In this document: in pieces, positions 1 to 64,000 of the stretch
Position numbering within the stretch: position 1 is the first letter of the stretch
Layout of the letters: each line of letters begins with the position of its first letter
Assembly (NCBI GenBank): GCA_902597095.1
Contig: CACJWK010000001.1
Span: 1 to 64,000, forward strand
Length of the DNA: 64,000 nt
Reading direction: 5' to 3'
Source: an uncultured Pseudohongiella sp.
Lineage (GTDB): Bacteria; Pseudomonadota; Gammaproteobacteria; Pseudomonadales; Pseudohongiellaceae
Program-made: the position numbers and the translations under genes
The notes under the pieces: generated by a model
Database searches by the model: none
What the model saw: only the letters and a program-made list of their open reading frames with translations
What the model was told of the DNA's origin: nothing

Positions 1-34
1 CATTGAGCGGGCCCATAGTACCTCCGTGTGTTTG

Positions 35-682
35 CTACTGGCGCGGCTTGTTGGCTTCAGCCGCACGCAGGTAGGCAGGTCTTAGAATGATTCGGTCGCG
101 ATAGGTCTGCAGAGAGCTTGCCAGTGGCAGCTCGTAGTTCAGAACCCAGTTCAGGCAGGTGGTTAAAAAGAGGTCGGCCAGCGTAAATTTGTCCCAAAGC
201 AAAAATTCCCGGTCCGCCAGCGCCGTTTCGACAACTTCGAGCATACGCAGCACATACTCGCGGGCGGACGCCATGGCTGCAGGCGCTTCGCCGTAGATAT
301 TGCTGAGCGCACCGTGGCGGCGCATGACGTAAAGACTGGTTTCATCGAGTTCGCCATAAATGAAACTCAGCCACTCATCTTCCTTGGCCGCTTCCTCAAT
401 CGATTCGGGGGCGCTGAGCACAGACGCGTTGCCAAACCGGGCCACCAGATAACGGCAAATAGCAAAAGTTTCGGAAATTTTGACCGGTCCGACCTCGCAA
501 AACGGGATCTTCTGTTTCGGATTCAGGGCGGTGTAAGTCTCTGTCTTGGTCTCTCCCGTGCGGGGACCGATCGGCTCAAGCCGGTAGTTGAGGCCGAGTT
601 CTTCAGCAACCCAGATAGGTCTCAGGGTGCGCGCCGTGCCGGCGCCCCAAAGTGTGGGCTGGATGTGGTCAAAATCTCCCAT
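35..682 (-). CDS. glutathione S-transferase family protein
   Basis: 215-aa ORF with GST-like N-terminal thioredoxin fold (NPKQKIPFCEVGPVKISETFAICRYL) and helical C-terminal domain (LADLFLTTCLNW). Confidence 0.85.
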   Translation of the reverse strand: MGDFDHIQPTLWGAGTARTLRPIWVAEELGLNYRLEPIGPRTGETKTETYTALNPKQKIPFCEVGPVKISETFAICRYLVARFGNASVLSAPESIEEAAKEDEWLSFIYGELDETSLYVMRRHGALSNIYGEAPAAMASAREYVLRMLEVVETALADREFLLWDKFTLADLFLTTCLNWVLNYELPLASSLQTYRDRIILRPAYLRAAEANKPRQ

Positions 683-1079
683 GTACAGCAGTGTAATACA
701 GAAATTAGGGTAATGGAGAATTTACCGGGCAACAAGTTCACCCTCTGCATTGGCCTGTGTGAAATCAGACCGGTTTGACACGCTGTCCGCCGAGCTACAC
801 GCGCGGTGCAAAACGCGGTAACCTCTCAGTTGAAGCCAGAGACAATCGGTTAGATTGTCAAGCCGACCTACAAGAAGCTCTACGGTTAGAGAGTCGGCTC
901 AGAAACGCCGCCGATGACGTGCGGCGAAACGCCTGACACCCTGCTGAAAAGATAGCCGACAAGGTTGCCGGAATCTGAAAGACTGCTATTTGAACCCGAT
1001 TGATTCCTCGGGCGCAGACGTTCGCTGAGCGAAACCGTCAGCGCTCCAAACTCCTCACAAGACACGCTGGAGGTCTGCC

Positions 1080-3773
1080 ATGCGTAGCTGCGCTCTGCAT
1101 CAATTTTTCCCCTATGTTCTGCTGACGACTCTGCTCATCATCTGCGCGTCCGCGTTTGCCGATACCGCCGTTGAAAGTGTCAGGTGGCCGGACGTAACCT
1201 ACGACTCCTCAGTGCCCACAATGGAATCGGTGCTGGGCTATGCCCCGGGCGATCAGATCACTTCCATCGAGCAGGCTCATGCTTATCTGCGCGCGCTGTC
1301 AGAGTCACAACCGGCGCGAACGCGACTGATTGAATATGCCCGCAGCTGGGAAGGCCGGCCGCTGGTCTATTTTCTGATCGGCAGTGAACAGACCATGAGT
1401 CGGCTCGAAGAGGTCAAGGCCGGCATGCGGGCCTTGGCCGATCCGGCTGAACTGTCCGGCAGTGAAATTGATGCGCTGGTTGCTGAGTTGCCCGCTGTTG
1501 TCTGGCTTGCCTATGGGGTACATGGCAATGAAATTTCCAGCACGGATGCGGGCTTGCAAACCGCCTATCATCTGCTGGCCGCTCAGGGAGAGCCCTTCAA
1601 CACCATCGGTGACAACACGCTAGTGGCGATAGACCCCAGTCAGAACCCGGACGGCAGGATGCGTTTTGTGAACCACTTTCGTGAAACCTATGGCATCGAG
1701 CCGAGCGTTTCTGCGATCGCTGCTGAGCGTCGCGAACCCTGGCCGGCAGGGCGCACGAATCATTATCTGTTTGATCTGAACCGGGACTGGTTGCCGCTCA
1801 CGCAGCCGGAGGTGATCGGCAGGGTCAAAACCTTTCAGGAGTATTTCCCGCTGGTGCACGTCGATATCCACGAGATGGGAACCGACTCAAGCTATTTTTT
1901 TCCACCGCCGGCCCAGCCTTTCAATCCCCACTATGTCGATGCACAGCAGGAAATGCTCGACGCCTACGGCCGCAACAATGCCAAGTGGTTCGATCATTTT
2001 GGCTTTGAGTATTTTACTCAGGCCGTTTATGACGCCTACTACCCGGGCTACGGCGATTCCTGGCCGGCGTTTCAGGGCAGTGTCGGTATGACCTTTGAGA
2101 TGGCCTCAGCGCGTGGGCTGGCGGGCGAGCGTCGTAACGGCGAGATAGTCACCTATGCCGATGGCGTGCAGCGCCATTTCGTGGCATCGATTGCAACGGT
2201 AGAGACCGCGTTGGTAAACCGGGAGACCTTCTTGCGGAATTTCGTTGAGTATCGACGCAGTGCGGATGCCGGCGAGCATGGAGGCCCACGCGAGTATGTG
2301 ATTCCACTGACCGGCGACCGATCGGTGGTCCACAAACTGGCTGCCAATCTGGTGCGGCATGGCATCGAAATCCGGCGGACGACCGAGAAAGCCCGGGCGT
2401 GTGATGTCGAATTGCCAGTGGGATCGTAGCTGGTGACTTCCCGGCAGCCCGCCGGTCGCATGGTGCGTACTTTCCTTGAGACGGAAAGCCCGATGGCGGA
2501 TGAGTTTCTTGCTGAGCAGGAGCGTCGCCGGTCACTGGGATTGCGGGCAGAACTTTACGATATCCTTGGCTGGTCGCTGCCGAGTTTATACAACGTTGAA
2601 GTGATCCCCTGCGATCGTGTCAGCGTCGGCGAAGAACGTTTCGAGGGAGACGGCATCCCTGCCTTCGAGCTACCGGAGGCGTCACAGCTGGGTTGGTTGG
2701 TGCCATGGGGCGGTCGGGCAGCGGGTCGTTTTCTGGCGGCAGCCCAGCGTGCCGGGCTAAAGGTGCAGGGGGCTGATGAGGTCATGACTCTGGCCAATCG
2801 CAGATATGATCGCGGCACGCTGGTGGTGCGCCTGGCGGACAATCCGGATTACGACGCCGGGGAGTTGCACAGAATGGTCAGCCAACTTGCACAAGTGAGT
2901 GGTGCAGAGGTGGTGGCGACAGACACCAGTTACTCGGAAGAAGGCGTCTCTTTTGGCAGCCGGAGCGTCATGGCGCTGCCGGCGCCCAGAATTGCACTGG
3001 CATGGGATGATCCTACCGTCTCATACTCGGCGGGAAACACCCGATTTGTGCTGGAGCGGCAGTTTGGCTATCCGGTGGAGCCCGTCCGGGTCGAGCATAT
3101 TGCCTCCGATGAACTCGACCGGTTCGACGTGCTGATTCTCCCCGACGGAGGCAACTATGCCGGCGTGCTCGGCGCCCGGGGTATTGAGCGTCTGAAGAAT
3201 TGGGTCGAACGTGGTGGCGTGCTGGTCGCCATGAGCGGTGGCATGCGCTTTGCGGCCAGTGATGCAGTTGGCTTACTTCCCACCGATCTTGAACTGCTGG
3301 CCGGCGGCAAAGAGGCGAATGATGATGAAGGTGATGTCGTGGAAGGCACGATATTGGCAGATCAGGAGGCCTATCAGCAGGCGATTCTGCCGGAAGCGCC
3401 GCGTCCGGATTCCCTGCCCGGTGTGTTACTGCGAACCAGGACCACGCAGGACACCTGGCTGAGTGCAGGGGTGACAGACGGCGTGGTTTTCATGGTGGAA
3501 GGTCGGGATGTCTATCGTCCTCTGACTCTGGATGAAGGCTGGAACGCGCTGTATTTCGAGGCTCCCGAGAACCTCGGGGCAGGGGGACATCTGTGGGTCG
3601 AGAATCGTCAGCAGTGGGCCTTCAAACCTGCCGTGGTCCAGGCCAACTACGGTGACGGACTGGTGATTGGCTTTGTTGCTGATCCCACCTTCCGGGCTGC
3701 TCTTGATGGCGCCAACGTGGTGTTTCTGAACGCGGTGCTGCGGGGTCCGGGCCATACTGCGCGGGTCCGATGA
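1080..3773 (+). pseudogene. M14 family zinc carboxypeptidase with C-terminal GATase1-like domain, interrupted by in-frame TAG at 2427-2429
   Basis: ORFs 1080-2429 and 2433-3773 are in the same frame, separated only by TAG (GGA TCG TAG CTG GTG ACT TCC CGG CAG). First half has signal peptide, HGNE, DPSQNPDG and VDIHEMG motifs. Second half continues the protein (TSRQPAGRMVRTFLE ... LILPDGGNYAG). Confidence 0.8.
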
Positions 3774-4034
3774 GGCGCTGCTTGATGGCTGAGCGAAGGC
3801 ACTGCCTTTCCGGCTGAACCTATGGCGCTGATTGCTGAACCGGGCTGGGCAGCAATCAGCAGCCCTGGCTGTGGCCCGTCAGGCATCGCCGAACCGCTGA
3901 CGAACAATCCGCTCAGCTTTCCGACGCGGCAGATCATCTGATCTGCGCCGGACAGATCTCCGTTTCAAGACCAGTTCAAAACTTGGTATAAACGCAGATC
4001 AGATCAATCCCCTTTGGGAACTTTGGAGCAAGGC

Positions 4035-5609
4035 ATGAGGATAGGAGCACCCAAGGAAACAGCTCAGGGTGAGGCGCGTGTTGCGCTGACGCCGGAGAGC
4101 GCCGAGCGTTTGCAGAAACTCGGTTATGACTGTTTGGTGGAAAGCGGGGCCGGTGCCGCGGCGTCAATCACCGACGCGGCGTATGAGGCGGCAGGCGTCA
4201 GAATCGTCGACACGGCAGCGGAACTCTGGAGTGATGCGGATGTCATCGTCAAGGTGCGCGAACCATCTGCAGACGAAATTGAAGCCGCGCCTGACGGCAA
4301 AACCCTGATCAGTTTTATCTGGCCGGCAGCGAATGAAGCTTTGCTGGAAAAGCTGAAGGAAAAAAATATGAGCGTGCTGGCCATGGATATGGTGCCGCGA
4401 ATCAGCCGAGCCCAGAAGATGGATGCGCTCTCCTCGATGGCCAACATCGCCGGCTATCGCGCCGTAGTCGAAGCGGGCAACAATTTTGGTCGCTTTTTCA
4501 TGGGGCAGATGACGGCGGCGGGCAAAGTTCCACCCGCCAGAGTGCTGGTAGTCGGCGCAGGTGTTGCCGGTCTTGCCGCGATCGGGACGTCAGTGTCGCT
4601 CGGCGCGATTACCTTGGCCTTCGACGTACGTCCGGAGGTGTCCGAACAGATTGAGTCCATGGGAGCGGAATTTGTCTTTCTGGATTTTGAAGAAGAGCAG
4701 ACTGACGGCGCTGAAACCGGGGGATATGCTGCTCCGTCGAGCCCGGAGTTTCGCGAAAAGCAGCTGGAGAAATTTCGCGAGCTGGCGCCTGAGGTGGACA
4801 TCGTGATCACGACCGCGCTGATTCCGAACCGGCCGGCCCCCGAGCTTTGGACCGCAGACATGGTAGCGGCCATGAAACCGGGCTCGGTTGTTGTGGATCT
4901 TGCTGCCGAGCGGGGGGGTAACTGCAGCCTGACTCGGGCCGATGAGAAGCTGGTTACCGATCACGGTGTGACGGTCATTGGTTACACGGATTTTCCCAGT
5001 CGAATGGCGACCCAGTCGTCAAATCTTTACGCGACTAACATCCGCCATATGCTGGATGATCTGACGCCGGAGAAAGACGGCGCGCCAGTCATCGACATGG
5101 AAGATGATGTGATTCGTGGCGCTCTGGTAACTCATCAGGGGGAAGTAACCTGGCCACCGCCCCCACCCAAGGTCAAGGCGATCGCCGCCGCGGCGCCTAA
5201 GAAAAAAGAGGTTGAGGAAAGCGCTGAAGAGAAAGCGGCCCGTGAGCTAGCAGAAATGAAGAAATCTCTGAACCGGACCGGGCTACTGCTGGCGGTTGGG
5301 GGAGCGCTCTGTCTTGCGCTCGGTGCGGTGGCGCCGCCCAGTTTTATGCAGCATTTTATTGTTTTCGTGCTGTCCGTATTCATCGGCTTTCATGTCATCT
5401 GGGGTGTGGCCCATTCGCTGCACACGCCGCTCATGGCCATCACCAACGCCATTTCATCGATCATCATTGTCGGCGCGCTGCTGCAAATTGTCTCCAGTAG
5501 TTTGCTGGTAGTGCTGTTGGCTGCGCTGTCTGTGCTCATGGCGTCGGTTAATATATTTGGCGGTTTTCTGGTGACCCGTCGAATGCTTGCCATGTTCCAG
5601 AGGAGTTAA
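4035..5609 (+). CDS. pntA: NAD(P) transhydrogenase subunit alpha
   Basis: MRIGAPKETAQGEARVALTPE start, Rossmann GAGVAGLAAIG, C-terminal TM segment as in PntA. ORF track starts at 4014 (TTG); ATG at 4035 fits better. Confidence 0.95.
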   Translation: MRIGAPKETAQGEARVALTPESAERLQKLGYDCLVESGAGAAASITDAAYEAAGVRIVDTAAELWSDADVIVKVREPSADEIEAAPDGKTLISFIWPAANEALLEKLKEKNMSVLAMDMVPRISRAQKMDALSSMANIAGYRAVVEAGNNFGRFFMGQMTAAGKVPPARVLVVGAGVAGLAAIGTSVSLGAITLAFDVRPEVSEQIESMGAEFVFLDFEEEQTDGAETGGYAAPSSPEFREKQLEKFRELAPEVDIVITTALIPNRPAPELWTADMVAAMKPGSVVVDLAAERGGNCSLTRADEKLVTDHGVTVIGYTDFPSRMATQSSNLYATNIRHMLDDLTPEKDGAPVIDMEDDVIRGALVTHQGEVTWPPPPPKVKAIAAAAPKKKEVEESAEEKAARELAEMKKSLNRTGLLLAVGGALCLALGAVAPPSFMQHFIVFVLSVFIGFHVIWGVAHSLHTPLMAITNAISSIIIVGALLQIVSSSLLVVLLAALSVLMASVNIFGGFLVTRRMLAMFQRS

Positions 5610-5612
5610 GGA

Positions 5613-7052
5613 ATGCATACTAACGAAGGACTTGTCACCGCGGCATATGTCGTCGCCGCCGTGCTGTTTATCCTCGCTCTTGGCGGCTTGTCGAATCAGG
5701 AAAAAGCCAAGCGCGCTATCTGGTACGGAATCATCGGGATGACTCTGGCGGTGGCTGCAACCGTCAGTGCTGCGGGTGGACAAACGGTACTGATTGCTCT
5801 GATGGTGATTCTTGGCGGGATTGGCGGCTGGTTCGTCGCGAATCGGGTTCAGATGACTCAGATGCCGGAACTTGTCGCGGGTTTTCACAGTCTGGTCGGT
5901 CTGGCTGCAGTCTTTATCGGGATCAATGCGGATCTTGAGATGGGTGCTGCGCTGGCGGCAAGGGCGGCCGGTGCTGCTGACCAGCTGGCGGGCTTCGCCG
6001 CCACCATCGCTGCTAAAAGCGCGGTTGAGCTGAGTATTCTCAAGGTCGAACTGTTTCTGGGCATCCTGATCGGAGCGATTACTTTTACCGGATCCATTAT
6101 CGCGTACGGCAAGCTGGCCGGCAGACTCAGTTCAGCGGCGCTGACCTTACCGGGTCGACACGCGCTGAACCTGGCCGCGCTGGTGGCCTGTTTTTTTCTC
6201 GGTTATCTCTACCTCGGCGGCGCAGGCTTGTGGACTTTGCTGCTGGTCACGCTGATTTCCGGGGCAGTCGGCTGTCATCTCATTCTTGCGATTGGCGGTG
6301 CCGACATGCCGGTAGTGGTTTCCATGCTTAACTCCTATTCGGGCTGGGCCGCCGCCGCCATTGGTTTCACACTTGGCAATGATCTGCTGATTGTCACCGG
6401 CGCGCTGGTGGGATCTTCGGGCGCCATTTTGTCCTACATCATGTGCAAGGGCATGAACCGCTCTTTTGTGTCGGTGATTCTCGGCGGCTGGGGCGGAGAG
6501 ACCCAGGCAGCCAGCACTGTCGAGGGCGAGATGATCGAGGCAAAAGCAGATGCGGTGGCGCAGGCGGTTCAGGATGCCGACAGCGTGATCATCGTGCCGG
6601 GCTATGGAATGGCGGTTGCCCAGGCGCAAGGGTCCGTGTCAGAGCTCACCAAACGACTGCGTGCGCAGGGCAAGACGGTGCGCTTTGCAATCCATCCCGT
6701 TGCCGGCCGATTGCCCGGGCACATGAACGTGTTGCTGGCGGAAGCAAAGGTGCCTTACGACATCGTGCTTGAAATGGAGGAGATCAATGACGATTTCCCC
6801 GAGACCGATGTCGTGATCATTATAGGCGCCAACGATATCGTCAATCCTGCTGCGCAGGATGATCCGGGCAGCCCCATCGCCGGTATGCCGGTGCTGGAAG
6901 TCTGGAAATCGCGTCATGTGTTCGTCTGCAAGCGAGGTCGGGGCACCGGTTATTCAGGCATTGAAAATCCCCTGTTTTTCAAGGAAAACACCCGGATGTT
7001 CTATGGTGACGCGAAAGCTTCAATGGACGACCTGCTGCGGGAGCTGGACTGA
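5613..7052 (+). CDS. pntB: NAD(P) transhydrogenase subunit beta
   Basis: 479 aa; multiple TM helices then [50 protein letters not shown] motifs; directly follows pntA. Confidence 0.96.
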
Positions 7053-7299
7053 TCAGGTCGGGCGACCGGGTTTCCCAGTCGTATTCCAGACACGCTCGGC
7101 TGAATCGCTTCAGAGCCTCAGCATAAGGGCCCGAAACCGGGCATCTGCGTCATTTCACTCGGCCCCGGCGCTGGCGGACAATTTGTGACAGTTTACTACT
7201 TGGAAATTGCGCATTCCGGCATCACAATACCGTAAAGAGGTAAATCTGCGGGTGTTGTCGCAGCGTAACCCTTTCGCTCGGCTTGTTGAGGAACTAACC

Positions 7300-8622
7300 A
7301 TGAGAATAGACAAAATACTGGGCTTCGGTGCCCTGCTGATCGCTCCCGCTCTGGGGAACGCGCAGGCGTCAGATGATCATCCGACCTATGCCAATGAGGT
7401 GTCTCGGATTATTCAGGACAACTGCCAGATCTGCCACCAGCCCGGTGCGATCGGCCCGATGTCGTTTACCAGCTATGAAGAAGTGCGCCCCTGGGCACCT
7501 CTGATACAGCTCAAGGTGAAGAGCCGCGATATGCCGCCTTATCATTATGACCGGGATACGGGCGTTCAGGAACTCAAGAACGACTGGCGTCTGTCGCAGG
7601 AGGACATCGACACGATAGTCGCCTGGGTCAATGCCGGATCGCCTTTGGGTAACCCGGAAGAGCTGCCGCCACCGCGAGAATTCCCCAGGAAAGGCGAATG
7701 GCGTCTGGCGGCAGATCTTGGTCAACCCGACCATATCATCCGATCAACCGCCTGGGATGTGCCGGCGGAAGGACAGGACCTCTGGTGGGAGCCGGTTGTG
7801 GATTCCGGTATTACCGAAAGCCGCTGCATCAAAGCGGTAGAGACGCTGCCTTCGGCCGCTGCACAAGGCTCGACGCACCATGCCAACTCGCATTTCAAGA
7901 TTCTCGATGAGGAAGGTGAGTGGATGGACAGCGACCGACTGTCAGAGTTTGCGCTTGGCAAGCTCGGCGAAAAAGTCCCCGAAGGTGCCTGCCGCAGAGC
8001 GCCCGCCAACTCTAAGGTTGAGTGGGAAATTCACTACTTCCCGGATGGAAACGCCGTCCCGCAGGATCAGGTCCAGGTAGGTATCTGGTTTTATGATGAG
8101 GAAGATGATTTTGTGGAAGAAGAGTCGTATAAGCAGGATCTGCGCGCCTATCGCCTCGACGGTGGTGGCGACTATATGATCCCGCCCCACGGCACGCTGA
8201 TGACCCAGGGCTTCCATTCCTTCGACCATCCTGTTCGCATCGACAGCTGGCAGCCGCATATGCACCTTCGCGGTGTGGCGATGTCTCTGGAGATGTTCAA
8301 TCCCGAGACGGGTCGCAAGGAAATGCTGAGCCAGGCGTCAAACTGGACCGCGGCATGGAACCACAGCCATACCTATGAGGAAGGCTACCAGCCGCTGGTT
8401 CCTGCAGGGGCCACGCTGATTATCTCTGCCTGGTACGACAATACCGAAAACAATCCCATGAATCCGGATCCGGATCAGTGGGTCGGAGCGGGGCAGCGCA
8501 CTACCGACGAGATGTCTCATGCCTGGATCGCGGTGACTCATCTTGATGAAGAGGGCTACGAGAAACTGCTTGTCGAACGTGAGGAGCGCGACCAGCGGAG
8601 TCTTGCCGGATCCGACGACTGA
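7300..8622 (+). CDS. secreted protein with c-type cytochrome motif and copper type II ascorbate-dependent monooxygenase-like C-terminal domain
   Basis: Signal peptide from ATG 7300; CQICH heme motif followed by PMSFTSYEEVRPWAPLI; C-terminal SWQPHMHLRG. ORF track start 7207 is upstream extension. Confidence 0.7.
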   Translation: MRIDKILGFGALLIAPALGNAQASDDHPTYANEVSRIIQDNCQICHQPGAIGPMSFTSYEEVRPWAPLIQLKVKSRDMPPYHYDRDTGVQELKNDWRLSQEDIDTIVAWVNAGSPLGNPEELPPPREFPRKGEWRLAADLGQPDHIIRSTAWDVPAEGQDLWWEPVVDSGITESRCIKAVETLPSAAAQGSTHHANSHFKILDEEGEWMDSDRLSEFALGKLGEKVPEGACRRAPANSKVEWEIHYFPDGNAVPQDQVQVGIWFYDEEDDFVEEESYKQDLRAYRLDGGGDYMIPPHGTLMTQGFHSFDHPVRIDSWQPHMHLRGVAMSLEMFNPETGRKEMLSQASNWTAAWNHSHTYEEGYQPLVPAGATLIISAWYDNTENNPMNPDPDQWVGAGQRTTDEMSHAWIAVTHLDEEGYEKLLVEREERDQRSLAGSDD

Positions 8623-8650
8623 CAGACCGTAACGTCGACTTCGAGAGCAA

Positions 8651-8685
8651 AAAGCCAGGTGCCCTCGGTACCTGGCTTTATTTTT
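8651..8685 (+). terminator. Rho-independent terminator
   Basis: AAAGCCAGGT-loop-ACCTGGCTTT followed by ATTTTT, just after the stop at 8622. Confidence 0.85.
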
Positions 8686-9014
8686 GCTTCTGTGGCTCGC
8701 AGAACCGGGGCTTCCGTTCGGGCCGGCCGGCTTCGGGTGGGGCAAGCCCGTCACCACCCGCCATACCGATGAATGTCGCTCTCCCTGGTTGATCAGTAGG
8801 CCATTGCTGTTCACCCGGTTCGCTGGATATGCAGATCGGGCACCGGTATCCTTCGTCAGGCAAGTCATTTTCAAATCAGGCTGCGCCCTGCGCGATCTCC
8901 GAACCGCTTGCATACGCGCCGGATTTCTGTGCCCTGGCCGGTTTGGGTTTCAGGCTCTGATCAGTTATTAGTGCGTAGTGTTCAGGTTCAGGGGACAGCG
9001 TCATCGGGGGAGCT

Positions 9015-10028
9015 GTGTTTTTCTTTTCGCCACACAAGGACATCGTCGGGCATGCCCTTGCCTGTGCCGATGAACCCGTTCAGGCCAGGCACAGTATACT
9101 GACAGACGGGACAGAAGTGACCCTTCTGGATTGTGGTGTGATCCGGATTGAGCCGAACACAGCGAGTCAACTCTCTCTTGTCATTTCCTGCGGCGTTCAT
9201 GGCAACGAGACAGCGCCTATAGAAATTGTGTCGCAACTTGTCAGCGACTTGCTGTCCGGGGAAGTCAGCAGTGCTGTCCGGGTTCTGTTCATTCTTGCGA
9301 ATCCCTGGGCCATGGCGGAGGACAGACGTTTCGTTGATCTCAACATGAACAGGCTGTTCTGCGGTCAGTGGCAGTATGAAGATCTCAGTCTGAAAGAGGT
9401 GAAGCGGGCCGCCAGGCTGGAGGCTTATGTGGCGAATTTCTTCGCCGAGGAACCGGTTACCGTCGAGCAGCGGCTGCACTATGACTGCCACACGGCGATC
9501 AGAGCGTCGGCTAGAGAGCGCTTTGCTGTGTATCCTTTTGTGCCTGGCCGGGTGCTTCCTGAACATCAGCAAGCCCTTCTGACCCGTGCTGACATCGAAA
9601 CCGTCATGCTGCAGCAGGAGCCTGCCAACACGTTCTCTTCTTTTACTTCAGTTAAACAGGATGCGCAGAGTTTTACTCTGGAATTGGGGAAGGTCATGCC
9701 CTTTGGCGCCAATGATTTGTCGCGCTTTTCTGGTATCGACCTGCTCCTTCGGGCTTTGATCTCCGATGAAGAGTTGCCGAACACACCGGCAGGTGGCATG
9801 GAACAGTTCGTGGTGCATCACACCCTTGAGAAGTCCAGCGAAAACTGGACATTCCACGTGCCCGATGATGCGCCGAATTTTTCTGAGTGTACGCCGGGCA
9901 GTCTGATTGCCGAAGACGGGGGCGTGCAGTATCTCGTTGGAGCGGAACCGGAGTACATTGTGTTTCCCAATCCCCGGGTCAAGGTGGGCGAACGAGCAGG
10001 ACTGATGCTGCGAAAACTGAGTAAGTGA
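9015..10028 (+). CDS. astE: succinylglutamate desuccinylase
   Basis: SCGVHGNETAPIEIV, FVDLNMNRLF, YDCHTAIR, FTLELGKVMPFG motifs of AstE. Confidence 0.88.
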   Translation: MFFFSPHKDIVGHALACADEPVQARHSILTDGTEVTLLDCGVIRIEPNTASQLSLVISCGVHGNETAPIEIVSQLVSDLLSGEVSSAVRVLFILANPWAMAEDRRFVDLNMNRLFCGQWQYEDLSLKEVKRAARLEAYVANFFAEEPVTVEQRLHYDCHTAIRASARERFAVYPFVPGRVLPEHQQALLTRADIETVMLQQEPANTFSSFTSVKQDAQSFTLELGKVMPFGANDLSRFSGIDLLLRALISDEELPNTPAGGMEQFVVHHTLEKSSENWTFHVPDDAPNFSECTPGSLIAEDGGVQYLVGAEPEYIVFPNPRVKVGERAGLMLRKLSK

Positions 10029-10273
10029 GGAAGTCAGTAGGCTAGGAGCGAGGCAGTCTGACGGCCAGCTCCACCCCTACGCTCTGAGAGCCGGGCACTG
10101 CGCCGGAACTGACAGCCCGGCCGGCCTGTCGCAGGGTCGCGTTAGACTAACCGGTGGAGAGGTATGATAGTCTTGATCTCCTATACAGAACGAACCCTGG
10201 CACGAGTCAGGGAGAGCGAGTTTGTAAACGTCCATTACAAGTCAAGCAAGCTTAGATCGATTGGAGAGGCAGC

Positions 10274-11155
10274 ATGCACAAAAGATTTCAGTCTGGCCAC
10301 CAGACCAGAAGAGAGTTTCTCAAAAAGACGGCAGTTTCCGCAGTGCTTGCGGCAAGCCCGTTTGGCGCGGTGAGTGCGCAGGTGCGGCGGGTTGATAAAA
10401 TCGGGCTGCAGCTGTATTCGCTGCGCCGGGAAATGGCCGAAGATTTCGAAGGGACTCTGGCCCAGCTCGCCGAGATCGGGTTTACTGAAATGGAGTTTGC
10501 CGGTTACCACGGTAAGACCTCCGGCGAGGTGCGCAGCATACTGGACAGTTTTGGTCTGACGACGCCAGCGTCCCATGTTCCTCTGCGGGCCATTCGGGAT
10601 AATCTCGATCAGGAAATTGAGACCGCTGTGACACTTGGTCAACAGTATATGGTGCTGCCCTGGTTGCCTGAGAATGAGCGCAGCCTTGACAGTTACCACA
10701 GAGTTGCTGAGTTGCTGAACCGCGCGGGGGAGAAGACTCGGGAGGCCGGCATAATCATGGGTTACCACAATCATGATTTTGAATTTGACATTCACGAAGG
10801 GGGGCGGATCGGCTACGACATTCTGACATCAGAAACTGAACCTGACCTTGTGATGTTCGAGATGGATCTGTTCTGGGCGGAAGAGGCCGGCTACGATGCC
10901 ACCTTCTTCTTTCTCAAGTATCCGGGCCGCTACCCCATGATCCACGTCAAAGATCGCGCTGGTTCAGGTGAGATGGCCGATGTTGGGCGCGGTTACATCG
11001 ATTTCCAGGAGCTGTTCAGCTACGGCAGCAAGGGCGGGTTCAAGCATTACTTTATCGAACACGACAATCCGACCGACGGCATCAATTCGATGGCCTACAG
11101 CTACAACACGCTTCGCAATCTCCGATTCAACTCGACCTATGAACTGCCTTACTGA
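10274..11155 (+). CDS. Tat-exported sugar phosphate isomerase/epimerase-like TIM barrel protein
   Basis: Twin-arginine leader TRREFLKKTAVSAVLAA; KIGLQLYSLRREM, MGYHNHDFEF, HVKDRAG motifs. Confidence 0.85.
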   Translation: MHKRFQSGHQTRREFLKKTAVSAVLAASPFGAVSAQVRRVDKIGLQLYSLRREMAEDFEGTLAQLAEIGFTEMEFAGYHGKTSGEVRSILDSFGLTTPASHVPLRAIRDNLDQEIETAVTLGQQYMVLPWLPENERSLDSYHRVAELLNRAGEKTREAGIIMGYHNHDFEFDIHEGGRIGYDILTSETEPDLVMFEMDLFWAEEAGYDATFFFLKYPGRYPMIHVKDRAGSGEMADVGRGYIDFQELFSYGSKGGFKHYFIEHDNPTDGINSMAYSYNTLRNLRFNSTYELPY

Positions 11156-11278
11156 AAGTGCCTGAAATCCCGCCTACTCATACCGCTGCGCAGAGCAGTG
11201 AGAGTGCCAGGTGGTTCTGAGGAGTGTCCGTGACTGTCGAGGCTTCTCAGTCGGCCCCGCTGGTACTGTCTGAGCGTA

Positions 11279-12487
11279 TCAGGCGAAGCCAGAGAAAATT
11301 CTCTGATGTTCAGTTACGATGCGTTCGGTTTCTTCCGGCTCCGGATTGCGGGAGTAGTCGCCGAGTTTGAACGTGCCTCCTAACAGTATTGTATCGGTGC
11401 GGGAGAACATATACAGATTACTGTTGCCGCCACCGATTGTCAGGTAATCGACGTCCGGGTCAGGGGGCATGTAAACCAGCTGACCTTTGGCAGGGGTGAT
11501 CTCTGTATCGTCAAACAGCCTCGCAGCGCCGAGTCCCGTGCAGTTGAAGAAAATTTTCTCTGGCAGCGCGAAAATTTCCTCTTTGCTGTTGAAATTCCGG
11601 ATGACAAATTTGCCACCGCTTTGCAGAAAATCATCAATCAGTTGCCGCAGGAAAATAGCCGGCTCGACCATCATGGTTAGCTCGTGGCGGACATGGGGAA
11701 CAGGAAAGGGGTGCTCGCCCGGCTGCAGATCTGTACGGTAGGGGTAGAGATCTTCGAACTCGCCACCTTCCTCGGGAGGCGTATCGCTCAGGTTGTACAA
11801 TTCAGTCCACCGAACCCCGTAATCCCTGCCACCTAAGTTGGTGAAAGCGTGATGGGCTATACGCGCGGCGAACTGAATTTGTGCTTTGAACGCCTCGCTG
11901 GACACCGCCGGATCATGCACGCTGTAGGGTCCCCACTCGCCGCCGGCTACGTTAGAGGTGGTGTGTCGGGCCATGTCTCTGGTGTAAATCGTGACGTTCC
12001 AGCCAGCGTCCTGCAGCAGTCGCGCGCTGGTCAGGCCCATGACGCCACCGCCGATGACGCCGACTGTGCCGGGCGTCATGCCCGTAGTCTCCCTGACGGC
12101 GAGCGCTGAGCTGCCCCAGGACAGGCTGATCCCGCCACCGCCATGGCCGTAGTTATGGACAACTGTCTTATCTTCAAACTGCTCTCTTTTTACGACAAAA
12201 CCGGAGGGCCGGTAGGGTCGGTGACCCACAACCTCCCGGATCACATTGTCCATGGAAATTCGGGGTGCGACCCAAGGTTTGCGGGAATAGGGACGCCGAT
12301 AGGCAGCACCGCTGCTGATTTCAACCTGACAACTGCTGAGTGCGGCAGCCAGGGCGCCGGCACCGGCTACTTTAAGAATGTCTCGTCGACCAAAGGTTTT
12401 GTTCTTCTGCATGATACGAAGGCCTAGCGCAAAAACGATGTGACTAAAGATAGCGAATTCTTCGACTGAATCCCACATCGCCCGCAT
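11279..12487 (-). CDS. FAD-dependent oxidoreductase (D-amino acid oxidase-like), Tat leader
   Basis: GRRDILKVAGAGALAAALSSCQ leader, GVIGGGVMGLTSARLLQDAGWNVTIYTRD FAD-binding motif. Start probably at the internal Met before QKNKTFGRRD. Confidence 0.85.
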   Translation of the reverse strand: MRAMWDSVEEFAIFSHIVFALGLRIMQKNKTFGRRDILKVAGAGALAAALSSCQVEISSGAAYRRPYSRKPWVAPRISMDNVIREVVGHRPYRPSGFVVKREQFEDKTVVHNYGHGGGGISLSWGSSALAVRETTGMTPGTVGVIGGGVMGLTSARLLQDAGWNVTIYTRDMARHTTSNVAGGEWGPYSVHDPAVSSEAFKAQIQFAARIAHHAFTNLGGRDYGVRWTELYNLSDTPPEEGGEFEDLYPYRTDLQPGEHPFPVPHVRHELTMMVEPAIFLRQLIDDFLQSGGKFVIRNFNSKEEIFALPEKIFFNCTGLGAARLFDDTEITPAKGQLVYMPPDPDVDYLTIGGGNSNLYMFSRTDTILLGGTFKLGDYSRNPEPEETERIVTEHQRIFSGFA

Positions 12488-12674
12488 CGCGATCAGTCAG
12501 CATCTAGCTTATGTCCTCAATTCTGGGCACGCGCGATGGGCTCCGCCTGACGCGGTCTTGAATGCGGGCGGGCAGTAAGCCCGACTGGCTGTGGTGGGGA
12601 ATTATCGCTGATTTCCTCTTTCGCGTTACACTGCGGGGACTATTCGCAAAGAGTCAAAAGATTCAGGCAAAGAC

Positions 12675-14087
12675 GTGCCGTCATCAAGCCCCACACCCAC
12701 TTTGGCTGGCGCCCTCGCCCCGATCACCCTAACCATGGCGCTGCTGATGGTTCAGATATTTGTCCTTTCCGGCCCGCCGCATATACCGCTTATCCTTGGC
12801 ACCGGAATCGTCGCACTGTTTGGTCTCGTTCGGGGCTATCGCTGGGATGACATTCAGGAAGGCATCGTTTCGGCCGCGGCCACCTCGATTCCCGTGGTGT
12901 TTATTTTTCTTCTGGTTGGCATGACGATAGGCACCTGGATTCTTGCGGGGACGGTTCCGCTGATGATTTCGCTGGGCGTGAAGTGGATCAGTCTTTCCGC
13001 CTTCCTTCCCGTTTGCTGTCTGGTCTGTGCGGTGGTGTCAGTATTTACCGGAACGTCCTGGGGAACTGTGGGTACCCTCGGTCTAGCGCTGATGGCCATC
13101 GGGGCGAGCCTGGACATACCCCCGGCAATCACAGCCGGTGCAGTGGTTTCCGGCGCCTGGTTCGGCGACAAGATCTCGCCGCTGTCGGATACAACGAACT
13201 ACACGGCGGCGGTTGCGGGCACCGATCTGTACACCCACATCAGGAATCTGATTCCGACGACACTGCCTTCTCTTTTGCTGGCTCTGCTGATCTACGCGGT
13301 CCTGGGTTCTGCTTATGTCTCCGAGTCCGCCAGGACTGCGTCAGCGGCCGGCACTGGCGAAGTGCTTAACAGCTTGTTCAGGCTGAATGTTTTCGTGTTG
13401 TTTCCGCCTGTGGTCATTGGGTTCACTATTGTCAGAAAAGTGCCGCCGATCCCGGGAATTTTTCTCGGGGTAGTGGCTGCGGCACTGGTCGCACTGTCGG
13501 TGCAGGGTGCCAGTTTCGCCGAAGTTGCGGATGCCATGATGAACGGCTTCGTCAGCGACACCGGTAATGCACAAATTGATGCGTTGCTTACCAAGGGCGG
13601 ACTGATATCTATGATGTGGGTGATTTCTCTGATTATCGTTGCGCTTGCTTTCGGCGGTGCGCTGGAGAAGACCGGTTGTCTCGAAACGATTGTCAGGGAA
13701 TTGCTGGGTCGGCTGCAGGGCAGGGCGCAGTTGATCACCGGAGCACTGCTGACTACTTTCGGGTTCAACCTGGCCAGCAACGCTTTTGTCGCTTACACCA
13801 TCCCGGGTCGTCTTTTTGCAGACGCATTTGCCGCCGAATCACTGGCGCCGGCGGCCCTCTCCCGGGTCATGGAAGATGGTGCGACCATGAGTGCTCCGCT
13901 CATTCCCTGGAACTCCGGTGGCGCTTTTGTCTCCGGTGCCCTGGGTGTTCCCGCACTCGCTTACGCGCCATTTGCTTTTGCGAACTGGCTGGCCCCGCTG
14001 TTCAGTTTACTGTGGGCCTGGACCGGTTACTTCATTCCTACACTGGACAATTCGCAGGGCCCGCAGCCTGCGCCGGAGCACCACTGA
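12675..14087 (+). CDS. NhaC family Na+/H+ antiporter
   Basis: 470-aa polytopic protein; GTSWGTVGTLGLALMAIG, GAWFGDKISPLSDTTNYTAAVAG motifs. Confidence 0.88.
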   Translation: MPSSSPTPTLAGALAPITLTMALLMVQIFVLSGPPHIPLILGTGIVALFGLVRGYRWDDIQEGIVSAAATSIPVVFIFLLVGMTIGTWILAGTVPLMISLGVKWISLSAFLPVCCLVCAVVSVFTGTSWGTVGTLGLALMAIGASLDIPPAITAGAVVSGAWFGDKISPLSDTTNYTAAVAGTDLYTHIRNLIPTTLPSLLLALLIYAVLGSAYVSESARTASAAGTGEVLNSLFRLNVFVLFPPVVIGFTIVRKVPPIPGIFLGVVAAALVALSVQGASFAEVADAMMNGFVSDTGNAQIDALLTKGGLISMMWVISLIIVALAFGGALEKTGCLETIVRELLGRLQGRAQLITGALLTTFGFNLASNAFVAYTIPGRLFADAFAAESLAPAALSRVMEDGATMSAPLIPWNSGGAFVSGALGVPALAYAPFAFANWLAPLFSLLWAWTGYFIPTLDNSQGPQPAPEHH

Positions 14088-14113
14088 ACGTTTCGATGCA
14101 GCGGAGATGATTT

Positions 14114-15046
14114 ATGACACATGGCACTCATGATTTCGATGGAGACGCACGAAACCAGGAAATTCTGATCAATATCAATGGTGAGTTTTTTCCCCGCGAT
14201 GAGGCGAAAGTATCGGTTTTTGATTCCGGCTACATCCTCGGCGACGGCGTATGGGAAGGGATTCGCCTGCACAACGGCAAGCTGTTTCACATTCGGCAGC
14301 ATCTGCGGCGGCTCTATGAGGGCGCCAAAGCGCTGGACATGGAGGTCGGGCTCGAACAGGATGAATTGCAACAGCGTATCGAAGATACCTGTGCGGCGAA
14401 CTCTATGCAAAGTGGTGTGCACATCCGCCTGATGGTGACGCGCGGTATCAAGGCGACGCCCTATCAGGACCCACGTATTACCATCTCACCGCCAACCATT
14501 GTCATCATTCCGGAATACAAAGCTCCTCTGGCAAGCACGCTCGAAAAAGGGATTCGTCTATTCACAGTGCACGTGCGGCGTGGCTATCCTGACGTGCAGG
14601 ATCAGAAACTTAACAGCCACTCGAAATTGAACTGCATCACCGCTTGCATTCAGGCGGCCAAGGCGGGGGCCGATGAGGCGCTGATGCTGGATCCCCACGG
14701 CTTTGTGGCGACCTGTAATTCCACCCATTTCTTTATCGTTCGTGACGGTGAGGTGTGGACCTCTTCCGGAGACTACTGTCTAGGCGGCATCACTCGGAGA
14801 ACGGTCATCGATCTGTGCCGGGAAAACCGCATTCCGGTTTTCGAGAAATCATTTTCCCTGACCGATGTCTATGGGGCTGATGAAGCCTTTGTAACGGGCA
14901 CTTTTGCCGGGGTTGCCCCGGTGGCTGAGGTCGACGGACGATTGCTCGGTGAGCGAAAGGCTGAGGACGAGTTCCGGAGTGGTCCGGTGGTCACGCAGTT
15001 GCAGGGTCTCTATCTCCAGCTTCTCGAAACCGAGTGCGCCAGGTGA
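14114..15046 (+). CDS. aminotransferase class IV
   Basis: VSVFDSGYILGDGVWEGIRLHNGKLFHI, KLNSHSKLNCITACIQAAKAGADEALMLDPHGFVATC and ITRRTVIDLCREN motifs. Confidence 0.88.
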   Translation: MTHGTHDFDGDARNQEILININGEFFPRDEAKVSVFDSGYILGDGVWEGIRLHNGKLFHIRQHLRRLYEGAKALDMEVGLEQDELQQRIEDTCAANSMQSGVHIRLMVTRGIKATPYQDPRITISPPTIVIIPEYKAPLASTLEKGIRLFTVHVRRGYPDVQDQKLNSHSKLNCITACIQAAKAGADEALMLDPHGFVATCNSTHFFIVRDGEVWTSSGDYCLGGITRRTVIDLCRENRIPVFEKSFSLTDVYGADEAFVTGTFAGVAPVAEVDGRLLGERKAEDEFRSGPVVTQLQGLYLQLLETECAR

Positions 15047-15085
15047 TGACAGAGGGCCGGCCGCAATGTCGTCCGAGGCCGGGCG

Positions 15086-16252
15086 CTAGGCGATGACCTT
15101 CTTACGGCGCAGCTCAGCAAGCTGGTCGGCAGACAAACCCAGCATCGAGCTGAGCACGTCATCGCTGTGCTGCCCCAGTGTGGCCGCCCAGTTTGCTGTG
15201 GCGTGATTCATGTGCTGGAAATTCACCGGCAGCGCCTGGATCAGAAACTCGCCCAATTGCGCCTGGGAGATCCGAGAGAAGGATTGTCGCTCCAGAACCT
15301 GGGGATGCTCGAAAAGGTCTTCCAGCTGGGTGTAGGCACTGCAAGGAACGCCAGCAGCATTTAACGCTTCGTCACACTCTTGTGTGGTCAGTGAGAGCGA
15401 CCATTTTTCGATCTCCTCTGCCAGTTCCCTGAAGTGGCGGGTCCGCTCGCCGAAGATAAATCGTGGGTCTGATTGCAACTCAGGACGCTGCAGCAGCGCG
15501 CACAGGCTCTCGAAATTCTTATTGGAGATCGGCGTGACCATCACATGTCCGTCCCTGGTTCGAACAGGATGGAAGCGGCCGATGTGCAGGGCCTCTGGTG
15601 CCTGCGCTGCCTGAATGTGTGCTGGTATCAGCGTCATCATCGCTTCCATCATGCTCACGTCCACATGCTCGCCGCGGCCGAAGCGCTCGCGGCCCAGCAG
15701 CGCGGTCTGTAACGCCCCGAACGCATAAGCTCCGGTCAGGATATCCGCCACCATGATCTCCCAGTTCGGCGGCCGCTGGGGCTTCATGCCCTGGCTGGCG
15801 CTAAACACGGTGTCGAAGCCGCTGGCTGCATGAACGATTGGTGCGAAGGCCGCTCGATCCACCCAGGGTCCGCTCAGGCCGAACCCCGAGATTGAGCAAT
15901 AAATCAGATCGGCCTGCTCTGCTTTCAGGCTGTCGTAATCAAGACCGAATTTCGCCATGATGCCCGGGCGAAAATTCTGAATGACGATATCGGCTTTCCG
16001 AACCAGCGATCGCGCCAGCTCCTGACCTTCGTCGGATTTCAGATCCAGCGCCAGGCTGCGCTTGCCAGCGTTAAAATGGGCAAAAGCCGGGGTCATGCCG
16101 CTGACGCTGCGGGTCAGATCCCCCAGCCCCGGTGGCTCGATTTTGATGACCTCGGCGCCGCAGTCCAGCAGGAAGCGGGCGCAGATCGGGCCGGCATACA
16201 CGGCTGAGAAGTCGATCACTTTGTATCCGCTGAGCGGCTTGGGCTGATTCAT
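15086..16252 (-). CDS. CaiB/BaiF family CoA-transferase
   Basis: PLSGYKVIDFSAVYAGPICARFLLDCGAEVIKIEPPGLGD ... NAGKRSLALDLKSDEGQELA, IVIQNFRPG. Confidence 0.93.
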   Translation of the reverse strand: MNQPKPLSGYKVIDFSAVYAGPICARFLLDCGAEVIKIEPPGLGDLTRSVSGMTPAFAHFNAGKRSLALDLKSDEGQELARSLVRKADIVIQNFRPGIMAKFGLDYDSLKAEQADLIYCSISGFGLSGPWVDRAAFAPIVHAASGFDTVFSASQGMKPQRPPNWEIMVADILTGAYAFGALQTALLGRERFGRGEHVDVSMMEAMMTLIPAHIQAAQAPEALHIGRFHPVRTRDGHVMVTPISNKNFESLCALLQRPELQSDPRFIFGERTRHFRELAEEIEKWSLSLTTQECDEALNAAGVPCSAYTQLEDLFEHPQVLERQSFSRISQAQLGEFLIQALPVNFQHMNHATANWAATLGQHSDDVLSSMLGLSADQLAELRRKKVIA

Positions 16253-16520
16253 GCTGGCTCACAAGAGAGAGTTTTCGCTGCGGCTGTCCGCCGGGCAGGG
16301 TCGGTCACAATAGCCCTTTCGGTCCGGGAGATCGGCCCCGTTGTCTTGCGCTGTGGAGCATACCCATCGGTACTTGAAGCTGCAAATGCTTTGCCTCTGA
16401 CGCTTTTTAGCAAGAAGTTAAGCCGGTACATCGAAAGCAGTGGCGAAATTTTTGAACCGGTTCACAGGTTTTAAGGACTGAAGCTGAAAATCAGGTTCCA
16501 AATCCGAAGCAGTTGGTCCC

Positions 16521-16549
16521 AAAAAGCCGCCCTCGCTGGCGGCTTTTTT
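16521..16549 (-). terminator. Rho-independent terminator (symmetric; likely serves the minus-strand gene 16642-17733)
   Basis: AAAAAGCCGCC CTCGCT GGCGGCTTTTTT. Confidence 0.8.
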
Positions 16550-16641
16550 GTGTCTGCGAAACCTGCATCGGGTACGGGCGTTTGTGGAAAGATTCGGCGC
16601 TTCCAGCCAGACCTTGAGAAATGTCGGCTGATGCAGAAAAG

Positions 16642-17733
16642 TCAGCGTCCCAGCTCGGCACGCACCTCCGTCATACGCGCACCTCTGAGAATCGCGGCCA
16701 GGGAATAGTTGCCTTCGTGACATTCAAAATCGTAGAGACGCTCCTCGGGCGGGTTGCGGGTCAGGGTGCGCTCGCCGCTGATCGGCACGCCGTAGGCTTC
16801 AGGATCGTTGACCGTAAAGCCATAGTGGATGGTCTCATCACTGGTCAGCGTGTAGCGCTCAATCACCTCAAACTGCTCTGACACGCGAAAGCCCATGCGG
16901 GAGGCCGATTGCTCCGGGCGAAAATGCTGACTGTGCACAACCAGTGTGTCGCCTTCCCAGTGTCCGACAGAATCTCCCATCCAGCGATTGACGCCGTCAT
17001 TGTGATGGGCCTTGCCGAGCCGGATGATACGGGCATCGTGGATCATCTCAGTCATTACGACGACATAGTTTTCATTCTGCACGATTTGCAGATTCGGATT
17101 CATCATCATCGGGGTCAGGCTCGGTATCGCGGCGCCAAAGATAAGGCAGCGCCCTGACAGGGGTTGACCTTCCGGGCCATCTGTTGCGCTCAGGCCCTGC
17201 GCTTGTCTGCGGGCGTAGAGGTCGTGAAAGCCACTGCGGGTTGCTGGCACACGCCCGTCCGGCGGCTCGGTGATGACAGAGGTCCGGTATTCGCCCGCAA
17301 TCGGCGTCACGACCGGTTCAAGGTAGTGCGCCAGGAAGGCATCATCGGCTTCCTGACGGATCTCAGCGCCGGCTTCAGGGGCACTGCGGTCGGGATTGAG
17401 CGGGGCCGCCTGATCGTCGAGTCGCAGACGCATGCGCCGTTCTTGTTCTCTGATTTCCTGTTCGCTGTAGGTGGTTTGGGTGCCGAGATTCCGGGGGCGC
17501 TGAAACGGCGTGCGCGAGCCGAAAAACCAGATGCCCTGAAAATCCGGCACGCCGTATTCCGTGCGCGGTATGACCCAGGCGGCTGCTCCGCCAGCCTCGG
17601 TATTGCCTGCCGGATTGGCGTGCTCTGCGGCGCTGGCAGATGTGACAACAAAGGTAAGACATGTGAGCATCTGGCGAATCATGGTGTGCTGCTCCAGTGA
17701 CGAGTAACCAAAGACTCCCTGAGTATACCGCAA
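16642..17733 (-). CDS. conserved secreted protein of unknown function
   Basis: Signal peptide (MIRQMLTCLTFVVTSASA), then IPRTEYGVPDFQGIWFFGSRTPFQRP and repeated W/Y-rich motifs; ends in cysteine-containing ECHEGNYSL. Confidence 0.75.
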   Translation of the reverse strand: MRYTQGVFGYSSLEQHTMIRQMLTCLTFVVTSASAAEHANPAGNTEAGGAAAWVIPRTEYGVPDFQGIWFFGSRTPFQRPRNLGTQTTYSEQEIREQERRMRLRLDDQAAPLNPDRSAPEAGAEIRQEADDAFLAHYLEPVVTPIAGEYRTSVITEPPDGRVPATRSGFHDLYARRQAQGLSATDGPEGQPLSGRCLIFGAAIPSLTPMMMNPNLQIVQNENYVVVMTEMIHDARIIRLGKAHHNDGVNRWMGDSVGHWEGDTLVVHSQHFRPEQSASRMGFRVSEQFEVIERYTLTSDETIHYGFTVNDPEAYGVPISGERTLTRNPPEERLYDFECHEGNYSLAAILRGARMTEVRAELGR

Positions 17734-17965
17734 GGCTGGGCGGACAACCTGTGTCAGTCTGCGACATAAGGTCGCAGTGATTGCCGGCTCTTGCCGAAAG
17801 ATTGCACCTTTCTCTGACTGATGAATGGTTTTACACTCTCAAAAGAAAAAACAAAAAAAAGATTTTTAGCACCGATGTTCGGCCTGCCGAGAAAAACCAA
17901 AAACCAAAACTAAAACAACTGAAGGGCCCGGCACTCTGTGAATCGCGGGTTTTCTGGAGAACATC

Positions 17966-19165
17966 ATGGATTCAAAAAAGCGGGCGGGTCTCAAATTTGG
18001 CAGCAAGGCAGTCTATTACGCGCCGGATAAAGCCACCCGCTCGATCAGTGCGCCGATCATTACTTCATCCAGTTTTCAGTACGATGCTGAGATCTATCAG
18101 GAAGTCGTTGAAGGCGCGCGCGAGTCGGTCAACATTTACGGGCGATGTGGAAATCCCACCGAGTATCAGTTTGAAGAGCAGATGGCGGTGATCGAGGGCG
18201 CGGATGCTTGTCTTGCGACTGCATCAGGCATGGCGGCGATCTCCGTGGCCTTGTTCGGACTGCTGAAACAGGGTGATCATATTGTCTGCGACTGGACCAC
18301 CTACAGCTCCACCCATGAAATGCTGGATCATCGCCTGACCGATTACGGCATCAGCACCAGCTTTGTTGATACCTCGGACCCGGAGGCTGTCAGGGCTGCC
18401 ATCACGCCAAGCACGAAAGTGCTGTACTTCGAGACTATTGCCAACCCCACGATGAAAGTGTCTCCGGTTGCGCCACTGGTGGAACTGGCCAAAGAATACG
18501 AGCTAATTCTGGTGTGTGATAACACGTTCGCCAGCCCGGCGGTTATGCGCCCGCTGGAGTGGGGTGTGGATCTGGTTATTGAGAGCGCCAGCAAATTCAT
18601 TGGTGGTCATAATGATGTGATAGGTGGCGCTATTTGCATGAAGTCTGAACGGCTGGCAGATGACTTTTTAGAGCAGATCCGTTGGAACACCATGGTCAAG
18701 TGGGGTGCGCCTTTGTCACCTTTCAATGCCTGGTTGTTGCTGCGAGGTATACAGACGCTTGAGGTGCGTCTGCAGAGGCAGTGTCAGACTGCCTCGGCAT
18801 TGGCCGATTTTCTTGCCGGTCATGACAAGGTGTCGCAGGTCTGGTATCCGGGGCACGCCAGTCATCCGCAGCATGAGCTGGCAGCAGCGCAAATGGATAG
18901 CCCCGGTGCTATGCTGACCTTTGCCGTGGCAGACAGCGAGTCTGCACTGAAAGTAGCTGACAGTCTCGAACTGGCCGCGTTCGGGGCAAGTCTTGGAGGA
19001 GTCAGAACTACCGTACAGATACCGGCCACCATGGCTTTTCTGGATATTTCTCCCCAAGATCGCCTGGAAATGGGTATTCTGGATGGCATGGTACGGATTT
19101 CCACCGGTCTGGAAGATCCTGAAGACCTGATCGCCGATTTTGCCGCGGCTTTGATCAGGAATTAG
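17966..19165 (+). CDS. PLP-dependent cystathionine gamma-synthase/gamma-lyase family enzyme
   Basis: Cys/Met metabolism family motifs: YGRCGNPTEYQFEEQMAVIEGADACLATASGMAAIS, DNTFASP, VIESASKFIGGHNDVIGG. Confidence 0.9.
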   Translation: MDSKKRAGLKFGSKAVYYAPDKATRSISAPIITSSSFQYDAEIYQEVVEGARESVNIYGRCGNPTEYQFEEQMAVIEGADACLATASGMAAISVALFGLLKQGDHIVCDWTTYSSTHEMLDHRLTDYGISTSFVDTSDPEAVRAAITPSTKVLYFETIANPTMKVSPVAPLVELAKEYELILVCDNTFASPAVMRPLEWGVDLVIESASKFIGGHNDVIGGAICMKSERLADDFLEQIRWNTMVKWGAPLSPFNAWLLLRGIQTLEVRLQRQCQTASALADFLAGHDKVSQVWYPGHASHPQHELAAAQMDSPGAMLTFAVADSESALKVADSLELAAFGASLGGVRTTVQIPATMAFLDISPQDRLEMGILDGMVRISTGLEDPEDLIADFAAALIRN

Positions 19166-19173
19166 CGGCGCGG

Positions 19174-20511
19174 ATGTCTCGGTCTCTCAATCGTACCTTG
19201 AATTTTACCGATGTGTTCGCACTGGCCCTCGGCCAGATCATCGGATCCGGCATCATGGTGCTGGTCGGCATTGGTATTGAATTGACCGCCTACGCCATAC
19301 CTTTCGCCTTCATGCTGTCAGCCCTGCTGTCCATTATCAAGCAGATTCCGGTGGCGTTCATGGGCTCTGCCATGCCTGCTACCGGAGGGTTGTATGTTTA
19401 CTGCAAGCGGGTGCTGGGTCCCCGCCTGGGGTTTTTCTACCTTTCGGTCCTGCTGATCACCCACATACTGATTGCGCTGTTTGCGCTGGGCTTCGCCGAG
19501 TACGCGGCGGCCCTGATCCCGGGCCTGAATATCCGCTACGTCGCCGCAGGAATTCTTCTGGTGTTTTTCTGCGTCAATCTGGTCGGGGTGAAACCGGCGG
19601 CTATCCTGCAGAAATATATGATTGTGTTTTTGCTCATCGGGTTGTCGACGCTGATCTTCTTCGGGATTCTTGAGGTCGACTATGCGCAATTCTCTGGTCG
19701 TGAAGCGCTGCTCCCCAACGGCTGGTACGGCTTTGGTCTGGCTTGCGTTGTCCTGTCATTCTCTACCGGTGGCGCGCAGTATGTGTCGGAGCTTGGCGGA
19801 GAGATGGAAAATCCGGAAAGGGATCTGCCACGCGCGATTATTTACAGTACGCTGGTGGCTGCGGTGTTTTTCGCACTGGTGTCGATCGTTGCGGTTGGCG
19901 TGCTGCCGGTGGATCAGACAGCCGGCAAGCCGCTGTCTGAAGTTGCCCGCGCGATTCTGCCGCCTGCGGTCTATGTGGCTTTTGTAGTCGGTGCCGGGCT
20001 GTTTGCCCTGGCGACCAGCATCAACTCGACTTTTTCCTGGGCAACCAAATCTGTGCTCATTGCCTGCGATGACGGCTGGCTGCCCAAGGGCATTGCTGTC
20101 ATCAACACGCGTTTCAATACACCGCATCTGCTGCTGAGCTTTCTGCTGGTTCTGGGCGCCGCGCCGATTTTAATGGGGTGGCAGTTGCGATACATCATCA
20201 TGCTCGGAGGCGGTCTGGTGTTTATCTACGATATCATTCCGTTGATTGCCGCTTTTCGCCTGCCTGATCAGTTGCCTGCAGTCTTTGCCAGGGCACAGAT
20301 GCGTCTGTCCGCCGCGCAGCTGAAGGGTTTCTGCCTGCTCGGTATGCTCATATTGCTGGGGCAGGGGGCGCTGTCCTTCTCAGATATCGACAGGACCGGT
20401 TGGGCGCTGGTGCTTGCCTACCTGATCCTGATCGGGCTTTACGTAAGGCTGAAACCGATCGACCCTGACGGTAGTAAAAATAAGCCGCAGGACGGCCCGG
20501 AAAGTCCTTGA
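19174..20511 (+). CDS. APC family amino acid permease
   Basis: 445 aa, LALGQIIGSGIMVLVGIGIELTAYA, FSTGGAQYVSELGGEMENPERDLPRAI; 8 nt after the upstream gene. Confidence 0.88.
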   Translation: MSRSLNRTLNFTDVFALALGQIIGSGIMVLVGIGIELTAYAIPFAFMLSALLSIIKQIPVAFMGSAMPATGGLYVYCKRVLGPRLGFFYLSVLLITHILIALFALGFAEYAAALIPGLNIRYVAAGILLVFFCVNLVGVKPAAILQKYMIVFLLIGLSTLIFFGILEVDYAQFSGREALLPNGWYGFGLACVVLSFSTGGAQYVSELGGEMENPERDLPRAIIYSTLVAAVFFALVSIVAVGVLPVDQTAGKPLSEVARAILPPAVYVAFVVGAGLFALATSINSTFSWATKSVLIACDDGWLPKGIAVINTRFNTPHLLLSFLLVLGAAPILMGWQLRYIIMLGGGLVFIYDIIPLIAAFRLPDQLPAVFARAQMRLSAAQLKGFCLLGMLILLGQGALSFSDIDRTGWALVLAYLILIGLYVRLKPIDPDGSKNKPQDGPESP

Positions 20512-20629
20512 ACCTGCCCAGTCTTTCAGAGATAGTTTGGGCGCGTCTCTGCGGTAGCCCCGCCTAAGGTGTTTCGGGGGCGCCGATCCGCCCACTTTTC
20601 AGACTTGCCATCATGCTCAGGACTTCACT

Positions 20630-21829
20630 ATGATCGACCGTTTTCGCCTGGCCAGTATATTGGGCTTACTGGCCATCGGTCTGTGTGCGACTCCGGTCGT
20701 CAGTGCCCAGCCGGCGCGATATGTTGATCCGGCCGACGACGAACGGCTGCTGCCCTTCGGCGGTCATGTTCTGACAGACCGGGGCGACGCGCAGATTGTG
20801 CGATTTCGCAACTGGGAACGCTTTAATCCGGTGCGTGAGATTCGCAGTGGGGACTACACTCTCGAACTGCCTGAAAAGGACTTCGACTGGTCTGACTTTT
20901 CCTATCAGGTCGACGGCGAGCGTTTCTCGCTGGATGACTACATGGTGAAAAATCACACCGGGGGTCTGCTGGTGATTCAAAATGGTGAGCTGCTGATGGA
21001 GCGCTACGGCTTCGGCAATAATGAAGAAACACTCTGGATTTCCTTCTCTGTCTCCAAATCGGTCACCTCTATGCTGCTGGGTGTAGCAATTCAGGAGGGC
21101 TATATCAACAGCGTTGATGATCCGGTTTCGGACTACCTGCCGAGGTTGCGCGGCACGTCCTATGACGCAGTGCGGATTCGCGATGTGTTGCAGATGGCAT
21201 CCGGCGTCGAATGGAATGAAGATTATACGGATCTGGATTCTGATGTGGCCACTTATCCCTCCGATCGGGTGATCGACATTCAGCGTTATCTCGCAACAAA
21301 ACCGCGGGTCGCGCCGGCCGGAGAGAAATTTAACTACAGCACGGCCGAAACCGATCTGGTGGGTGCGGTCGTGCGCGCCGCAATCGGTAATAACCTTGCG
21401 ACCTATCTCGAGAATGTCATGTGGCAGCCTTTCGGGATGGAGTTTGACGCCAATTGGGGCACGCACGGTAACGAAGGCGAACGGGGAGGCTGCTGCATGA
21501 ATATCACGCTGCGGGATTACGGCCGCATCGGGCTGTTTGCCCTGCATGAGGGGCAATTACCTGACGGCAGCCGAATGCTGCCCGCCGGCTGGATGGCCGA
21601 ATCTGCGTCGCCTTCCGCTGGCAACCCCGGCTATGGCTATCTGTGGTGGCTGAATAATGACGACACTTACCGGGCTCAGGGCATTTTTGGGCAAGGCATC
21701 TATATTAAACCGCAGAGTAATTTGGTCATTGTGGTGCTCAGCGCATGGCCAGTTGCGGCGGCAGGCGGCACGACTTACAACGCCCATCGAAATGCTTTCT
21801 ACGATGCGGTTGATGCCATGCTCCAGTAA
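20630..21829 (+). CDS. beta-lactamase family serine hydrolase
   Basis: SFSVSKSVTSMLLGVAIQEG (SxxK), YSTAETDLVG (YxT/N), GYGYLWWLNN. Confidence 0.88.
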   Translation: MIDRFRLASILGLLAIGLCATPVVSAQPARYVDPADDERLLPFGGHVLTDRGDAQIVRFRNWERFNPVREIRSGDYTLELPEKDFDWSDFSYQVDGERFSLDDYMVKNHTGGLLVIQNGELLMERYGFGNNEETLWISFSVSKSVTSMLLGVAIQEGYINSVDDPVSDYLPRLRGTSYDAVRIRDVLQMASGVEWNEDYTDLDSDVATYPSDRVIDIQRYLATKPRVAPAGEKFNYSTAETDLVGAVVRAAIGNNLATYLENVMWQPFGMEFDANWGTHGNEGERGGCCMNITLRDYGRIGLFALHEGQLPDGSRMLPAGWMAESASPSAGNPGYGYLWWLNNDDTYRAQGIFGQGIYIKPQSNLVIVVLSAWPVAAAGGTTYNAHRNAFYDAVDAMLQ

Positions 21830-21904
21830 GCAACAGTAGCTGACCGGCCGGGTCAAACCATGAGCTATGCGGGTTCATACCTCTCTGATGACTAGCGAAC
21901 GTAA

Positions 21905-22747
21905 ATGGACAACAACATGACTTTAGTTGTTTTCGATATGGATGGCACTTTGCTGAACGGTGAGTCTCGGCTCAGCGACTACACTGCCGAAACCCTGAAT
22001 CGAATGCAGTCTGCGGGGATTGCCTACACCATCGCCACCGGGCGAACGCTGCAGGCAGCGCTGGGCCCGCTTGAGGGTCATCGCTTTGCGCTGCCGCACA
22101 TACTTAAAAACGGCGTCATTATCTGGTGTCCTGATCAGGAGGCTTACAGCCACAGTCATTTGTTGACCCGGCAGGAAGTCTCTCATGTGCTGACGGCCAT
22201 GACGGACCGGGAAATTACGCCTTTCGTATTTACGCTGGAGTCAGATGGCCGCCATGCAGTGTATCACGGACCCCTGAAGAACGAGATGGAAGGAAAGATG
22301 GCACAATTGTTCGAGGACGAGAGGAAACTGCCGCTGGAACCTCTTTCCGCCATGCCCGATTCTTCAAGCGTGATCTGCTTGAGTGCCATGGGGCCTGACG
22401 AGTCGGTGCAGGCTGTGATTGACGGCGTCACAAGCGAACCGGGGCTGGTGTCCTACACCGGTACAGCCATACAAAATCAGCAGCTCCGCTGGATGGATAT
22501 TCACCATAGCAATGGCAGCAAGGGTGATGGCGTGACGACTTTGCGCCAGGAACTCGGCTTTGACAAGGTTATGGTCTTCGGGGACGGAGAAAATGATCTG
22601 AGCATGTTTGAGGTTGCCGATGAGTCCTACGCGCCGTCGAATGCACAGGCTGCGGTCAGATCAAAAGCCACTGAAATCATCGGCCATCATGATGATGATG
22701 GCGTTGCCCGCTTCCTGCGCGAGCGCTTTTCGCTGGGGCCCCTCTAG
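21905..22747 (+). CDS. HAD family hydrolase (Cof-type)
   Basis: VVFDMDGTLLNGESRLSDYT, TIATGRT, KGDGVTTLRQELGFDKVMVFGDGENDLSMFEVA. Confidence 0.92.
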   Translation: MDNNMTLVVFDMDGTLLNGESRLSDYTAETLNRMQSAGIAYTIATGRTLQAALGPLEGHRFALPHILKNGVIIWCPDQEAYSHSHLLTRQEVSHVLTAMTDREITPFVFTLESDGRHAVYHGPLKNEMEGKMAQLFEDERKLPLEPLSAMPDSSSVICLSAMGPDESVQAVIDGVTSEPGLVSYTGTAIQNQQLRWMDIHHSNGSKGDGVTTLRQELGFDKVMVFGDGENDLSMFEVADESYAPSNAQAAVRSKATEIIGHHDDDGVARFLRERFSLGPL

Positions 22748-22851
22748 CACAAACTCGCCCGCCGCGGACTTTGCTTTCACCTCGGGGCTCTTTCCAAATC
22801 AGGCGGCATTTGCTTTCATTCGACCATCTGACCCTTTATGGAGCCGTCCCG

Positions 22852-24204
22852 ATGCACACACAAACCCTCACCAGTTGTTTCGCTCTGGCAATGGCCGCCC
22901 AGACGGTATTCGGTCTGAATGTCCGGGCCAGCGAGGCGCAAATGCACGAGATTGTGGCAGCTGTTTCTGCCGATCGCATTCAGGCCAGTATTGAAACTCT
23001 GGTTGGTTTTGGCACGCGCCATACGCTGTCCGAAACGCAGTCGGAGGTGCGCGGGATCGGGGCTGCCCGTCGCTGGATTGAAGCGGAGTTCAACCGGATT
23101 TCTGATGGTTGTGGTGGTTGTCTTGAAGTATTCACGGTCTCGGGAGTGGTGTCTGGTACGGACAGAATTCCTGACCCTGTTGAAATCGTGAACGTGGTTG
23201 CGATTCTCAGAGGCTCCGAAGATGGCAATCGTTTTGCCATTATGAGCGGTGATATTGATACCCGGGTGAGCGATCCGATGAATGCGAAATCTGATTCCCC
23301 CGGCGCCAATGATAATGGCTCCGGTATGGCCGGCGTGATTGAAGCTGCCAAAGTGCTCAGTCAGTACCGTTTTCCGGGCTCCATTGCTTTTGTAGGGCTC
23401 TCAGGCGAAGAGCAGGGGCTCAATGGCGGTGCCATACTGGCGCAGCATGCGATCGACGCCGGTTGGAATATCGATGCGGTCGTCAATAACGACATGATTG
23501 GTAATATCACGGGAGTCAATGGTGTCACCAACAACAACACCGCCCGGGTATTTTCAGAGGGGACACGGTACGTCGAAACAGAGTTGGAAGCCAGGCAAAG
23601 ACGATTTCAGGGCGGCGAAGTCGACTCGGCGTCGAGGAATATCGCCAGATATGTCGACGAAATGGCGGACCGCTACATTCCAAACCTCGACATCATGATG
23701 ATTTATCGGCTGGACCGTTTCGGACGCGGTGGACACCATCGGCCCTTTAATGAGGCCGGCTTTCCGGCTGTCCGGATCATGGAGACCAATGAGAACTACA
23801 CCCAGCAGCATCAGGACATCCGCATTGAAGACGGAATCGCCTACGGCGACACCATTGAACATGTGAACTTCGCCTACGCGGCAAAGCTTACCGCGCTCAA
23901 CGCAGTGGTTCTGGCTGCTATGGCGAAAGCCCCGGCGCCACCGGCCAGCGTGGAGATCCGCGGCGCAGTGCGCCCCAGCACTACGCTGAGCTGGACCAAA
24001 GTGCCGGGCGCGGCGTCCTACCGGGTTCACTGGCGCCTGACTACCTCACCGACCTGGGATTACAGCCGGGGCGTGGGAGACGTGGACACCTTTACGTTGG
24101 AAAACGTCGTAATTGACAACTATTTTTTCGGGGTGTCCAGCGTTGCCGATGATGGCAGCCAGAGTCCGGTGGTTTTTCCCGGCCCGGCCGGTTCGTTTGA
24201 CTAA
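22852..24204 (+). CDS. secreted M28 family metallopeptidase
   Basis: Signal peptide from ATG 22852; GANDNGSGMAGVIEAAKVL, FVGLSGEEQGLNGGAILA, NNDMIGN zinc motifs; C-terminal Fn3-like stretch (TLSWTKVPGAASYRVHWR). Confidence 0.87.
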   Translation: MHTQTLTSCFALAMAAQTVFGLNVRASEAQMHEIVAAVSADRIQASIETLVGFGTRHTLSETQSEVRGIGAARRWIEAEFNRISDGCGGCLEVFTVSGVVSGTDRIPDPVEIVNVVAILRGSEDGNRFAIMSGDIDTRVSDPMNAKSDSPGANDNGSGMAGVIEAAKVLSQYRFPGSIAFVGLSGEEQGLNGGAILAQHAIDAGWNIDAVVNNDMIGNITGVNGVTNNNTARVFSEGTRYVETELEARQRRFQGGEVDSASRNIARYVDEMADRYIPNLDIMMIYRLDRFGRGGHHRPFNEAGFPAVRIMETNENYTQQHQDIRIEDGIAYGDTIEHVNFAYAAKLTALNAVVLAAMAKAPAPPASVEIRGAVRPSTTLSWTKVPGAASYRVHWRLTTSPTWDYSRGVGDVDTFTLENVVIDNYFFGVSSVADDGSQSPVVFPGPAGSFD

Positions 24205-24249
24205 CAACTAAAATCAGGCAGAGGCCACCGGTCGGCTTTCTGACTCAAA

Positions 24250-24770
24250 ATGAAAAGTCAAAATTTTGGATATATCTCTGCCCTGGACCATTTGCGTGGG
24301 TTCGCGGCAGCGCTGCCGGCTAGGTCTGGGTGTTATGGCCGACCGTCGGAGGCAATTCCTGGTCGGTATTTCTGATTGGATACCTCTCATTGGCACTTCA
24401 TTTGAGCCAGTGGCTTGACTTCAGGCAGGCCAGCTTGGGGGAAATCAGTTATTCAATTTATTTCATCCATTATGTGGTGCTGTTTTATTTGATGACGAAC
24501 AATCTCGATGGCAACATTGTTGTTGGTGGTCCAGTTGATCGGGCGCTGATAAATACTGTGATCCTGTTGCTTCCCACGACTGTTGTGTTTGCCTGGTTAA
24601 GTTTCCGATTTATTGAACAACCGTTTTTGTCTCTGCGCGGTCGCTATCTGAACAAGGGGCCTAGGGTTAAGATGAGCCGTGTTCCCGTAAAGCCGCGACC
24701 GCAGACCCTGGACAATATGATTTTTCAGACTGCAATTGCGAGTTTCTATCGAGCGAGGCTCTCATGCTGA
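24250..24770 (+). pseudogene. acyltransferase 3 (OafA/NodX-type) remnant: first ~20 codons joined out of frame to C-terminal part
   Basis: 24250 frame encodes MKSQNFGYISALDHLRGFAAALP (N-terminal motif). A different frame from 24330 encodes the C-terminal end (LGEISYSIYFIHYVVLFYL ... LSFRFIEQPFLSLRG). The middle of the protein is missing. Confidence 0.8.
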
Positions 24771-26200
24771 ACCATCGCATTCTGCATCCAGTGCGATTTC
24801 CCCCGATTCTTCTGTTGGCCGGGCTCATTGTTGTTGTTAATGCGTTTTATCTGTGGGGCCATGAGCTGGATGATGCGCTCATCTATGCGCGCTTCTTACA
24901 AAATCTTCTAGAGGGTAAGGGCTATGTCTACAATCCGGGAGAGTATGTAAACGGCCTGACTTCTCCGCTTTTCGGGTATCTGTCTATCCTTCCAAGCTGG
25001 ATGCTCGGAGACGTCAGAGACGGAGTTATGCTGGTCTCGGTGCTGGCGACCCTGACAAGCTTGATTGCCTTTTCTGCAGTGCTTCGGTTGTTAATCCCCA
25101 GCATTCCACTAGCGGCATTCTCTGCAGTGCTGTCAGCCATGGCGAGTATCACCTATATTAATCTTGGTATGGAAGCGAGTTTATTTACTACCTGGGTTGC
25201 GGTCAGCTTCTACTGCTACTTGAGGGACAAGCCTCATCTGCTCGGGTTCGCAATTGCTTTCTCCATTCTGGCCCGCCCTGAAGGGGTCCTTCTCGTTCCG
25301 GCTATGGCAATTGATACGCTGATCAGTCAGCGGCGCTGGCCCCCGATGTCGTGTTACTGGTTGCCGGGTGGTTTGATCATTGCTCAATTTCTGTTCAATG
25401 TTTTTTACTATGATGCGCTGCTGCCTTCCTCCGGCTTGGCTAAACTCTCGCAGGGAGAATCGGGTTTCTGGGGTGATAATAACTTTTTACTGACTCTGGT
25501 AAAGCTTTTCAGATTCGGTATTACTCATGCCGGAAGCTGGTCAGTCATGGCAGTTCTGATTGCTGTTTCACTGTTTTCCCTGAAGGTAACGTCTGCGCAC
25601 TCGTATTTGAGAGTTTCTTTTCTGTTCCTGGTGATGTACACCGCGTTTTTTGCGCTGCTGAATTTGCCGGCTCAGGCCTGGTACTACGCGGTTTACTATT
25701 CGATTTTCTGGACCTATGTTGCCCTCGGGCTGTACTGGCTGGCCGACAGATATCTAACCGGGCGAAACCTAATCAAGCGGATCACTTTCACAGTTTTCGT
25801 GATTTCGGGATTGTGGCTGCAGGAGCCAAGACTTCTTTCTGAATTGGGAAAACCGGCGCGGGAGGACTACAAGGAAATCGGACTCTGGCTGGCTGAAAAT
25901 ACGGAGCAGGACGCTTCAATTGCAGTGGTTGAGATAGGCACGATTGGCTGGTACTCAGAGCGACGAATAATTGACATACTTGGCCTGGTGACGGACGAAG
26001 TCGCTGATTTTGTTGCTGAGGGGGATTTTGTCAGCTGGCTGCTGCTCTATCCACCCGACTTTATGATGGTCCATGACCCTGTCTGGCACTTTGAGTCAGT
26101 CTTGGAGCAAAGCCCCTCTGTTCTGGGCGGCTCGTTCAACGAAGTTCCGGGTTTCCACTTTCCGGGCTTCAGGCTTTATGCATTTAATCCGCAGGGCTGA
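24764..26200 (+). CDS. polytopic glycosyltransferase-like (GT39/ArnT-type) membrane protein
   Basis: 478 aa; first luminal loop HELDDALIYARFLQNLLEGKGYVYNPGEYVNGLTSPLFGYL, many TM helices, C-terminal loop. Confidence 0.7.
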   Translation: MLNHRILHPVRFPPILLLAGLIVVVNAFYLWGHELDDALIYARFLQNLLEGKGYVYNPGEYVNGLTSPLFGYLSILPSWMLGDVRDGVMLVSVLATLTSLIAFSAVLRLLIPSIPLAAFSAVLSAMASITYINLGMEASLFTTWVAVSFYCYLRDKPHLLGFAIAFSILARPEGVLLVPAMAIDTLISQRRWPPMSCYWLPGGLIIAQFLFNVFYYDALLPSSGLAKLSQGESGFWGDNNFLLTLVKLFRFGITHAGSWSVMAVLIAVSLFSLKVTSAHSYLRVSFLFLVMYTAFFALLNLPAQAWYYAVYYSIFWTYVALGLYWLADRYLTGRNLIKRITFTVFVISGLWLQEPRLLSELGKPAREDYKEIGLWLAENTEQDASIAVVEIGTIGWYSERRIIDILGLVTDEVADFVAEGDFVSWLLLYPPDFMMVHDPVWHFESVLEQSPSVLGGSFNEVPGFHFPGFRLYAFNPQG

Positions 26201-26459
26201 GCCGTCTGTATCAACTGCGGATTCCCGATGCCACTTCAGTGTGCCTCGAACTTATTCGATTTGCCGTTCTTATCAGCGCTCTTCTCACTAAGATGCGTCA
26301 AGCGGACGGTCTGCAGCCTTTTGTCGAGCTCGCTGCGACGTCGCGGCGTGTCAATTGTGCAGTGCACAGCGTGACTGATTGGTCAGTTTCTGGCACTCTT
26401 ATGCCCCAATGAAATCGTAATAAATATGTACCGAAACGCATGAATTCACGAGGTATCGC

Positions 26460-28001
26460 ATGATCCATACCAGCCCACTTCCGGAAATCACTGTTCCTGA
26501 CACGCTGCTGACGCCCTATGTCCTGCAGCGTGCTGATCATCTGGCTGACACCGCCGCTCTGGTGGAGGGCGCTTCTGGCCGCACTCTGACCTACGGAGAA
26601 TTTTCCGGTGCAGTGAAAGCACTCGCCGGCGGCCTCAAGGCAAGAGGCTTCGGCAAGGGCGATGTGCTGGCGATTATGGCACCCAATCTGCCTGAGTATG
26701 CGGTGGCTTTTCACGGCACTGCCTGGGCCGGAGGGACGGTAACCACGATCAATCCCACCTACACAGCCCACGAAGTTCAGCACCAACTCAAAGATTCAGG
26801 GGCGAAACTGCTGGTAACGATTTCCATGTTCCTGGAAATCGCAAGGCAGGCGGCCGGGGGAACAGGCGTTGAGGAGATCTTTACCATCGATCCGAGTGAT
26901 GCTTCCCCGCTGACTGGACTGGTGGGCGAGCCGCTGGCGGAGCAGGTTGAGGTCTCCCCGGATGATGTGGTGGTTTTGCCTTACTCGTCCGGGACCACCG
27001 GACTCTCGAAAGGCGTGATGCTGACCCATCGCAACTGTGTTGCCAATCTGGTTCAGACCACAGCGGTCCTCGCTGTTGACCAGGGAGAGGCCATGCTGTC
27101 GTTTCTGCCATTTTTTCATATTTACGGCATGCAGGTCCTTATGAACAACGCTCTGGCGCAGGGCGGCAAGGTAGTCACCATGCCGAGATTCGATCTCGAG
27201 CAGTTCCTGCAGCTTACTCAGGATCATCAGGTCAGACGGGCCTTTGTTGCGCCACCGATCGTGCTGGCGATGGCAAAGCACCCGATTGTCGAACAGTACA
27301 ATCTGACATCCCTGGAATCAGTGTTTAGCGGTGCTGCGCCACTAGGCGCCGAGCTGGCTGAGGAGGCGGCTGCGCGGCTGGGTTGCGAAGTGGTACAGGG
27401 CTACGGGATGACGGAGCTGTCGCCGGTGAGTCATACAACGCCCAAGGGCATGTACAAACCGGGCACGATTGGCATCCTGATTCCCTCGACCGAAAGTCGG
27501 GTGGTGGACCCTGAGACCGGCAAGGATCTTGGCCTGGATGAAGATGGTGAGATCTGGGTGCGGGGCCCGCAGGTCATGGCGGGTTACCTGAACAATGAAC
27601 CGGCGACCAAGGACACCATTGATGAAGAAGGCTGGTTACACACCGGAGACATTGGCCATGTTGATGAAGACGGTCATTTCACTATTGTTGATCGTTTGAA
27701 AGAGCTGATTAAATACAAGGGGTTCCAGGTACCTCCGGCCGAACTTGAAGCGCTGCTGGTGACTCATCCGTCTGTTGCTGACGCAGCAGTCATTGGCGTT
27801 CCGGACGATGAGGCCGGTGAGCTGCCAAAAGCCTTTGTGGCTCTGAAAGCTGGAGAGGAGGTGAGTGCGAAAGATATTCAGCAGTTTGTGGCCGATCAGG
27901 TCGCAACCTACAAACAGATTCGTATCCTCGAATTTATCGACGAGATTCCGAAATCGGCATCAGGAAAAATCCTGCGCCGTATGCTTCGAGATCAGGGTTA
28001 G
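26460..28001 (+). CDS. AMP-dependent acyl-CoA synthetase/ligase (4-coumarate-CoA ligase-like)
   Basis: LPYSSGTTGLSKGVMLTHRN, GYGMTELSPVSH, GWLHTGDIGHVDEDGHFTIVDRLKELIKYKGFQV, PKSASGKILRR. Confidence 0.93.
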   Translation: MIHTSPLPEITVPDTLLTPYVLQRADHLADTAALVEGASGRTLTYGEFSGAVKALAGGLKARGFGKGDVLAIMAPNLPEYAVAFHGTAWAGGTVTTINPTYTAHEVQHQLKDSGAKLLVTISMFLEIARQAAGGTGVEEIFTIDPSDASPLTGLVGEPLAEQVEVSPDDVVVLPYSSGTTGLSKGVMLTHRNCVANLVQTTAVLAVDQGEAMLSFLPFFHIYGMQVLMNNALAQGGKVVTMPRFDLEQFLQLTQDHQVRRAFVAPPIVLAMAKHPIVEQYNLTSLESVFSGAAPLGAELAEEAAARLGCEVVQGYGMTELSPVSHTTPKGMYKPGTIGILIPSTESRVVDPETGKDLGLDEDGEIWVRGPQVMAGYLNNEPATKDTIDEEGWLHTGDIGHVDEDGHFTIVDRLKELIKYKGFQVPPAELEALLVTHPSVADAAVIGVPDDEAGELPKAFVALKAGEEVSAKDIQQFVADQVATYKQIRILEFIDEIPKSASGKILRRMLRDQG

Positions 28002-28161
28002 CCGGCGGGGCCGGACCCGAGGCCTGCCCCGGGAATCGCATCCTGTCAGGGGTCACAGCGGGCCTGTGCCTCAACAGGGCGCTGGCCTGATGCCGGGGTC
28101 GGAACGCACCGGGCAGTAGCGTAGTAGAACAGCAGGAAAGAGCACATCAGGAACGCGAAGA

Positions 28162-28851
28162 ATGAAAAAAAATAATCCAATGAAACGACGAAGATTTCTT
28201 ACCGGAGCAGGGCTGGCGGCTGCGGGGGCCACGGTGGTCGCCACGGCGCAGGCCGAGACCGGCAACGGCAACGGCTCTAGCTTTACCCCACAGCGACATT
28301 CTGAAGACAGGTGGATGGATGAGCTTGGTATCAGCCACCGCGCGTTTGTCGACTCCTCCACCGGCCAGGGTGGCATTGCTGCGGTAAACTTTGCTTCCAA
28401 TATCCTGCGTGCCCATGCGATGGGGTACGGTGGAAGCGACGACGACTACGGCATGATTGTGTGCTTCCGCCACGCGTCCGCGCCGTTCGGTTTCAATGAC
28501 GCGATGTGGGAGAAATATAGCGAGGTGTTTGTCGGCCGCACCCAAATCCATGACAGCAATGGAGACCCGGTGACCCACAACCCGCTGAGCGTGGAGCGCA
28601 CTTATGGCAATCGCGACAATACCGTCAACAAGCTCGCCAACCGTGGCATCCATTTCGCGATTTGTAATCTGTCGACGCTGGGAATGGCGGGTATGATTGC
28701 CCGAGTTGCGGGGCGCAAGTCGGATGAGGTCTATCAGGAGCTGGTTTCAAACGCAGTTCCCAACAGCCATTTTGTCGCCGCCGGCGTGCTCGGCGCCACA
28801 AGGGCTCAGGAGTACGGCTATACCTTTATGTACGCAAGCGATTCGGATTGA
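28162..28851 (+). CDS. Tat-exported protein, possibly DsrE-like fold, unknown function
   Basis: Twin-arginine leader MKRRRFLTGAGLAAAGATVVATAQA; ~190-aa mature domain (IVCFRHASAPFGFN ... ANRGIHFAICNLSTLGMAGMIA). Confidence 0.65.
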   Translation: MKKNNPMKRRRFLTGAGLAAAGATVVATAQAETGNGNGSSFTPQRHSEDRWMDELGISHRAFVDSSTGQGGIAAVNFASNILRAHAMGYGGSDDDYGMIVCFRHASAPFGFNDAMWEKYSEVFVGRTQIHDSNGDPVTHNPLSVERTYGNRDNTVNKLANRGIHFAICNLSTLGMAGMIARVAGRKSDEVYQELVSNAVPNSHFVAAGVLGATRAQEYGYTFMYASDSD

Positions 28852-28961
28852 GCAGCTGCTGCTGTGGCCTTCAAACTTAACTCATAGAATCCCTCGCGAA
28901 GAAATTAGGCTATACTCCGCGCTCGCGATAAGGAGCGTCAGCCATCACCACCTCAGATACA

Positions 28962-30221
28962 GTGCCGGAGCCTAAAAAACCGGCTGCCCTGGACGTCTTT
29001 GCCGTTTCCCAGTTTCGCTGGCTGTTTTTTGGCAATGTTGCGTTCTTTTTTGCCATGCAGGGCCAGATGCTGACGCGAACTCTACTGGCCTGGGAACTGA
29101 CCGGTGAGGCCACCTCGCTGGCCTACATAAATCTCGTGGTCGCGGTTCCGCTGATCTTTGCGTCCGTTCTCGGCGGTGCGATTACCGACCGGGTTGAGCG
29201 TCGCCAGTTGGTTATTGTCGGACAGACCCTGATTAACGCAAACGAAATTTTTATTCTGACTCTGCTGCTGCTGGGCAAGCTGGAATTCTGGCATATGTTG
29301 TGCACCGCTTTTGTCGCCGGCTGTGCCTTTCCGTTCATCATGCCAGCGCGCATGGCGATTACTATGAAGGTTATCGGGCCACAGCGGCTTCAGAGCGCCA
29401 TGGGCTTTCAGAGCGGGGCCATGAACCTGAACCGTATTCTCGGTCCCGCCGTCATGGGACTGATCGTTGCCCAATTTTCTTATAAAGCGGCCTACTATCT
29501 GTCTATTGCGCTCTACAGTCTGGCGATAGCTTGTATGTTCGGGGTAGACCGCAGCCGGTCTGATGAGTCGGGTGCCGAGAAAAAGCCCCTGCTTGAAGAC
29601 ATTGCGCTGGGGTTCAGCTATGTTCGTGCAAACCGGCCGGTGTTGATCTGCCTGCTGTTCGGCCTACTGCCGATGTTTCTGGCTATGCCGTTTCAGAATA
29701 TCCTGGTGATGTTGGCGGAACAGGCTTGGAACGTCGGCGAAAGCGGCGTAGGAACGCTGATGGCCACGGGTGGTGCAGGTGGTGTTGTCGGCGCACTGTG
29801 GGTAGTGAAACGCGGTGATGATGCAGGACGGATGAAAATGATGCTGGGCAGTACGATTGGGTTTGGCATCTGTCTGGCAATATTCGCGCTGACGCCTGTT
29901 TTTACGGTCGCCCTGTTGCCCCTGTTGGCAGCCAATGTTTTTGCCAATGCCAGCCAGACTGTGAACAACGCGGCAATTCAGCTGTTGGTCGAGGACAGAA
30001 TGCGAGGCAGGATGAGCAGCTTCATGATGCTCTCATTCGGGCTGACTCCGATCGGTGTGTTTCCCATGGCAATTGTGGCAGACAGCTATGGTGCAGTCAG
30101 CGCGATTCTGGGTGCTTCTGCGCTGCTGATCGCAATCACGATCGTCTTTTTTCTACTCAGTAAAACTCTGCGGGCGCTTGACCGCAGCATTGACGAGGCA
30201 ATGCTGGCCAGGACTGCCTGA
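28962..30221 (+). CDS. MFS transporter
   Basis: 419 aa, 10-12 TM helices, GGAITDRVERRQLVIVGQ loop typical of EntS/MFS_3-type exporters. Confidence 0.88.
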   Translation: MPEPKKPAALDVFAVSQFRWLFFGNVAFFFAMQGQMLTRTLLAWELTGEATSLAYINLVVAVPLIFASVLGGAITDRVERRQLVIVGQTLINANEIFILTLLLLGKLEFWHMLCTAFVAGCAFPFIMPARMAITMKVIGPQRLQSAMGFQSGAMNLNRILGPAVMGLIVAQFSYKAAYYLSIALYSLAIACMFGVDRSRSDESGAEKKPLLEDIALGFSYVRANRPVLICLLFGLLPMFLAMPFQNILVMLAEQAWNVGESGVGTLMATGGAGGVVGALWVVKRGDDAGRMKMMLGSTIGFGICLAIFALTPVFTVALLPLLAANVFANASQTVNNAAIQLLVEDRMRGRMSSFMMLSFGLTPIGVFPMAIVADSYGAVSAILGASALLIAITIVFFLLSKTLRALDRSIDEAMLARTA

Positions 30222-30232
30222 GCGTACTCTGA

Positions 30233-31321
30233 ATGGTTTCCCGCGGTGCTGCAGCCGACATGGCGGCAGAAGGAAAGACCGCTCAGCTGCCGGCCTCAAT
30301 TCATTACTTTACCGGGCTTTTCTGGGATGATAGGCGCTCGACTGCAATTGATGGACTGATTTTGCAAACGCAATTCATCGACCGCTGTTCCCAACTCGAT
30401 CAACTCAACTGGCAGGGTGTGATCGATGCCCTTATTGCCGGTCACCAATTGCCGCGCGCAGCTATCACTGACACGGTTCTGGCAGACAGCACTAATCGCC
30501 TGCTCAATCGTTCAGCTCGGATTGAGGGCCTTGGCTATGTTGTAAAAAGTGTCACGGTTTTTCCGAAGAATCCAGCCCGAGAGCAATTTTTGCCCAGTGT
30601 GCAGGGCATCTGCACAGTGTTCGACGAATGCACGGGGCAGGCTCGTGCCCTGATTGACGCCGAGCTACTGACTTACTGGAAAACGGCCGCCGACAGTGTG
30701 CTGGGGGCTAAGCTGCTGGGCCCGGCGGAACCCGAACACCTGCTCATCTTCGGGGCAGGTCAGGTGGCCCGATCATTGATCGATGCTTACACCACTATAT
30801 TCCCCTCGATCACGACCGTGACTCTCTGCGTCCGTCGCTTGCAGTCGGCGGACTGGCTGAGGCACAAATTAGCCGCTGATGAGAAACGTCTTCCTTTTGC
30901 TCTCAGGGTCTCCACGGACCCGGCTGCTGTAGTTCCGCTTGCCGATATTGTAGCCACGGCCACAACTTCAGAGACACCTGTGTTGCAGGGTAACTGGCTC
31001 ACGTCTGGCGCTCATGTTGATCTGGTCGGGGCCTACATGGCCAGTATGCGGGAAGCTGATGACCACACGCTGCAGCTCGGGGCCCTTTATGTCGACTGTC
31101 GCGACACCACTGTCGAGCATATCGGTGAGCTGGTGATACCGCTCGCCAGCGGAGCGATTCAGCCTGTCAGTGTTCTGGGTGACCTGTATGACCTGATCGC
31201 GCAAGGTACCGGAGACGGCGGGCGGATCAGGGATCCGCAGCAAATCACGGTCTTCAAAAATGGCGGGGGCGCTCACCTTGACCTGATGGTGGCGCATCAT
31301 CTGATGTCTTTGTTCCCTTGA
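30233..31321 (+). CDS. ornithine cyclodeaminase / mu-crystallin family protein
   Basis: GICTVFDECTGQARALIDAELLTYWKTAADSVLGAKLLG, LIFGAGQVARSLIDAY, VATATTSETPVL. Confidence 0.88.
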   Translation: MVSRGAAADMAAEGKTAQLPASIHYFTGLFWDDRRSTAIDGLILQTQFIDRCSQLDQLNWQGVIDALIAGHQLPRAAITDTVLADSTNRLLNRSARIEGLGYVVKSVTVFPKNPAREQFLPSVQGICTVFDECTGQARALIDAELLTYWKTAADSVLGAKLLGPAEPEHLLIFGAGQVARSLIDAYTTIFPSITTVTLCVRRLQSADWLRHKLAADEKRLPFALRVSTDPAAVVPLADIVATATTSETPVLQGNWLTSGAHVDLVGAYMASMREADDHTLQLGALYVDCRDTTVEHIGELVIPLASGAIQPVSVLGDLYDLIAQGTGDGGRIRDPQQITVFKNGGGAHLDLMVAHHLMSLFP

Positions 31322-31327
31322 AGAGAG

Positions 31328-31585
31328 CTAGTCCCTTTCGAGCAGCTGTGCAAAGCGACCGTTTGACAGCATGAGGGTCAGCTCCCGGAAGCCGCCCACG
31401 GACTCATCTCCGACAAAAATCTGCGGCAGGGTAGACTGCCCTGAGCGTTGAAGCAGCTCGGCGCGCAAGGCAGGGTTGCCGTCTGCTGCAATCTCCTCAA
31501 ATACATAGCCTGCTTCTGCCAGCACCCGGGTGGCTCTGGTACAAAAGCCGCAAAATTGTCTGGTGTAAACCGTGATTGTCCGCAT
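31328..31585 (-). CDS. grxC: glutaredoxin
   Basis: 85 aa; CGFCTRAT active site, STLPQIFVGDESVGGFREL. Confidence 0.88.
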   Translation of the reverse strand: MRTITVYTRQFCGFCTRATRVLAEAGYVFEEIAADGNPALRAELLQRSGQSTLPQIFVGDESVGGFRELTLMLSNGRFAQLLERD

Positions 31586-31897
31586 GAATGGTGATGGCCT
31601 AGATTGTACTGGCCGAAATCAGTCTGCTCGTCCGGCGGATACAAGTCCTGGATGATGACTCTCTAATGTTGGGTTTTAAACGAGCAAGGATAGAGCAGCG
31701 CAGGGCGTGAATCAAAAATCAATCAGTCCCGCGCGTTCAGGGTCGCTATTGGTTCGTCTGCTGGATCTCCTGACATCCGCCGCACGCTGCAGGGTCGGTA
31801 ACAGAATCGTGCAAGGTCGCAGGGAAGGCCCCGATCCAAGGGCCGCTCCAGCTCGTAAAGTACCGGGTTAGCGGCTTGGAACAGACCCGGACCTTTT

Positions 31898-32701
31898 ATG
31901 AGACTGCGCACTGGAAAACTCTGGTTTTGCGTGTTGCTGCTGCAGGTGACCACGTCACATGCGCAGGACGCTACGCCCGATTTTCTGTCCCAAACAGGCT
32001 GGCGAAGCGATTTTGGTTTGGGAATCATTGTGAACCCCGAATATCAGGGTGGGGACCATTATCGCGTGCTGGCGGTTCCGTACTTTGATGTCAGGTATTC
32101 AGACCGTCTGGGCGTCAAAACATTCTTTAATGTGCCACAGGGGCTCGGCACTTACGTCGTGCGTCAGCGGCCGTCCGAAGGTCATCGCTTTGCTGTATCT
32201 GCTGCCCTGGCGCCGGGTTTTCAGAATCGGGACACGACCGAGTTTGCCGGGTTAGACACCTTCGGCGTTGGTCTTGAAGCCAGGTTGGGCGCAGAGCTGG
32301 ATGTGGGCAATTGGTCCTTTCGGGCAGGTTTGGCTCAGCGTATCGTTTCCGGGCATAGTGGCCTCTATGCCACCCTCGACGCCAGCTATCGGATCCGCCT
32401 CGGCAGAGGTGCCTTCGCCGGCCTGGGGCCGAGCATCCGCGCGGGTAATGGAGCCTACATGTCAGCCCTTTATGGCGTTAGCCCGGGAGAAAGCCAGGCG
32501 TCAGGACTGACGGAATATAGCGCCGTGTCCGGGATCGAAAGTCTGGCCTTTCAGGGGATTGTCAGCCTGCCGGTCGGTGAGAGCTGGCGCTTGACCAGTG
32601 TGGTGAGGCTGGGTGAGCTGGTGGACAAGGCGGCTCGCAGTTCGCTGATCACGCAGCCCACGCAGTTCTTTGCCGTCACCGCACTGACCCGGTCGTTCTA
32701 G
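31898..32701 (+). CDS. MipA/OmpV family outer membrane protein
   Basis: Signal peptide, GLGIIVNPEYQGGDHYRVLAVPYFDVRYSDRL, beta-barrel pattern ending in aromatic (LTRSF). Confidence 0.85.
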   Translation: MRLRTGKLWFCVLLLQVTTSHAQDATPDFLSQTGWRSDFGLGIIVNPEYQGGDHYRVLAVPYFDVRYSDRLGVKTFFNVPQGLGTYVVRQRPSEGHRFAVSAALAPGFQNRDTTEFAGLDTFGVGLEARLGAELDVGNWSFRAGLAQRIVSGHSGLYATLDASYRIRLGRGAFAGLGPSIRAGNGAYMSALYGVSPGESQASGLTEYSAVSGIESLAFQGIVSLPVGESWRLTSVVRLGELVDKAARSSLITQPTQFFAVTALTRSF

Positions 32702-32765
32702 CGCGCCCTAACATGGCCCGTCAATTGTTTGCTGTCCCGATAGCTGTTAGACCTGTTTGCCCGAC

Positions 32766-34244
32766 TCAGTCCTCTGCCAGCGCCTTGTCAATGGCACAGG
32801 TCAGGTTGTCGCTGGATTGCTTGAGTGCGCTGTAAGTTTTCCTGAGCCAGAGTTGATGCCCCTGCTCGATTTGCCGCTGTTCTTCGAGCGCCGCGCGGGT
32901 TTCTGCCGGAGCCGGGCCGCCATAAATTGCACGTACGTTCACGAAATTCACCGCGCTGAGTGCATTGTCAAACTCTGCTTCACTCAGATTGAGGTCCCGG
33001 TTCGTCTGTTCTGAAGTCGCTTTCTTAAGCATCTCATAACTGATGTCCCGATCTTCCTCAGTCGATTGCTTGACCAGTTGAGCGACGATGCTGTGCGCGA
33101 GGCTGAAGGGGAGGCCTTCGCGGCGCACGATGACATCAGCCAGTTCGGTGACGGTAATAAAATTTCCCTCCGCTCGCGCTCTGAGTAAATCCAGATTGAA
33201 CTCGGCTGCCGAGAGAGCATCAGACAGCAGCGAAACTGCCCTGACGGCATCTCTGACTGCTGAGAAATTGAGCGGCTGCAGGTCATCTTCGACGTCGTTG
33301 ATGTCGCCGAAAGGCGTGTTGTGAACGCTGGTCATGACCCCCATGACCTGACCAAGCGCCTTGCTGGCAATTGCACGAACGTGTTCAATCGCAACCGGAT
33401 TCCGTTTCTGCGGCATGATGGAGGAAGCCTGCACATAGCCGTCCGGCAGCCGGACCACATTGAATTCAGCCATGGCCATTAACAGGAATTCCTGCGCGAA
33501 TTTACCCACATTGATCAGCATGGCAGCGGTCGCACCGAGCAGTTCCGTGAAATAGTCAACCGATGCAATAGAGCCGTAACTGTTGCGGGTTGGCCGGCTA
33601 AAGCCGAGCAGTTCCGCGACTCGGTGTCTGTTGATCGGAAATCCGGTAGTCGTGATCGCGCAGGCGCCGAGCGGGCAGTGATTTAGATTGTCGAACGCGT
33701 TTTTCAGCCGGGAAACATCCCTTCCAGTATTTTCGGCCATAGCCAGCAGATAGTGGGCGATGGTCGTAGGCTGGGCGGGCTGCGTGTGCGTGTAGGCAGG
33801 CATCAGCGAGTCATGATGTTGTGCGGCTAGATTCAGAAAGACCGACTGCAGCCGAGTACAGGCGTCTATCAAGTCCAGTGTCTGCTCTCTGAGGCGCAGG
33901 CGATAAATAGTAACGTCAATATCGTTCCGGCTGCGGGCGGTATGAAGTTTTCCCGCAATATCCTTGTCCCCGACTTCTGCAGCAATGGCTCGCTGGATAT
34001 AATAGAACAGATCTTCAACGCTGCCGTCGTACTCTGCGCGGCGGATCGTTTCAACATTCAGCTTCTCAATGGCTCTCAGGATTTCTGACAGTTCACCGCG
34101 AGTGACAATGCCTTGCTCACCAAGCATCAGGACGTGAGCGCGATCAACGTCCAGGTAATGTTCCAGCAGATATTGTTTGGCATCAGCGAAACAGTCACTG
34201 CGCACATTGTCCTTGTAACCCTGGGCTGGAAATTTCTCGCTCAT
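32766..34244 (-). CDS. argininosuccinate lyase / fumarase-superfamily lyase (divergent from canonical ArgH)
   Basis: Superfamily signature SSIMPQKRNPVAIEHVRAIAS; HTARSRNDI; THTQPAQPTTIAHYLL. Lacks the canonical ArgH WGGRF start. Confidence 0.85.
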   Translation of the reverse strand: MSEKFPAQGYKDNVRSDCFADAKQYLLEHYLDVDRAHVLMLGEQGIVTRGELSEILRAIEKLNVETIRRAEYDGSVEDLFYYIQRAIAAEVGDKDIAGKLHTARSRNDIDVTIYRLRLREQTLDLIDACTRLQSVFLNLAAQHHDSLMPAYTHTQPAQPTTIAHYLLAMAENTGRDVSRLKNAFDNLNHCPLGACAITTTGFPINRHRVAELLGFSRPTRNSYGSIASVDYFTELLGATAAMLINVGKFAQEFLLMAMAEFNVVRLPDGYVQASSIMPQKRNPVAIEHVRAIASKALGQVMGVMTSVHNTPFGDINDVEDDLQPLNFSAVRDAVRAVSLLSDALSAAEFNLDLLRARAEGNFITVTELADVIVRREGLPFSLAHSIVAQLVKQSTEEDRDISYEMLKKATSEQTNRDLNLSEAEFDNALSAVNFVNVRAIYGGPAPAETRAALEEQRQIEQGHQLWLRKTYSALKQSSDNLTCAIDKALAED

Positions 34245-36883
34245 CTGTTGTCCATTGGCTCCGGCGCTGCAGGCAGGCTCAACAGGTTTGCGAAGATTCT
34301 GTAGGCGCCCGGCACTCCGTTAGGTAACTGCCGAAACCAGGAATAGGAAGTGTAGACATAATGTCCGTTGCCGATGCGGGTGTGCAACATCGCGCCGTCG
34401 CTGGCGGGCTCCCCCTCGTCGTGCGCTTCTGTCAGAGGGGTGAAATTCTCCCGATCGAAGTCAGTGAAGTTATAGTTATTGCGTTCTTGCACCCAGCCGT
34501 CGAAATCTTGAACACCGATACGATTCGGGAAGTTGAATACCGGATGATCTGGTGCCAGCACGGTAATCGCCGCGGTTTCATCGACCACCCGGACGTTGCC
34601 GTCCATGCTCACCGGATAGGGAGCAAGGCCTTTGCTGGCAAAGTCCGGCTGCTGATACTGAACGATCAGTGTGCCTCCCTGTTCGACGAATGCCAGTAGT
34701 CTCGCATTGTTGGCAACAAAAGCTTCTCGTGTCTGGGACGCGCGAATGCCAATGATCAGCGTATCGAACTGTGATAAGTCTCCGGAGGTCAGATCAGCAT
34801 CAGACAACAGAGACACGTTCACGCCCATGCGACGCAGGGCGGCGGGTACAGTGTCACCGCTACCCATGATATAGCCTACCTGCACGTCAGCCACAACAAC
34901 GTCGACAATCTGGATTTCGGTGGTGGCAATCCGATAAGTGCGGTGGGTGCGGATATGTGGATAGGCAATCTCCCGGACAGTCTGATCAAAGCGTGTGCCT
35001 GCAACAATTGCGCTGCTCAGGAGTCGATAACGACCGGCTTCGACATCCTCTGGCGGCCTCACCGTAAAGGCCAGTGAAGCACTTGCAGGGGCTGGCGCCA
35101 TAGCAAAATCGGCAAAAGACGGTTCGAGTTGCCACCCCGGAGGCAGGCTAAGCTGTGCCGTACCGCTGATCTCTTCGTCGCTGTTGTTCTGAATGGTGAG
35201 AACTACAGGTATTGGTGCCGCTGCGATCGATTTTGGTATCACCAGGAGATCTGTCGCGGGTTCGACTGAAACACTGGGAACCACATCAACCCGTCGCCGG
35301 AGCTCTCCGCGCACCCGATCAAGCTGTCGATATTCGACTTCTCGTTCTGCGCTGATTTCGATACCACCGATCTCGACAGTCACTGAGGCGACAAGCAACG
35401 GCTTCGCAAATGGCAGCGTTTTCGCCCCGGGATCATTGCCCCATGCGTAGGCGGAACCCTGTCTATCTTCCACCAGCCAGTAGGGTTGAGTGAACTGGGC
35501 ATCGCGGGGCACGGAGACCCGGTAGACACGCTGAGCATCAAAGTGGTCTGCTCCGCGCATGCTGATTTCGTTGGTCAGCGCTGCCTCTGGCGAGGGCGCG
35601 AACAACCAGCCGGCTGGTCCCTCAATCGTTGAGTCAATTATCCGTGCTTGCGTCATCTCAGGCATATAGGCTCGCACAGCGACAGTGGCGACACTTCCCG
35701 GCTCAAGGGTCTCCCGATCAATCAGGGCATCGATACGAATGCCTGCAGCAAGGAGCAGCGCTTGTTCGAGCTCCCTGCGTTTTTCCTCGAGCAGGCGCCG
35801 CGCTTCCTGATCTTGCGATGCCGCAATTACTTCCCGGACCAGAGTGTGGGCGGCTGCCAAAGAGGGAACAGAAGCATCTGGCTCAAGGGGCTCAAAATCC
35901 CTCAGAACCGAGGCAAGCAGATCCTGCAGATTGCCGAGTTTCTCGATGAATCCAGCAGATGCTTGTGGCTCGAACCTCGCGATTCCGCTGACAGAGGTAT
36001 TGATACCGCCGAACACGGAGCTTTCCGGTACCACTATGTCCTGATTGCTGCTGGCCCGCCGTAACACGGAATATTGTGAACCCTGCAATTCCAGAGAGCC
36101 CATCTGCTGAGTTTTTTGCTGGCTTCTTCCCTGCATGCCGATCTGGAAATAGCTATGTCCGGACAGCGGGTCGTATTCGCCGGTGTTGATTCTAAGCAGA
36201 GATGAATCCGGTGACGGTGAGGCATTTCTTTCACTCACATAGAGCTTCTGAACCTGCCAGGGGGTCAGCCCGTTGACAAGCTGTTCCGGAAAGCGACTGG
36301 AATCAGCGGCAGCTTCGATTGCAAGAGGAGTCAGGTAACCTGCAAACTGATGATGGCCGTGACCGTCTGTTGCCGTGCCGTCCCATCTGGACACGATCAC
36401 ATCGGGACGAAATTTCCGGATGGTGTACACCACATCCGCCAGCACCGCGTTTTCCGGCCAGACCCGCTGCGCTTCGCTGAGGGTTTTGGAAAAGCCGAAG
36501 TCATTGGCTCTGGTAAAGTACTGCGACGCGCCATCGAGGCGACGCGCCTGAAGCAGCTCTTCAGAACGTATGACCCCCAAGGCATCTGACTGTTCGGCGC
36601 CAATGATGTTCTGTCCTCCCGAGCCTCTGGTCAGGGAGAGGTAACCGGTGCGGGCATGCACGCGGCGGGCATGATAAGCCACTAGAGCTGAGTCCTCATC
36701 GTCCGGATGCGCGCCGGTATGAAGAACCGCGGCTGTTGTTTGCAGGCGCTGCAGCTGTCTGAAAAGACCATTCATCCCCTGATCATAGACTGCAGCAACC
36801 TGCCCAGCTGCGGGAAGGCTCAGACAGACGAAAAATGCTGAGATCAGAAGACCTGAAATTTTGCGAATAGGCTCGTGAGTCAA
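34241..36883 (-). CDS. PIG-L/LmbE family deacetylase with large C-terminal extension
   Basis: 880 aa; [17 protein letters not shown] and [11 protein letters not shown] metal motifs; C-terminal beta-rich and GATase1-like segment ([36 protein letters not shown]). Confidence 0.88.
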
Positions 36884-38556
36884 GCTTTATCCCTCGTCAG
36901 ATAGCTGATTGACCCGCCGGCAAGGACGGTCGCACAGGTGCCGACCACATTGAACCAGAGAAATGCTAGATTGGAAAATGCACTGACTGCCCAAACTGAC
37001 AGCATTCCACAGAGAAGCCCGAAAAAAGCGCCGGAGGCATTCGCGTTGGGAACGGCGAACGCTAGCACGAAGACTCCAAGCAGGGAACCGTAGAAAAAAG
37101 AGCCAAAGGTATTCACAACTTCGATGAGAGACCCCAGATTAGTGACAAATGTTGCCACGATGCAGGAAAACAGACCCCAGATAAAAGTGCTCAGACGGGC
37201 AAAGCGCAGTAGTTCCCGGTCGGTGCCCTGCGGATTCACGTGGCGGGCGTAGAAATCGATTGTCGTTGCCGTGGAAAGAGAATTTAATTCTGCGGCAACG
37301 CTGGACATGGCAGCCGCGAGAATCGCGGCAACGATCAGCCCAACCAGTCCAGCTGGCATATTCTGCAGCACGAATACCGGGAAGACATAGTTGACATCAG
37401 TAAACGAAGGCTCTTCATTAGTCTGCTGTACAAACGCTATGGCCTCTTGTCTGATGTTGTTGAAGTGGTCATTGGCCTGCTGGAAGGCCCGCTTCCCGTC
37501 GGCCCCTGTTGCCAGTGTCCGTGAACTGAAGTAGTGCGTCGCAGCCTGTCGTCGCAACTCATGGCTGTCATGGAACGCCTGTTTCAGTTCCTGATAGTGC
37601 ACTGGCGCCTTCGCGGCAGCATGTTGCTCCGCATCCGGATTAAAAACCATCGGCGGCGTGACAAACTGATAGAAGACAAAGATCAGAATTCCGATAAGCA
37701 AGATCAAAAATTGCAGCGGGATCTTTAGAAAGGCGGACATGAGCAGGGACGTGCGACTTTCATCAACAGAGCGCGCGGTGAGATACCGCTGAACCTGGCT
37801 CTGATCACAACCAAAGTAGGAAAGAAACAGAAACAGGGCAGCAAGTGTTCCTGACCAGAATGTGTATTGCTCGCTCAGATCAAAACTGAAATCAACGGTT
37901 TTCAGTTTGCCCGCTGCTCCAGCCAGGAACATGGCATCCTGAAAGTGAAAACCGGGCGGCAGGCTTTGCAGAATTATAACAATGCAGGCGGCAAGACCCA
38001 GAACGATAATAAGCATCTGCTTCACGTCATTCCATGCCACTGCCTTGACGCCTCCCATCATTGTGTAGAGCGTTGTTGATAGACCGATCACAAAGATAGT
38101 GGGCAATTCACTCCAGCCGAGCACGATCGAAAGGACCACTGACGGAGCTGCGATGACAACACCCACGCCCAGCGCTCGAGAGATCAGAAAAAAGAAACTG
38201 GTCAGAGACCTCGTCCGCGCATCGAAACGTTTTTCAAGATATTCATAGGCGGTAAAAACCTTGGCGCGGTAAAAGAAGGGCACTGCCGTCATGCTCAAAA
38301 TAATCATCGCGATTGGCAGGCCAAAATAGAACTGAATGAATCTTAAACCATCATTATAGGCCTGTCCGGTCGTGCCAATCAGGGTGATGGCGGACATCTG
38401 TGTCGCCATCACTGACAGACCAACTGCCCACCAAGGCAAGCTTCGACCGGCAAGGAAAAAGCTTTGGGTATCCGCTGAGCCGCGGCTGAGCGCTATGCCA
38501 TGCCAGATTACATAGGTCAGATAGGACATAAGAATGAACCAGTCGAGGCTATTCAC
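36880..38556 (-). CDS. sodium:solute symporter (SSS family)
   Basis: 558 aa polytopic; [63 protein letters not shown] start. Confidence 0.9.
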
Positions 38557-38559
38557 TAA

Positions 38560-38691
38560 TCAAGCCGCAAAAATACTGGCGAATACGAGCAGTGCCAGCA
38601 CGGTAAGAGCAGTGTTCACAGCCACAAGAACATAAAGCGTGTGCCACTTCCTTGAGGGCTGCTTATGTTTGGGTGGGTGTGGTGGTTTCAT
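38560..38691 (-). CDS. 43-aa single-TM small protein upstream of the symporter
   Basis: My translation: MKPPHPPKHKQPSRKWHTLYVLVAVNTALTVLALLVFASIFAA. Stop lies 3 nt before the symporter GTG. Not in the ORF track (too short). Confidence 0.6.
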   Translation of the reverse strand: MKPPHPPKHKQPSRKWHTLYVLVAVNTALTVLALLVFASIFAA

Positions 38692-38792
38692 GCCGGTGAT
38701 TGTCTTTATGCGCTAGTTTTGTTAAGAGCGTCAGCCCTAACCGCCAGAGCACAGGGAACCTGCACCCAGCTTTCACATCTCTCCAGGCAGAA

Positions 38793-38824
38793 AAAAACGG
38801 CGGTGATTACTCACCGCCGTTTTG
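38793..38824 (-). terminator. Rho-independent terminator for the minus-strand TonB receptor
   Basis: AAAACGGCGGTGA TTAC-TCACCGCCGTTTT hairpin directly after the stop of the gene at 38844. Confidence 0.85.
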
Positions 38825-38843
38825 ATTCAACCAATGATTTGGT

Positions 38844-41800
38844 TTAGAACTGCCAGAGCAGCCTTGCGTACCAGCGTCGACCACGAGCGTCAAACACTGA
38901 AGCGTTGAAAGATCCGCGTCGATACAGAGGAATATCTGCATCTGTGGCATCAATCACGCCCACAGTAAAGGTAGAGGAGCCCATGCTGCTGTTGGCCCAG
39001 TCGTGAGTGTACACGTACTGAACGTCCCAAGAGTTATAGCTGTCCACCTTACTTCTCGCGTAGTCCTTCTCGATCTGTGGAGTATTCGGATTAGCCATGT
39101 AGTCAGCATGTCCCAATACCTCGAAGGAGCCAGTGTGGCGATTGAAGATCGTCACGCGGTGATTATCCATGTTCCAGCTCAGGGATAGATTCGCACGATT
39201 GTCTGGAACTTCACGCACGATGTTCTGCTCGCCATCGACACCTGCAGCATCGAACCTTCCGGTCTCCTGCAGGCCGAGCTCTAGACCAGGTACATCCTTC
39301 ACAAGGTACTCATCGATGTGCGTGTAGTCAGCCGCCAGCCTAAAGTTACCGAAGTCTGTGCTCCAGCGATAACCTAGGCTCAAGTCGACCCCTTGTACTT
39401 CAATATTACCAGCGTTGACAGCGGGCAATACAATCGTAGTGAGTCCTCCGTTTACATCGTTTAATGAACGCTGTATCCCGGGCACTACATAAGACGCTGG
39501 ATTAACTACACAGTTTAGACGCTCATCGGAGTCGATACCGAATTGCGCCGCGAGGGCATCAGGGTCACAAGCAATAACATTGCCGTCTGGACCTCGCGCA
39601 TCAAGAGGCTGGGAGTCGTTCAAGATGTAATTGGACTTGTCGCCGACGACTGAGTTGAACTTGGCAATTTCGGGGTTGAGCGCTGCTCGCGGAATTAGCG
39701 GCAGCACACGATCGCTTACCTCAAATCTCCAAACGTCCGCTCCAACGCTTACGCCTTCAAGTGAGCCACTGGGGGTCCACTGGAAGCCCAGATTGTAGGT
39801 ATCAGCAGTCTCGTTACCCAGAAATGGGTTAGGTGATCCAGAGGTGTAGGAGCTGTTCTGGATCGCGTTAGCGTCCGTAGCTGGCAGCAAGCCTGCTCGA
39901 ACCTTCTGATTACGCAGAGGGTCTTGAACGCTTGTGCCGAATGCCTCGAACGCCTGGTTCACAACGCCGATGTTTGGCGCTCGGAACGACTGAGAGTAAG
40001 AACCGCGCAGCAGCCAGTCTTCGGTTGGCCTCCAGCTTAGTGCCACCTTCGGAGACAAGTCGCCGCCGATGTTACCCCCGTAGTCCTCCCAACGCAGGGC
40101 TACTTGGGTTTCAACGTTATTTGCAAATGGTAGCGACAGTTCGACAAATGCAGCGTTGACCGAGCGGGAATCGTTGAAATTGAAGATGCAGCTGGCACAC
40201 TCTAAATTGTTTGTGATTCCTTCTTCAAACTGATTCGGGGCTCCAAACAGTCCAGGCTCATATCCCTTGATAACGGTTAGGCCCGGGAGGTTGATGTCAG
40301 GAGCAATGCCAGAAGCATCCCTTTCTCGTCTCTGGATACCAGCTGCGAACTGGGCTGTACCGCCAGTCATTTCAAACATTTCGCCTGAGACAACTGCATC
40401 GAAGACCAAAAGCTGATTGCGCTTATCTGCTCTGTTGATCCTGCCTGTCATCCAGTCAGTGAGCTCTTGCGAATTGGCAAGGTCCGGATTAGTGAGAGCA
40501 GTAAGGTACGGATTGAAGAATTGACAACCGTCCTGCCCGTGGTTGGTGGATGTGAGAGCATAAGATGTGCTCTCCCTTGTGTTGAGCACATATCCCGGAA
40601 ACACCGTGTCAAAAAGTGCGGACAATCCACCAAAGGAAGGAATGGCCTCGAAGTGGAAGTTAGGCGTTCCATTTGGCGTACAGTTTGGACCGCCCAAGCC
40701 GTATAGCGCCATTTCCGTGCGGTCTCGTATGAGAGTCGCATAGTTTTGCTCTATGCTGGAGTCGCTCCATGCAAGGCTCACATCGTAGCTCAGCGCAGTA
40801 TCATTAAAGCCCATGCCCTCAAGTTCACCGCGAAGACCCATTTGTGCGCCTGAAGTGGTATTCGTCGTTAGGATGTCTTCAGTTGAACGAGGCCAGCCTG
40901 TCCTCACACCGCCACCGTAGTAGCCTTGTCCGAATCCACCATTGGATGCTAGGTGCGGGTTATTAGCCGCTGGCGCCAATACAGGAGGATTGCCAACGAA
41001 GGTAGATAACGCTCCGAGAGTGGTTGGAGCATGGACCAAGTGCGCTGTTCTTGAAAATGAGATTCCATCCCACTCACGAACAGTTTCAAGATCAGAGTAT
41101 GTGAAGAACGAGTAGAACTCCGCATTTTCACTGAATGTGTGCTCAAAGCTCATAGCCGCACTAGTGCGTTCTTGGCCGATTGCGATGAACTGATTCGCCA
41201 TATTGTCCTCATAGCAGCGGCCATTTCGTCGACCTACACCAGTAAATCGATTGTCTTTATAAAATGGTCCAAGGTCTCCTGAGAGCGTCTCACAAAGAGG
41301 GTCGGCGAAGACAAGGCCCCGAGTCCCCGAAACTGACTCTTTCAAGCCGATCTTTTCAATTGTCTGCTGCTGCGTCAGAGCGAGATCGATAAAGGCCGGA
41401 TTGAAGCCACCACCAAGTGGGCTGGTGACACGAAAAGCGCCTACTTCCCCATTACTTATTATGCGGGTTGGATCAAAGTACTGTGCATCAGCCAATGGGA
41501 CCGGATCACGCTCGAATTGCTCAGCAGAGATTACCAAGCGCGTATCACCATCATTAAAGCTGGTGCCCCAAATACCACTGAAGGTCTGCTCGTAGGTTCC
41601 GCCAGACTCTTGGACACCCTGAGTATCAGCGAAGAGTTCGAGGCCTTCAAAGTCAGTGCGCATAATGACGTTGACCACGCCCGCGACCGCGTCTGAGCCG
41701 TAGAGTGCGGAGCCACCGTCGGTAAGAACCTCAACGCGATCAGTCATGACCAATGGGATGGTATTCAGATCAACAAATTCTTGTCCGGAGCTGGTCACGA

Positions 41801-42179
41801 CCGCTGCGGGAGTGAATCGCTTGCCGTTGATGAGCGTCAGGGTGGAGTTACCGCCTAGATTTCTCAGGTTGACCGACGCAGTACCTTGCAGCTGGCTGGC
41901 GTCATTAGATCCGGCAACACTGGTATCCGAACCCTGATTCACTTCGAGGTTTCGGATCAGGTCCCAGATCTGCGAGGCGCCCTGTTCCTGAATTGAGTCT
42001 CGGTCGATCACGGTAACTGGCGAGGGGGCGTCCTCAGGCGTTCCTCTTATGAACGACCCTGTGACCACGATTTCCTCGACGCCATCGTCTTGCGCCAGAG
42101 TTTGGAACGATGTTCCGGCACTGGCCAGCATAATTGCGAGGGCGAGCCCCTGCTTCTTGCACGGAAAGTTTCTGCGCAT
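38844..42179 (-). CDS. TonB-dependent receptor
   Basis: 1111 aa; EEIVVTGSFIRGTPEDAPSPVTVIDRDSI TonB box/plug, LTDGGSALYGSDAVAGVVNVIMR, C-terminal RRWYARLLWQF. Confidence 0.95.
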   Translation of the reverse strand: MRRNFPCKKQGLALAIMLASAGTSFQTLAQDDGVEEIVVTGSFIRGTPEDAPSPVTVIDRDSIQEQGASQIWDLIRNLEVNQGSDTSVAGSNDASQLQGTASVNLRNLGGNSTLTLINGKRFTPAAVVTSSGQEFVDLNTIPLVMTDRVEVLTDGGSALYGSDAVAGVVNVIMRTDFEGLELFADTQGVQESGGTYEQTFSGIWGTSFNDGDTRLVISAEQFERDPVPLADAQYFDPTRIISNGEVGAFRVTSPLGGGFNPAFIDLALTQQQTIEKIGLKESVSGTRGLVFADPLCETLSGDLGPFYKDNRFTGVGRRNGRCYEDNMANQFIAIGQERTSAAMSFEHTFSENAEFYSFFTYSDLETVREWDGISFSRTAHLVHAPTTLGALSTFVGNPPVLAPAANNPHLASNGGFGQGYYGGGVRTGWPRSTEDILTTNTTSGAQMGLRGELEGMGFNDTALSYDVSLAWSDSSIEQNYATLIRDRTEMALYGLGGPNCTPNGTPNFHFEAIPSFGGLSALFDTVFPGYVLNTRESTSYALTSTNHGQDGCQFFNPYLTALTNPDLANSQELTDWMTGRINRADKRNQLLVFDAVVSGEMFEMTGGTAQFAAGIQRRERDASGIAPDINLPGLTVIKGYEPGLFGAPNQFEEGITNNLECASCIFNFNDSRSVNAAFVELSLPFANNVETQVALRWEDYGGNIGGDLSPKVALSWRPTEDWLLRGSYSQSFRAPNIGVVNQAFEAFGTSVQDPLRNQKVRAGLLPATDANAIQNSSYTSGSPNPFLGNETADTYNLGFQWTPSGSLEGVSVGADVWRFEVSDRVLPLIPRAALNPEIAKFNSVVGDKSNYILNDSQPLDARGPDGNVIACDPDALAAQFGIDSDERLNCVVNPASYVVPGIQRSLNDVNGGLTTIVLPAVNAGNIEVQGVDLSLGYRWSTDFGNFRLAADYTHIDEYLVKDVPGLELGLQETGRFDAAGVDGEQNIVREVPDNRANLSLSWNMDNHRVTIFNRHTGSFEVLGHADYMANPNTPQIEKDYARSKVDSYNSWDVQYVYTHDWANSSMGSSTFTVGVIDATDADIPLYRRGSFNASVFDARGRRWYARLLWQF

Positions 42180-42530
42180 GTTTAACTCCCTTGATTATTA
42201 TGTACTGCTTATGATTATGCGCGACATCCAACGGATACCGATAATCGGTAACACAAATGGAAACACGATTGAACGAGTATAGATCCATGTTTTAGGCCGT
42301 GCAATGCGCAAATCAGCTCGACCAAAAAGTGAGTATTTAAGTAACATTTTGCTTAATTCGAGCCCGGCAAGGGTCTCAGATTGTTGCTGTATAAATTTTT
42401 TTACAGACTCATTAATCACTCCGGTGGAGAAGGGTATTCTGAGCCCCGCCAATCAATTAAGTCAGTGATTCCACCAGCAAAATAATCCAAAGGCGCTGTC
42501 GGCCGTATAGGATGACTTAGGTAACATGAA

Positions 42531-42968
42531 GTGAGAGACCTAAACTTGTTCAAGCGAGCCGCAACGATTAATTCAAGTAAGTGCCAACTTTTGCGCACTG
42601 TCTGCGTGATTTGGAGTGCTTTGGTCGTTCAGACCAGCCGGGCAGACCTGTACTCCTGTCAAGAGACTGGAGCAGTCAGCATTGATCCGCATAAAAGTAC
42701 TGTAATTGACGAATACAGCGCCAACACCACCCAGCGCAGGTGGTTGGTCGATACTGATCAGGGCTGGCACCGTGCTGAATTCCCAGGCTATAGGGGTTCC
42801 TGCAGGATTGAGAATGGTTATGTGGTTTGCCGAACTAAGAACATTGCATTCGGTGAGGCGACTTTGTCGATCCACCCCAATCGCACCAGCTTCGTTGTTG
42901 TCTATACAGATTATGGACTGGGTGCGCTCGCATTCGTTGGCAAGTGCAACGAGCAAGATGCGTCGTAA
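42531..42968 (+). CDS. small secreted protein of unknown function
   Basis: 145-aa ORF with hydrophobic leader (LLRTVCVIWSALVVQTSRA) and a four-cysteine mature part in a low-density region. Start uncertain. Confidence 0.4.
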   Translation: MRDLNLFKRAATINSSKCQLLRTVCVIWSALVVQTSRADLYSCQETGAVSIDPHKSTVIDEYSANTTQRRWLVDTDQGWHRAEFPGYRGSCRIENGYVVCRTKNIAFGEATLSIHPNRTSFVVVYTDYGLGALAFVGKCNEQDAS

Positions 42969-43060
42969 AGTGGCTGTAATTTAACAAAAATTGCTCGTTT
43001 GCTTTGCATCAATTGCTAGGCCTCTCCTAACGTCTCGTCTTCATGCGGTAATGAGAAAAC

Positions 43061-45194
43061 TCACGCAGAACCGGTCATTCTGTCGTTGAAGGAAGCGTTT
43101 TTCGTAGAGGCGATGAGGTCCGCCATGTCATGCCGACAGGTGCCTGCTTGCCTCATCAGTTTCGCGTCGCAGATGTCGCAGCGAACGCACTCTTTGAAGT
43201 CAATGCTTTGCCGGCGGATTGCGCCGGTCGGACAGGCCTGCTCGCACACAATACAGAATTCGCACTGGGAACGCGGCGAATGCGCCAGAGACTGACCAGA
43301 GAGAGTACCCCGAGAGCTGCACCAAGCGGGCACGCATAGCGGCAGTAAAATCTGGGCACCATGAAGCAGGCGATAATGAAACCGATCAGTATTGAGAACA
43401 TGGAGACGGTCCCATCCAAAAAGAACAGTGTGCCGAATGGTTCAAAATATTGAAACAGTGAGATCTGTTCAGCGACGATGGCACCCGTCAGAATCATCAA
43501 TAGGATCAGTTATTTCAGGTAGATGGCTTTGTCATGAATTGCCTGAGGCAAACGGAGACGCCAGCGGCTTGGACCGAACCGTGTAATGAAATCCTGCAGT
43601 GCTCCAAACGGGCATAGAGAGGAGCAGAACAGGCGTCCCCACAGCAGCGTGGTCGCCATGGTGAAACTAAATATTAATAGCAATGGCAGATTGCTTAGCA
43701 AAAAGGCTGCACCTAGTTTAATGATGTTGACCAGGTGTGATACGGAAATAAAGCCACCTTCGATAAAGCCCAGGTAGCTAAAAGTCAGTAGCAGGGTGAG
43801 CCATCGTATGGTGGCCCTTTTGGTGAAAAAAGCGGCCATACATCCGGCAAGAATAAACAGCAGCAAACCCACTTTCTGCCACGGAGTCTCCCCCCACGGC
43901 GGGTCAGCAAAAAATTTCATAAGCCAGCCATCCTCCGCTTGTAAGATAGTCTCAATTTCTGCGGGACTCAACAGATCCTGGCCGCTCGCCAGATCGAGCG
44001 GCAAACCCGAGAGCTGAAAATCGAGTGTTAAGCGTTCAGGCGAACCCAGGGGTCGATAGTCCAGCGTAAAAGGCCTCGTCACGTCGATCTTTTCTGGGAG
44101 TACGATGACCCCCACTGCTGTGCGTTGAATGGCGTCGCGCTAGCAGTTACGTTTAGAGGTAAGTAACTGTCAGCAGTGAATCTGCGGAAAAAGCTGAGAG
44201 AGTTTGCCTCGGCTTGCCGAACCTGGAGTTGATAATACTGAAATTGTTCGGCCCCCGTGCCTGCCGCGGCCACCAATAGCAACTCACTGCCTAGCGGATT
44301 GATGCTGGCTGCCCGTTCGGCCACCAAGAAATTGTCTTCCCCTATCCAGTACTGACCGAGGGCAGGATCGGTCAGATAGGTGAACGTTAACTGCAGCGCT
44401 TGTTGGTCTGGCAGTGTGACGTCAAGTTGCTGAACCAGCCGGTTTTCCAGCATGTCGCTCAACTGATGCTTTTGCATGATCTCTGTGACGCGCTGCACTC
44501 GGGCAGTGTGGATCGGATCAGCCAGGCTGTAGTCGAGATACGCAATGGCAACGCGCCTAGCGGCTTCGCGCGCGCCCCGGGCAATAGCGAATACACTGAC
44601 GGTTGATCCAGCAAGGCCATCAAAATCCCGGCCTATCCGAAACTCATCGCTCAAGGGTTTGTCATTGAACTGGCTCAGTATTGAGCGATCAGCCAGGAAA
44701 TCTCCTTTAATCCGGAGGTAGGTTTCCTCGTAGTTCAGGATTTTGAGACCAGTAATGTTGTGCTCGGTGTCCACGCCGATGAGCATATCTATCGGTGCGC
44801 TATAGCCTGGCTCTTCTGGCGGCACGTCTCTGCTTAGAAATGCATAGCCTGCTAGTTCCCGGACCCGGGTAAGGGAATTGCGTCGATTTCCGGGCCAGAC
44901 GAGGGGGTCGCCCTGTTGGTCGCCGAAACTTTCATCAATTGGCAATACTTGTTCTAACCAGGCTTGCTTGACGTCAAGTGAAAACGGCGTCTCCAAAGGG
45001 CCTAAGTCTTGAGCGGTAGAGGATAGAAAGTGACTGAAGAATAGTCCGGTTACCATTAAATTCTTTAAAAGAAGCAGGAGGTGGCGCCCTGCAAGACGCT
45101 TAAGCAGACCACTGCGATCTGAGACGGCCAAGTCAGGCCTTACAATTACGGTATGGTCCAGATTCGGCGGCACAAGCAGGGATGTGAACCGCAA
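43061..45194 (-). pseudogene. NosR/NirI-like FMN-binding polyferredoxin membrane protein, disrupted
   Basis: N-terminal FMN-binding part (45194-44079), TM part (44115-43510, 43500-43156) and Cys-rich ferredoxin end CEFCIVCEQACPTGAI ... CVRCDICDAKL (43333-43061) align as one protein. Lesions: a frameshift at a G-run near 44105, in-frame TAA at 43510-43512, a frameshift near 43280. Confidence 0.8.
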
Positions 45195-45250
45195 GACGCT
45201 TTGGTCCGGGCACAGCGCTAGTGCTTTGCCCGAACCGGCGAGACAGTGGG

Positions 45251-45787
45251 CTATCCTCCGATTTTGACATAACCTTGGCGGCCGAGCTCAATCAGAGTCG
45301 TTAGTGCCCAGTAGTCTACTTGAATGGCATCTAGGAGATCGCTTTTTTCCAGACCTCTAGAAATCATGCCCTGACCACACAGGTGAAAAGTCACGCCTGC
45401 GGCATGAAGCTGATTGATCAATTCAATGTTGGGGTTGTCCTTCCCATCATGTCGGGCTCTAAACTCGTCGTTATTGAGACCGATCAAACCAGAACCTCTG
45501 TGCATAACTACTGAAATTTTGCGGTTTTCTTCGGGTACACCCATGTCGGCTAGGGTATTCACATAGCGTGCGACCAGGGGAAGCATGGGATAAGGGTCAT
45601 CCAGATTGTCATCATTCATTACGAAGTCGAACACCACCTTGTATTCGGTGGCGGGATCCGGAGAGAGGTGAGCATTGGGAACGTCTCTGCCTGGGCTTAC
45701 ACCGGGAACGGGAAGATCCTGAGCAAACCCCGTTGCGCTCAGTATGAATAGCATTAAGGGGATCAGGCTGTATCTGGTAAGTTTCAT
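45251..45787 (-). CDS. secreted DsrE family protein
   Basis: Signal peptide, YKVVFDFVMNDDN ... LINQLHAAGVTFHLCGQGMISRGLEKSDLLDAIQVDYWALTTLIELGRQGYVKI. Confidence 0.8.
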   Translation of the reverse strand: MKLTRYSLIPLMLFILSATGFAQDLPVPGVSPGRDVPNAHLSPDPATEYKVVFDFVMNDDNLDDPYPMLPLVARYVNTLADMGVPEENRKISVVMHRGSGLIGLNNDEFRARHDGKDNPNIELINQLHAAGVTFHLCGQGMISRGLEKSDLLDAIQVDYWALTTLIELGRQGYVKIGG

Positions 45788-45872
45788 GGTTGACTCTCCT
45801 GTAGGGCCAATTCGATCGGTTTTATTAGGTCAGTGACCGATAGTGTGAAAATCTGATTGCAGGTTAAATCGC

Positions 45873-46814
45873 TCAGCTTGGCGGAGCAATAATCTGACGT
45901 TGCTCACCGAGTCCTTCCACTCCAATGCGAACAATATCACCTGGCTTAAGATACTGTGGTGGATCCATCCCGTCACCGACGCCAGCGGGAGTGCCGGTAA
46001 AAATAATGTCGCCCGGATAAAGCGTCATGAACTGGCTCAGATGACTGATAATTTCCCTGACGCCGAACACCATATCTGCGGTACTTCCCTGCTGTCGCAT
46101 TTCGCCGTTGACCTCAGACCAGATTGACAGTGCCTGAATGTCTTCGACTTGATCTGTGGAGACCAAATAAGGACCCACAGGCGCGAAGGTGTCTGCGGAT
46201 TTGCCTTTGGTAAACTGCCCGCCACGTTCTCTTTGGAATGCTCGTTCCGAAACATCATGTCCGACCGTGTAACCAGCGATATAGTTGAAAACGTCCTCTT
46301 CCGCTATGTACTGTGCCCGACTGCCTATGACCACCACCAGTTCCGCTTCATAATCCAGCTTTTGTCCATTGCGGGGCTGAACGATCTGGTCAAACGGGCC
46401 GGTCAAAGCAGAAGTGGCCTTCATAAAGGTCAAGGGCTCTTCTGGTAACTGCACTTCCATCTCGGCTGCATGGTTAATGTAATTAAATCCGATCGCAATA
46501 ATTTTGCCGATGCCGGTAAGCGGCACGCCGAGTCTGGGTTCGCCAGCAACGACGGGTAAGTCCTCCAAAGTCAACTCGGCAATGGCTTCGAGTGAAGCAG
46601 GTGACAGGGTTCCCGGGGTGATTTCGTTGACATAGCTTGAGAGATCGCGAAGTTGGCCTTCGAAGTCGATGATGCCGGGTTTTTCTTCTCCCTCCGGGCC
46701 GAATCGCACCAGCGTTACCTCGGCGGTTGCGTGGCTAATAGCGGCCATTAACAGGAAAATAATGCCAAGCGCCTTGAGTTTTTGTTTTTGCATCGACTGT
46801 CCCCGTGAATTCAA
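45873..46814 (-). CDS. fumarylacetoacetate hydrolase family protein with N-terminal signal peptide
   Basis: KIIAIGFNYINHAAEM, LDYEAELVVVIG, FTGTPAGVGDGMDPPQYLKPGDIVRIGVEGLGEQ; leader MQKQKLKALGIIFLLMAAISHATA. Confidence 0.88.
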   Translation of the reverse strand: MNSRGQSMQKQKLKALGIIFLLMAAISHATAEVTLVRFGPEGEEKPGIIDFEGQLRDLSSYVNEITPGTLSPASLEAIAELTLEDLPVVAGEPRLGVPLTGIGKIIAIGFNYINHAAEMEVQLPEEPLTFMKATSALTGPFDQIVQPRNGQKLDYEAELVVVIGSRAQYIAEEDVFNYIAGYTVGHDVSERAFQRERGGQFTKGKSADTFAPVGPYLVSTDQVEDIQALSIWSEVNGEMRQQGSTADMVFGVREIISHLSQFMTLYPGDIIFTGTPAGVGDGMDPPQYLKPGDIVRIGVEGLGEQRQIIAPPS

Positions 46815-46914
46815 GCAGTATTTCTCAGTGTTGAGAGTATAGCCAAAATGCAGAGGAATTCATGCCCCGGTACAAATTAGACGTTCGAGGGATTGCTCTC
46901 GATCAATCCGAACA

Positions 46915-48535
46915 ATGACAGCAGCCGGATCGGGAGCTGGACGCGCCATGCCCATAATGTCTTTTCTGTTTTTCACGGCGCTTATCGCCGCTCTGACCTC
47001 GAAGCTGAGTCTTACAAGCCAGACAGATAGCAGCGAAGGCTATTTTCTGGCGGGAGCGTTCACTGACCTGGCCGTTCATCGCCGGCTCATTCCTGCTTAC
47101 GGATCTCTCCACCTAGCAGATGGTGGGTTCTAATGGATCCGCTTACACTGACGGCCTGGCAGTGATGGCCTGAGAGATTGTGGTGGTTTTGGCACTGGTT
47201 GCTATGGCGTTGTTTCTGCTTCCGCGGTTTCTGCGCTGTGGCGTTACCACAGTACCCGAATATCTGGCTAAGCGTTTCGATCATCAGACGCAGTCAATCT
47301 GCACGCTGATTTTCCTGAGTGCCTATGGACCGATTCTCTTGCTCATAATCCTATATACCGGTGCCAGAGGCCTGATCGGCATACTGGATACCCAGACGAT
47401 GCTCGGTATCGAATCTGGAGCAGTGACGATGTGAGTTGTGGTGTGTTCGGTGGGGCCTATTGGAACCAGTTATGCTCTGTTCGGGGGTTTAAAAAGCGTT
47501 GCAGTCTCTGACACGCTCAACAGTATCGGACTGCTCAGTGGCGGGCTCATGGTTAGTTGGTTCGGATTGTCGGCGCTGGGCGAGGGCAGCGTGGCGGACG
47601 GATTGAGCGCGGTTGTGGAAGGCAATCCCGGCAGGCTCCGCTCCAATGGCGGGCCAGAAAGCTCGGTGCCGTTCTCTACCCTGTTCAGCGGCGTCCTGCT
47701 CCTTCATTTTTTTACTGGACCTGCAATCAGCAGATTATCCAGCGAACCTTCGGGGCCGCGTCGCTTGCTGAAGGTCAGAAAGGGGTGCTCACGACAGGTC
47801 TGTTGAAGTTGTTTGGCCCACTGATTCTGGTGCTTCCGGGGCTGATTGCCTGGGTCATGTTTCCTGAGCTTGGCGTAGCGCAAGCCGATCAGGCGTATGG
47901 TCAACTGGTGAATGCGGTGCTGCCTGTCGGGCTGGTGGGATTTTTTGCCGCGGCTATGCTTGGCGCGATCTTCTCGAGCTATAACTCGGCGCTCAACAGC
48001 ACCTGCGCCTTATTCAGCCTCGGTGTGTATCAAGGAATGTTGGCGCCCCAAGCGTCGGAGCGTGAGGCGGTGGTTGCCGGAAAATTGTTCGGCTGGTTGG
48101 TCGCGGCATTTTCCATGGCTGCTGCGCCGCTGTTAAATGGGGCAGGAAAGTATATTTGGTTACCTGCAGCAGATGAACGGTATCTACTTTGTGCCAATAC
48201 TAGCCGTGGTGCTTTGCGCTATGCTTTCGCCGCGGATGCCGTCACTTGCCGCTAAGACCGGGTTGATCGTTGGCCCCTGCTGGTTGCCAGCGGCTATTTC
48301 ATTGCACATGTAAGATCGATGTTGGCTGAAGTGCATGAGTATCATTTTCTAGGTTTAGTTTTTCTCATTCTGATCGCCATGATGCTCATGATCCAAAGAC
48401 TCGCGCCGCGCGCGCAGCCATGGGGGTATATTGAAACTGCTGCCGTGGACATGACTCCCTGGCCACTGGCCCGGGCGGCCGGCGCAGGGCTGTGTGCGCT
48501 GGTGTAAACGCTCTATGTGTCGTTTTTCAACTTTC
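46915..48535 (+). pseudogene. sodium:solute symporter (SSS family), heavily degraded
   Basis: Successive fragments in several frames reconstruct one symporter (EGYFLAGRSLTWPFIAGSFLLTDLST*QMVG... TVPEYLAKRFDHQ ... FFAAAMLGAIFSSYNSALNS). Stops at 47114, 47171 and 47432 and frameshifts near 47060, 47707-47713 and 48150. Confidence 0.88.
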
Positions 48536-48609
48536 ATTGATTTGATGGGATTAAAGCGACGGTATTGCCTAAGCGAGTGTGGATGAGAGCAATTCATAAT
48601 GACTCAATC

Positions 48610-49665
48610 TTAGTTCTTCTGAAGGATTCGGTGTAGGTAATGTGCCAGTTCTAACATGCCGTATTTCCCTACAGCCGCTTCGGCTTCGCTGTTGTAGTTG
48701 GTATTCGTATTTACGTCGTACGTATAGGTGTTGCCGGATGCGTCCCGAATCGACTCTACACCTGCTACCTGTATTTTATTCTTGTTAAGGAACGCTTCAT
48801 AACGATCCATATCGGCGCAATGATAATCTGTCAAGATTTCGAACTTTGGCTTGATTGCAGTTTCTGCTTCGTCTGCGGGGCAGAAGGCGTCTTCGATCGA
48901 ACAGGCATCGGCAGGGCATAGCTCGAACCCCTCTGAAGTATCCACCTTTACCGCATAGAAAAACTTACCACCTATAAATTCGTGCCTGATAATGTGAGGG
49001 GTGGGTGCTTGAATGTATTCTTGTATCAGGGTGATGCCATCTATCGGTTCTTCGTAATTCGGGCCGTGCAGGTAATCTTGTAACGCTTCAACAGATCTAA
49101 AGAGCTGAACTCCTTGTCCCTTTCCCGCTCTGTTGTGTTTTGTGATGAAGTTTTCAACTCCGATTTTAATAGCTGCTTCTACGACTTGGTTTTTTCCAAC
49201 AGCTGCGAGAGTTCTTGGCGTCTCGATTCCAGCCTCATGTAGCGAGAGATATTGACTTACCTTGCTGATCTCTAGGCTCAAAGCCCTGCTTCCATTTATA
49301 ACAGTACGACCATGATGCTCTAGCCAGGCTAATACTCCACCAGCTAACTCGGGTGCGTAGCGATGGTTTCGCGTATGAGATGATGCGCTCATTCTGTTAT
49401 AGAACACCCCTATCGGCGGTGAGCCAGAGAGATCTAGCAATCCTTCATCAAGGTGCCAAAGTTCGAATGGCAAATTCAGCTCTTCGAGACGCCCTTGCAG
49501 GTGTACGGTCCAATCATTGTTTTCGTGAATCACGAATATTTTAGGGTCCATCTTTACTGGCCTGGGTTCTGGTGGATTTCTGTTGCTTCTAAGCGGGTTC
49601 GAAACTGGATAAATATCCCAAGGGTCGAAATTTTCGAGCGCGTTAAGCCAAACCCCTCGACGCAA
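48610..49665 (-). CDS. RimK-like ATP-grasp domain protein
   Basis: VENFITKHNRAGKGQGVQLFRSVEAL, DGITLIQEYIQAPTPHIIRHEFIGGKFFYAVKV, YDVNTNTNYN. Likely start ATG 49551. Confidence 0.8.
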   Translation of the reverse strand: MRRGVWLNALENFDPWDIYPVSNPLRSNRNPPEPRPVKMDPKIFVIHENNDWTVHLQGRLEELNLPFELWHLDEGLLDLSGSPPIGVFYNRMSASSHTRNHRYAPELAGGVLAWLEHHGRTVINGSRALSLEISKVSQYLSLHEAGIETPRTLAAVGKNQVVEAAIKIGVENFITKHNRAGKGQGVQLFRSVEALQDYLHGPNYEEPIDGITLIQEYIQAPTPHIIRHEFIGGKFFYAVKVDTSEGFELCPADACSIEDAFCPADEAETAIKPKFEILTDYHCADMDRYEAFLNKNKIQVAGVESIRDASGNTYTYDVNTNTNYNSEAEAAVGKYGMLELAHYLHRILQKN

Positions 49666-50330
49666 GAGCTGTTAGGTAACCGTCATCCTGGTTTTGCAAA
49701 GTCTGAAAAACAGCTGGCACTGGCGACGGCACCGCAGCAACTTCCATGCCATTGGCCTGACTGCCAGTTGTCGATATCTGGAGGATTGCGGAGTTTCCAT
49801 GATGATAACGAGTTCATCACCAGCATAGATGTTGACACCAGGATTGCTTGAAAACATTGCCCACAGCCGATGGGTCTGCTTCAGCCAACTAGTATCGCAC
49901 GTAAGCGGTGGTTTGCACCAATTTGCTCCAAGACAAGGCGATAGTTGCACGCTTTGTGAGCAAAATATGACATCAACCTGAATTTTCGTAATATTGTGGT
50001 TCATTATTCGACTGTAAATACCTGAGTTTAATGGGGTATGTAATTAAGCCTCGATATGAATTTTTCTGACTACAACAAGCAGGAAACCCACATGCAACAT
50101 ACGAGTCTTGGATCTACTCACGAAAAGCTTGAGATCTTTGCGCCTAAGGTGCTTTCGGCTGCCGTTTGTCTGGCGATTTCTGGCCCCTAATATTGCCTTC
50201 GACCTCGCCAGCACAATCAGGCGATATTGACGAAATAGATATGGCTACCCTTTCGTGGTTGCCCTGTCGGAAAAGAGGGCTTACATTCATTGGTTAATTG
50301 ATGGTTTTGAGCTTGTTTGGGGGAGAACGA

Positions 50331-51628
50331 TGAACCTGACACTAATTCTGAAGACATGCGCTGTTTGGTGCCTTTCTATTACGACTCTGTATTTGGCCAG
50401 CGTATCCGCTCACGCGCAGAACAGCGATCCCGGCTTACCGATGAGTGACCCAGAAAGCGTTGGCATGTCGGCTGAGAGGCTCGCGCGTATTGGGCCGGCC
50501 ATGCAAAGGTATATCGACGCCGAGCTCGTCCCCGGCGTGGTGACTCTGGTAGCGCGTAAGGGAAAGGTGGTTCATTTTGAATCCCAAGGTTTTATGGATG
50601 TCGACAGTGGCAAGCCAATGCGGCCTGATGCGATATTTAGAATTGCATCAATGACTAAGCCAATTACCTCTGTTGCGCTAATGATGCTTTGGGAAGAGGG
50701 GCATTTTCAGCTGCGCGATCCCGTGAGCAAATTCATTCCTGAATTCGCCGACCAGAGAGTCTCCACGACCAGCGACGCGAGCGGGGAAACCGGGGGTCTC
50801 ATGCCGGCGAATCGGCCTTCGACGATTCGCGACATGCTGACTCATACGGCTGGGCTGGCGAATAGCTACCGTGGCAATGTGCCGTATTATCAGTCGGTAA
50901 TCAGCGCGCGGCCCGATGACACGCTGGAGGATTATATCGCCCGTATCGCTGCACTGCCGTTGAACTATCAGCCGGGTGAGCAGTGGCAATACTCCAATGC
51001 AACCGATGTGGTGGGCAGGCTGGTGGAGGTGATTTCGGGACAGTCACTGGATGAATTCTTCAAGGAGCGCATCTTCGAACCACTTGGTATGAATGATACG
51101 CATTTCTTCATAGATGACGACAAGGGGGGGCGCCTGATGTCGCAATACGCCCCGGGGCCAGAGGACAACAGGATCGTGCTGCAGGATCCTGGTAGTGATG
51201 CAAGTCGCTGGATTGCCAGCAGCAATAAGCAGGTATTCAAGGGTGCTGGGGGTCTCGTATCGACCGCGCACGACTATCTCCGCTTCCAACAGGCAATGAT
51301 GAATGGGGGTGAACTGGATGGTGTGCGCCTGCTGTCGCCCAATACCCTGAACCTGATGATGGAAAACCATACCGGAGACCTGGCTCTCTGGCTACCGGGT
51401 CCAGGCTTTGGCTTTGGTTTGGGCTGGGCGGTGCTGGAAGACCGTGGCCAGGCGGCTTCGCCCATGACGGAGGGTTCAGTCTACTGGGGCGGAGCCTATT
51501 GCACCCTGTCCTGGATTGACCGTGAAAATGAGTTGGTGGGGATACTGATGACACAAGTGCGCCCTTACAACCACCTCAATATAAGGCAGGATTTTCAAGT
51601 ACTGGCTTCCCAGGCGATTGTGGATTAG
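50331..51628 (+). CDS. beta-lactamase family serine hydrolase
   Basis: FRIASMTKPITSVALMMLWEEG (SxxK), QYSNATDVVGRLVE (YSN), signal peptide from ATG 50331 (ORF track start 50255). Confidence 0.92.
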
Positions 51629-52022
51629 TGGGTATTATGTAGTCTTGCCAGCGTGTCGAGTTTCAATGCAAGTAGTTCAGGGTCGTTTTTCGAACGGCTT
51701 CGGAACAATGTCATGCGTTCGAGTTATCCTGTCCGTTTTTTTAAAAAACTTATAAATATCAATAAACTACGCAATATTTTACAAAAATGTAGCATTTTGG
51801 TGCGCATAAAGTAGAATACGTCGCGTTTTTAGTCGCACCTACCAATTGCAGCGTTCCAAGTAAGCTGGAACTTCGATTTCAGCGTATCCCATTAATCCAA
51901 TAGTGAATTCGCATTGATGCTGCAGCATCCGTCGTCTCTTTCGGCACCGGGAAACCGCATCACTGCAGAAAATTGTGTTTGGTTTGTAGCTAGAAAAAAA
52001 GAAAACTGTACAGGGAGATCCC

Positions 52023-55000
52023 ATGAAATTAGCAAATCTTAATAGAAGTCGCGTGAGCGTGGCAGTGGCTGCCGCGATCACAGCCTCTCTTCCAGGTGTT
52101 GTTTCTGCTCAGTCGGATTCAGCCTCGGTTGAAGAAGTTGTGGTCACGGGCACCAGGCTCAGAAACTCAAACGTTACGTCTGCAACTCCACTGGTTCAGA
52201 TCGGTGCGCAGGAAATTGACGATCGCGGCGTTGCTCGCGTCGAGGATGTCGTCAATATCCTCCCTAACGTATTCGTCTCGCAAACAGCTGAGGTTGCGAA
52301 CGGTGCAAGCGGCACTTCAACCCTGAATCTTCGGGGTCTTGGTTCCACCCGAACGTTAGTTCTCATTGATGGAAAACGGCTTCCATTCGGCAGCCCATTC
52401 TCATCCGCTGCGAACGTAGACATGGTGCCTGCACGACTGGTTGAACGCGTTGACGTAGTGACCTCGAGTGCGTCAGCGGTTTACGGTTCAGACGCGGTGG
52501 CCGGTGTTGTTAACTTTATCACCAAACGGAACTTCGAAGGTTTCGAAATCGATTACCAATACGGCTGGAACGAAAATCCCAACTCGAATGGCTTCATGGC
52601 GGATGTCCTGAGCCGAAATGGCATAAACGACCCAGGTGGCGTCACTGCAGGAGAAGCCGGACTGATCTCGATGCTAATGGGTGTGAATACCTCTGATGGT
52701 GCTGGCAACATCACTCTTTTTGGTAGCTACGAAGATCAAGAGGAATTACTCGGTGCAGACCGCGACACAGGCGCCTGTACTCTGGGTGGTACTTCAACCA
52801 TAAACTGCGTGGGCTCTTCCAACTTCCGTCGATTCAATGGAACGTTGGGTAATGGAGTTACTGGCACAATGTTTCAACAAGCCGATGGAACTCTCACGAA
52901 ATTCGCCGGCGGGGCAGCTGAGACCTACAACTTTGGAGCCCGAAACCACTATCAGCGTCCAGTAGAGCGCTGGAACCTCGGGGCGAGCGGACACTACGAA
53001 ATAAGTGGTGGTCTTGAAGCTTATGCAGACACCAGCTACATGAACAACGTTACTACGGCTTAGATAGCTGAATCTGCATCATTCAACCGACCCTTCGAGA
53101 CGAACTGCGACAACCCGCTGCTACAGGCAGGAAAAGGCCCTGCTGGCGCCGGCGCGTTCAGTTTCGCCGACTTTACTGGCACTAGGGAAAACGGTGTCTT
53201 CACCAGCTGTAACGACCTGCTCGCTCAAGGCCTGGCCCCTGACGTGCAATTCATCAACTCGCACAGAAACGTGGAAGGTGGTCCTCGGATCAGCACCTAC
53301 GAGAATAGCTCCTGGCGAGTTGTTGGCGGTCTTCGCGGTGACCTGACCGATGAATTCTCTTTCGATGTGTTTGCTCAGTACTCTGGTACTGAAGGCACTC
53401 GAATTTCACAGCGCGACCTCAACTTCAAACGTGTTCAGCAAGCGCTTTTCATTGTCGAAGGTGCCAATGGCAATCCTGTCTGCCGCGACAGCAGCGGTGG
53501 CTGCGTGCCATGGAACATTTTTGAGCGAAATGCCGACGGCTCAACTGCTGTAACTTCGGATGCGACAGATTTTATCCAAGGCGTAGGTATTGTCACTGGT
53601 GAAACTGAGCAGCTGGTTTTTGGTGGAACACTGGAAGGTGACCTGACAAATTTTGGCGTGAAGCTGCCGTGGGCTGATAACGGTGTTACAGGTCTGATTG
53701 GATACGAGTCTCGTGTAGACGAATTGTCAAGATTGGCTGACGATATCTCCAAGATCCCGGGTGGCCGTGGCCTCACGGGCACAGGTGGTGCGACTCTGCC
53801 AATCGCTGGTGAGGTAGAAGTTGACGAAATCTTCACCGAATTATCGATCCCTGTCGTGCAAGGCGCTTCGTTTGCCGACGAAATTGGTGTCTCGGCAGGT
53901 TATCGCTACTCTGACTACACCACCAACGGCAACGGCGTCAGCAACTCTTTCGACACTGATACTTGGTTCGCCGGTGTGAGCTGGACGATCAATGAAGAAG
54001 TACGATTGCGGGTGAACCAGTCGGTAGCGATTCGTGCGCCGAACGTGTTCAACCTGTACGTGGGCATCAACACCGGCCTGGTTGATCTTTCAACGGGTGA
54101 GAACGGACTTTTTGACCCTTGTGCGTCTGCTCCAGGTGTTTCGCCTGCGGCTTCTCAGGAAGCTTGTGCACGAACTGGAGCCACAGCAGCACAGTATCAG
54201 GCCGGCATCGAGGACAACCCGGCCGGTCAGTACAACCTGATCACTGGTGGTAATCCAAATCTGGTCGCGGAGACTGGTGAAACAACTACCTTCGGAGTGG
54301 TTTACACACCTAGTTGGTTGGAAGGCCTATCTGTGGCAGTCGACTTCTTTGATATAACAGTGGAAGATGCCATAGGCAGTATTCCGGCTCAAGCAAGTCT
54401 CGACGGTTGTATCGCAGGGGGAGATGGCTCCGGCACTTTCTGCTCGCTCATACAGCGAGACACAGCTGGTACGCTTTGGTTGTCAAATGATGCGCCTGGC
54501 GGTGGACTGGCTGGAATTAGTCAGCAGAACGCCAATATTACCTCGCTTACCACAGAGGGAATTGACATAAATGTAACTTATGGCGTCGACCTCTCGGATT
54601 GGGGCTCGATCAACGTCGATTATGCCGCAACAATTCTGGACACTTTGGACACGATTCCATTTGCCGGAGCGGACGTAATCGCCTGTCGAGACTTGTACGC
54701 TGGTCAGTGTGGTCTACCAAATCCACAGTTCCAGCATCGATTGCTCGGTACTTGGGCTACGCCAGTTGAGGGACTGCGCGTTGCAGCGACCTGGAGACAC
54801 GTCGGTGAAACTACTCTGTATGGATTGGACACTGCAGCTGCGGCCTCTCGCCCAGAGCAGATGAACGATTACATGGAGCAGAGAGATTACCTCGATATCT
54901 CCGCCAATTATGTCCTGACAGAGAACATCACACTGCGAGGCGGTATCAACAATGCCCTGGCAGAAGATGCGCCATTGTCCACCAATGTAGGTACAGGAAC

Positions 55001-55076
55001 AGGTAACAACAACACCTATCCTGGTCTGTATGACGTCAACCGCTTCTTCTTCGCGGGTGCCACCTACCGTTTCTAA
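52023..55076 (+). pseudogene. TonB-dependent receptor interrupted by in-frame TAG at 53061-53063
   Basis: ORFs 52023-53063 and 53244-55076 share one frame. Reading through gives NNVTTA*IAESASFNRPFETNCDNPLL..., a continuous receptor with plug (VEEVVVTGTRLRNSN) and C-terminal barrel (FFFAGATYRF). Confidence 0.85.
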
Positions 55077-55102
55077 TTGCCAGCTGGCAAGCAGAACGGA
55101 AC

Positions 55103-55136
55103 AAAAAAGGGCAGACTTTGGTCTGCCCTTTTTTTT
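55103..55136 (+). terminator. Rho-independent terminator
   Basis: AAAAAAGGGCAGAC TTTG GTCTGCCCTTTTTTTT after the receptor stop; also suits the convergent gene. Confidence 0.9.
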
Positions 55137-55214
55137 GCTCCGCAGTTGCTCCGGAGAGGGTGGGGTTGTCATGCAGGTCCATGCCTGTCTGACACGGCCT
55201 GCCAATGGCCCCGT

Positions 55215-56363
55215 TCAATAAGCGTCAACGGCCTCGAGCAAACGCGTCATGAAATTTTTCTCCGAGTCAGTAAGGCCCGGTTTCCATACTTCAAAGATCA
55301 GCAGGATCCGATCTTCGCCGGAGTCATTCCACGCCTCGTGTTCAACCGTGTCATCAAAGAGCCAGACCTTGCCCGGAACCCATTTCCTGACGTCGTTACC
55401 AACGCGAAAGCCGCAGCGTCTGGGAACGATCAGCGGGAGATGACAAATCAGGCGCGTATTGATCATGCCGTTGTGAGGCGGAATTCGGGAGCCCGGCTTG
55501 AGCCGGGAAAACAGGACGTTAGGACAGCGCTTGCCTGAAAAAACTAGAGGCAGATTTTCCATCACTTCAGTAGTTTTCGGACAGCGGGCCTGATTTTCCT
55601 TCACCGGCTCCCCGTTGTACCACAAGTAAAAGGCGCCCCAGTCTTCACTGTTTTTTAAACCATGCAGATCGTAGGCCGGCCGAGAGCCATCCGCGGTGAG
55701 ATAGGCGCCAAACTCAGTCTGTTCGGCAAGCAGACCCTCGGCCTCGCTGCGAATATCCTCGAAGGCTGCTTCGACGGTGGGTATCCAGTCAAAGTCCCCG
55801 GGATCAGCAAATTCAATGAGCGGGAGACCGGGGAAATGGATTTGCTTGGGTTCAGGATAGAAGATTTGCCGTTTGCCCAGCAGCAGATCTCTGGCGTGTT
55901 TCATCCGGGTGCTGTCTTCCTGCGCGTTCTCGATCAAGCTCCCGATGCTCCGGCTCAGATGGTCAGCGAAGTCATGAGCAAGCGTTTCGGCCCGAGTTCT
56001 GGCCCGATCCATTTCCTCGGCCATATCAGAAGCCAGCTGGGCGCGCGCAGGGAGCAGTTTCAGCGCTTCGCGGTAAAATGCCGCTGAGGCTTGACGATCA
56101 CCGAGTTTGTGGTACGCATCGCCTTTGACTACCAGCGCCCGGGGATTTCGAGCTTCATGGGCGAGTGATCGTTCAGCCGCCTCGAGGGCAGCCGGCATGT
56201 CTTCCTGATCTCTGCAGGCCATAGCAAGCACTCCCCAGACAGCTGCCGTGTCTGCGCCCTGAGCGGTCAATGATTCCAATATGGCGCGGGCCTGACCGGG
56301 AATGCCTCCCTGAAGCGCCGCGATGGCCTGTTGCAACAAATCGGTGCCCTGAGTGTCTGTCAT
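55215..56363 (-). CDS. aspartyl/asparaginyl beta-hydroxylase family protein with N-terminal TPR region
   Basis: TPR-like N-terminus; SRLKPGSRIPPHNGMINTRLICHLPLIVP and WLFDDTVEHEAWNDSGEDRILLIFEVW. Confidence 0.9.
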   Translation of the reverse strand: MTDTQGTDLLQQAIAALQGGIPGQARAILESLTAQGADTAAVWGVLAMACRDQEDMPAALEAAERSLAHEARNPRALVVKGDAYHKLGDRQASAAFYREALKLLPARAQLASDMAEEMDRARTRAETLAHDFADHLSRSIGSLIENAQEDSTRMKHARDLLLGKRQIFYPEPKQIHFPGLPLIEFADPGDFDWIPTVEAAFEDIRSEAEGLLAEQTEFGAYLTADGSRPAYDLHGLKNSEDWGAFYLWYNGEPVKENQARCPKTTEVMENLPLVFSGKRCPNVLFSRLKPGSRIPPHNGMINTRLICHLPLIVPRRCGFRVGNDVRKWVPGKVWLFDDTVEHEAWNDSGEDRILLIFEVWKPGLTDSEKNFMTRLLEAVDAY

Positions 56364-56636
56364 AGAGGCTTTCCTTCAGAATTTTGCGGCAAGGCAGGAG
56401 TGAATCCCCTCAAGCGCATGAAGATGCAGTGTAACGGAGTTTCCATCCACAAGCGTGCGTAAATTCTCTCACTGTGTCGCTGACTCGGGTAGGACCTTAC
56501 GATATGGCCTGCGATCATTCGCTTTGATTGATTCGAGAGGCTGGGCGAGTTTGCCTTTATTTTATACACTCGTGGCCTCGCTTTGTTGCTTCCCTACCGT
56601 TGGAGCAGTGCTTATCCCTGACAGAGGAAAGAAGAC

Positions 56637-58676
56637 ATGAAAACGCGCTTACCCGGAAGCCTCCAACGGCTTCCTGTTGTCCTGTTGGCTGTGCTGCTAG
56701 GCGGGGCCACAGTGGCTCAGGAAAGGTCTCTGACCATTGAGGATTTGATGACCATGAAGTCAGTCTCCGGCCCGGTGGTCAGCCCGGATGGTGAGTGGGT
56801 GGTATACGCTGTGCGGGCTCGAGATATGGAGGAAGACAAGTCAAAATCCCAGCTTTGGGTCGTGCCTACCGCAGGCGGCGAACCGGTGCCCATGACTGCC
56901 ACAGAGACTTCGGCCAGCAATCCTCAGTGGAGTCCGGATGGCAAGTATCTATCATTTACCGCCAGTAAGGGTGAGGGAGCAAAATCGCAGGTCTGGACGC
57001 TGAACCGGCAGATTGGTGGAGAGGCTGTGCAGCTGACTGACACAAAACAGGGCGTCAATGATTATGCTTGGTCGCCGGACGGTAGCCGTCTTCTGCTTGT
57101 GATGACGGATCTTCCCCCTGAGCTGTTGAACGAGGATGAGTCTGATGACGACAAAGCCCGTCCCTATGTCATTGATCGCATGCAGTTCAAGCGTGACTAT
57201 CGCGGCTATCTGGATCGTCGCCGCACCCACATCTATGTCTACACGCCCGGCGATGATGCGCCGGTGCTGGTGACTCACGGTGACTATGATGATACTGATC
57301 CGGTCTGGAGCCCTGACGGCTCGTCAATTGCCTTTGTCAGTGATCGTTCCGACGATCCTGATCTGAATTACGGTACGGACATCTTCGTCGTTAATGTCGA
57401 TGATGCAGCGCATCCGCTCACTCAGATAACGCGCAATGAAGGCCGAGACTACTCGCCGGCATTCAGCCCTGACGGCAAGCGCATTGCATATGTGACCTCG
57501 ACTGGTCCGGATGTTGGCGGTTCTGCCCTGACGCCCACGAAGTATCTGGCCATTACCGATATTGACGCCGACCAGCGCGAAATCCTGACCCCGGAGCTGG
57601 ATCGCAATGTGTCAAGTCCTCGCTTCACTGAAGACGGTCGCGACATCTACTTTCGCCTGGAAGACAGTGGTAGCAATCAGCTGGCGCGGGTGCGCGCGAG
57701 CGGAGGCGACGTCGTCCGGGAAATCGGGGGAGAAGTAAGCGTGCGGGACTACTCCATGGCAAACGGAGTTATCGTGGTAAGCCTGGCTGATGCAACATCA
57801 CCGAGCGAACTGTATGCCTTTGATGGCGCGCTGGCTCGCCTGACCGAGGTGAGCGGCGAATCTCTGGCAGGTGTCTCCCGTGCGGCGGTTGAAAAGCGAC
57901 GATTCGAAAGCCGCGACGGCACCGAAGTGGAAGCGTTTTTTGTGAAGCCTGTGGGTTACGAAGAAGGCCAGTCTTACCCGACGATTCTGTGGCTGCATGG
58001 CGGTCCGGCCTCTCAGTTCAACTGGGGCTACAATGACACGGCCCAGCTGTTCGCGGCAAACGGGTATGCGGTGATTATGCCTAACCCCCGCGGCTCTACC
58101 GGATACGGCGCCGAATTTGCTCACGGTACAGTCGCCGCCTGGGGCGAGAATGATTACGACGATGTGATGGCCGCGATTGATCACGGCATTGAGATCGGTC
58201 TGGTGGACCCAGCGCGCACCGGCGTTGGCGGCTGGTCATACGGTGGCATACTGACCAATTACGTGATCACTCAGACCACAAGGTTTCAGGCTGCGATGTC
58301 CGGCGCGAGTCTCGGGCTGGTGACTTCGAATTACGGGCACGATCAGTATCAGCTGATGTACGAGCTGGAGTTCGGTTTGCCTTGGGAAAATCCGGAGCTC
58401 TGGGCTGAACTGTCGCCGTTCAATAAAGTCGAAAGCATCACGACTCCGACTCTGTGGATGGGTGGAGAGGTGGACTGGAACGTGCCGATTAACAATTCCG
58501 AGCAGATGTATATTGCCATGAAACGCCTTGGCCGCGAGACCCAGCTGGTTGTATATCCTGATGAACATCACGGCATCCGGCGTCCCAGTTTTCAGCAGGA
58601 CCGATTTGAACGCTGGATTAACTGGTTTGATCGGTATCTCAAGCCCGAGCCAAGTGACACGGCGCTAGCGAATTGA
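56637..58676 (+). CDS. S9 family (prolyl oligopeptidase-type) peptidase
   Basis: WD40-like propeller (SPDG repeats), GGWSYGGILTNYVI nucleophile, GGEVDWNVPINNSEQMY, DEHHGIRRP. Confidence 0.93.
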   Translation: MKTRLPGSLQRLPVVLLAVLLGGATVAQERSLTIEDLMTMKSVSGPVVSPDGEWVVYAVRARDMEEDKSKSQLWVVPTAGGEPVPMTATETSASNPQWSPDGKYLSFTASKGEGAKSQVWTLNRQIGGEAVQLTDTKQGVNDYAWSPDGSRLLLVMTDLPPELLNEDESDDDKARPYVIDRMQFKRDYRGYLDRRRTHIYVYTPGDDAPVLVTHGDYDDTDPVWSPDGSSIAFVSDRSDDPDLNYGTDIFVVNVDDAAHPLTQITRNEGRDYSPAFSPDGKRIAYVTSTGPDVGGSALTPTKYLAITDIDADQREILTPELDRNVSSPRFTEDGRDIYFRLEDSGSNQLARVRASGGDVVREIGGEVSVRDYSMANGVIVVSLADATSPSELYAFDGALARLTEVSGESLAGVSRAAVEKRRFESRDGTEVEAFFVKPVGYEEGQSYPTILWLHGGPASQFNWGYNDTAQLFAANGYAVIMPNPRGSTGYGAEFAHGTVAAWGENDYDDVMAAIDHGIEIGLVDPARTGVGGWSYGGILTNYVITQTTRFQAAMSGASLGLVTSNYGHDQYQLMYELEFGLPWENPELWAELSPFNKVESITTPTLWMGGEVDWNVPINNSEQMYIAMKRLGRETQLVVYPDEHHGIRRPSFQQDRFERWINWFDRYLKPEPSDTALAN

Positions 58677-58856
58677 CTGGCGCTGCATAACCAGTCCGGA
58701 ACGGGCGGTCTGGCGTGCAAATTCCGGATTTCTTGCCGCGCTGAACCGGAACGAAAGTTCCAATAATACTGTTTGCAAGGGTGCGGCTTCGGCATGTTGG
58801 TAAGAGTGCGATCGTGGCGTTGCTGAACGACAATCGACAGGTGTAGGAGTGTAATC

Positions 58857-60893
58857 ATGTCAGAATTTTTTAGCAGGGTGTCTCTTGGGCTTCTTGGCGT
58901 CTGTTTCATGCTGACGTCTGTGCAAGCGGCCTCAGATGACACTGAGCGCTTCACTTCGCGGGATGTCTTTGAGCTGGAGTATGCGACTGATCCACAAATC
59001 AGGCCGGGCGGTGAGCAAATCGCTTATGTGCGACGCAGCAACGACATCATGACTGATCGTACGCGCTCAAATATCTGGCAGGTGGCGCCGGATGGTTCTG
59101 ATCATCGGCCTCTGCTGTCCGGCACTGTCAATTTCAGCTCGCCGCGCTGGTCACCCGATGGGACAAGGCTGGCCTATCTCTCCACTGCTGAGCGGGGTTC
59201 GCAGCTGTATGTGCGCTGGATGGACACGGGTCAGACGGCACTGGTTACCAATATTCAGGAAACGGCTTCCAACATCGCCTGGTCGCCCGACGGTAAGTCG
59301 ATTGCGTTTACGATGAATGTGCCGTTCGATGCCAGACCGTTCTCCGTTGACATGCCGGAGAAGCCCGAGGGCGCGGAATGGTCGCCCGCCTTTGAATACG
59401 TTACCGAGACACGCTTTCAGGCCGACGGCAGTGGCATACTCAATCCCGCTTATTCACACATTTTTGTCGTCCCTGCTGAGGGCGGCACGCCGCGCCAGCT
59501 GACCGCCGGGAGCTACAATCACCGCAGCAGTCTGAGCTGGACACCGGACAGCCGTGAAATTTTGTTCTCCGCCAACCGCAATGAGAATTGGGCGCTGCAA
59601 TCCAGGGAGTCGGACATTTTTGCTGTCAGCACGGCCGGAGAGCTCCGTCAGCTCACGGCTATGCCGGGTGTTGAAACCGGGCCCCGTGTGTCGCCGGATG
59701 GGACACTTATTGCTTATGGTAAGACGGATAACGAAAAGCTCGCGTACAGAAACCGCTATCTGCATGTGATCGGGATTGACGGAGAGAATGACCAGAATCT
59801 TTCTGCCGGCATCGACAATTCCCTCTCTGGCTGGGTCTGGGACGGTAATGAGGGTCTGCACTATCAGCTGACACGCCGCGGAATTACCGAGGTGGGTCGG
59901 GTCAATCTGGCCGGGGGCCACCGCGCGGTAGCCACTGGCCTTGGCGGCGAGTCGTTAGGCAGACCGTATGCCAGTGGCTCTTTCAGCGTTGAGTCAGATT
60001 TGCTTGTCATCACGCGTGGCTCAGCGACACGACCGGCGGATTTGGTTGCTCTGCGTGACGGCACCGAGATACAGCTGACGACGCTCAATGAAGACCTGCT
60101 GGGTCACAAAGTCCTCGGCCAGGTGCATGAGATCATCTACGATTCCGCGATTGATGGTGAGGAGATACAGGGCTGGTATCTCACGCCACCGGATTACGAC
60201 CCTGCCCGCCGCTATCCTCTGATCCTGGAAATTCACGGTGGTCCTCATTCTGCCTATGGGCCGCACTTTTCGGCTGAACTGCAGCGTATGGCGGCTGCCG
60301 GCTACGTGGTTTTCTTCAACAACCATCGCGGCAGTACCAGCTACGGGGAGCGATTCGCACTGCTGCTTCAGAATAAGTATTCCTCGGAATACGATTTTTC
60401 AGATCATATGTCCGGGATCGATGCGCTGATTGCGCAGGGCATTGCGGATCCGGATCGTCTTTACATTACCGGTGGGTCGGCGGGTGGTATTGCGGCTGCC
60501 TATGCAATCGGGCTGACTGACCGCTTCAAGGCGGCGGTGGTGGCCAAACCGGTCGTTAACTGGGTCTCTAAGGTACTCACCGCTGACAGCGGTATCGGTC
60601 AGATCACCAATCAATTTCCGAGTCTGCCCTGGGAGAATATTGACGACTACTGGCGCCGCTCGCCGCTGTCTCTGATTCCGAATATGACAACGCCAACCCT
60701 GTTGATCACCGGAGAGTCGGATCGGCGAACGCCCATCTCGGAAACGGAGCAAATGTATCAGGCGCTGAAAATTCAGGGGGTCGAGGTGGTGATGGTGCGC
60801 ATTCCGGGTTCGCCCCACGGCATTGCGGGTCGGCCTTCACGCCTGATTGGTAAAGTGGAAAACATCCTCGCCTGGTTCAGCAGATACCCTTAA
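58857..60893 (+). CDS. S9 family (prolyl oligopeptidase-type) peptidase
   Basis: Propeller with SPDG repeats, GGSAGGIAAAYAIG nucleophile, GESDRRTPISETEQMY, GSPHGI. Confidence 0.93.
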   Translation: MSEFFSRVSLGLLGVCFMLTSVQAASDDTERFTSRDVFELEYATDPQIRPGGEQIAYVRRSNDIMTDRTRSNIWQVAPDGSDHRPLLSGTVNFSSPRWSPDGTRLAYLSTAERGSQLYVRWMDTGQTALVTNIQETASNIAWSPDGKSIAFTMNVPFDARPFSVDMPEKPEGAEWSPAFEYVTETRFQADGSGILNPAYSHIFVVPAEGGTPRQLTAGSYNHRSSLSWTPDSREILFSANRNENWALQSRESDIFAVSTAGELRQLTAMPGVETGPRVSPDGTLIAYGKTDNEKLAYRNRYLHVIGIDGENDQNLSAGIDNSLSGWVWDGNEGLHYQLTRRGITEVGRVNLAGGHRAVATGLGGESLGRPYASGSFSVESDLLVITRGSATRPADLVALRDGTEIQLTTLNEDLLGHKVLGQVHEIIYDSAIDGEEIQGWYLTPPDYDPARRYPLILEIHGGPHSAYGPHFSAELQRMAAAGYVVFFNNHRGSTSYGERFALLLQNKYSSEYDFSDHMSGIDALIAQGIADPDRLYITGGSAGGIAAAYAIGLTDRFKAAVVAKPVVNWVSKVLTADSGIGQITNQFPSLPWENIDDYWRRSPLSLIPNMTTPTLLITGESDRRTPISETEQMYQALKIQGVEVVMVRIPGSPHGIAGRPSRLIGKVENILAWFSRYP

Positions 60894-61144
60894 CGGTACT
60901 GCTGGCCCGGATTGGTCTAAGAAAGCGAATGACACCACTGTTTGACAGATTGCAGCTGGTTGAAGTCTGACCCGATACGGTGTCGGTTTGATTGTCCGGG
61001 ACAAATTGCTTGAGAATTCTGTGATCTGGCAATCAACAACACAACGGCAACCGCAGGCAGCCGCTTGGCAATTCTGTCGCGCAGGCTAGGAGTCGGGTCA
61101 GAAGGCCGCGGAACCGGTTTCCCGGTTACGTCTGTTCGGTCCGC

Positions 61145-62803
61145 TCAGTCCGCCGGTCTGAAAGCGAGCAGGACGTTGCCGGACACCTGGCTGAAGGATC
61201 CATATCCGGATCCGACGAATAACATGCCGGATCCTGCCGCAATGGCGTGGCTATCTATCGAGCCACCGTATCCCTCAACGCCGTTGACGGTCTCAAAATC
61301 CACCGCTGTATCGAACTTAAACAGGGTGTCACCGGCCTCGGCGTCAAATACAAACAAGCGCCCGTCCAGGCCCGCGGTAATCACTGCACCGTCGACGGTG
61401 AGAGGTGCAGCGGAAAAGCCGTAAAGGCTCTCGCAGCGGCGGAGGCGGTCACTGCGTCCCTCGCAATCCGAGGTAACCTCAAAAAACCAGCTGGGCTCTC
61501 CGGTACCGAGAAAGTAGGAATAGAGGCCCGGGCGACTATTGCCATTCATGCCTCCGGGATCATTGATGGTCATGAAAGCCCGCTCAGAGTTCGTGGCAAT
61601 GCCCCAGTGGTTCCCACCCAAGGCCGTGCCTTCGCCAACTCGCTGGTTCCATACCAGGGCACCTGTGTCCGGATCCAGCGCCCAGAGATCTCCAGACTTC
61701 TGACCCGCAATCAGAAGCTCACGGTCTCCTACATCAACCAGAATGGCGGGTCCGCCGAAGTCGAAATCGACAGAGTTGGTGTCGTCGAGAATTATGCAGT
61801 TGGGGCCGCCTGCGCTGCAGCCGAAGTTCCACATGTCGTTGGCGAGTGCCTGAAACACCCAGAGCTCCTCGCCGGTTTTCAGATCAAGGGCAATCACCGC
61901 GTCACTGGTGCCGGTGGTAGGGTGCGAGGTGTTTTCCCCCGTCGTGACGTAGATCTGGCTGCGCTGCGCGTCGATTGTCGGGGTGGTCCAGATCGGCGCG
62001 CCGGACGGGCCGCGCTGCTTCACGCCGGTCGCACTCACCATGCCGGTGTAGTCGGCAGTTGGCATTGTGTGATACTCCCAGATCTTCTCGCCAGTGCGCA
62101 CGTTCAGTGCTGCGACCGCACCATGGTTTTCGCAGCACTCATAGTTGGGGTTACCGCCGGTGATGACGCCGGAGCCGGATACCGGCACGATGATGCGATC
62201 TTCGTGGATAACCGGTGTGCCGGTCAGCATGCCCTGGTTGCCTGAAGCCTGTCCACTGGCTACCCAATTGGCTTCTCCCGAGGCGGCCTTGATTGAGTGA
62301 ATCATGCCGGCCTGATCGCTGAATACCAGAACTCCTTCGTCATCGATCACGTCGTAGGCGAGAGATGAGCGCAGGCGTGTACCCGGCTCATATACCCACT
62401 TGGCACAGCCCGATGTTGTATCCAGAGCAAATACCCGCCCTGAATCTGTCGCGGAGTAAAACACCGTAGAGCCGACAATCACGGGCGCTGCCCGCATGCT
62501 GGACGTGGCGGGAAAGGCGACCGCCCAGGCTAGTTCGAGATTCGCGAAATCCCCCGTCACGAGTCCCGACTGCGCCGCGCTGAGATAGCGCGGATTATTG
62601 CCATCGGCGCCGGTATAGGTAAAAGACGGCGCCTTGCTCAGGTCCACCGCGCGATCATGGACAGCGCACATTGTGGCGTTTACCCAGTCTTCTGTTGCCT
62701 CCTGCTGAGCTTGGGCAAAAGTGGTTGACAGGCCAAGGGTGGTCAGTACCGTCAGGCTGAGACAGGAGCGTGTGATTGATCGAAAGGCACGGGTAAAAAG
62801 CAT
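61145..62803 (-). CDS. secreted PQQ-binding-like beta-propeller protein (polyvinyl-alcohol-dehydrogenase-like)
   Basis: Signal peptide; repeated propeller blades (SGRVFALDTTSGCAKWVYEPG, VIALDLKTGEELWVFQA); vicinal Cys-Cys (YECCENHG). Confidence 0.82.
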   Translation of the reverse strand: MLFTRAFRSITRSCLSLTVLTTLGLSTTFAQAQQEATEDWVNATMCAVHDRAVDLSKAPSFTYTGADGNNPRYLSAAQSGLVTGDFANLELAWAVAFPATSSMRAAPVIVGSTVFYSATDSGRVFALDTTSGCAKWVYEPGTRLRSSLAYDVIDDEGVLVFSDQAGMIHSIKAASGEANWVASGQASGNQGMLTGTPVIHEDRIIVPVSGSGVITGGNPNYECCENHGAVAALNVRTGEKIWEYHTMPTADYTGMVSATGVKQRGPSGAPIWTTPTIDAQRSQIYVTTGENTSHPTTGTSDAVIALDLKTGEELWVFQALANDMWNFGCSAGGPNCIILDDTNSVDFDFGGPAILVDVGDRELLIAGQKSGDLWALDPDTGALVWNQRVGEGTALGGNHWGIATNSERAFMTINDPGGMNGNSRPGLYSYFLGTGEPSWFFEVTSDCEGRSDRLRRCESLYGFSAAPLTVDGAVITAGLDGRLFVFDAEAGDTLFKFDTAVDFETVNGVEGYGGSIDSHAIAAGSGMLFVGSGYGSFSQVSGNVLLAFRPAD

Positions 62804-63217
62804 AAAAATACCTATAAGCTGTGAGTCGTCATGAGGTTTTGCGAGTGACTGCGGTTTCTGTTTCGCGCCTGGCGGAGGCCCGTTGGCAAAGCAAGCGCGT
62901 TAGTGAGTCAGGTGAAAAATACAAGAAATCGGCCTTGAGTACCATCCGGACAGCGCTTGAACTGGCCTGTGGAGAGTCCTCATCTGGCAGGGCCAAAGCT
63001 CGAGGCGAATGCCCTGATGCGGGGTCAGAATTGCCTCACCCCGGCAGGATCTGCTTTTGTCTGGTAATTGACGCATCTCGGATGCGTCTCGCCGGTGAAT
63101 TGTATCGAAAACCTACCGGCCCTGGCGTGCCCGTCGGCCGCGAAGACTTGGGGACTCCCCAAAAATCCAGTATGGTTTAGGTTTTCACCACCCGCCCCGT
63201 CACAAAGGATCGCGCAT

Positions 63218-63823
63218 TTGGAAATCGTGCCAAATTTTATCTTCCCGACTGCCGTATGGAGCACGCTGTTTGACGATCGCGGCACATTTAATGCGACGCT
63301 GTCAGAGCAGATCTATCGTCTGCGGGATCAGAACCCCAAAGGGGTCGCTAACACCAACGTAAAGGGCTGGCAGAGCCCGAATAATATTCAGACCCTGCCT
63401 GAATTCGAGGATCTCTGCCTGCGTATTGTGCAGGTCTGTCAGAGAATCGGTGAATCTCAGCACTTCATGCCTGATCTGGGGTTCAATCTGCAGGCCTGGG
63501 TCAACATCAATCCGCCAGGTGCGTCGAACAGAATTCACTACCACGCGAACTGCCACTTCAGTGGTATTTATTACGTCAGTCTGAAAACGCCTGAATGCGG
63601 GAGTATCTTTTTTCGGGACCCTCGGGTCGCTTCGAGAATGCTGACCTATCCGGCGACGCAGGCTACCGACTTCACCACCGAGGAAGTCAGGATGAAGCCC
63701 GAAGCAGGACGAATGTATGTGTTTCCTGGGTGGCTGGAGCATGGGGTGGAAGAAAACGAGAGCGATGAGGATCGTATCAGCATCGCTTTTAATGTGCTGG
63801 CGGGTAGACAAGGGCCTGCGTGA
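63218..63823 (+). CDS. putative 2OG-Fe(II) oxygenase family protein
   Basis: FNLQAWVNINPPGASNRIHYHANCHFSGIYYVSLKTPECGSIFFRDPR ... GRMYVFPGWLEHGVEENESDEDRISIAFNV. ORF track starts at 63068; the start at 63218 is a guess near EIVPNFIFPTAVW. Confidence 0.85.
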   Translation: MEIVPNFIFPTAVWSTLFDDRGTFNATLSEQIYRLRDQNPKGVANTNVKGWQSPNNIQTLPEFEDLCLRIVQVCQRIGESQHFMPDLGFNLQAWVNINPPGASNRIHYHANCHFSGIYYVSLKTPECGSIFFRDPRVASRMLTYPATQATDFTTEEVRMKPEAGRMYVFPGWLEHGVEENESDEDRISIAFNVLAGRQGPA

Positions 63824-63833
63824 TTGAATCCGG

Positions 63834-64000
63834 ATGAGTGAATTGCCCCCACAGCCGGAATCTGCCGAAAATCCTGAAGTTCCCGGTATTGAGCAGGCAC
63901 TGAAGGCCGCCATGGCGCATCAGGGCCGCGGTGAGTATGCGCAGGCCGAACGGTTGTACCGCGAGGTGCTGGCATTGGAGCCCAACCAGCCTATTGCACT
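63834..64000 (+). CDS. TPR-containing protein, truncated by window end
   Basis: My translation: MSELPPQPESAENPEVPGIEQALKAAMAHQGRGEYAQAERLYREVLALEPNQPIA; classic TPR pattern. Confidence 0.75.
   Translation, partial: MSELPPQPESAENPEVPGIEQALKAAMAHQGRGEYAQAERLYREVLALEPNQPIA

Follow-up and report, generated by a model that had tools for sequence, protein, structure and literature searches.

Bacillithiol is a common bacterial counterpart of glutathione. It consists of cysteine, glucosamine, and malate (PMC4360819), and according to PMC12719100 it predominates among the low-molecular-weight thiols of bacteria. LmbE-like enzymes share a metal-binding motif defined as HxD1D2 plus H (PMC4101496). A 2014 review of this family states that every enzyme known by then works on an N-acetylglucosamine core or, in the case of Mca and Bca, on an N-acylglucosamine core (PMC4101496). 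Bca acts on bacillithiol conjugates, and the recycling of the glucosaminyl-malate (GlcN-malate) that it leaves is merely presumed (PMC4101496). For argininosuccinate lyase (ArgH), the support from PMC2779060 is confined to H162, E296, and the fumarate side. Our search covered the open-access literature. It returned no described bacillithiol breakdown route or bacillithiol lyase, and nothing relevant on a PIG-L, argininosuccinate lyase, and symporter combination or on bacillithiol together with argininosuccinate lyase. The protein families described below are known; their combination, the specificity of the lyase, and the pathway look undescribed in the literature covered.

Layout and recurrence of the four-gene unit

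The unit is on the minus strand of the window, the whole 64,000-nucleotide stretch analyzed (contig CACJWK010000001.1, uncultured Pseudohongiella sp.). It contains four open reading frames, all present where the preliminary description had placed them. The first (38560-38691) encodes a 43-aa single-TM protein that may serve the SSS symporter as an accessory subunit. The symporter gene (36880-38556) starts with GTG and encodes 558 aa with an SSF domain. The third gene (34241-36883) starts with TTG and encodes an 880-aa protein with PIG-L and NPCBM_assoc (NEW3) domains. The last (32766-34244) encodes a 492-aa ArgH-superfamily lyase with Lyase_1 and ASL_C2 domains.

The 43-aa frame ends 3 nt before the GTG of the symporter. 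The symporter and PIG-L genes overlap by 4 nt (TTGA, 36880-36883), as do the PIG-L and lyase genes (ATGA, 34241-34244), and the sequence thus agrees with the gap and the two overlaps reported earlier. The first overlap also occurs at L004, L005, and L016 and the second at L004, L021, and L022. The other comparison loci have different spacing, with several PIG-L starts in the junction table being mechanical upstream starts. The exact 4-nt overlaps are therefore not conserved.

A TonB-dependent receptor (TBDR) gene is upstream on the same strand (38844-42179). It encodes 1,111 aa and matches TonB_dep_Rec (95.6 bits) and Plug (69.3 bits). Between it and the 43-aa frame is an intrinsic-terminator-like hairpin with a T run (38821-38791, minus strand), with a folding energy of -22.1 kcal/mol and a z score of -6.6. 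Because the hairpin separates the TBDR gene from the unit, the four genes probably start their own transcript and the TBDR is probably on a separate one. A promoter scan found sites no more frequently than in shuffled sequence. The TBDR also adjoins the unit at L005 and L006, and Acidobacteria have an unrelated CNA-type TBDR at the corresponding place. The TBDR is a possible outer-membrane entry route for the substrate.

A scan for the lyase across 84,980 species genomes gave 76 loci. The SSS-PIG-L-lyase order is the same in gammaproteobacterial MAGs and in Acidobacteria (e.g., Pyrinomonadaceae). Acidobacteriia and Bacillota also have the lyase together with a large PIG-L protein, differently arranged; the large PIG-L gene of Acidobacteriia and Thermoactinomycetaceae is divergent from a transporter-lyase operon. 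A short single-TM frame was found upstream of the symporter gene at all 21 comparison loci that have one (20 from the ORF scan and L017 from translation). Since the gene order and the small frame recur elsewhere, the grouping exceeds chance, and it recurs as a unit. Of 64 family loci, at least 38 have PIG-L within 10 kb of the lyase, at least 21 have SSS, and at least 19 have ROK, these being lower bounds as some contigs are short.

Among 118 relatives, the lyase was present in 12, and all 12 also had the PIG-L gene, which occurred alone in one more (Fisher 1.5e-15, phylogeny disregarded). In the Thermoactinomycetaceae sample, both genes were in the same 4 of 10 genomes. Within the genus, the unit has the patchy distribution of an accessory catabolic trait. 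The preliminary description had made its case depend on homologues being neighbors in other genomes. They are, in Gammaproteobacteria and Acidobacteria, which supports its proposal of a coupled import, N-deacylation, and lyase module. Conservation of the four-gene module across phyla is well supported.

Relation of the lyase to ArgH and EDDS lyase

The lyase matches Lyase_1 (153 bits) and ASL_C2 (42.7 bits). It shares its fold and fumarate-side motifs with ArgH. These are SRND (105-108), YTH (151-153), and SSIMPQKRN (274-282; SSxMPxKxN in common with ArgH), and 62 homologues retain them as SRND, YTH, and SSxMPQKxN. The difference is in another segment. ArgH has K..LPLxYNKDxQEDKE, which we take to contain Tyr323, Lys325, Gln328, and Lys331 (duck delta-crystallin numbering) and to be on the leaving-group side. 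The lyase family has HNTPFGDIxDxE(D/E)xQP at this place, with the signature H308-N-T-P-F-G-D314-I-x-D-x-E319 in the window protein. Relative to 12 canonical ArgH proteins (nine from comparison genomes and three from arg operons), the tyrosine is replaced by Asp314, the glutamine by Glu319, and the upstream lysine by His308. Each of the three is invariant in 62 of 62 homologues.

The AlphaFold2 model (pLDDT 91) has EDDS lyase as its best fold match (PDB 6g3d; TM score, 0.87), with argininosuccinate lyase next. The similarity to EDDS lyase is full length at 31% identity. The segment that bears Y320 in EDDS lyase differs, in an alignment that is ambiguous by one residue, and so does the genomic context. 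Given the retained fumarate-side motifs, the replaced ArgH segment, and the EDDS-lyase fold, the enzyme should eliminate fumarate from an X-CH(COO-)CH2COO- compound in which X is probably not arginine.

The lyase is outside any arg operon. No arg neighbors were found at the lyase loci except one OTC-like gene at L047. The ASL_C2 search of 11 comparison genomes recovered a second, clear ArgH (74 to 104 bits) in nine, among them the genome of L005, a near twin. The second hit was weak and below the cutoff in the genomes of L016 and L018 (G003 and G011). The window's own genome, which is 77% complete, shows this lyase as its only ASL_C2 protein. The comparison genomes speak against the earlier doubt that the lyase might be the sole ArgH. 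The best NCBIfam match is NF005218 (PRK06705, "argininosuccinate lyase"), which 25 of 25 scanned members also match, and the window protein is far under the cutoff of that family (395 versus 883 bits). That annotation looks wrong for the wider lyase family. It is well supported that the family is not ArgH and has a distinct specificity.

The PIG-L protein and the transporter

The PIG-L protein contains a signal peptide (residues ~1 to 28), a PIG-L domain (~50 to 220), and a helical region thereafter. NEW3/beta domains (~380 to 660) precede a C-terminal alpha/beta domain (~665 to 870). It scores 51 bits for PIG-L and 27.7 bits for NPCBM_assoc. The HxDD plus H metal motif of the LmbE-like/PIG-L superfamily is intact; its residues (H59-P-D61-D62 and H175/H178) are invariant among 25 PIG-L proteins. 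The AlphaFold2 model (pLDDT 86.5) has MshB as its best fold match, and a profile search led to LnmX/MshB.

The mycothiol-conjugate amidase Mca was the best NCBIfam match in 25 of 25 PIG-L proteins, always below the cutoff. For the window protein, the scores were 42.5 bits for Mca (cutoff, 277) and 20 bits for BshB1 (cutoff, 182.5), so we rejected it as an Mca or BshB equivalog. It has the PIG-L domain and metal motif in common with Mca, Bca, BshB, and MshB, but those proteins are ~230 to 300 aa, whereas this one is secreted, fused to NEW3-type and C-terminal domains, and 880 aa long. Judged by eye, every family member inspected has a signal peptide. Deacylation would thus be extracytoplasmic and precede import. 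Both functions named in the preliminary description would stand, with their order reversed.

The symporter matches SSF (PF00474) with 166.5 bits (cutoff, 22.8). By sequence, its nearest solved structure is PDB 5nv9 (E, 4e-50). The entry is titled "putative sodium:solute symporter," and we take it to be the sialic-acid symporter SiaT. SiaT carries another acidic amino sugar, comparable to the GlcN-malate proposed here as the putative substrate. Sialic acid itself, which a SiaT-like symporter and ROK proteins would suggest, was considered and rejected; it is cleaved by an aldolase and offers no succinyl or malyl group to the lyase.

The window symporter differs from SiaT in having a conserved single-TM partner gene. 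The partner is 34 to 51 aa long at the best-fitting start in the 20 scanned loci and longer with alternative starts. It is 3 nt from the symporter gene in Gammaproteobacteria and 6 to 27 nt from it in Acidobacteria. The 43-aa frame has no Pfam match. The partners align on W..(I/V/L)Y..V......L...F(S/A)..(F/Y)(A/S), with a conserved Trp, an (I/V/L)Y pair, and a C-terminal FS.YFS-like end. We infer that the protein is a subunit of the SSS transporter.

Neighboring genes and the candidate substrate

Lyase homologues have NagC-like ROK regulators, a ROK glucokinase-type kinase, and NagB-II/GlmS-like (glucosamine-6-phosphate deaminase-like) SIS proteins as neighbors, which points to an amino-sugar core. 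The clostridial operon encodes a ROK kinase, a sugar ABC transporter, an amidohydrolase, a cysteine desulfidase homologue, and a ROK regulator, with the lyase last. The desulfidase homologue is full length (L-cysteine desulfidase, PDB 9he0; E, 2e-26). It is 28 to 31% identical to Escherichia coli CyuA (E, ~1e-35 to 1e-42), against only ~1e-4 for the serine deaminase TdcG. The operons that carry it are without a nearby PIG-L gene.

Among lyase-positive genomes, 14 of 15 from Acidobacteria and 6 of 7 from Bacilli contain the bacillithiol synthase gene bshC; it was found in none of the 13 gammaproteobacterial and none of the 6 clostridial-type ones. In five Acidobacteria, bshC shares a contig and strand with the lyase and is ~11 to 13 kb upstream of it; the genes run bshC, mutL, (ROK), TBDR, SSS or permease, PIG-L, lyase. 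Here mutL was named by eye, and at L112, where an antisense ORF masks the bshC and mutL frames, bshC rests on its hit in the genome search. This linkage, in one acidobacterial lineage with mutL between, may reflect a single historical event.

The neighbors fit each third of bacillithiol, with the desulfidase for cysteine, the ROK and SIS proteins for glucosamine, and the lyase itself for the malyl group. The amino-sugar, desulfidase, and bshC neighbors and the Mca-like PIG-L protein together suggest bacillithiol or its conjugates. The preliminary description had proposed an unknown N-acyl or N-succinyl compound. This is supported in part: N-deacylation is retained, and the neighbors favor an amino-sugar core with a malate-like group over a generic N-succinyl amino acid. 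On genomic context, we give bacillithiol about an even chance of being the substrate. We give the same chance to the unit being a module that breaks down or scavenges bacillithiol (Cys-GlcN-malate), bacillithiol disulfide or S-conjugates, or GlcNAc-malate, the precursor.

In such a module, the substrate would enter through the outer-membrane TBDR. The secreted, Zn-dependent PIG-L protein, to judge from its fold and metal motif, would hydrolyze the N-acyl bond on glucosamine. The products would be GlcN-malate and either acetate, cysteine, or an S-cysteine conjugate. The SiaT-like symporter and its single-TM partner may import this acidic amino sugar. The cytoplasmic lyase, whose fold and fumarate-side motifs fit the reaction, would take the malyl C3 proton, eliminate fumarate, and free glucosamine. 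The bond broken would be C-O, a predicted glucosaminyl-malate lyase activity. Fumarate would go to the tricarboxylic acid cycle, and a ROK kinase of the kind encoded at relatives' loci could make glucosamine-6-phosphate. Gammaproteobacteria without bshC would be scavengers.

Neither the window nor the other Gammaproteobacteria have a sugar-catabolic or cysteine gene adjoining the unit. This counts against bacillithiol, as do the absence of bshC from these genomes, the desulfidase operons without PIG-L nearby, the bshC linkage in a single lineage, and the PIG-L scores far below the Mca and BshB cutoffs. The window's own genome encodes a ROK kinase away from the unit (G000:C37). By eye, it adjoins adenylosuccinate synthase-like and HisZ-like genes, with no amino-sugar operon. 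A NagB-II search of the gammaproteobacterial genomes gave weak matches only, mostly to GlmS-length frames.

ArgH-family enzymes classically cleave C-N bonds, and this also counts against bacillithiol. Fumarate release, as proposed earlier, agrees with the motifs; the C-N part of that proposal would give way to a C-O bond if bacillithiol is the substrate. Carboxymethyloxysuccinate lyase offers a precedent for elimination from a malyl ether. The strongest rival keeps the C-N chemistry that is the family norm. It proposes another amino-sugar/dicarboxylate compound, e.g., a Heyns/Amadori aspartate product (sugar-N-succinate) or an N-acylated sugar-aspartate. The PIG-L protein would deacylate it, the symporter would import it, and the lyase would cut a true C-N bond to give fumarate and glucosamine or fructosamine. 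EDDS lyase as nearest fold is in keeping with this, ROK and SIS neighbors also fit glycated amino acids, and FrlA is among the weaker matches of the APC permeases near the SSS position at L023 and L031. The desulfidase, the bshC linkage, and the Mca-like PIG-L protein would, however, be left unexplained, and the SIS neighbor at L054 matches NagB-II/GlmS far better than fructoselysine-6-phosphate deglycase (238 versus 51 bits). We consider this rival rather unlikely.

It is much less probable that the unit breaks down an aspartate-based chelator or metallophore (EDDS or an aspergillomarasmine-like compound). The metal complex would then come in through a TBDR or an Fe-type ABC importer, and the lyase would act in the manner of EDDS lyase. 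The closest fold, the TBDR neighbors, and the SBP/ABC importers in Bacilli would suit this reading. So would L123, where the module is beside staphylopine-type metallophore genes, including a staphylopine dehydrogenase homologue, an association that bacillithiol leaves unexplained. The chelator reading gives no role to the PIG-L, ROK, glucosamine-6-phosphate deaminase-like, and cysteine desulfidase genes, and the family signature replaces the Y320 segment of EDDS lyase, within the one-residue ambiguity of the alignment. A redundant or diverged argininosuccinate lyase in a fortuitous grouping is scarcely credible, for although the score exceeds the TIGR00838 argH cutoff (339 versus 279.5 bits), the invariant signature, the separate ArgH proteins, and the retention of the unit across phyla speak against it. 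At L061 and its relative L122, the lyase has no relevant neighbors, and these loci do not discriminate between the explanations.

Returning to bacillithiol, the full proposal is an undescribed degradation pathway in at least three phyla (Pseudomonadota, Acidobacteriota, and Bacillota). Centered on a glucosaminyl-malate lyase, which would be a new enzyme activity, it would also include an amidase secreted to act on bacillithiol and an SSS transporter of two components, one of them the single-TM subunit. We advance it tentatively, at slightly less than an even chance. Even with another substrate, the lyase signature and gene context keep the question testable. If the pathway is real, a lyase group now named argininosuccinate lyase would need re-annotation, and the known reactions of the ArgH family would come to include C-O glycoside elimination. 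The conserved miniprotein that accompanies an SSS transporter would gain a function. The pathway would also provide an ecological sink for the bacillithiol thiol pool.

Miniprotein and transporter genes

In two phyla, the gene for an SSS symporter resembling SiaT is paired with a conserved gene encoding a single-TM miniprotein. The miniprotein gene lies at 38560-38691 in the window and is also found upstream of the SSS gene in comparison loci L004-L029. The window miniprotein had no match in Pfam or NCBIfam. Some Acidobacteria encode an APC amino-acid permease at or near the SSS position (L023:5307-6806 and L031:11454-12917). It is possible that this permease replaces the SSS transporter there, with the lyase and PIG-L retained.

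Neighboring genes

The window encodes an ornithine cyclodeaminase-family protein (30233-31321) and a glutaredoxin (31328-31585) near the four-gene unit, on opposite strands. At L123:4578-8488 in the Bacillaceae genome G021, the PIG-L/ROK/ABC/lyase module is followed immediately by a gene of the dienelactone hydrolase family together with an opine metallophore operon of the staphylopine type. This operon contains a Staph_opine_DH match of 667 bits and CntK/CntL-like genes assigned by eye only.

Lyase annotation

The group containing the window lyase (32766-34244) was best matched by NCBIfam NF005218 / PRK06705, named "argininosuccinate lyase." The group is probably not ArgH, and this label is likely a misannotation for its members in public genomes.
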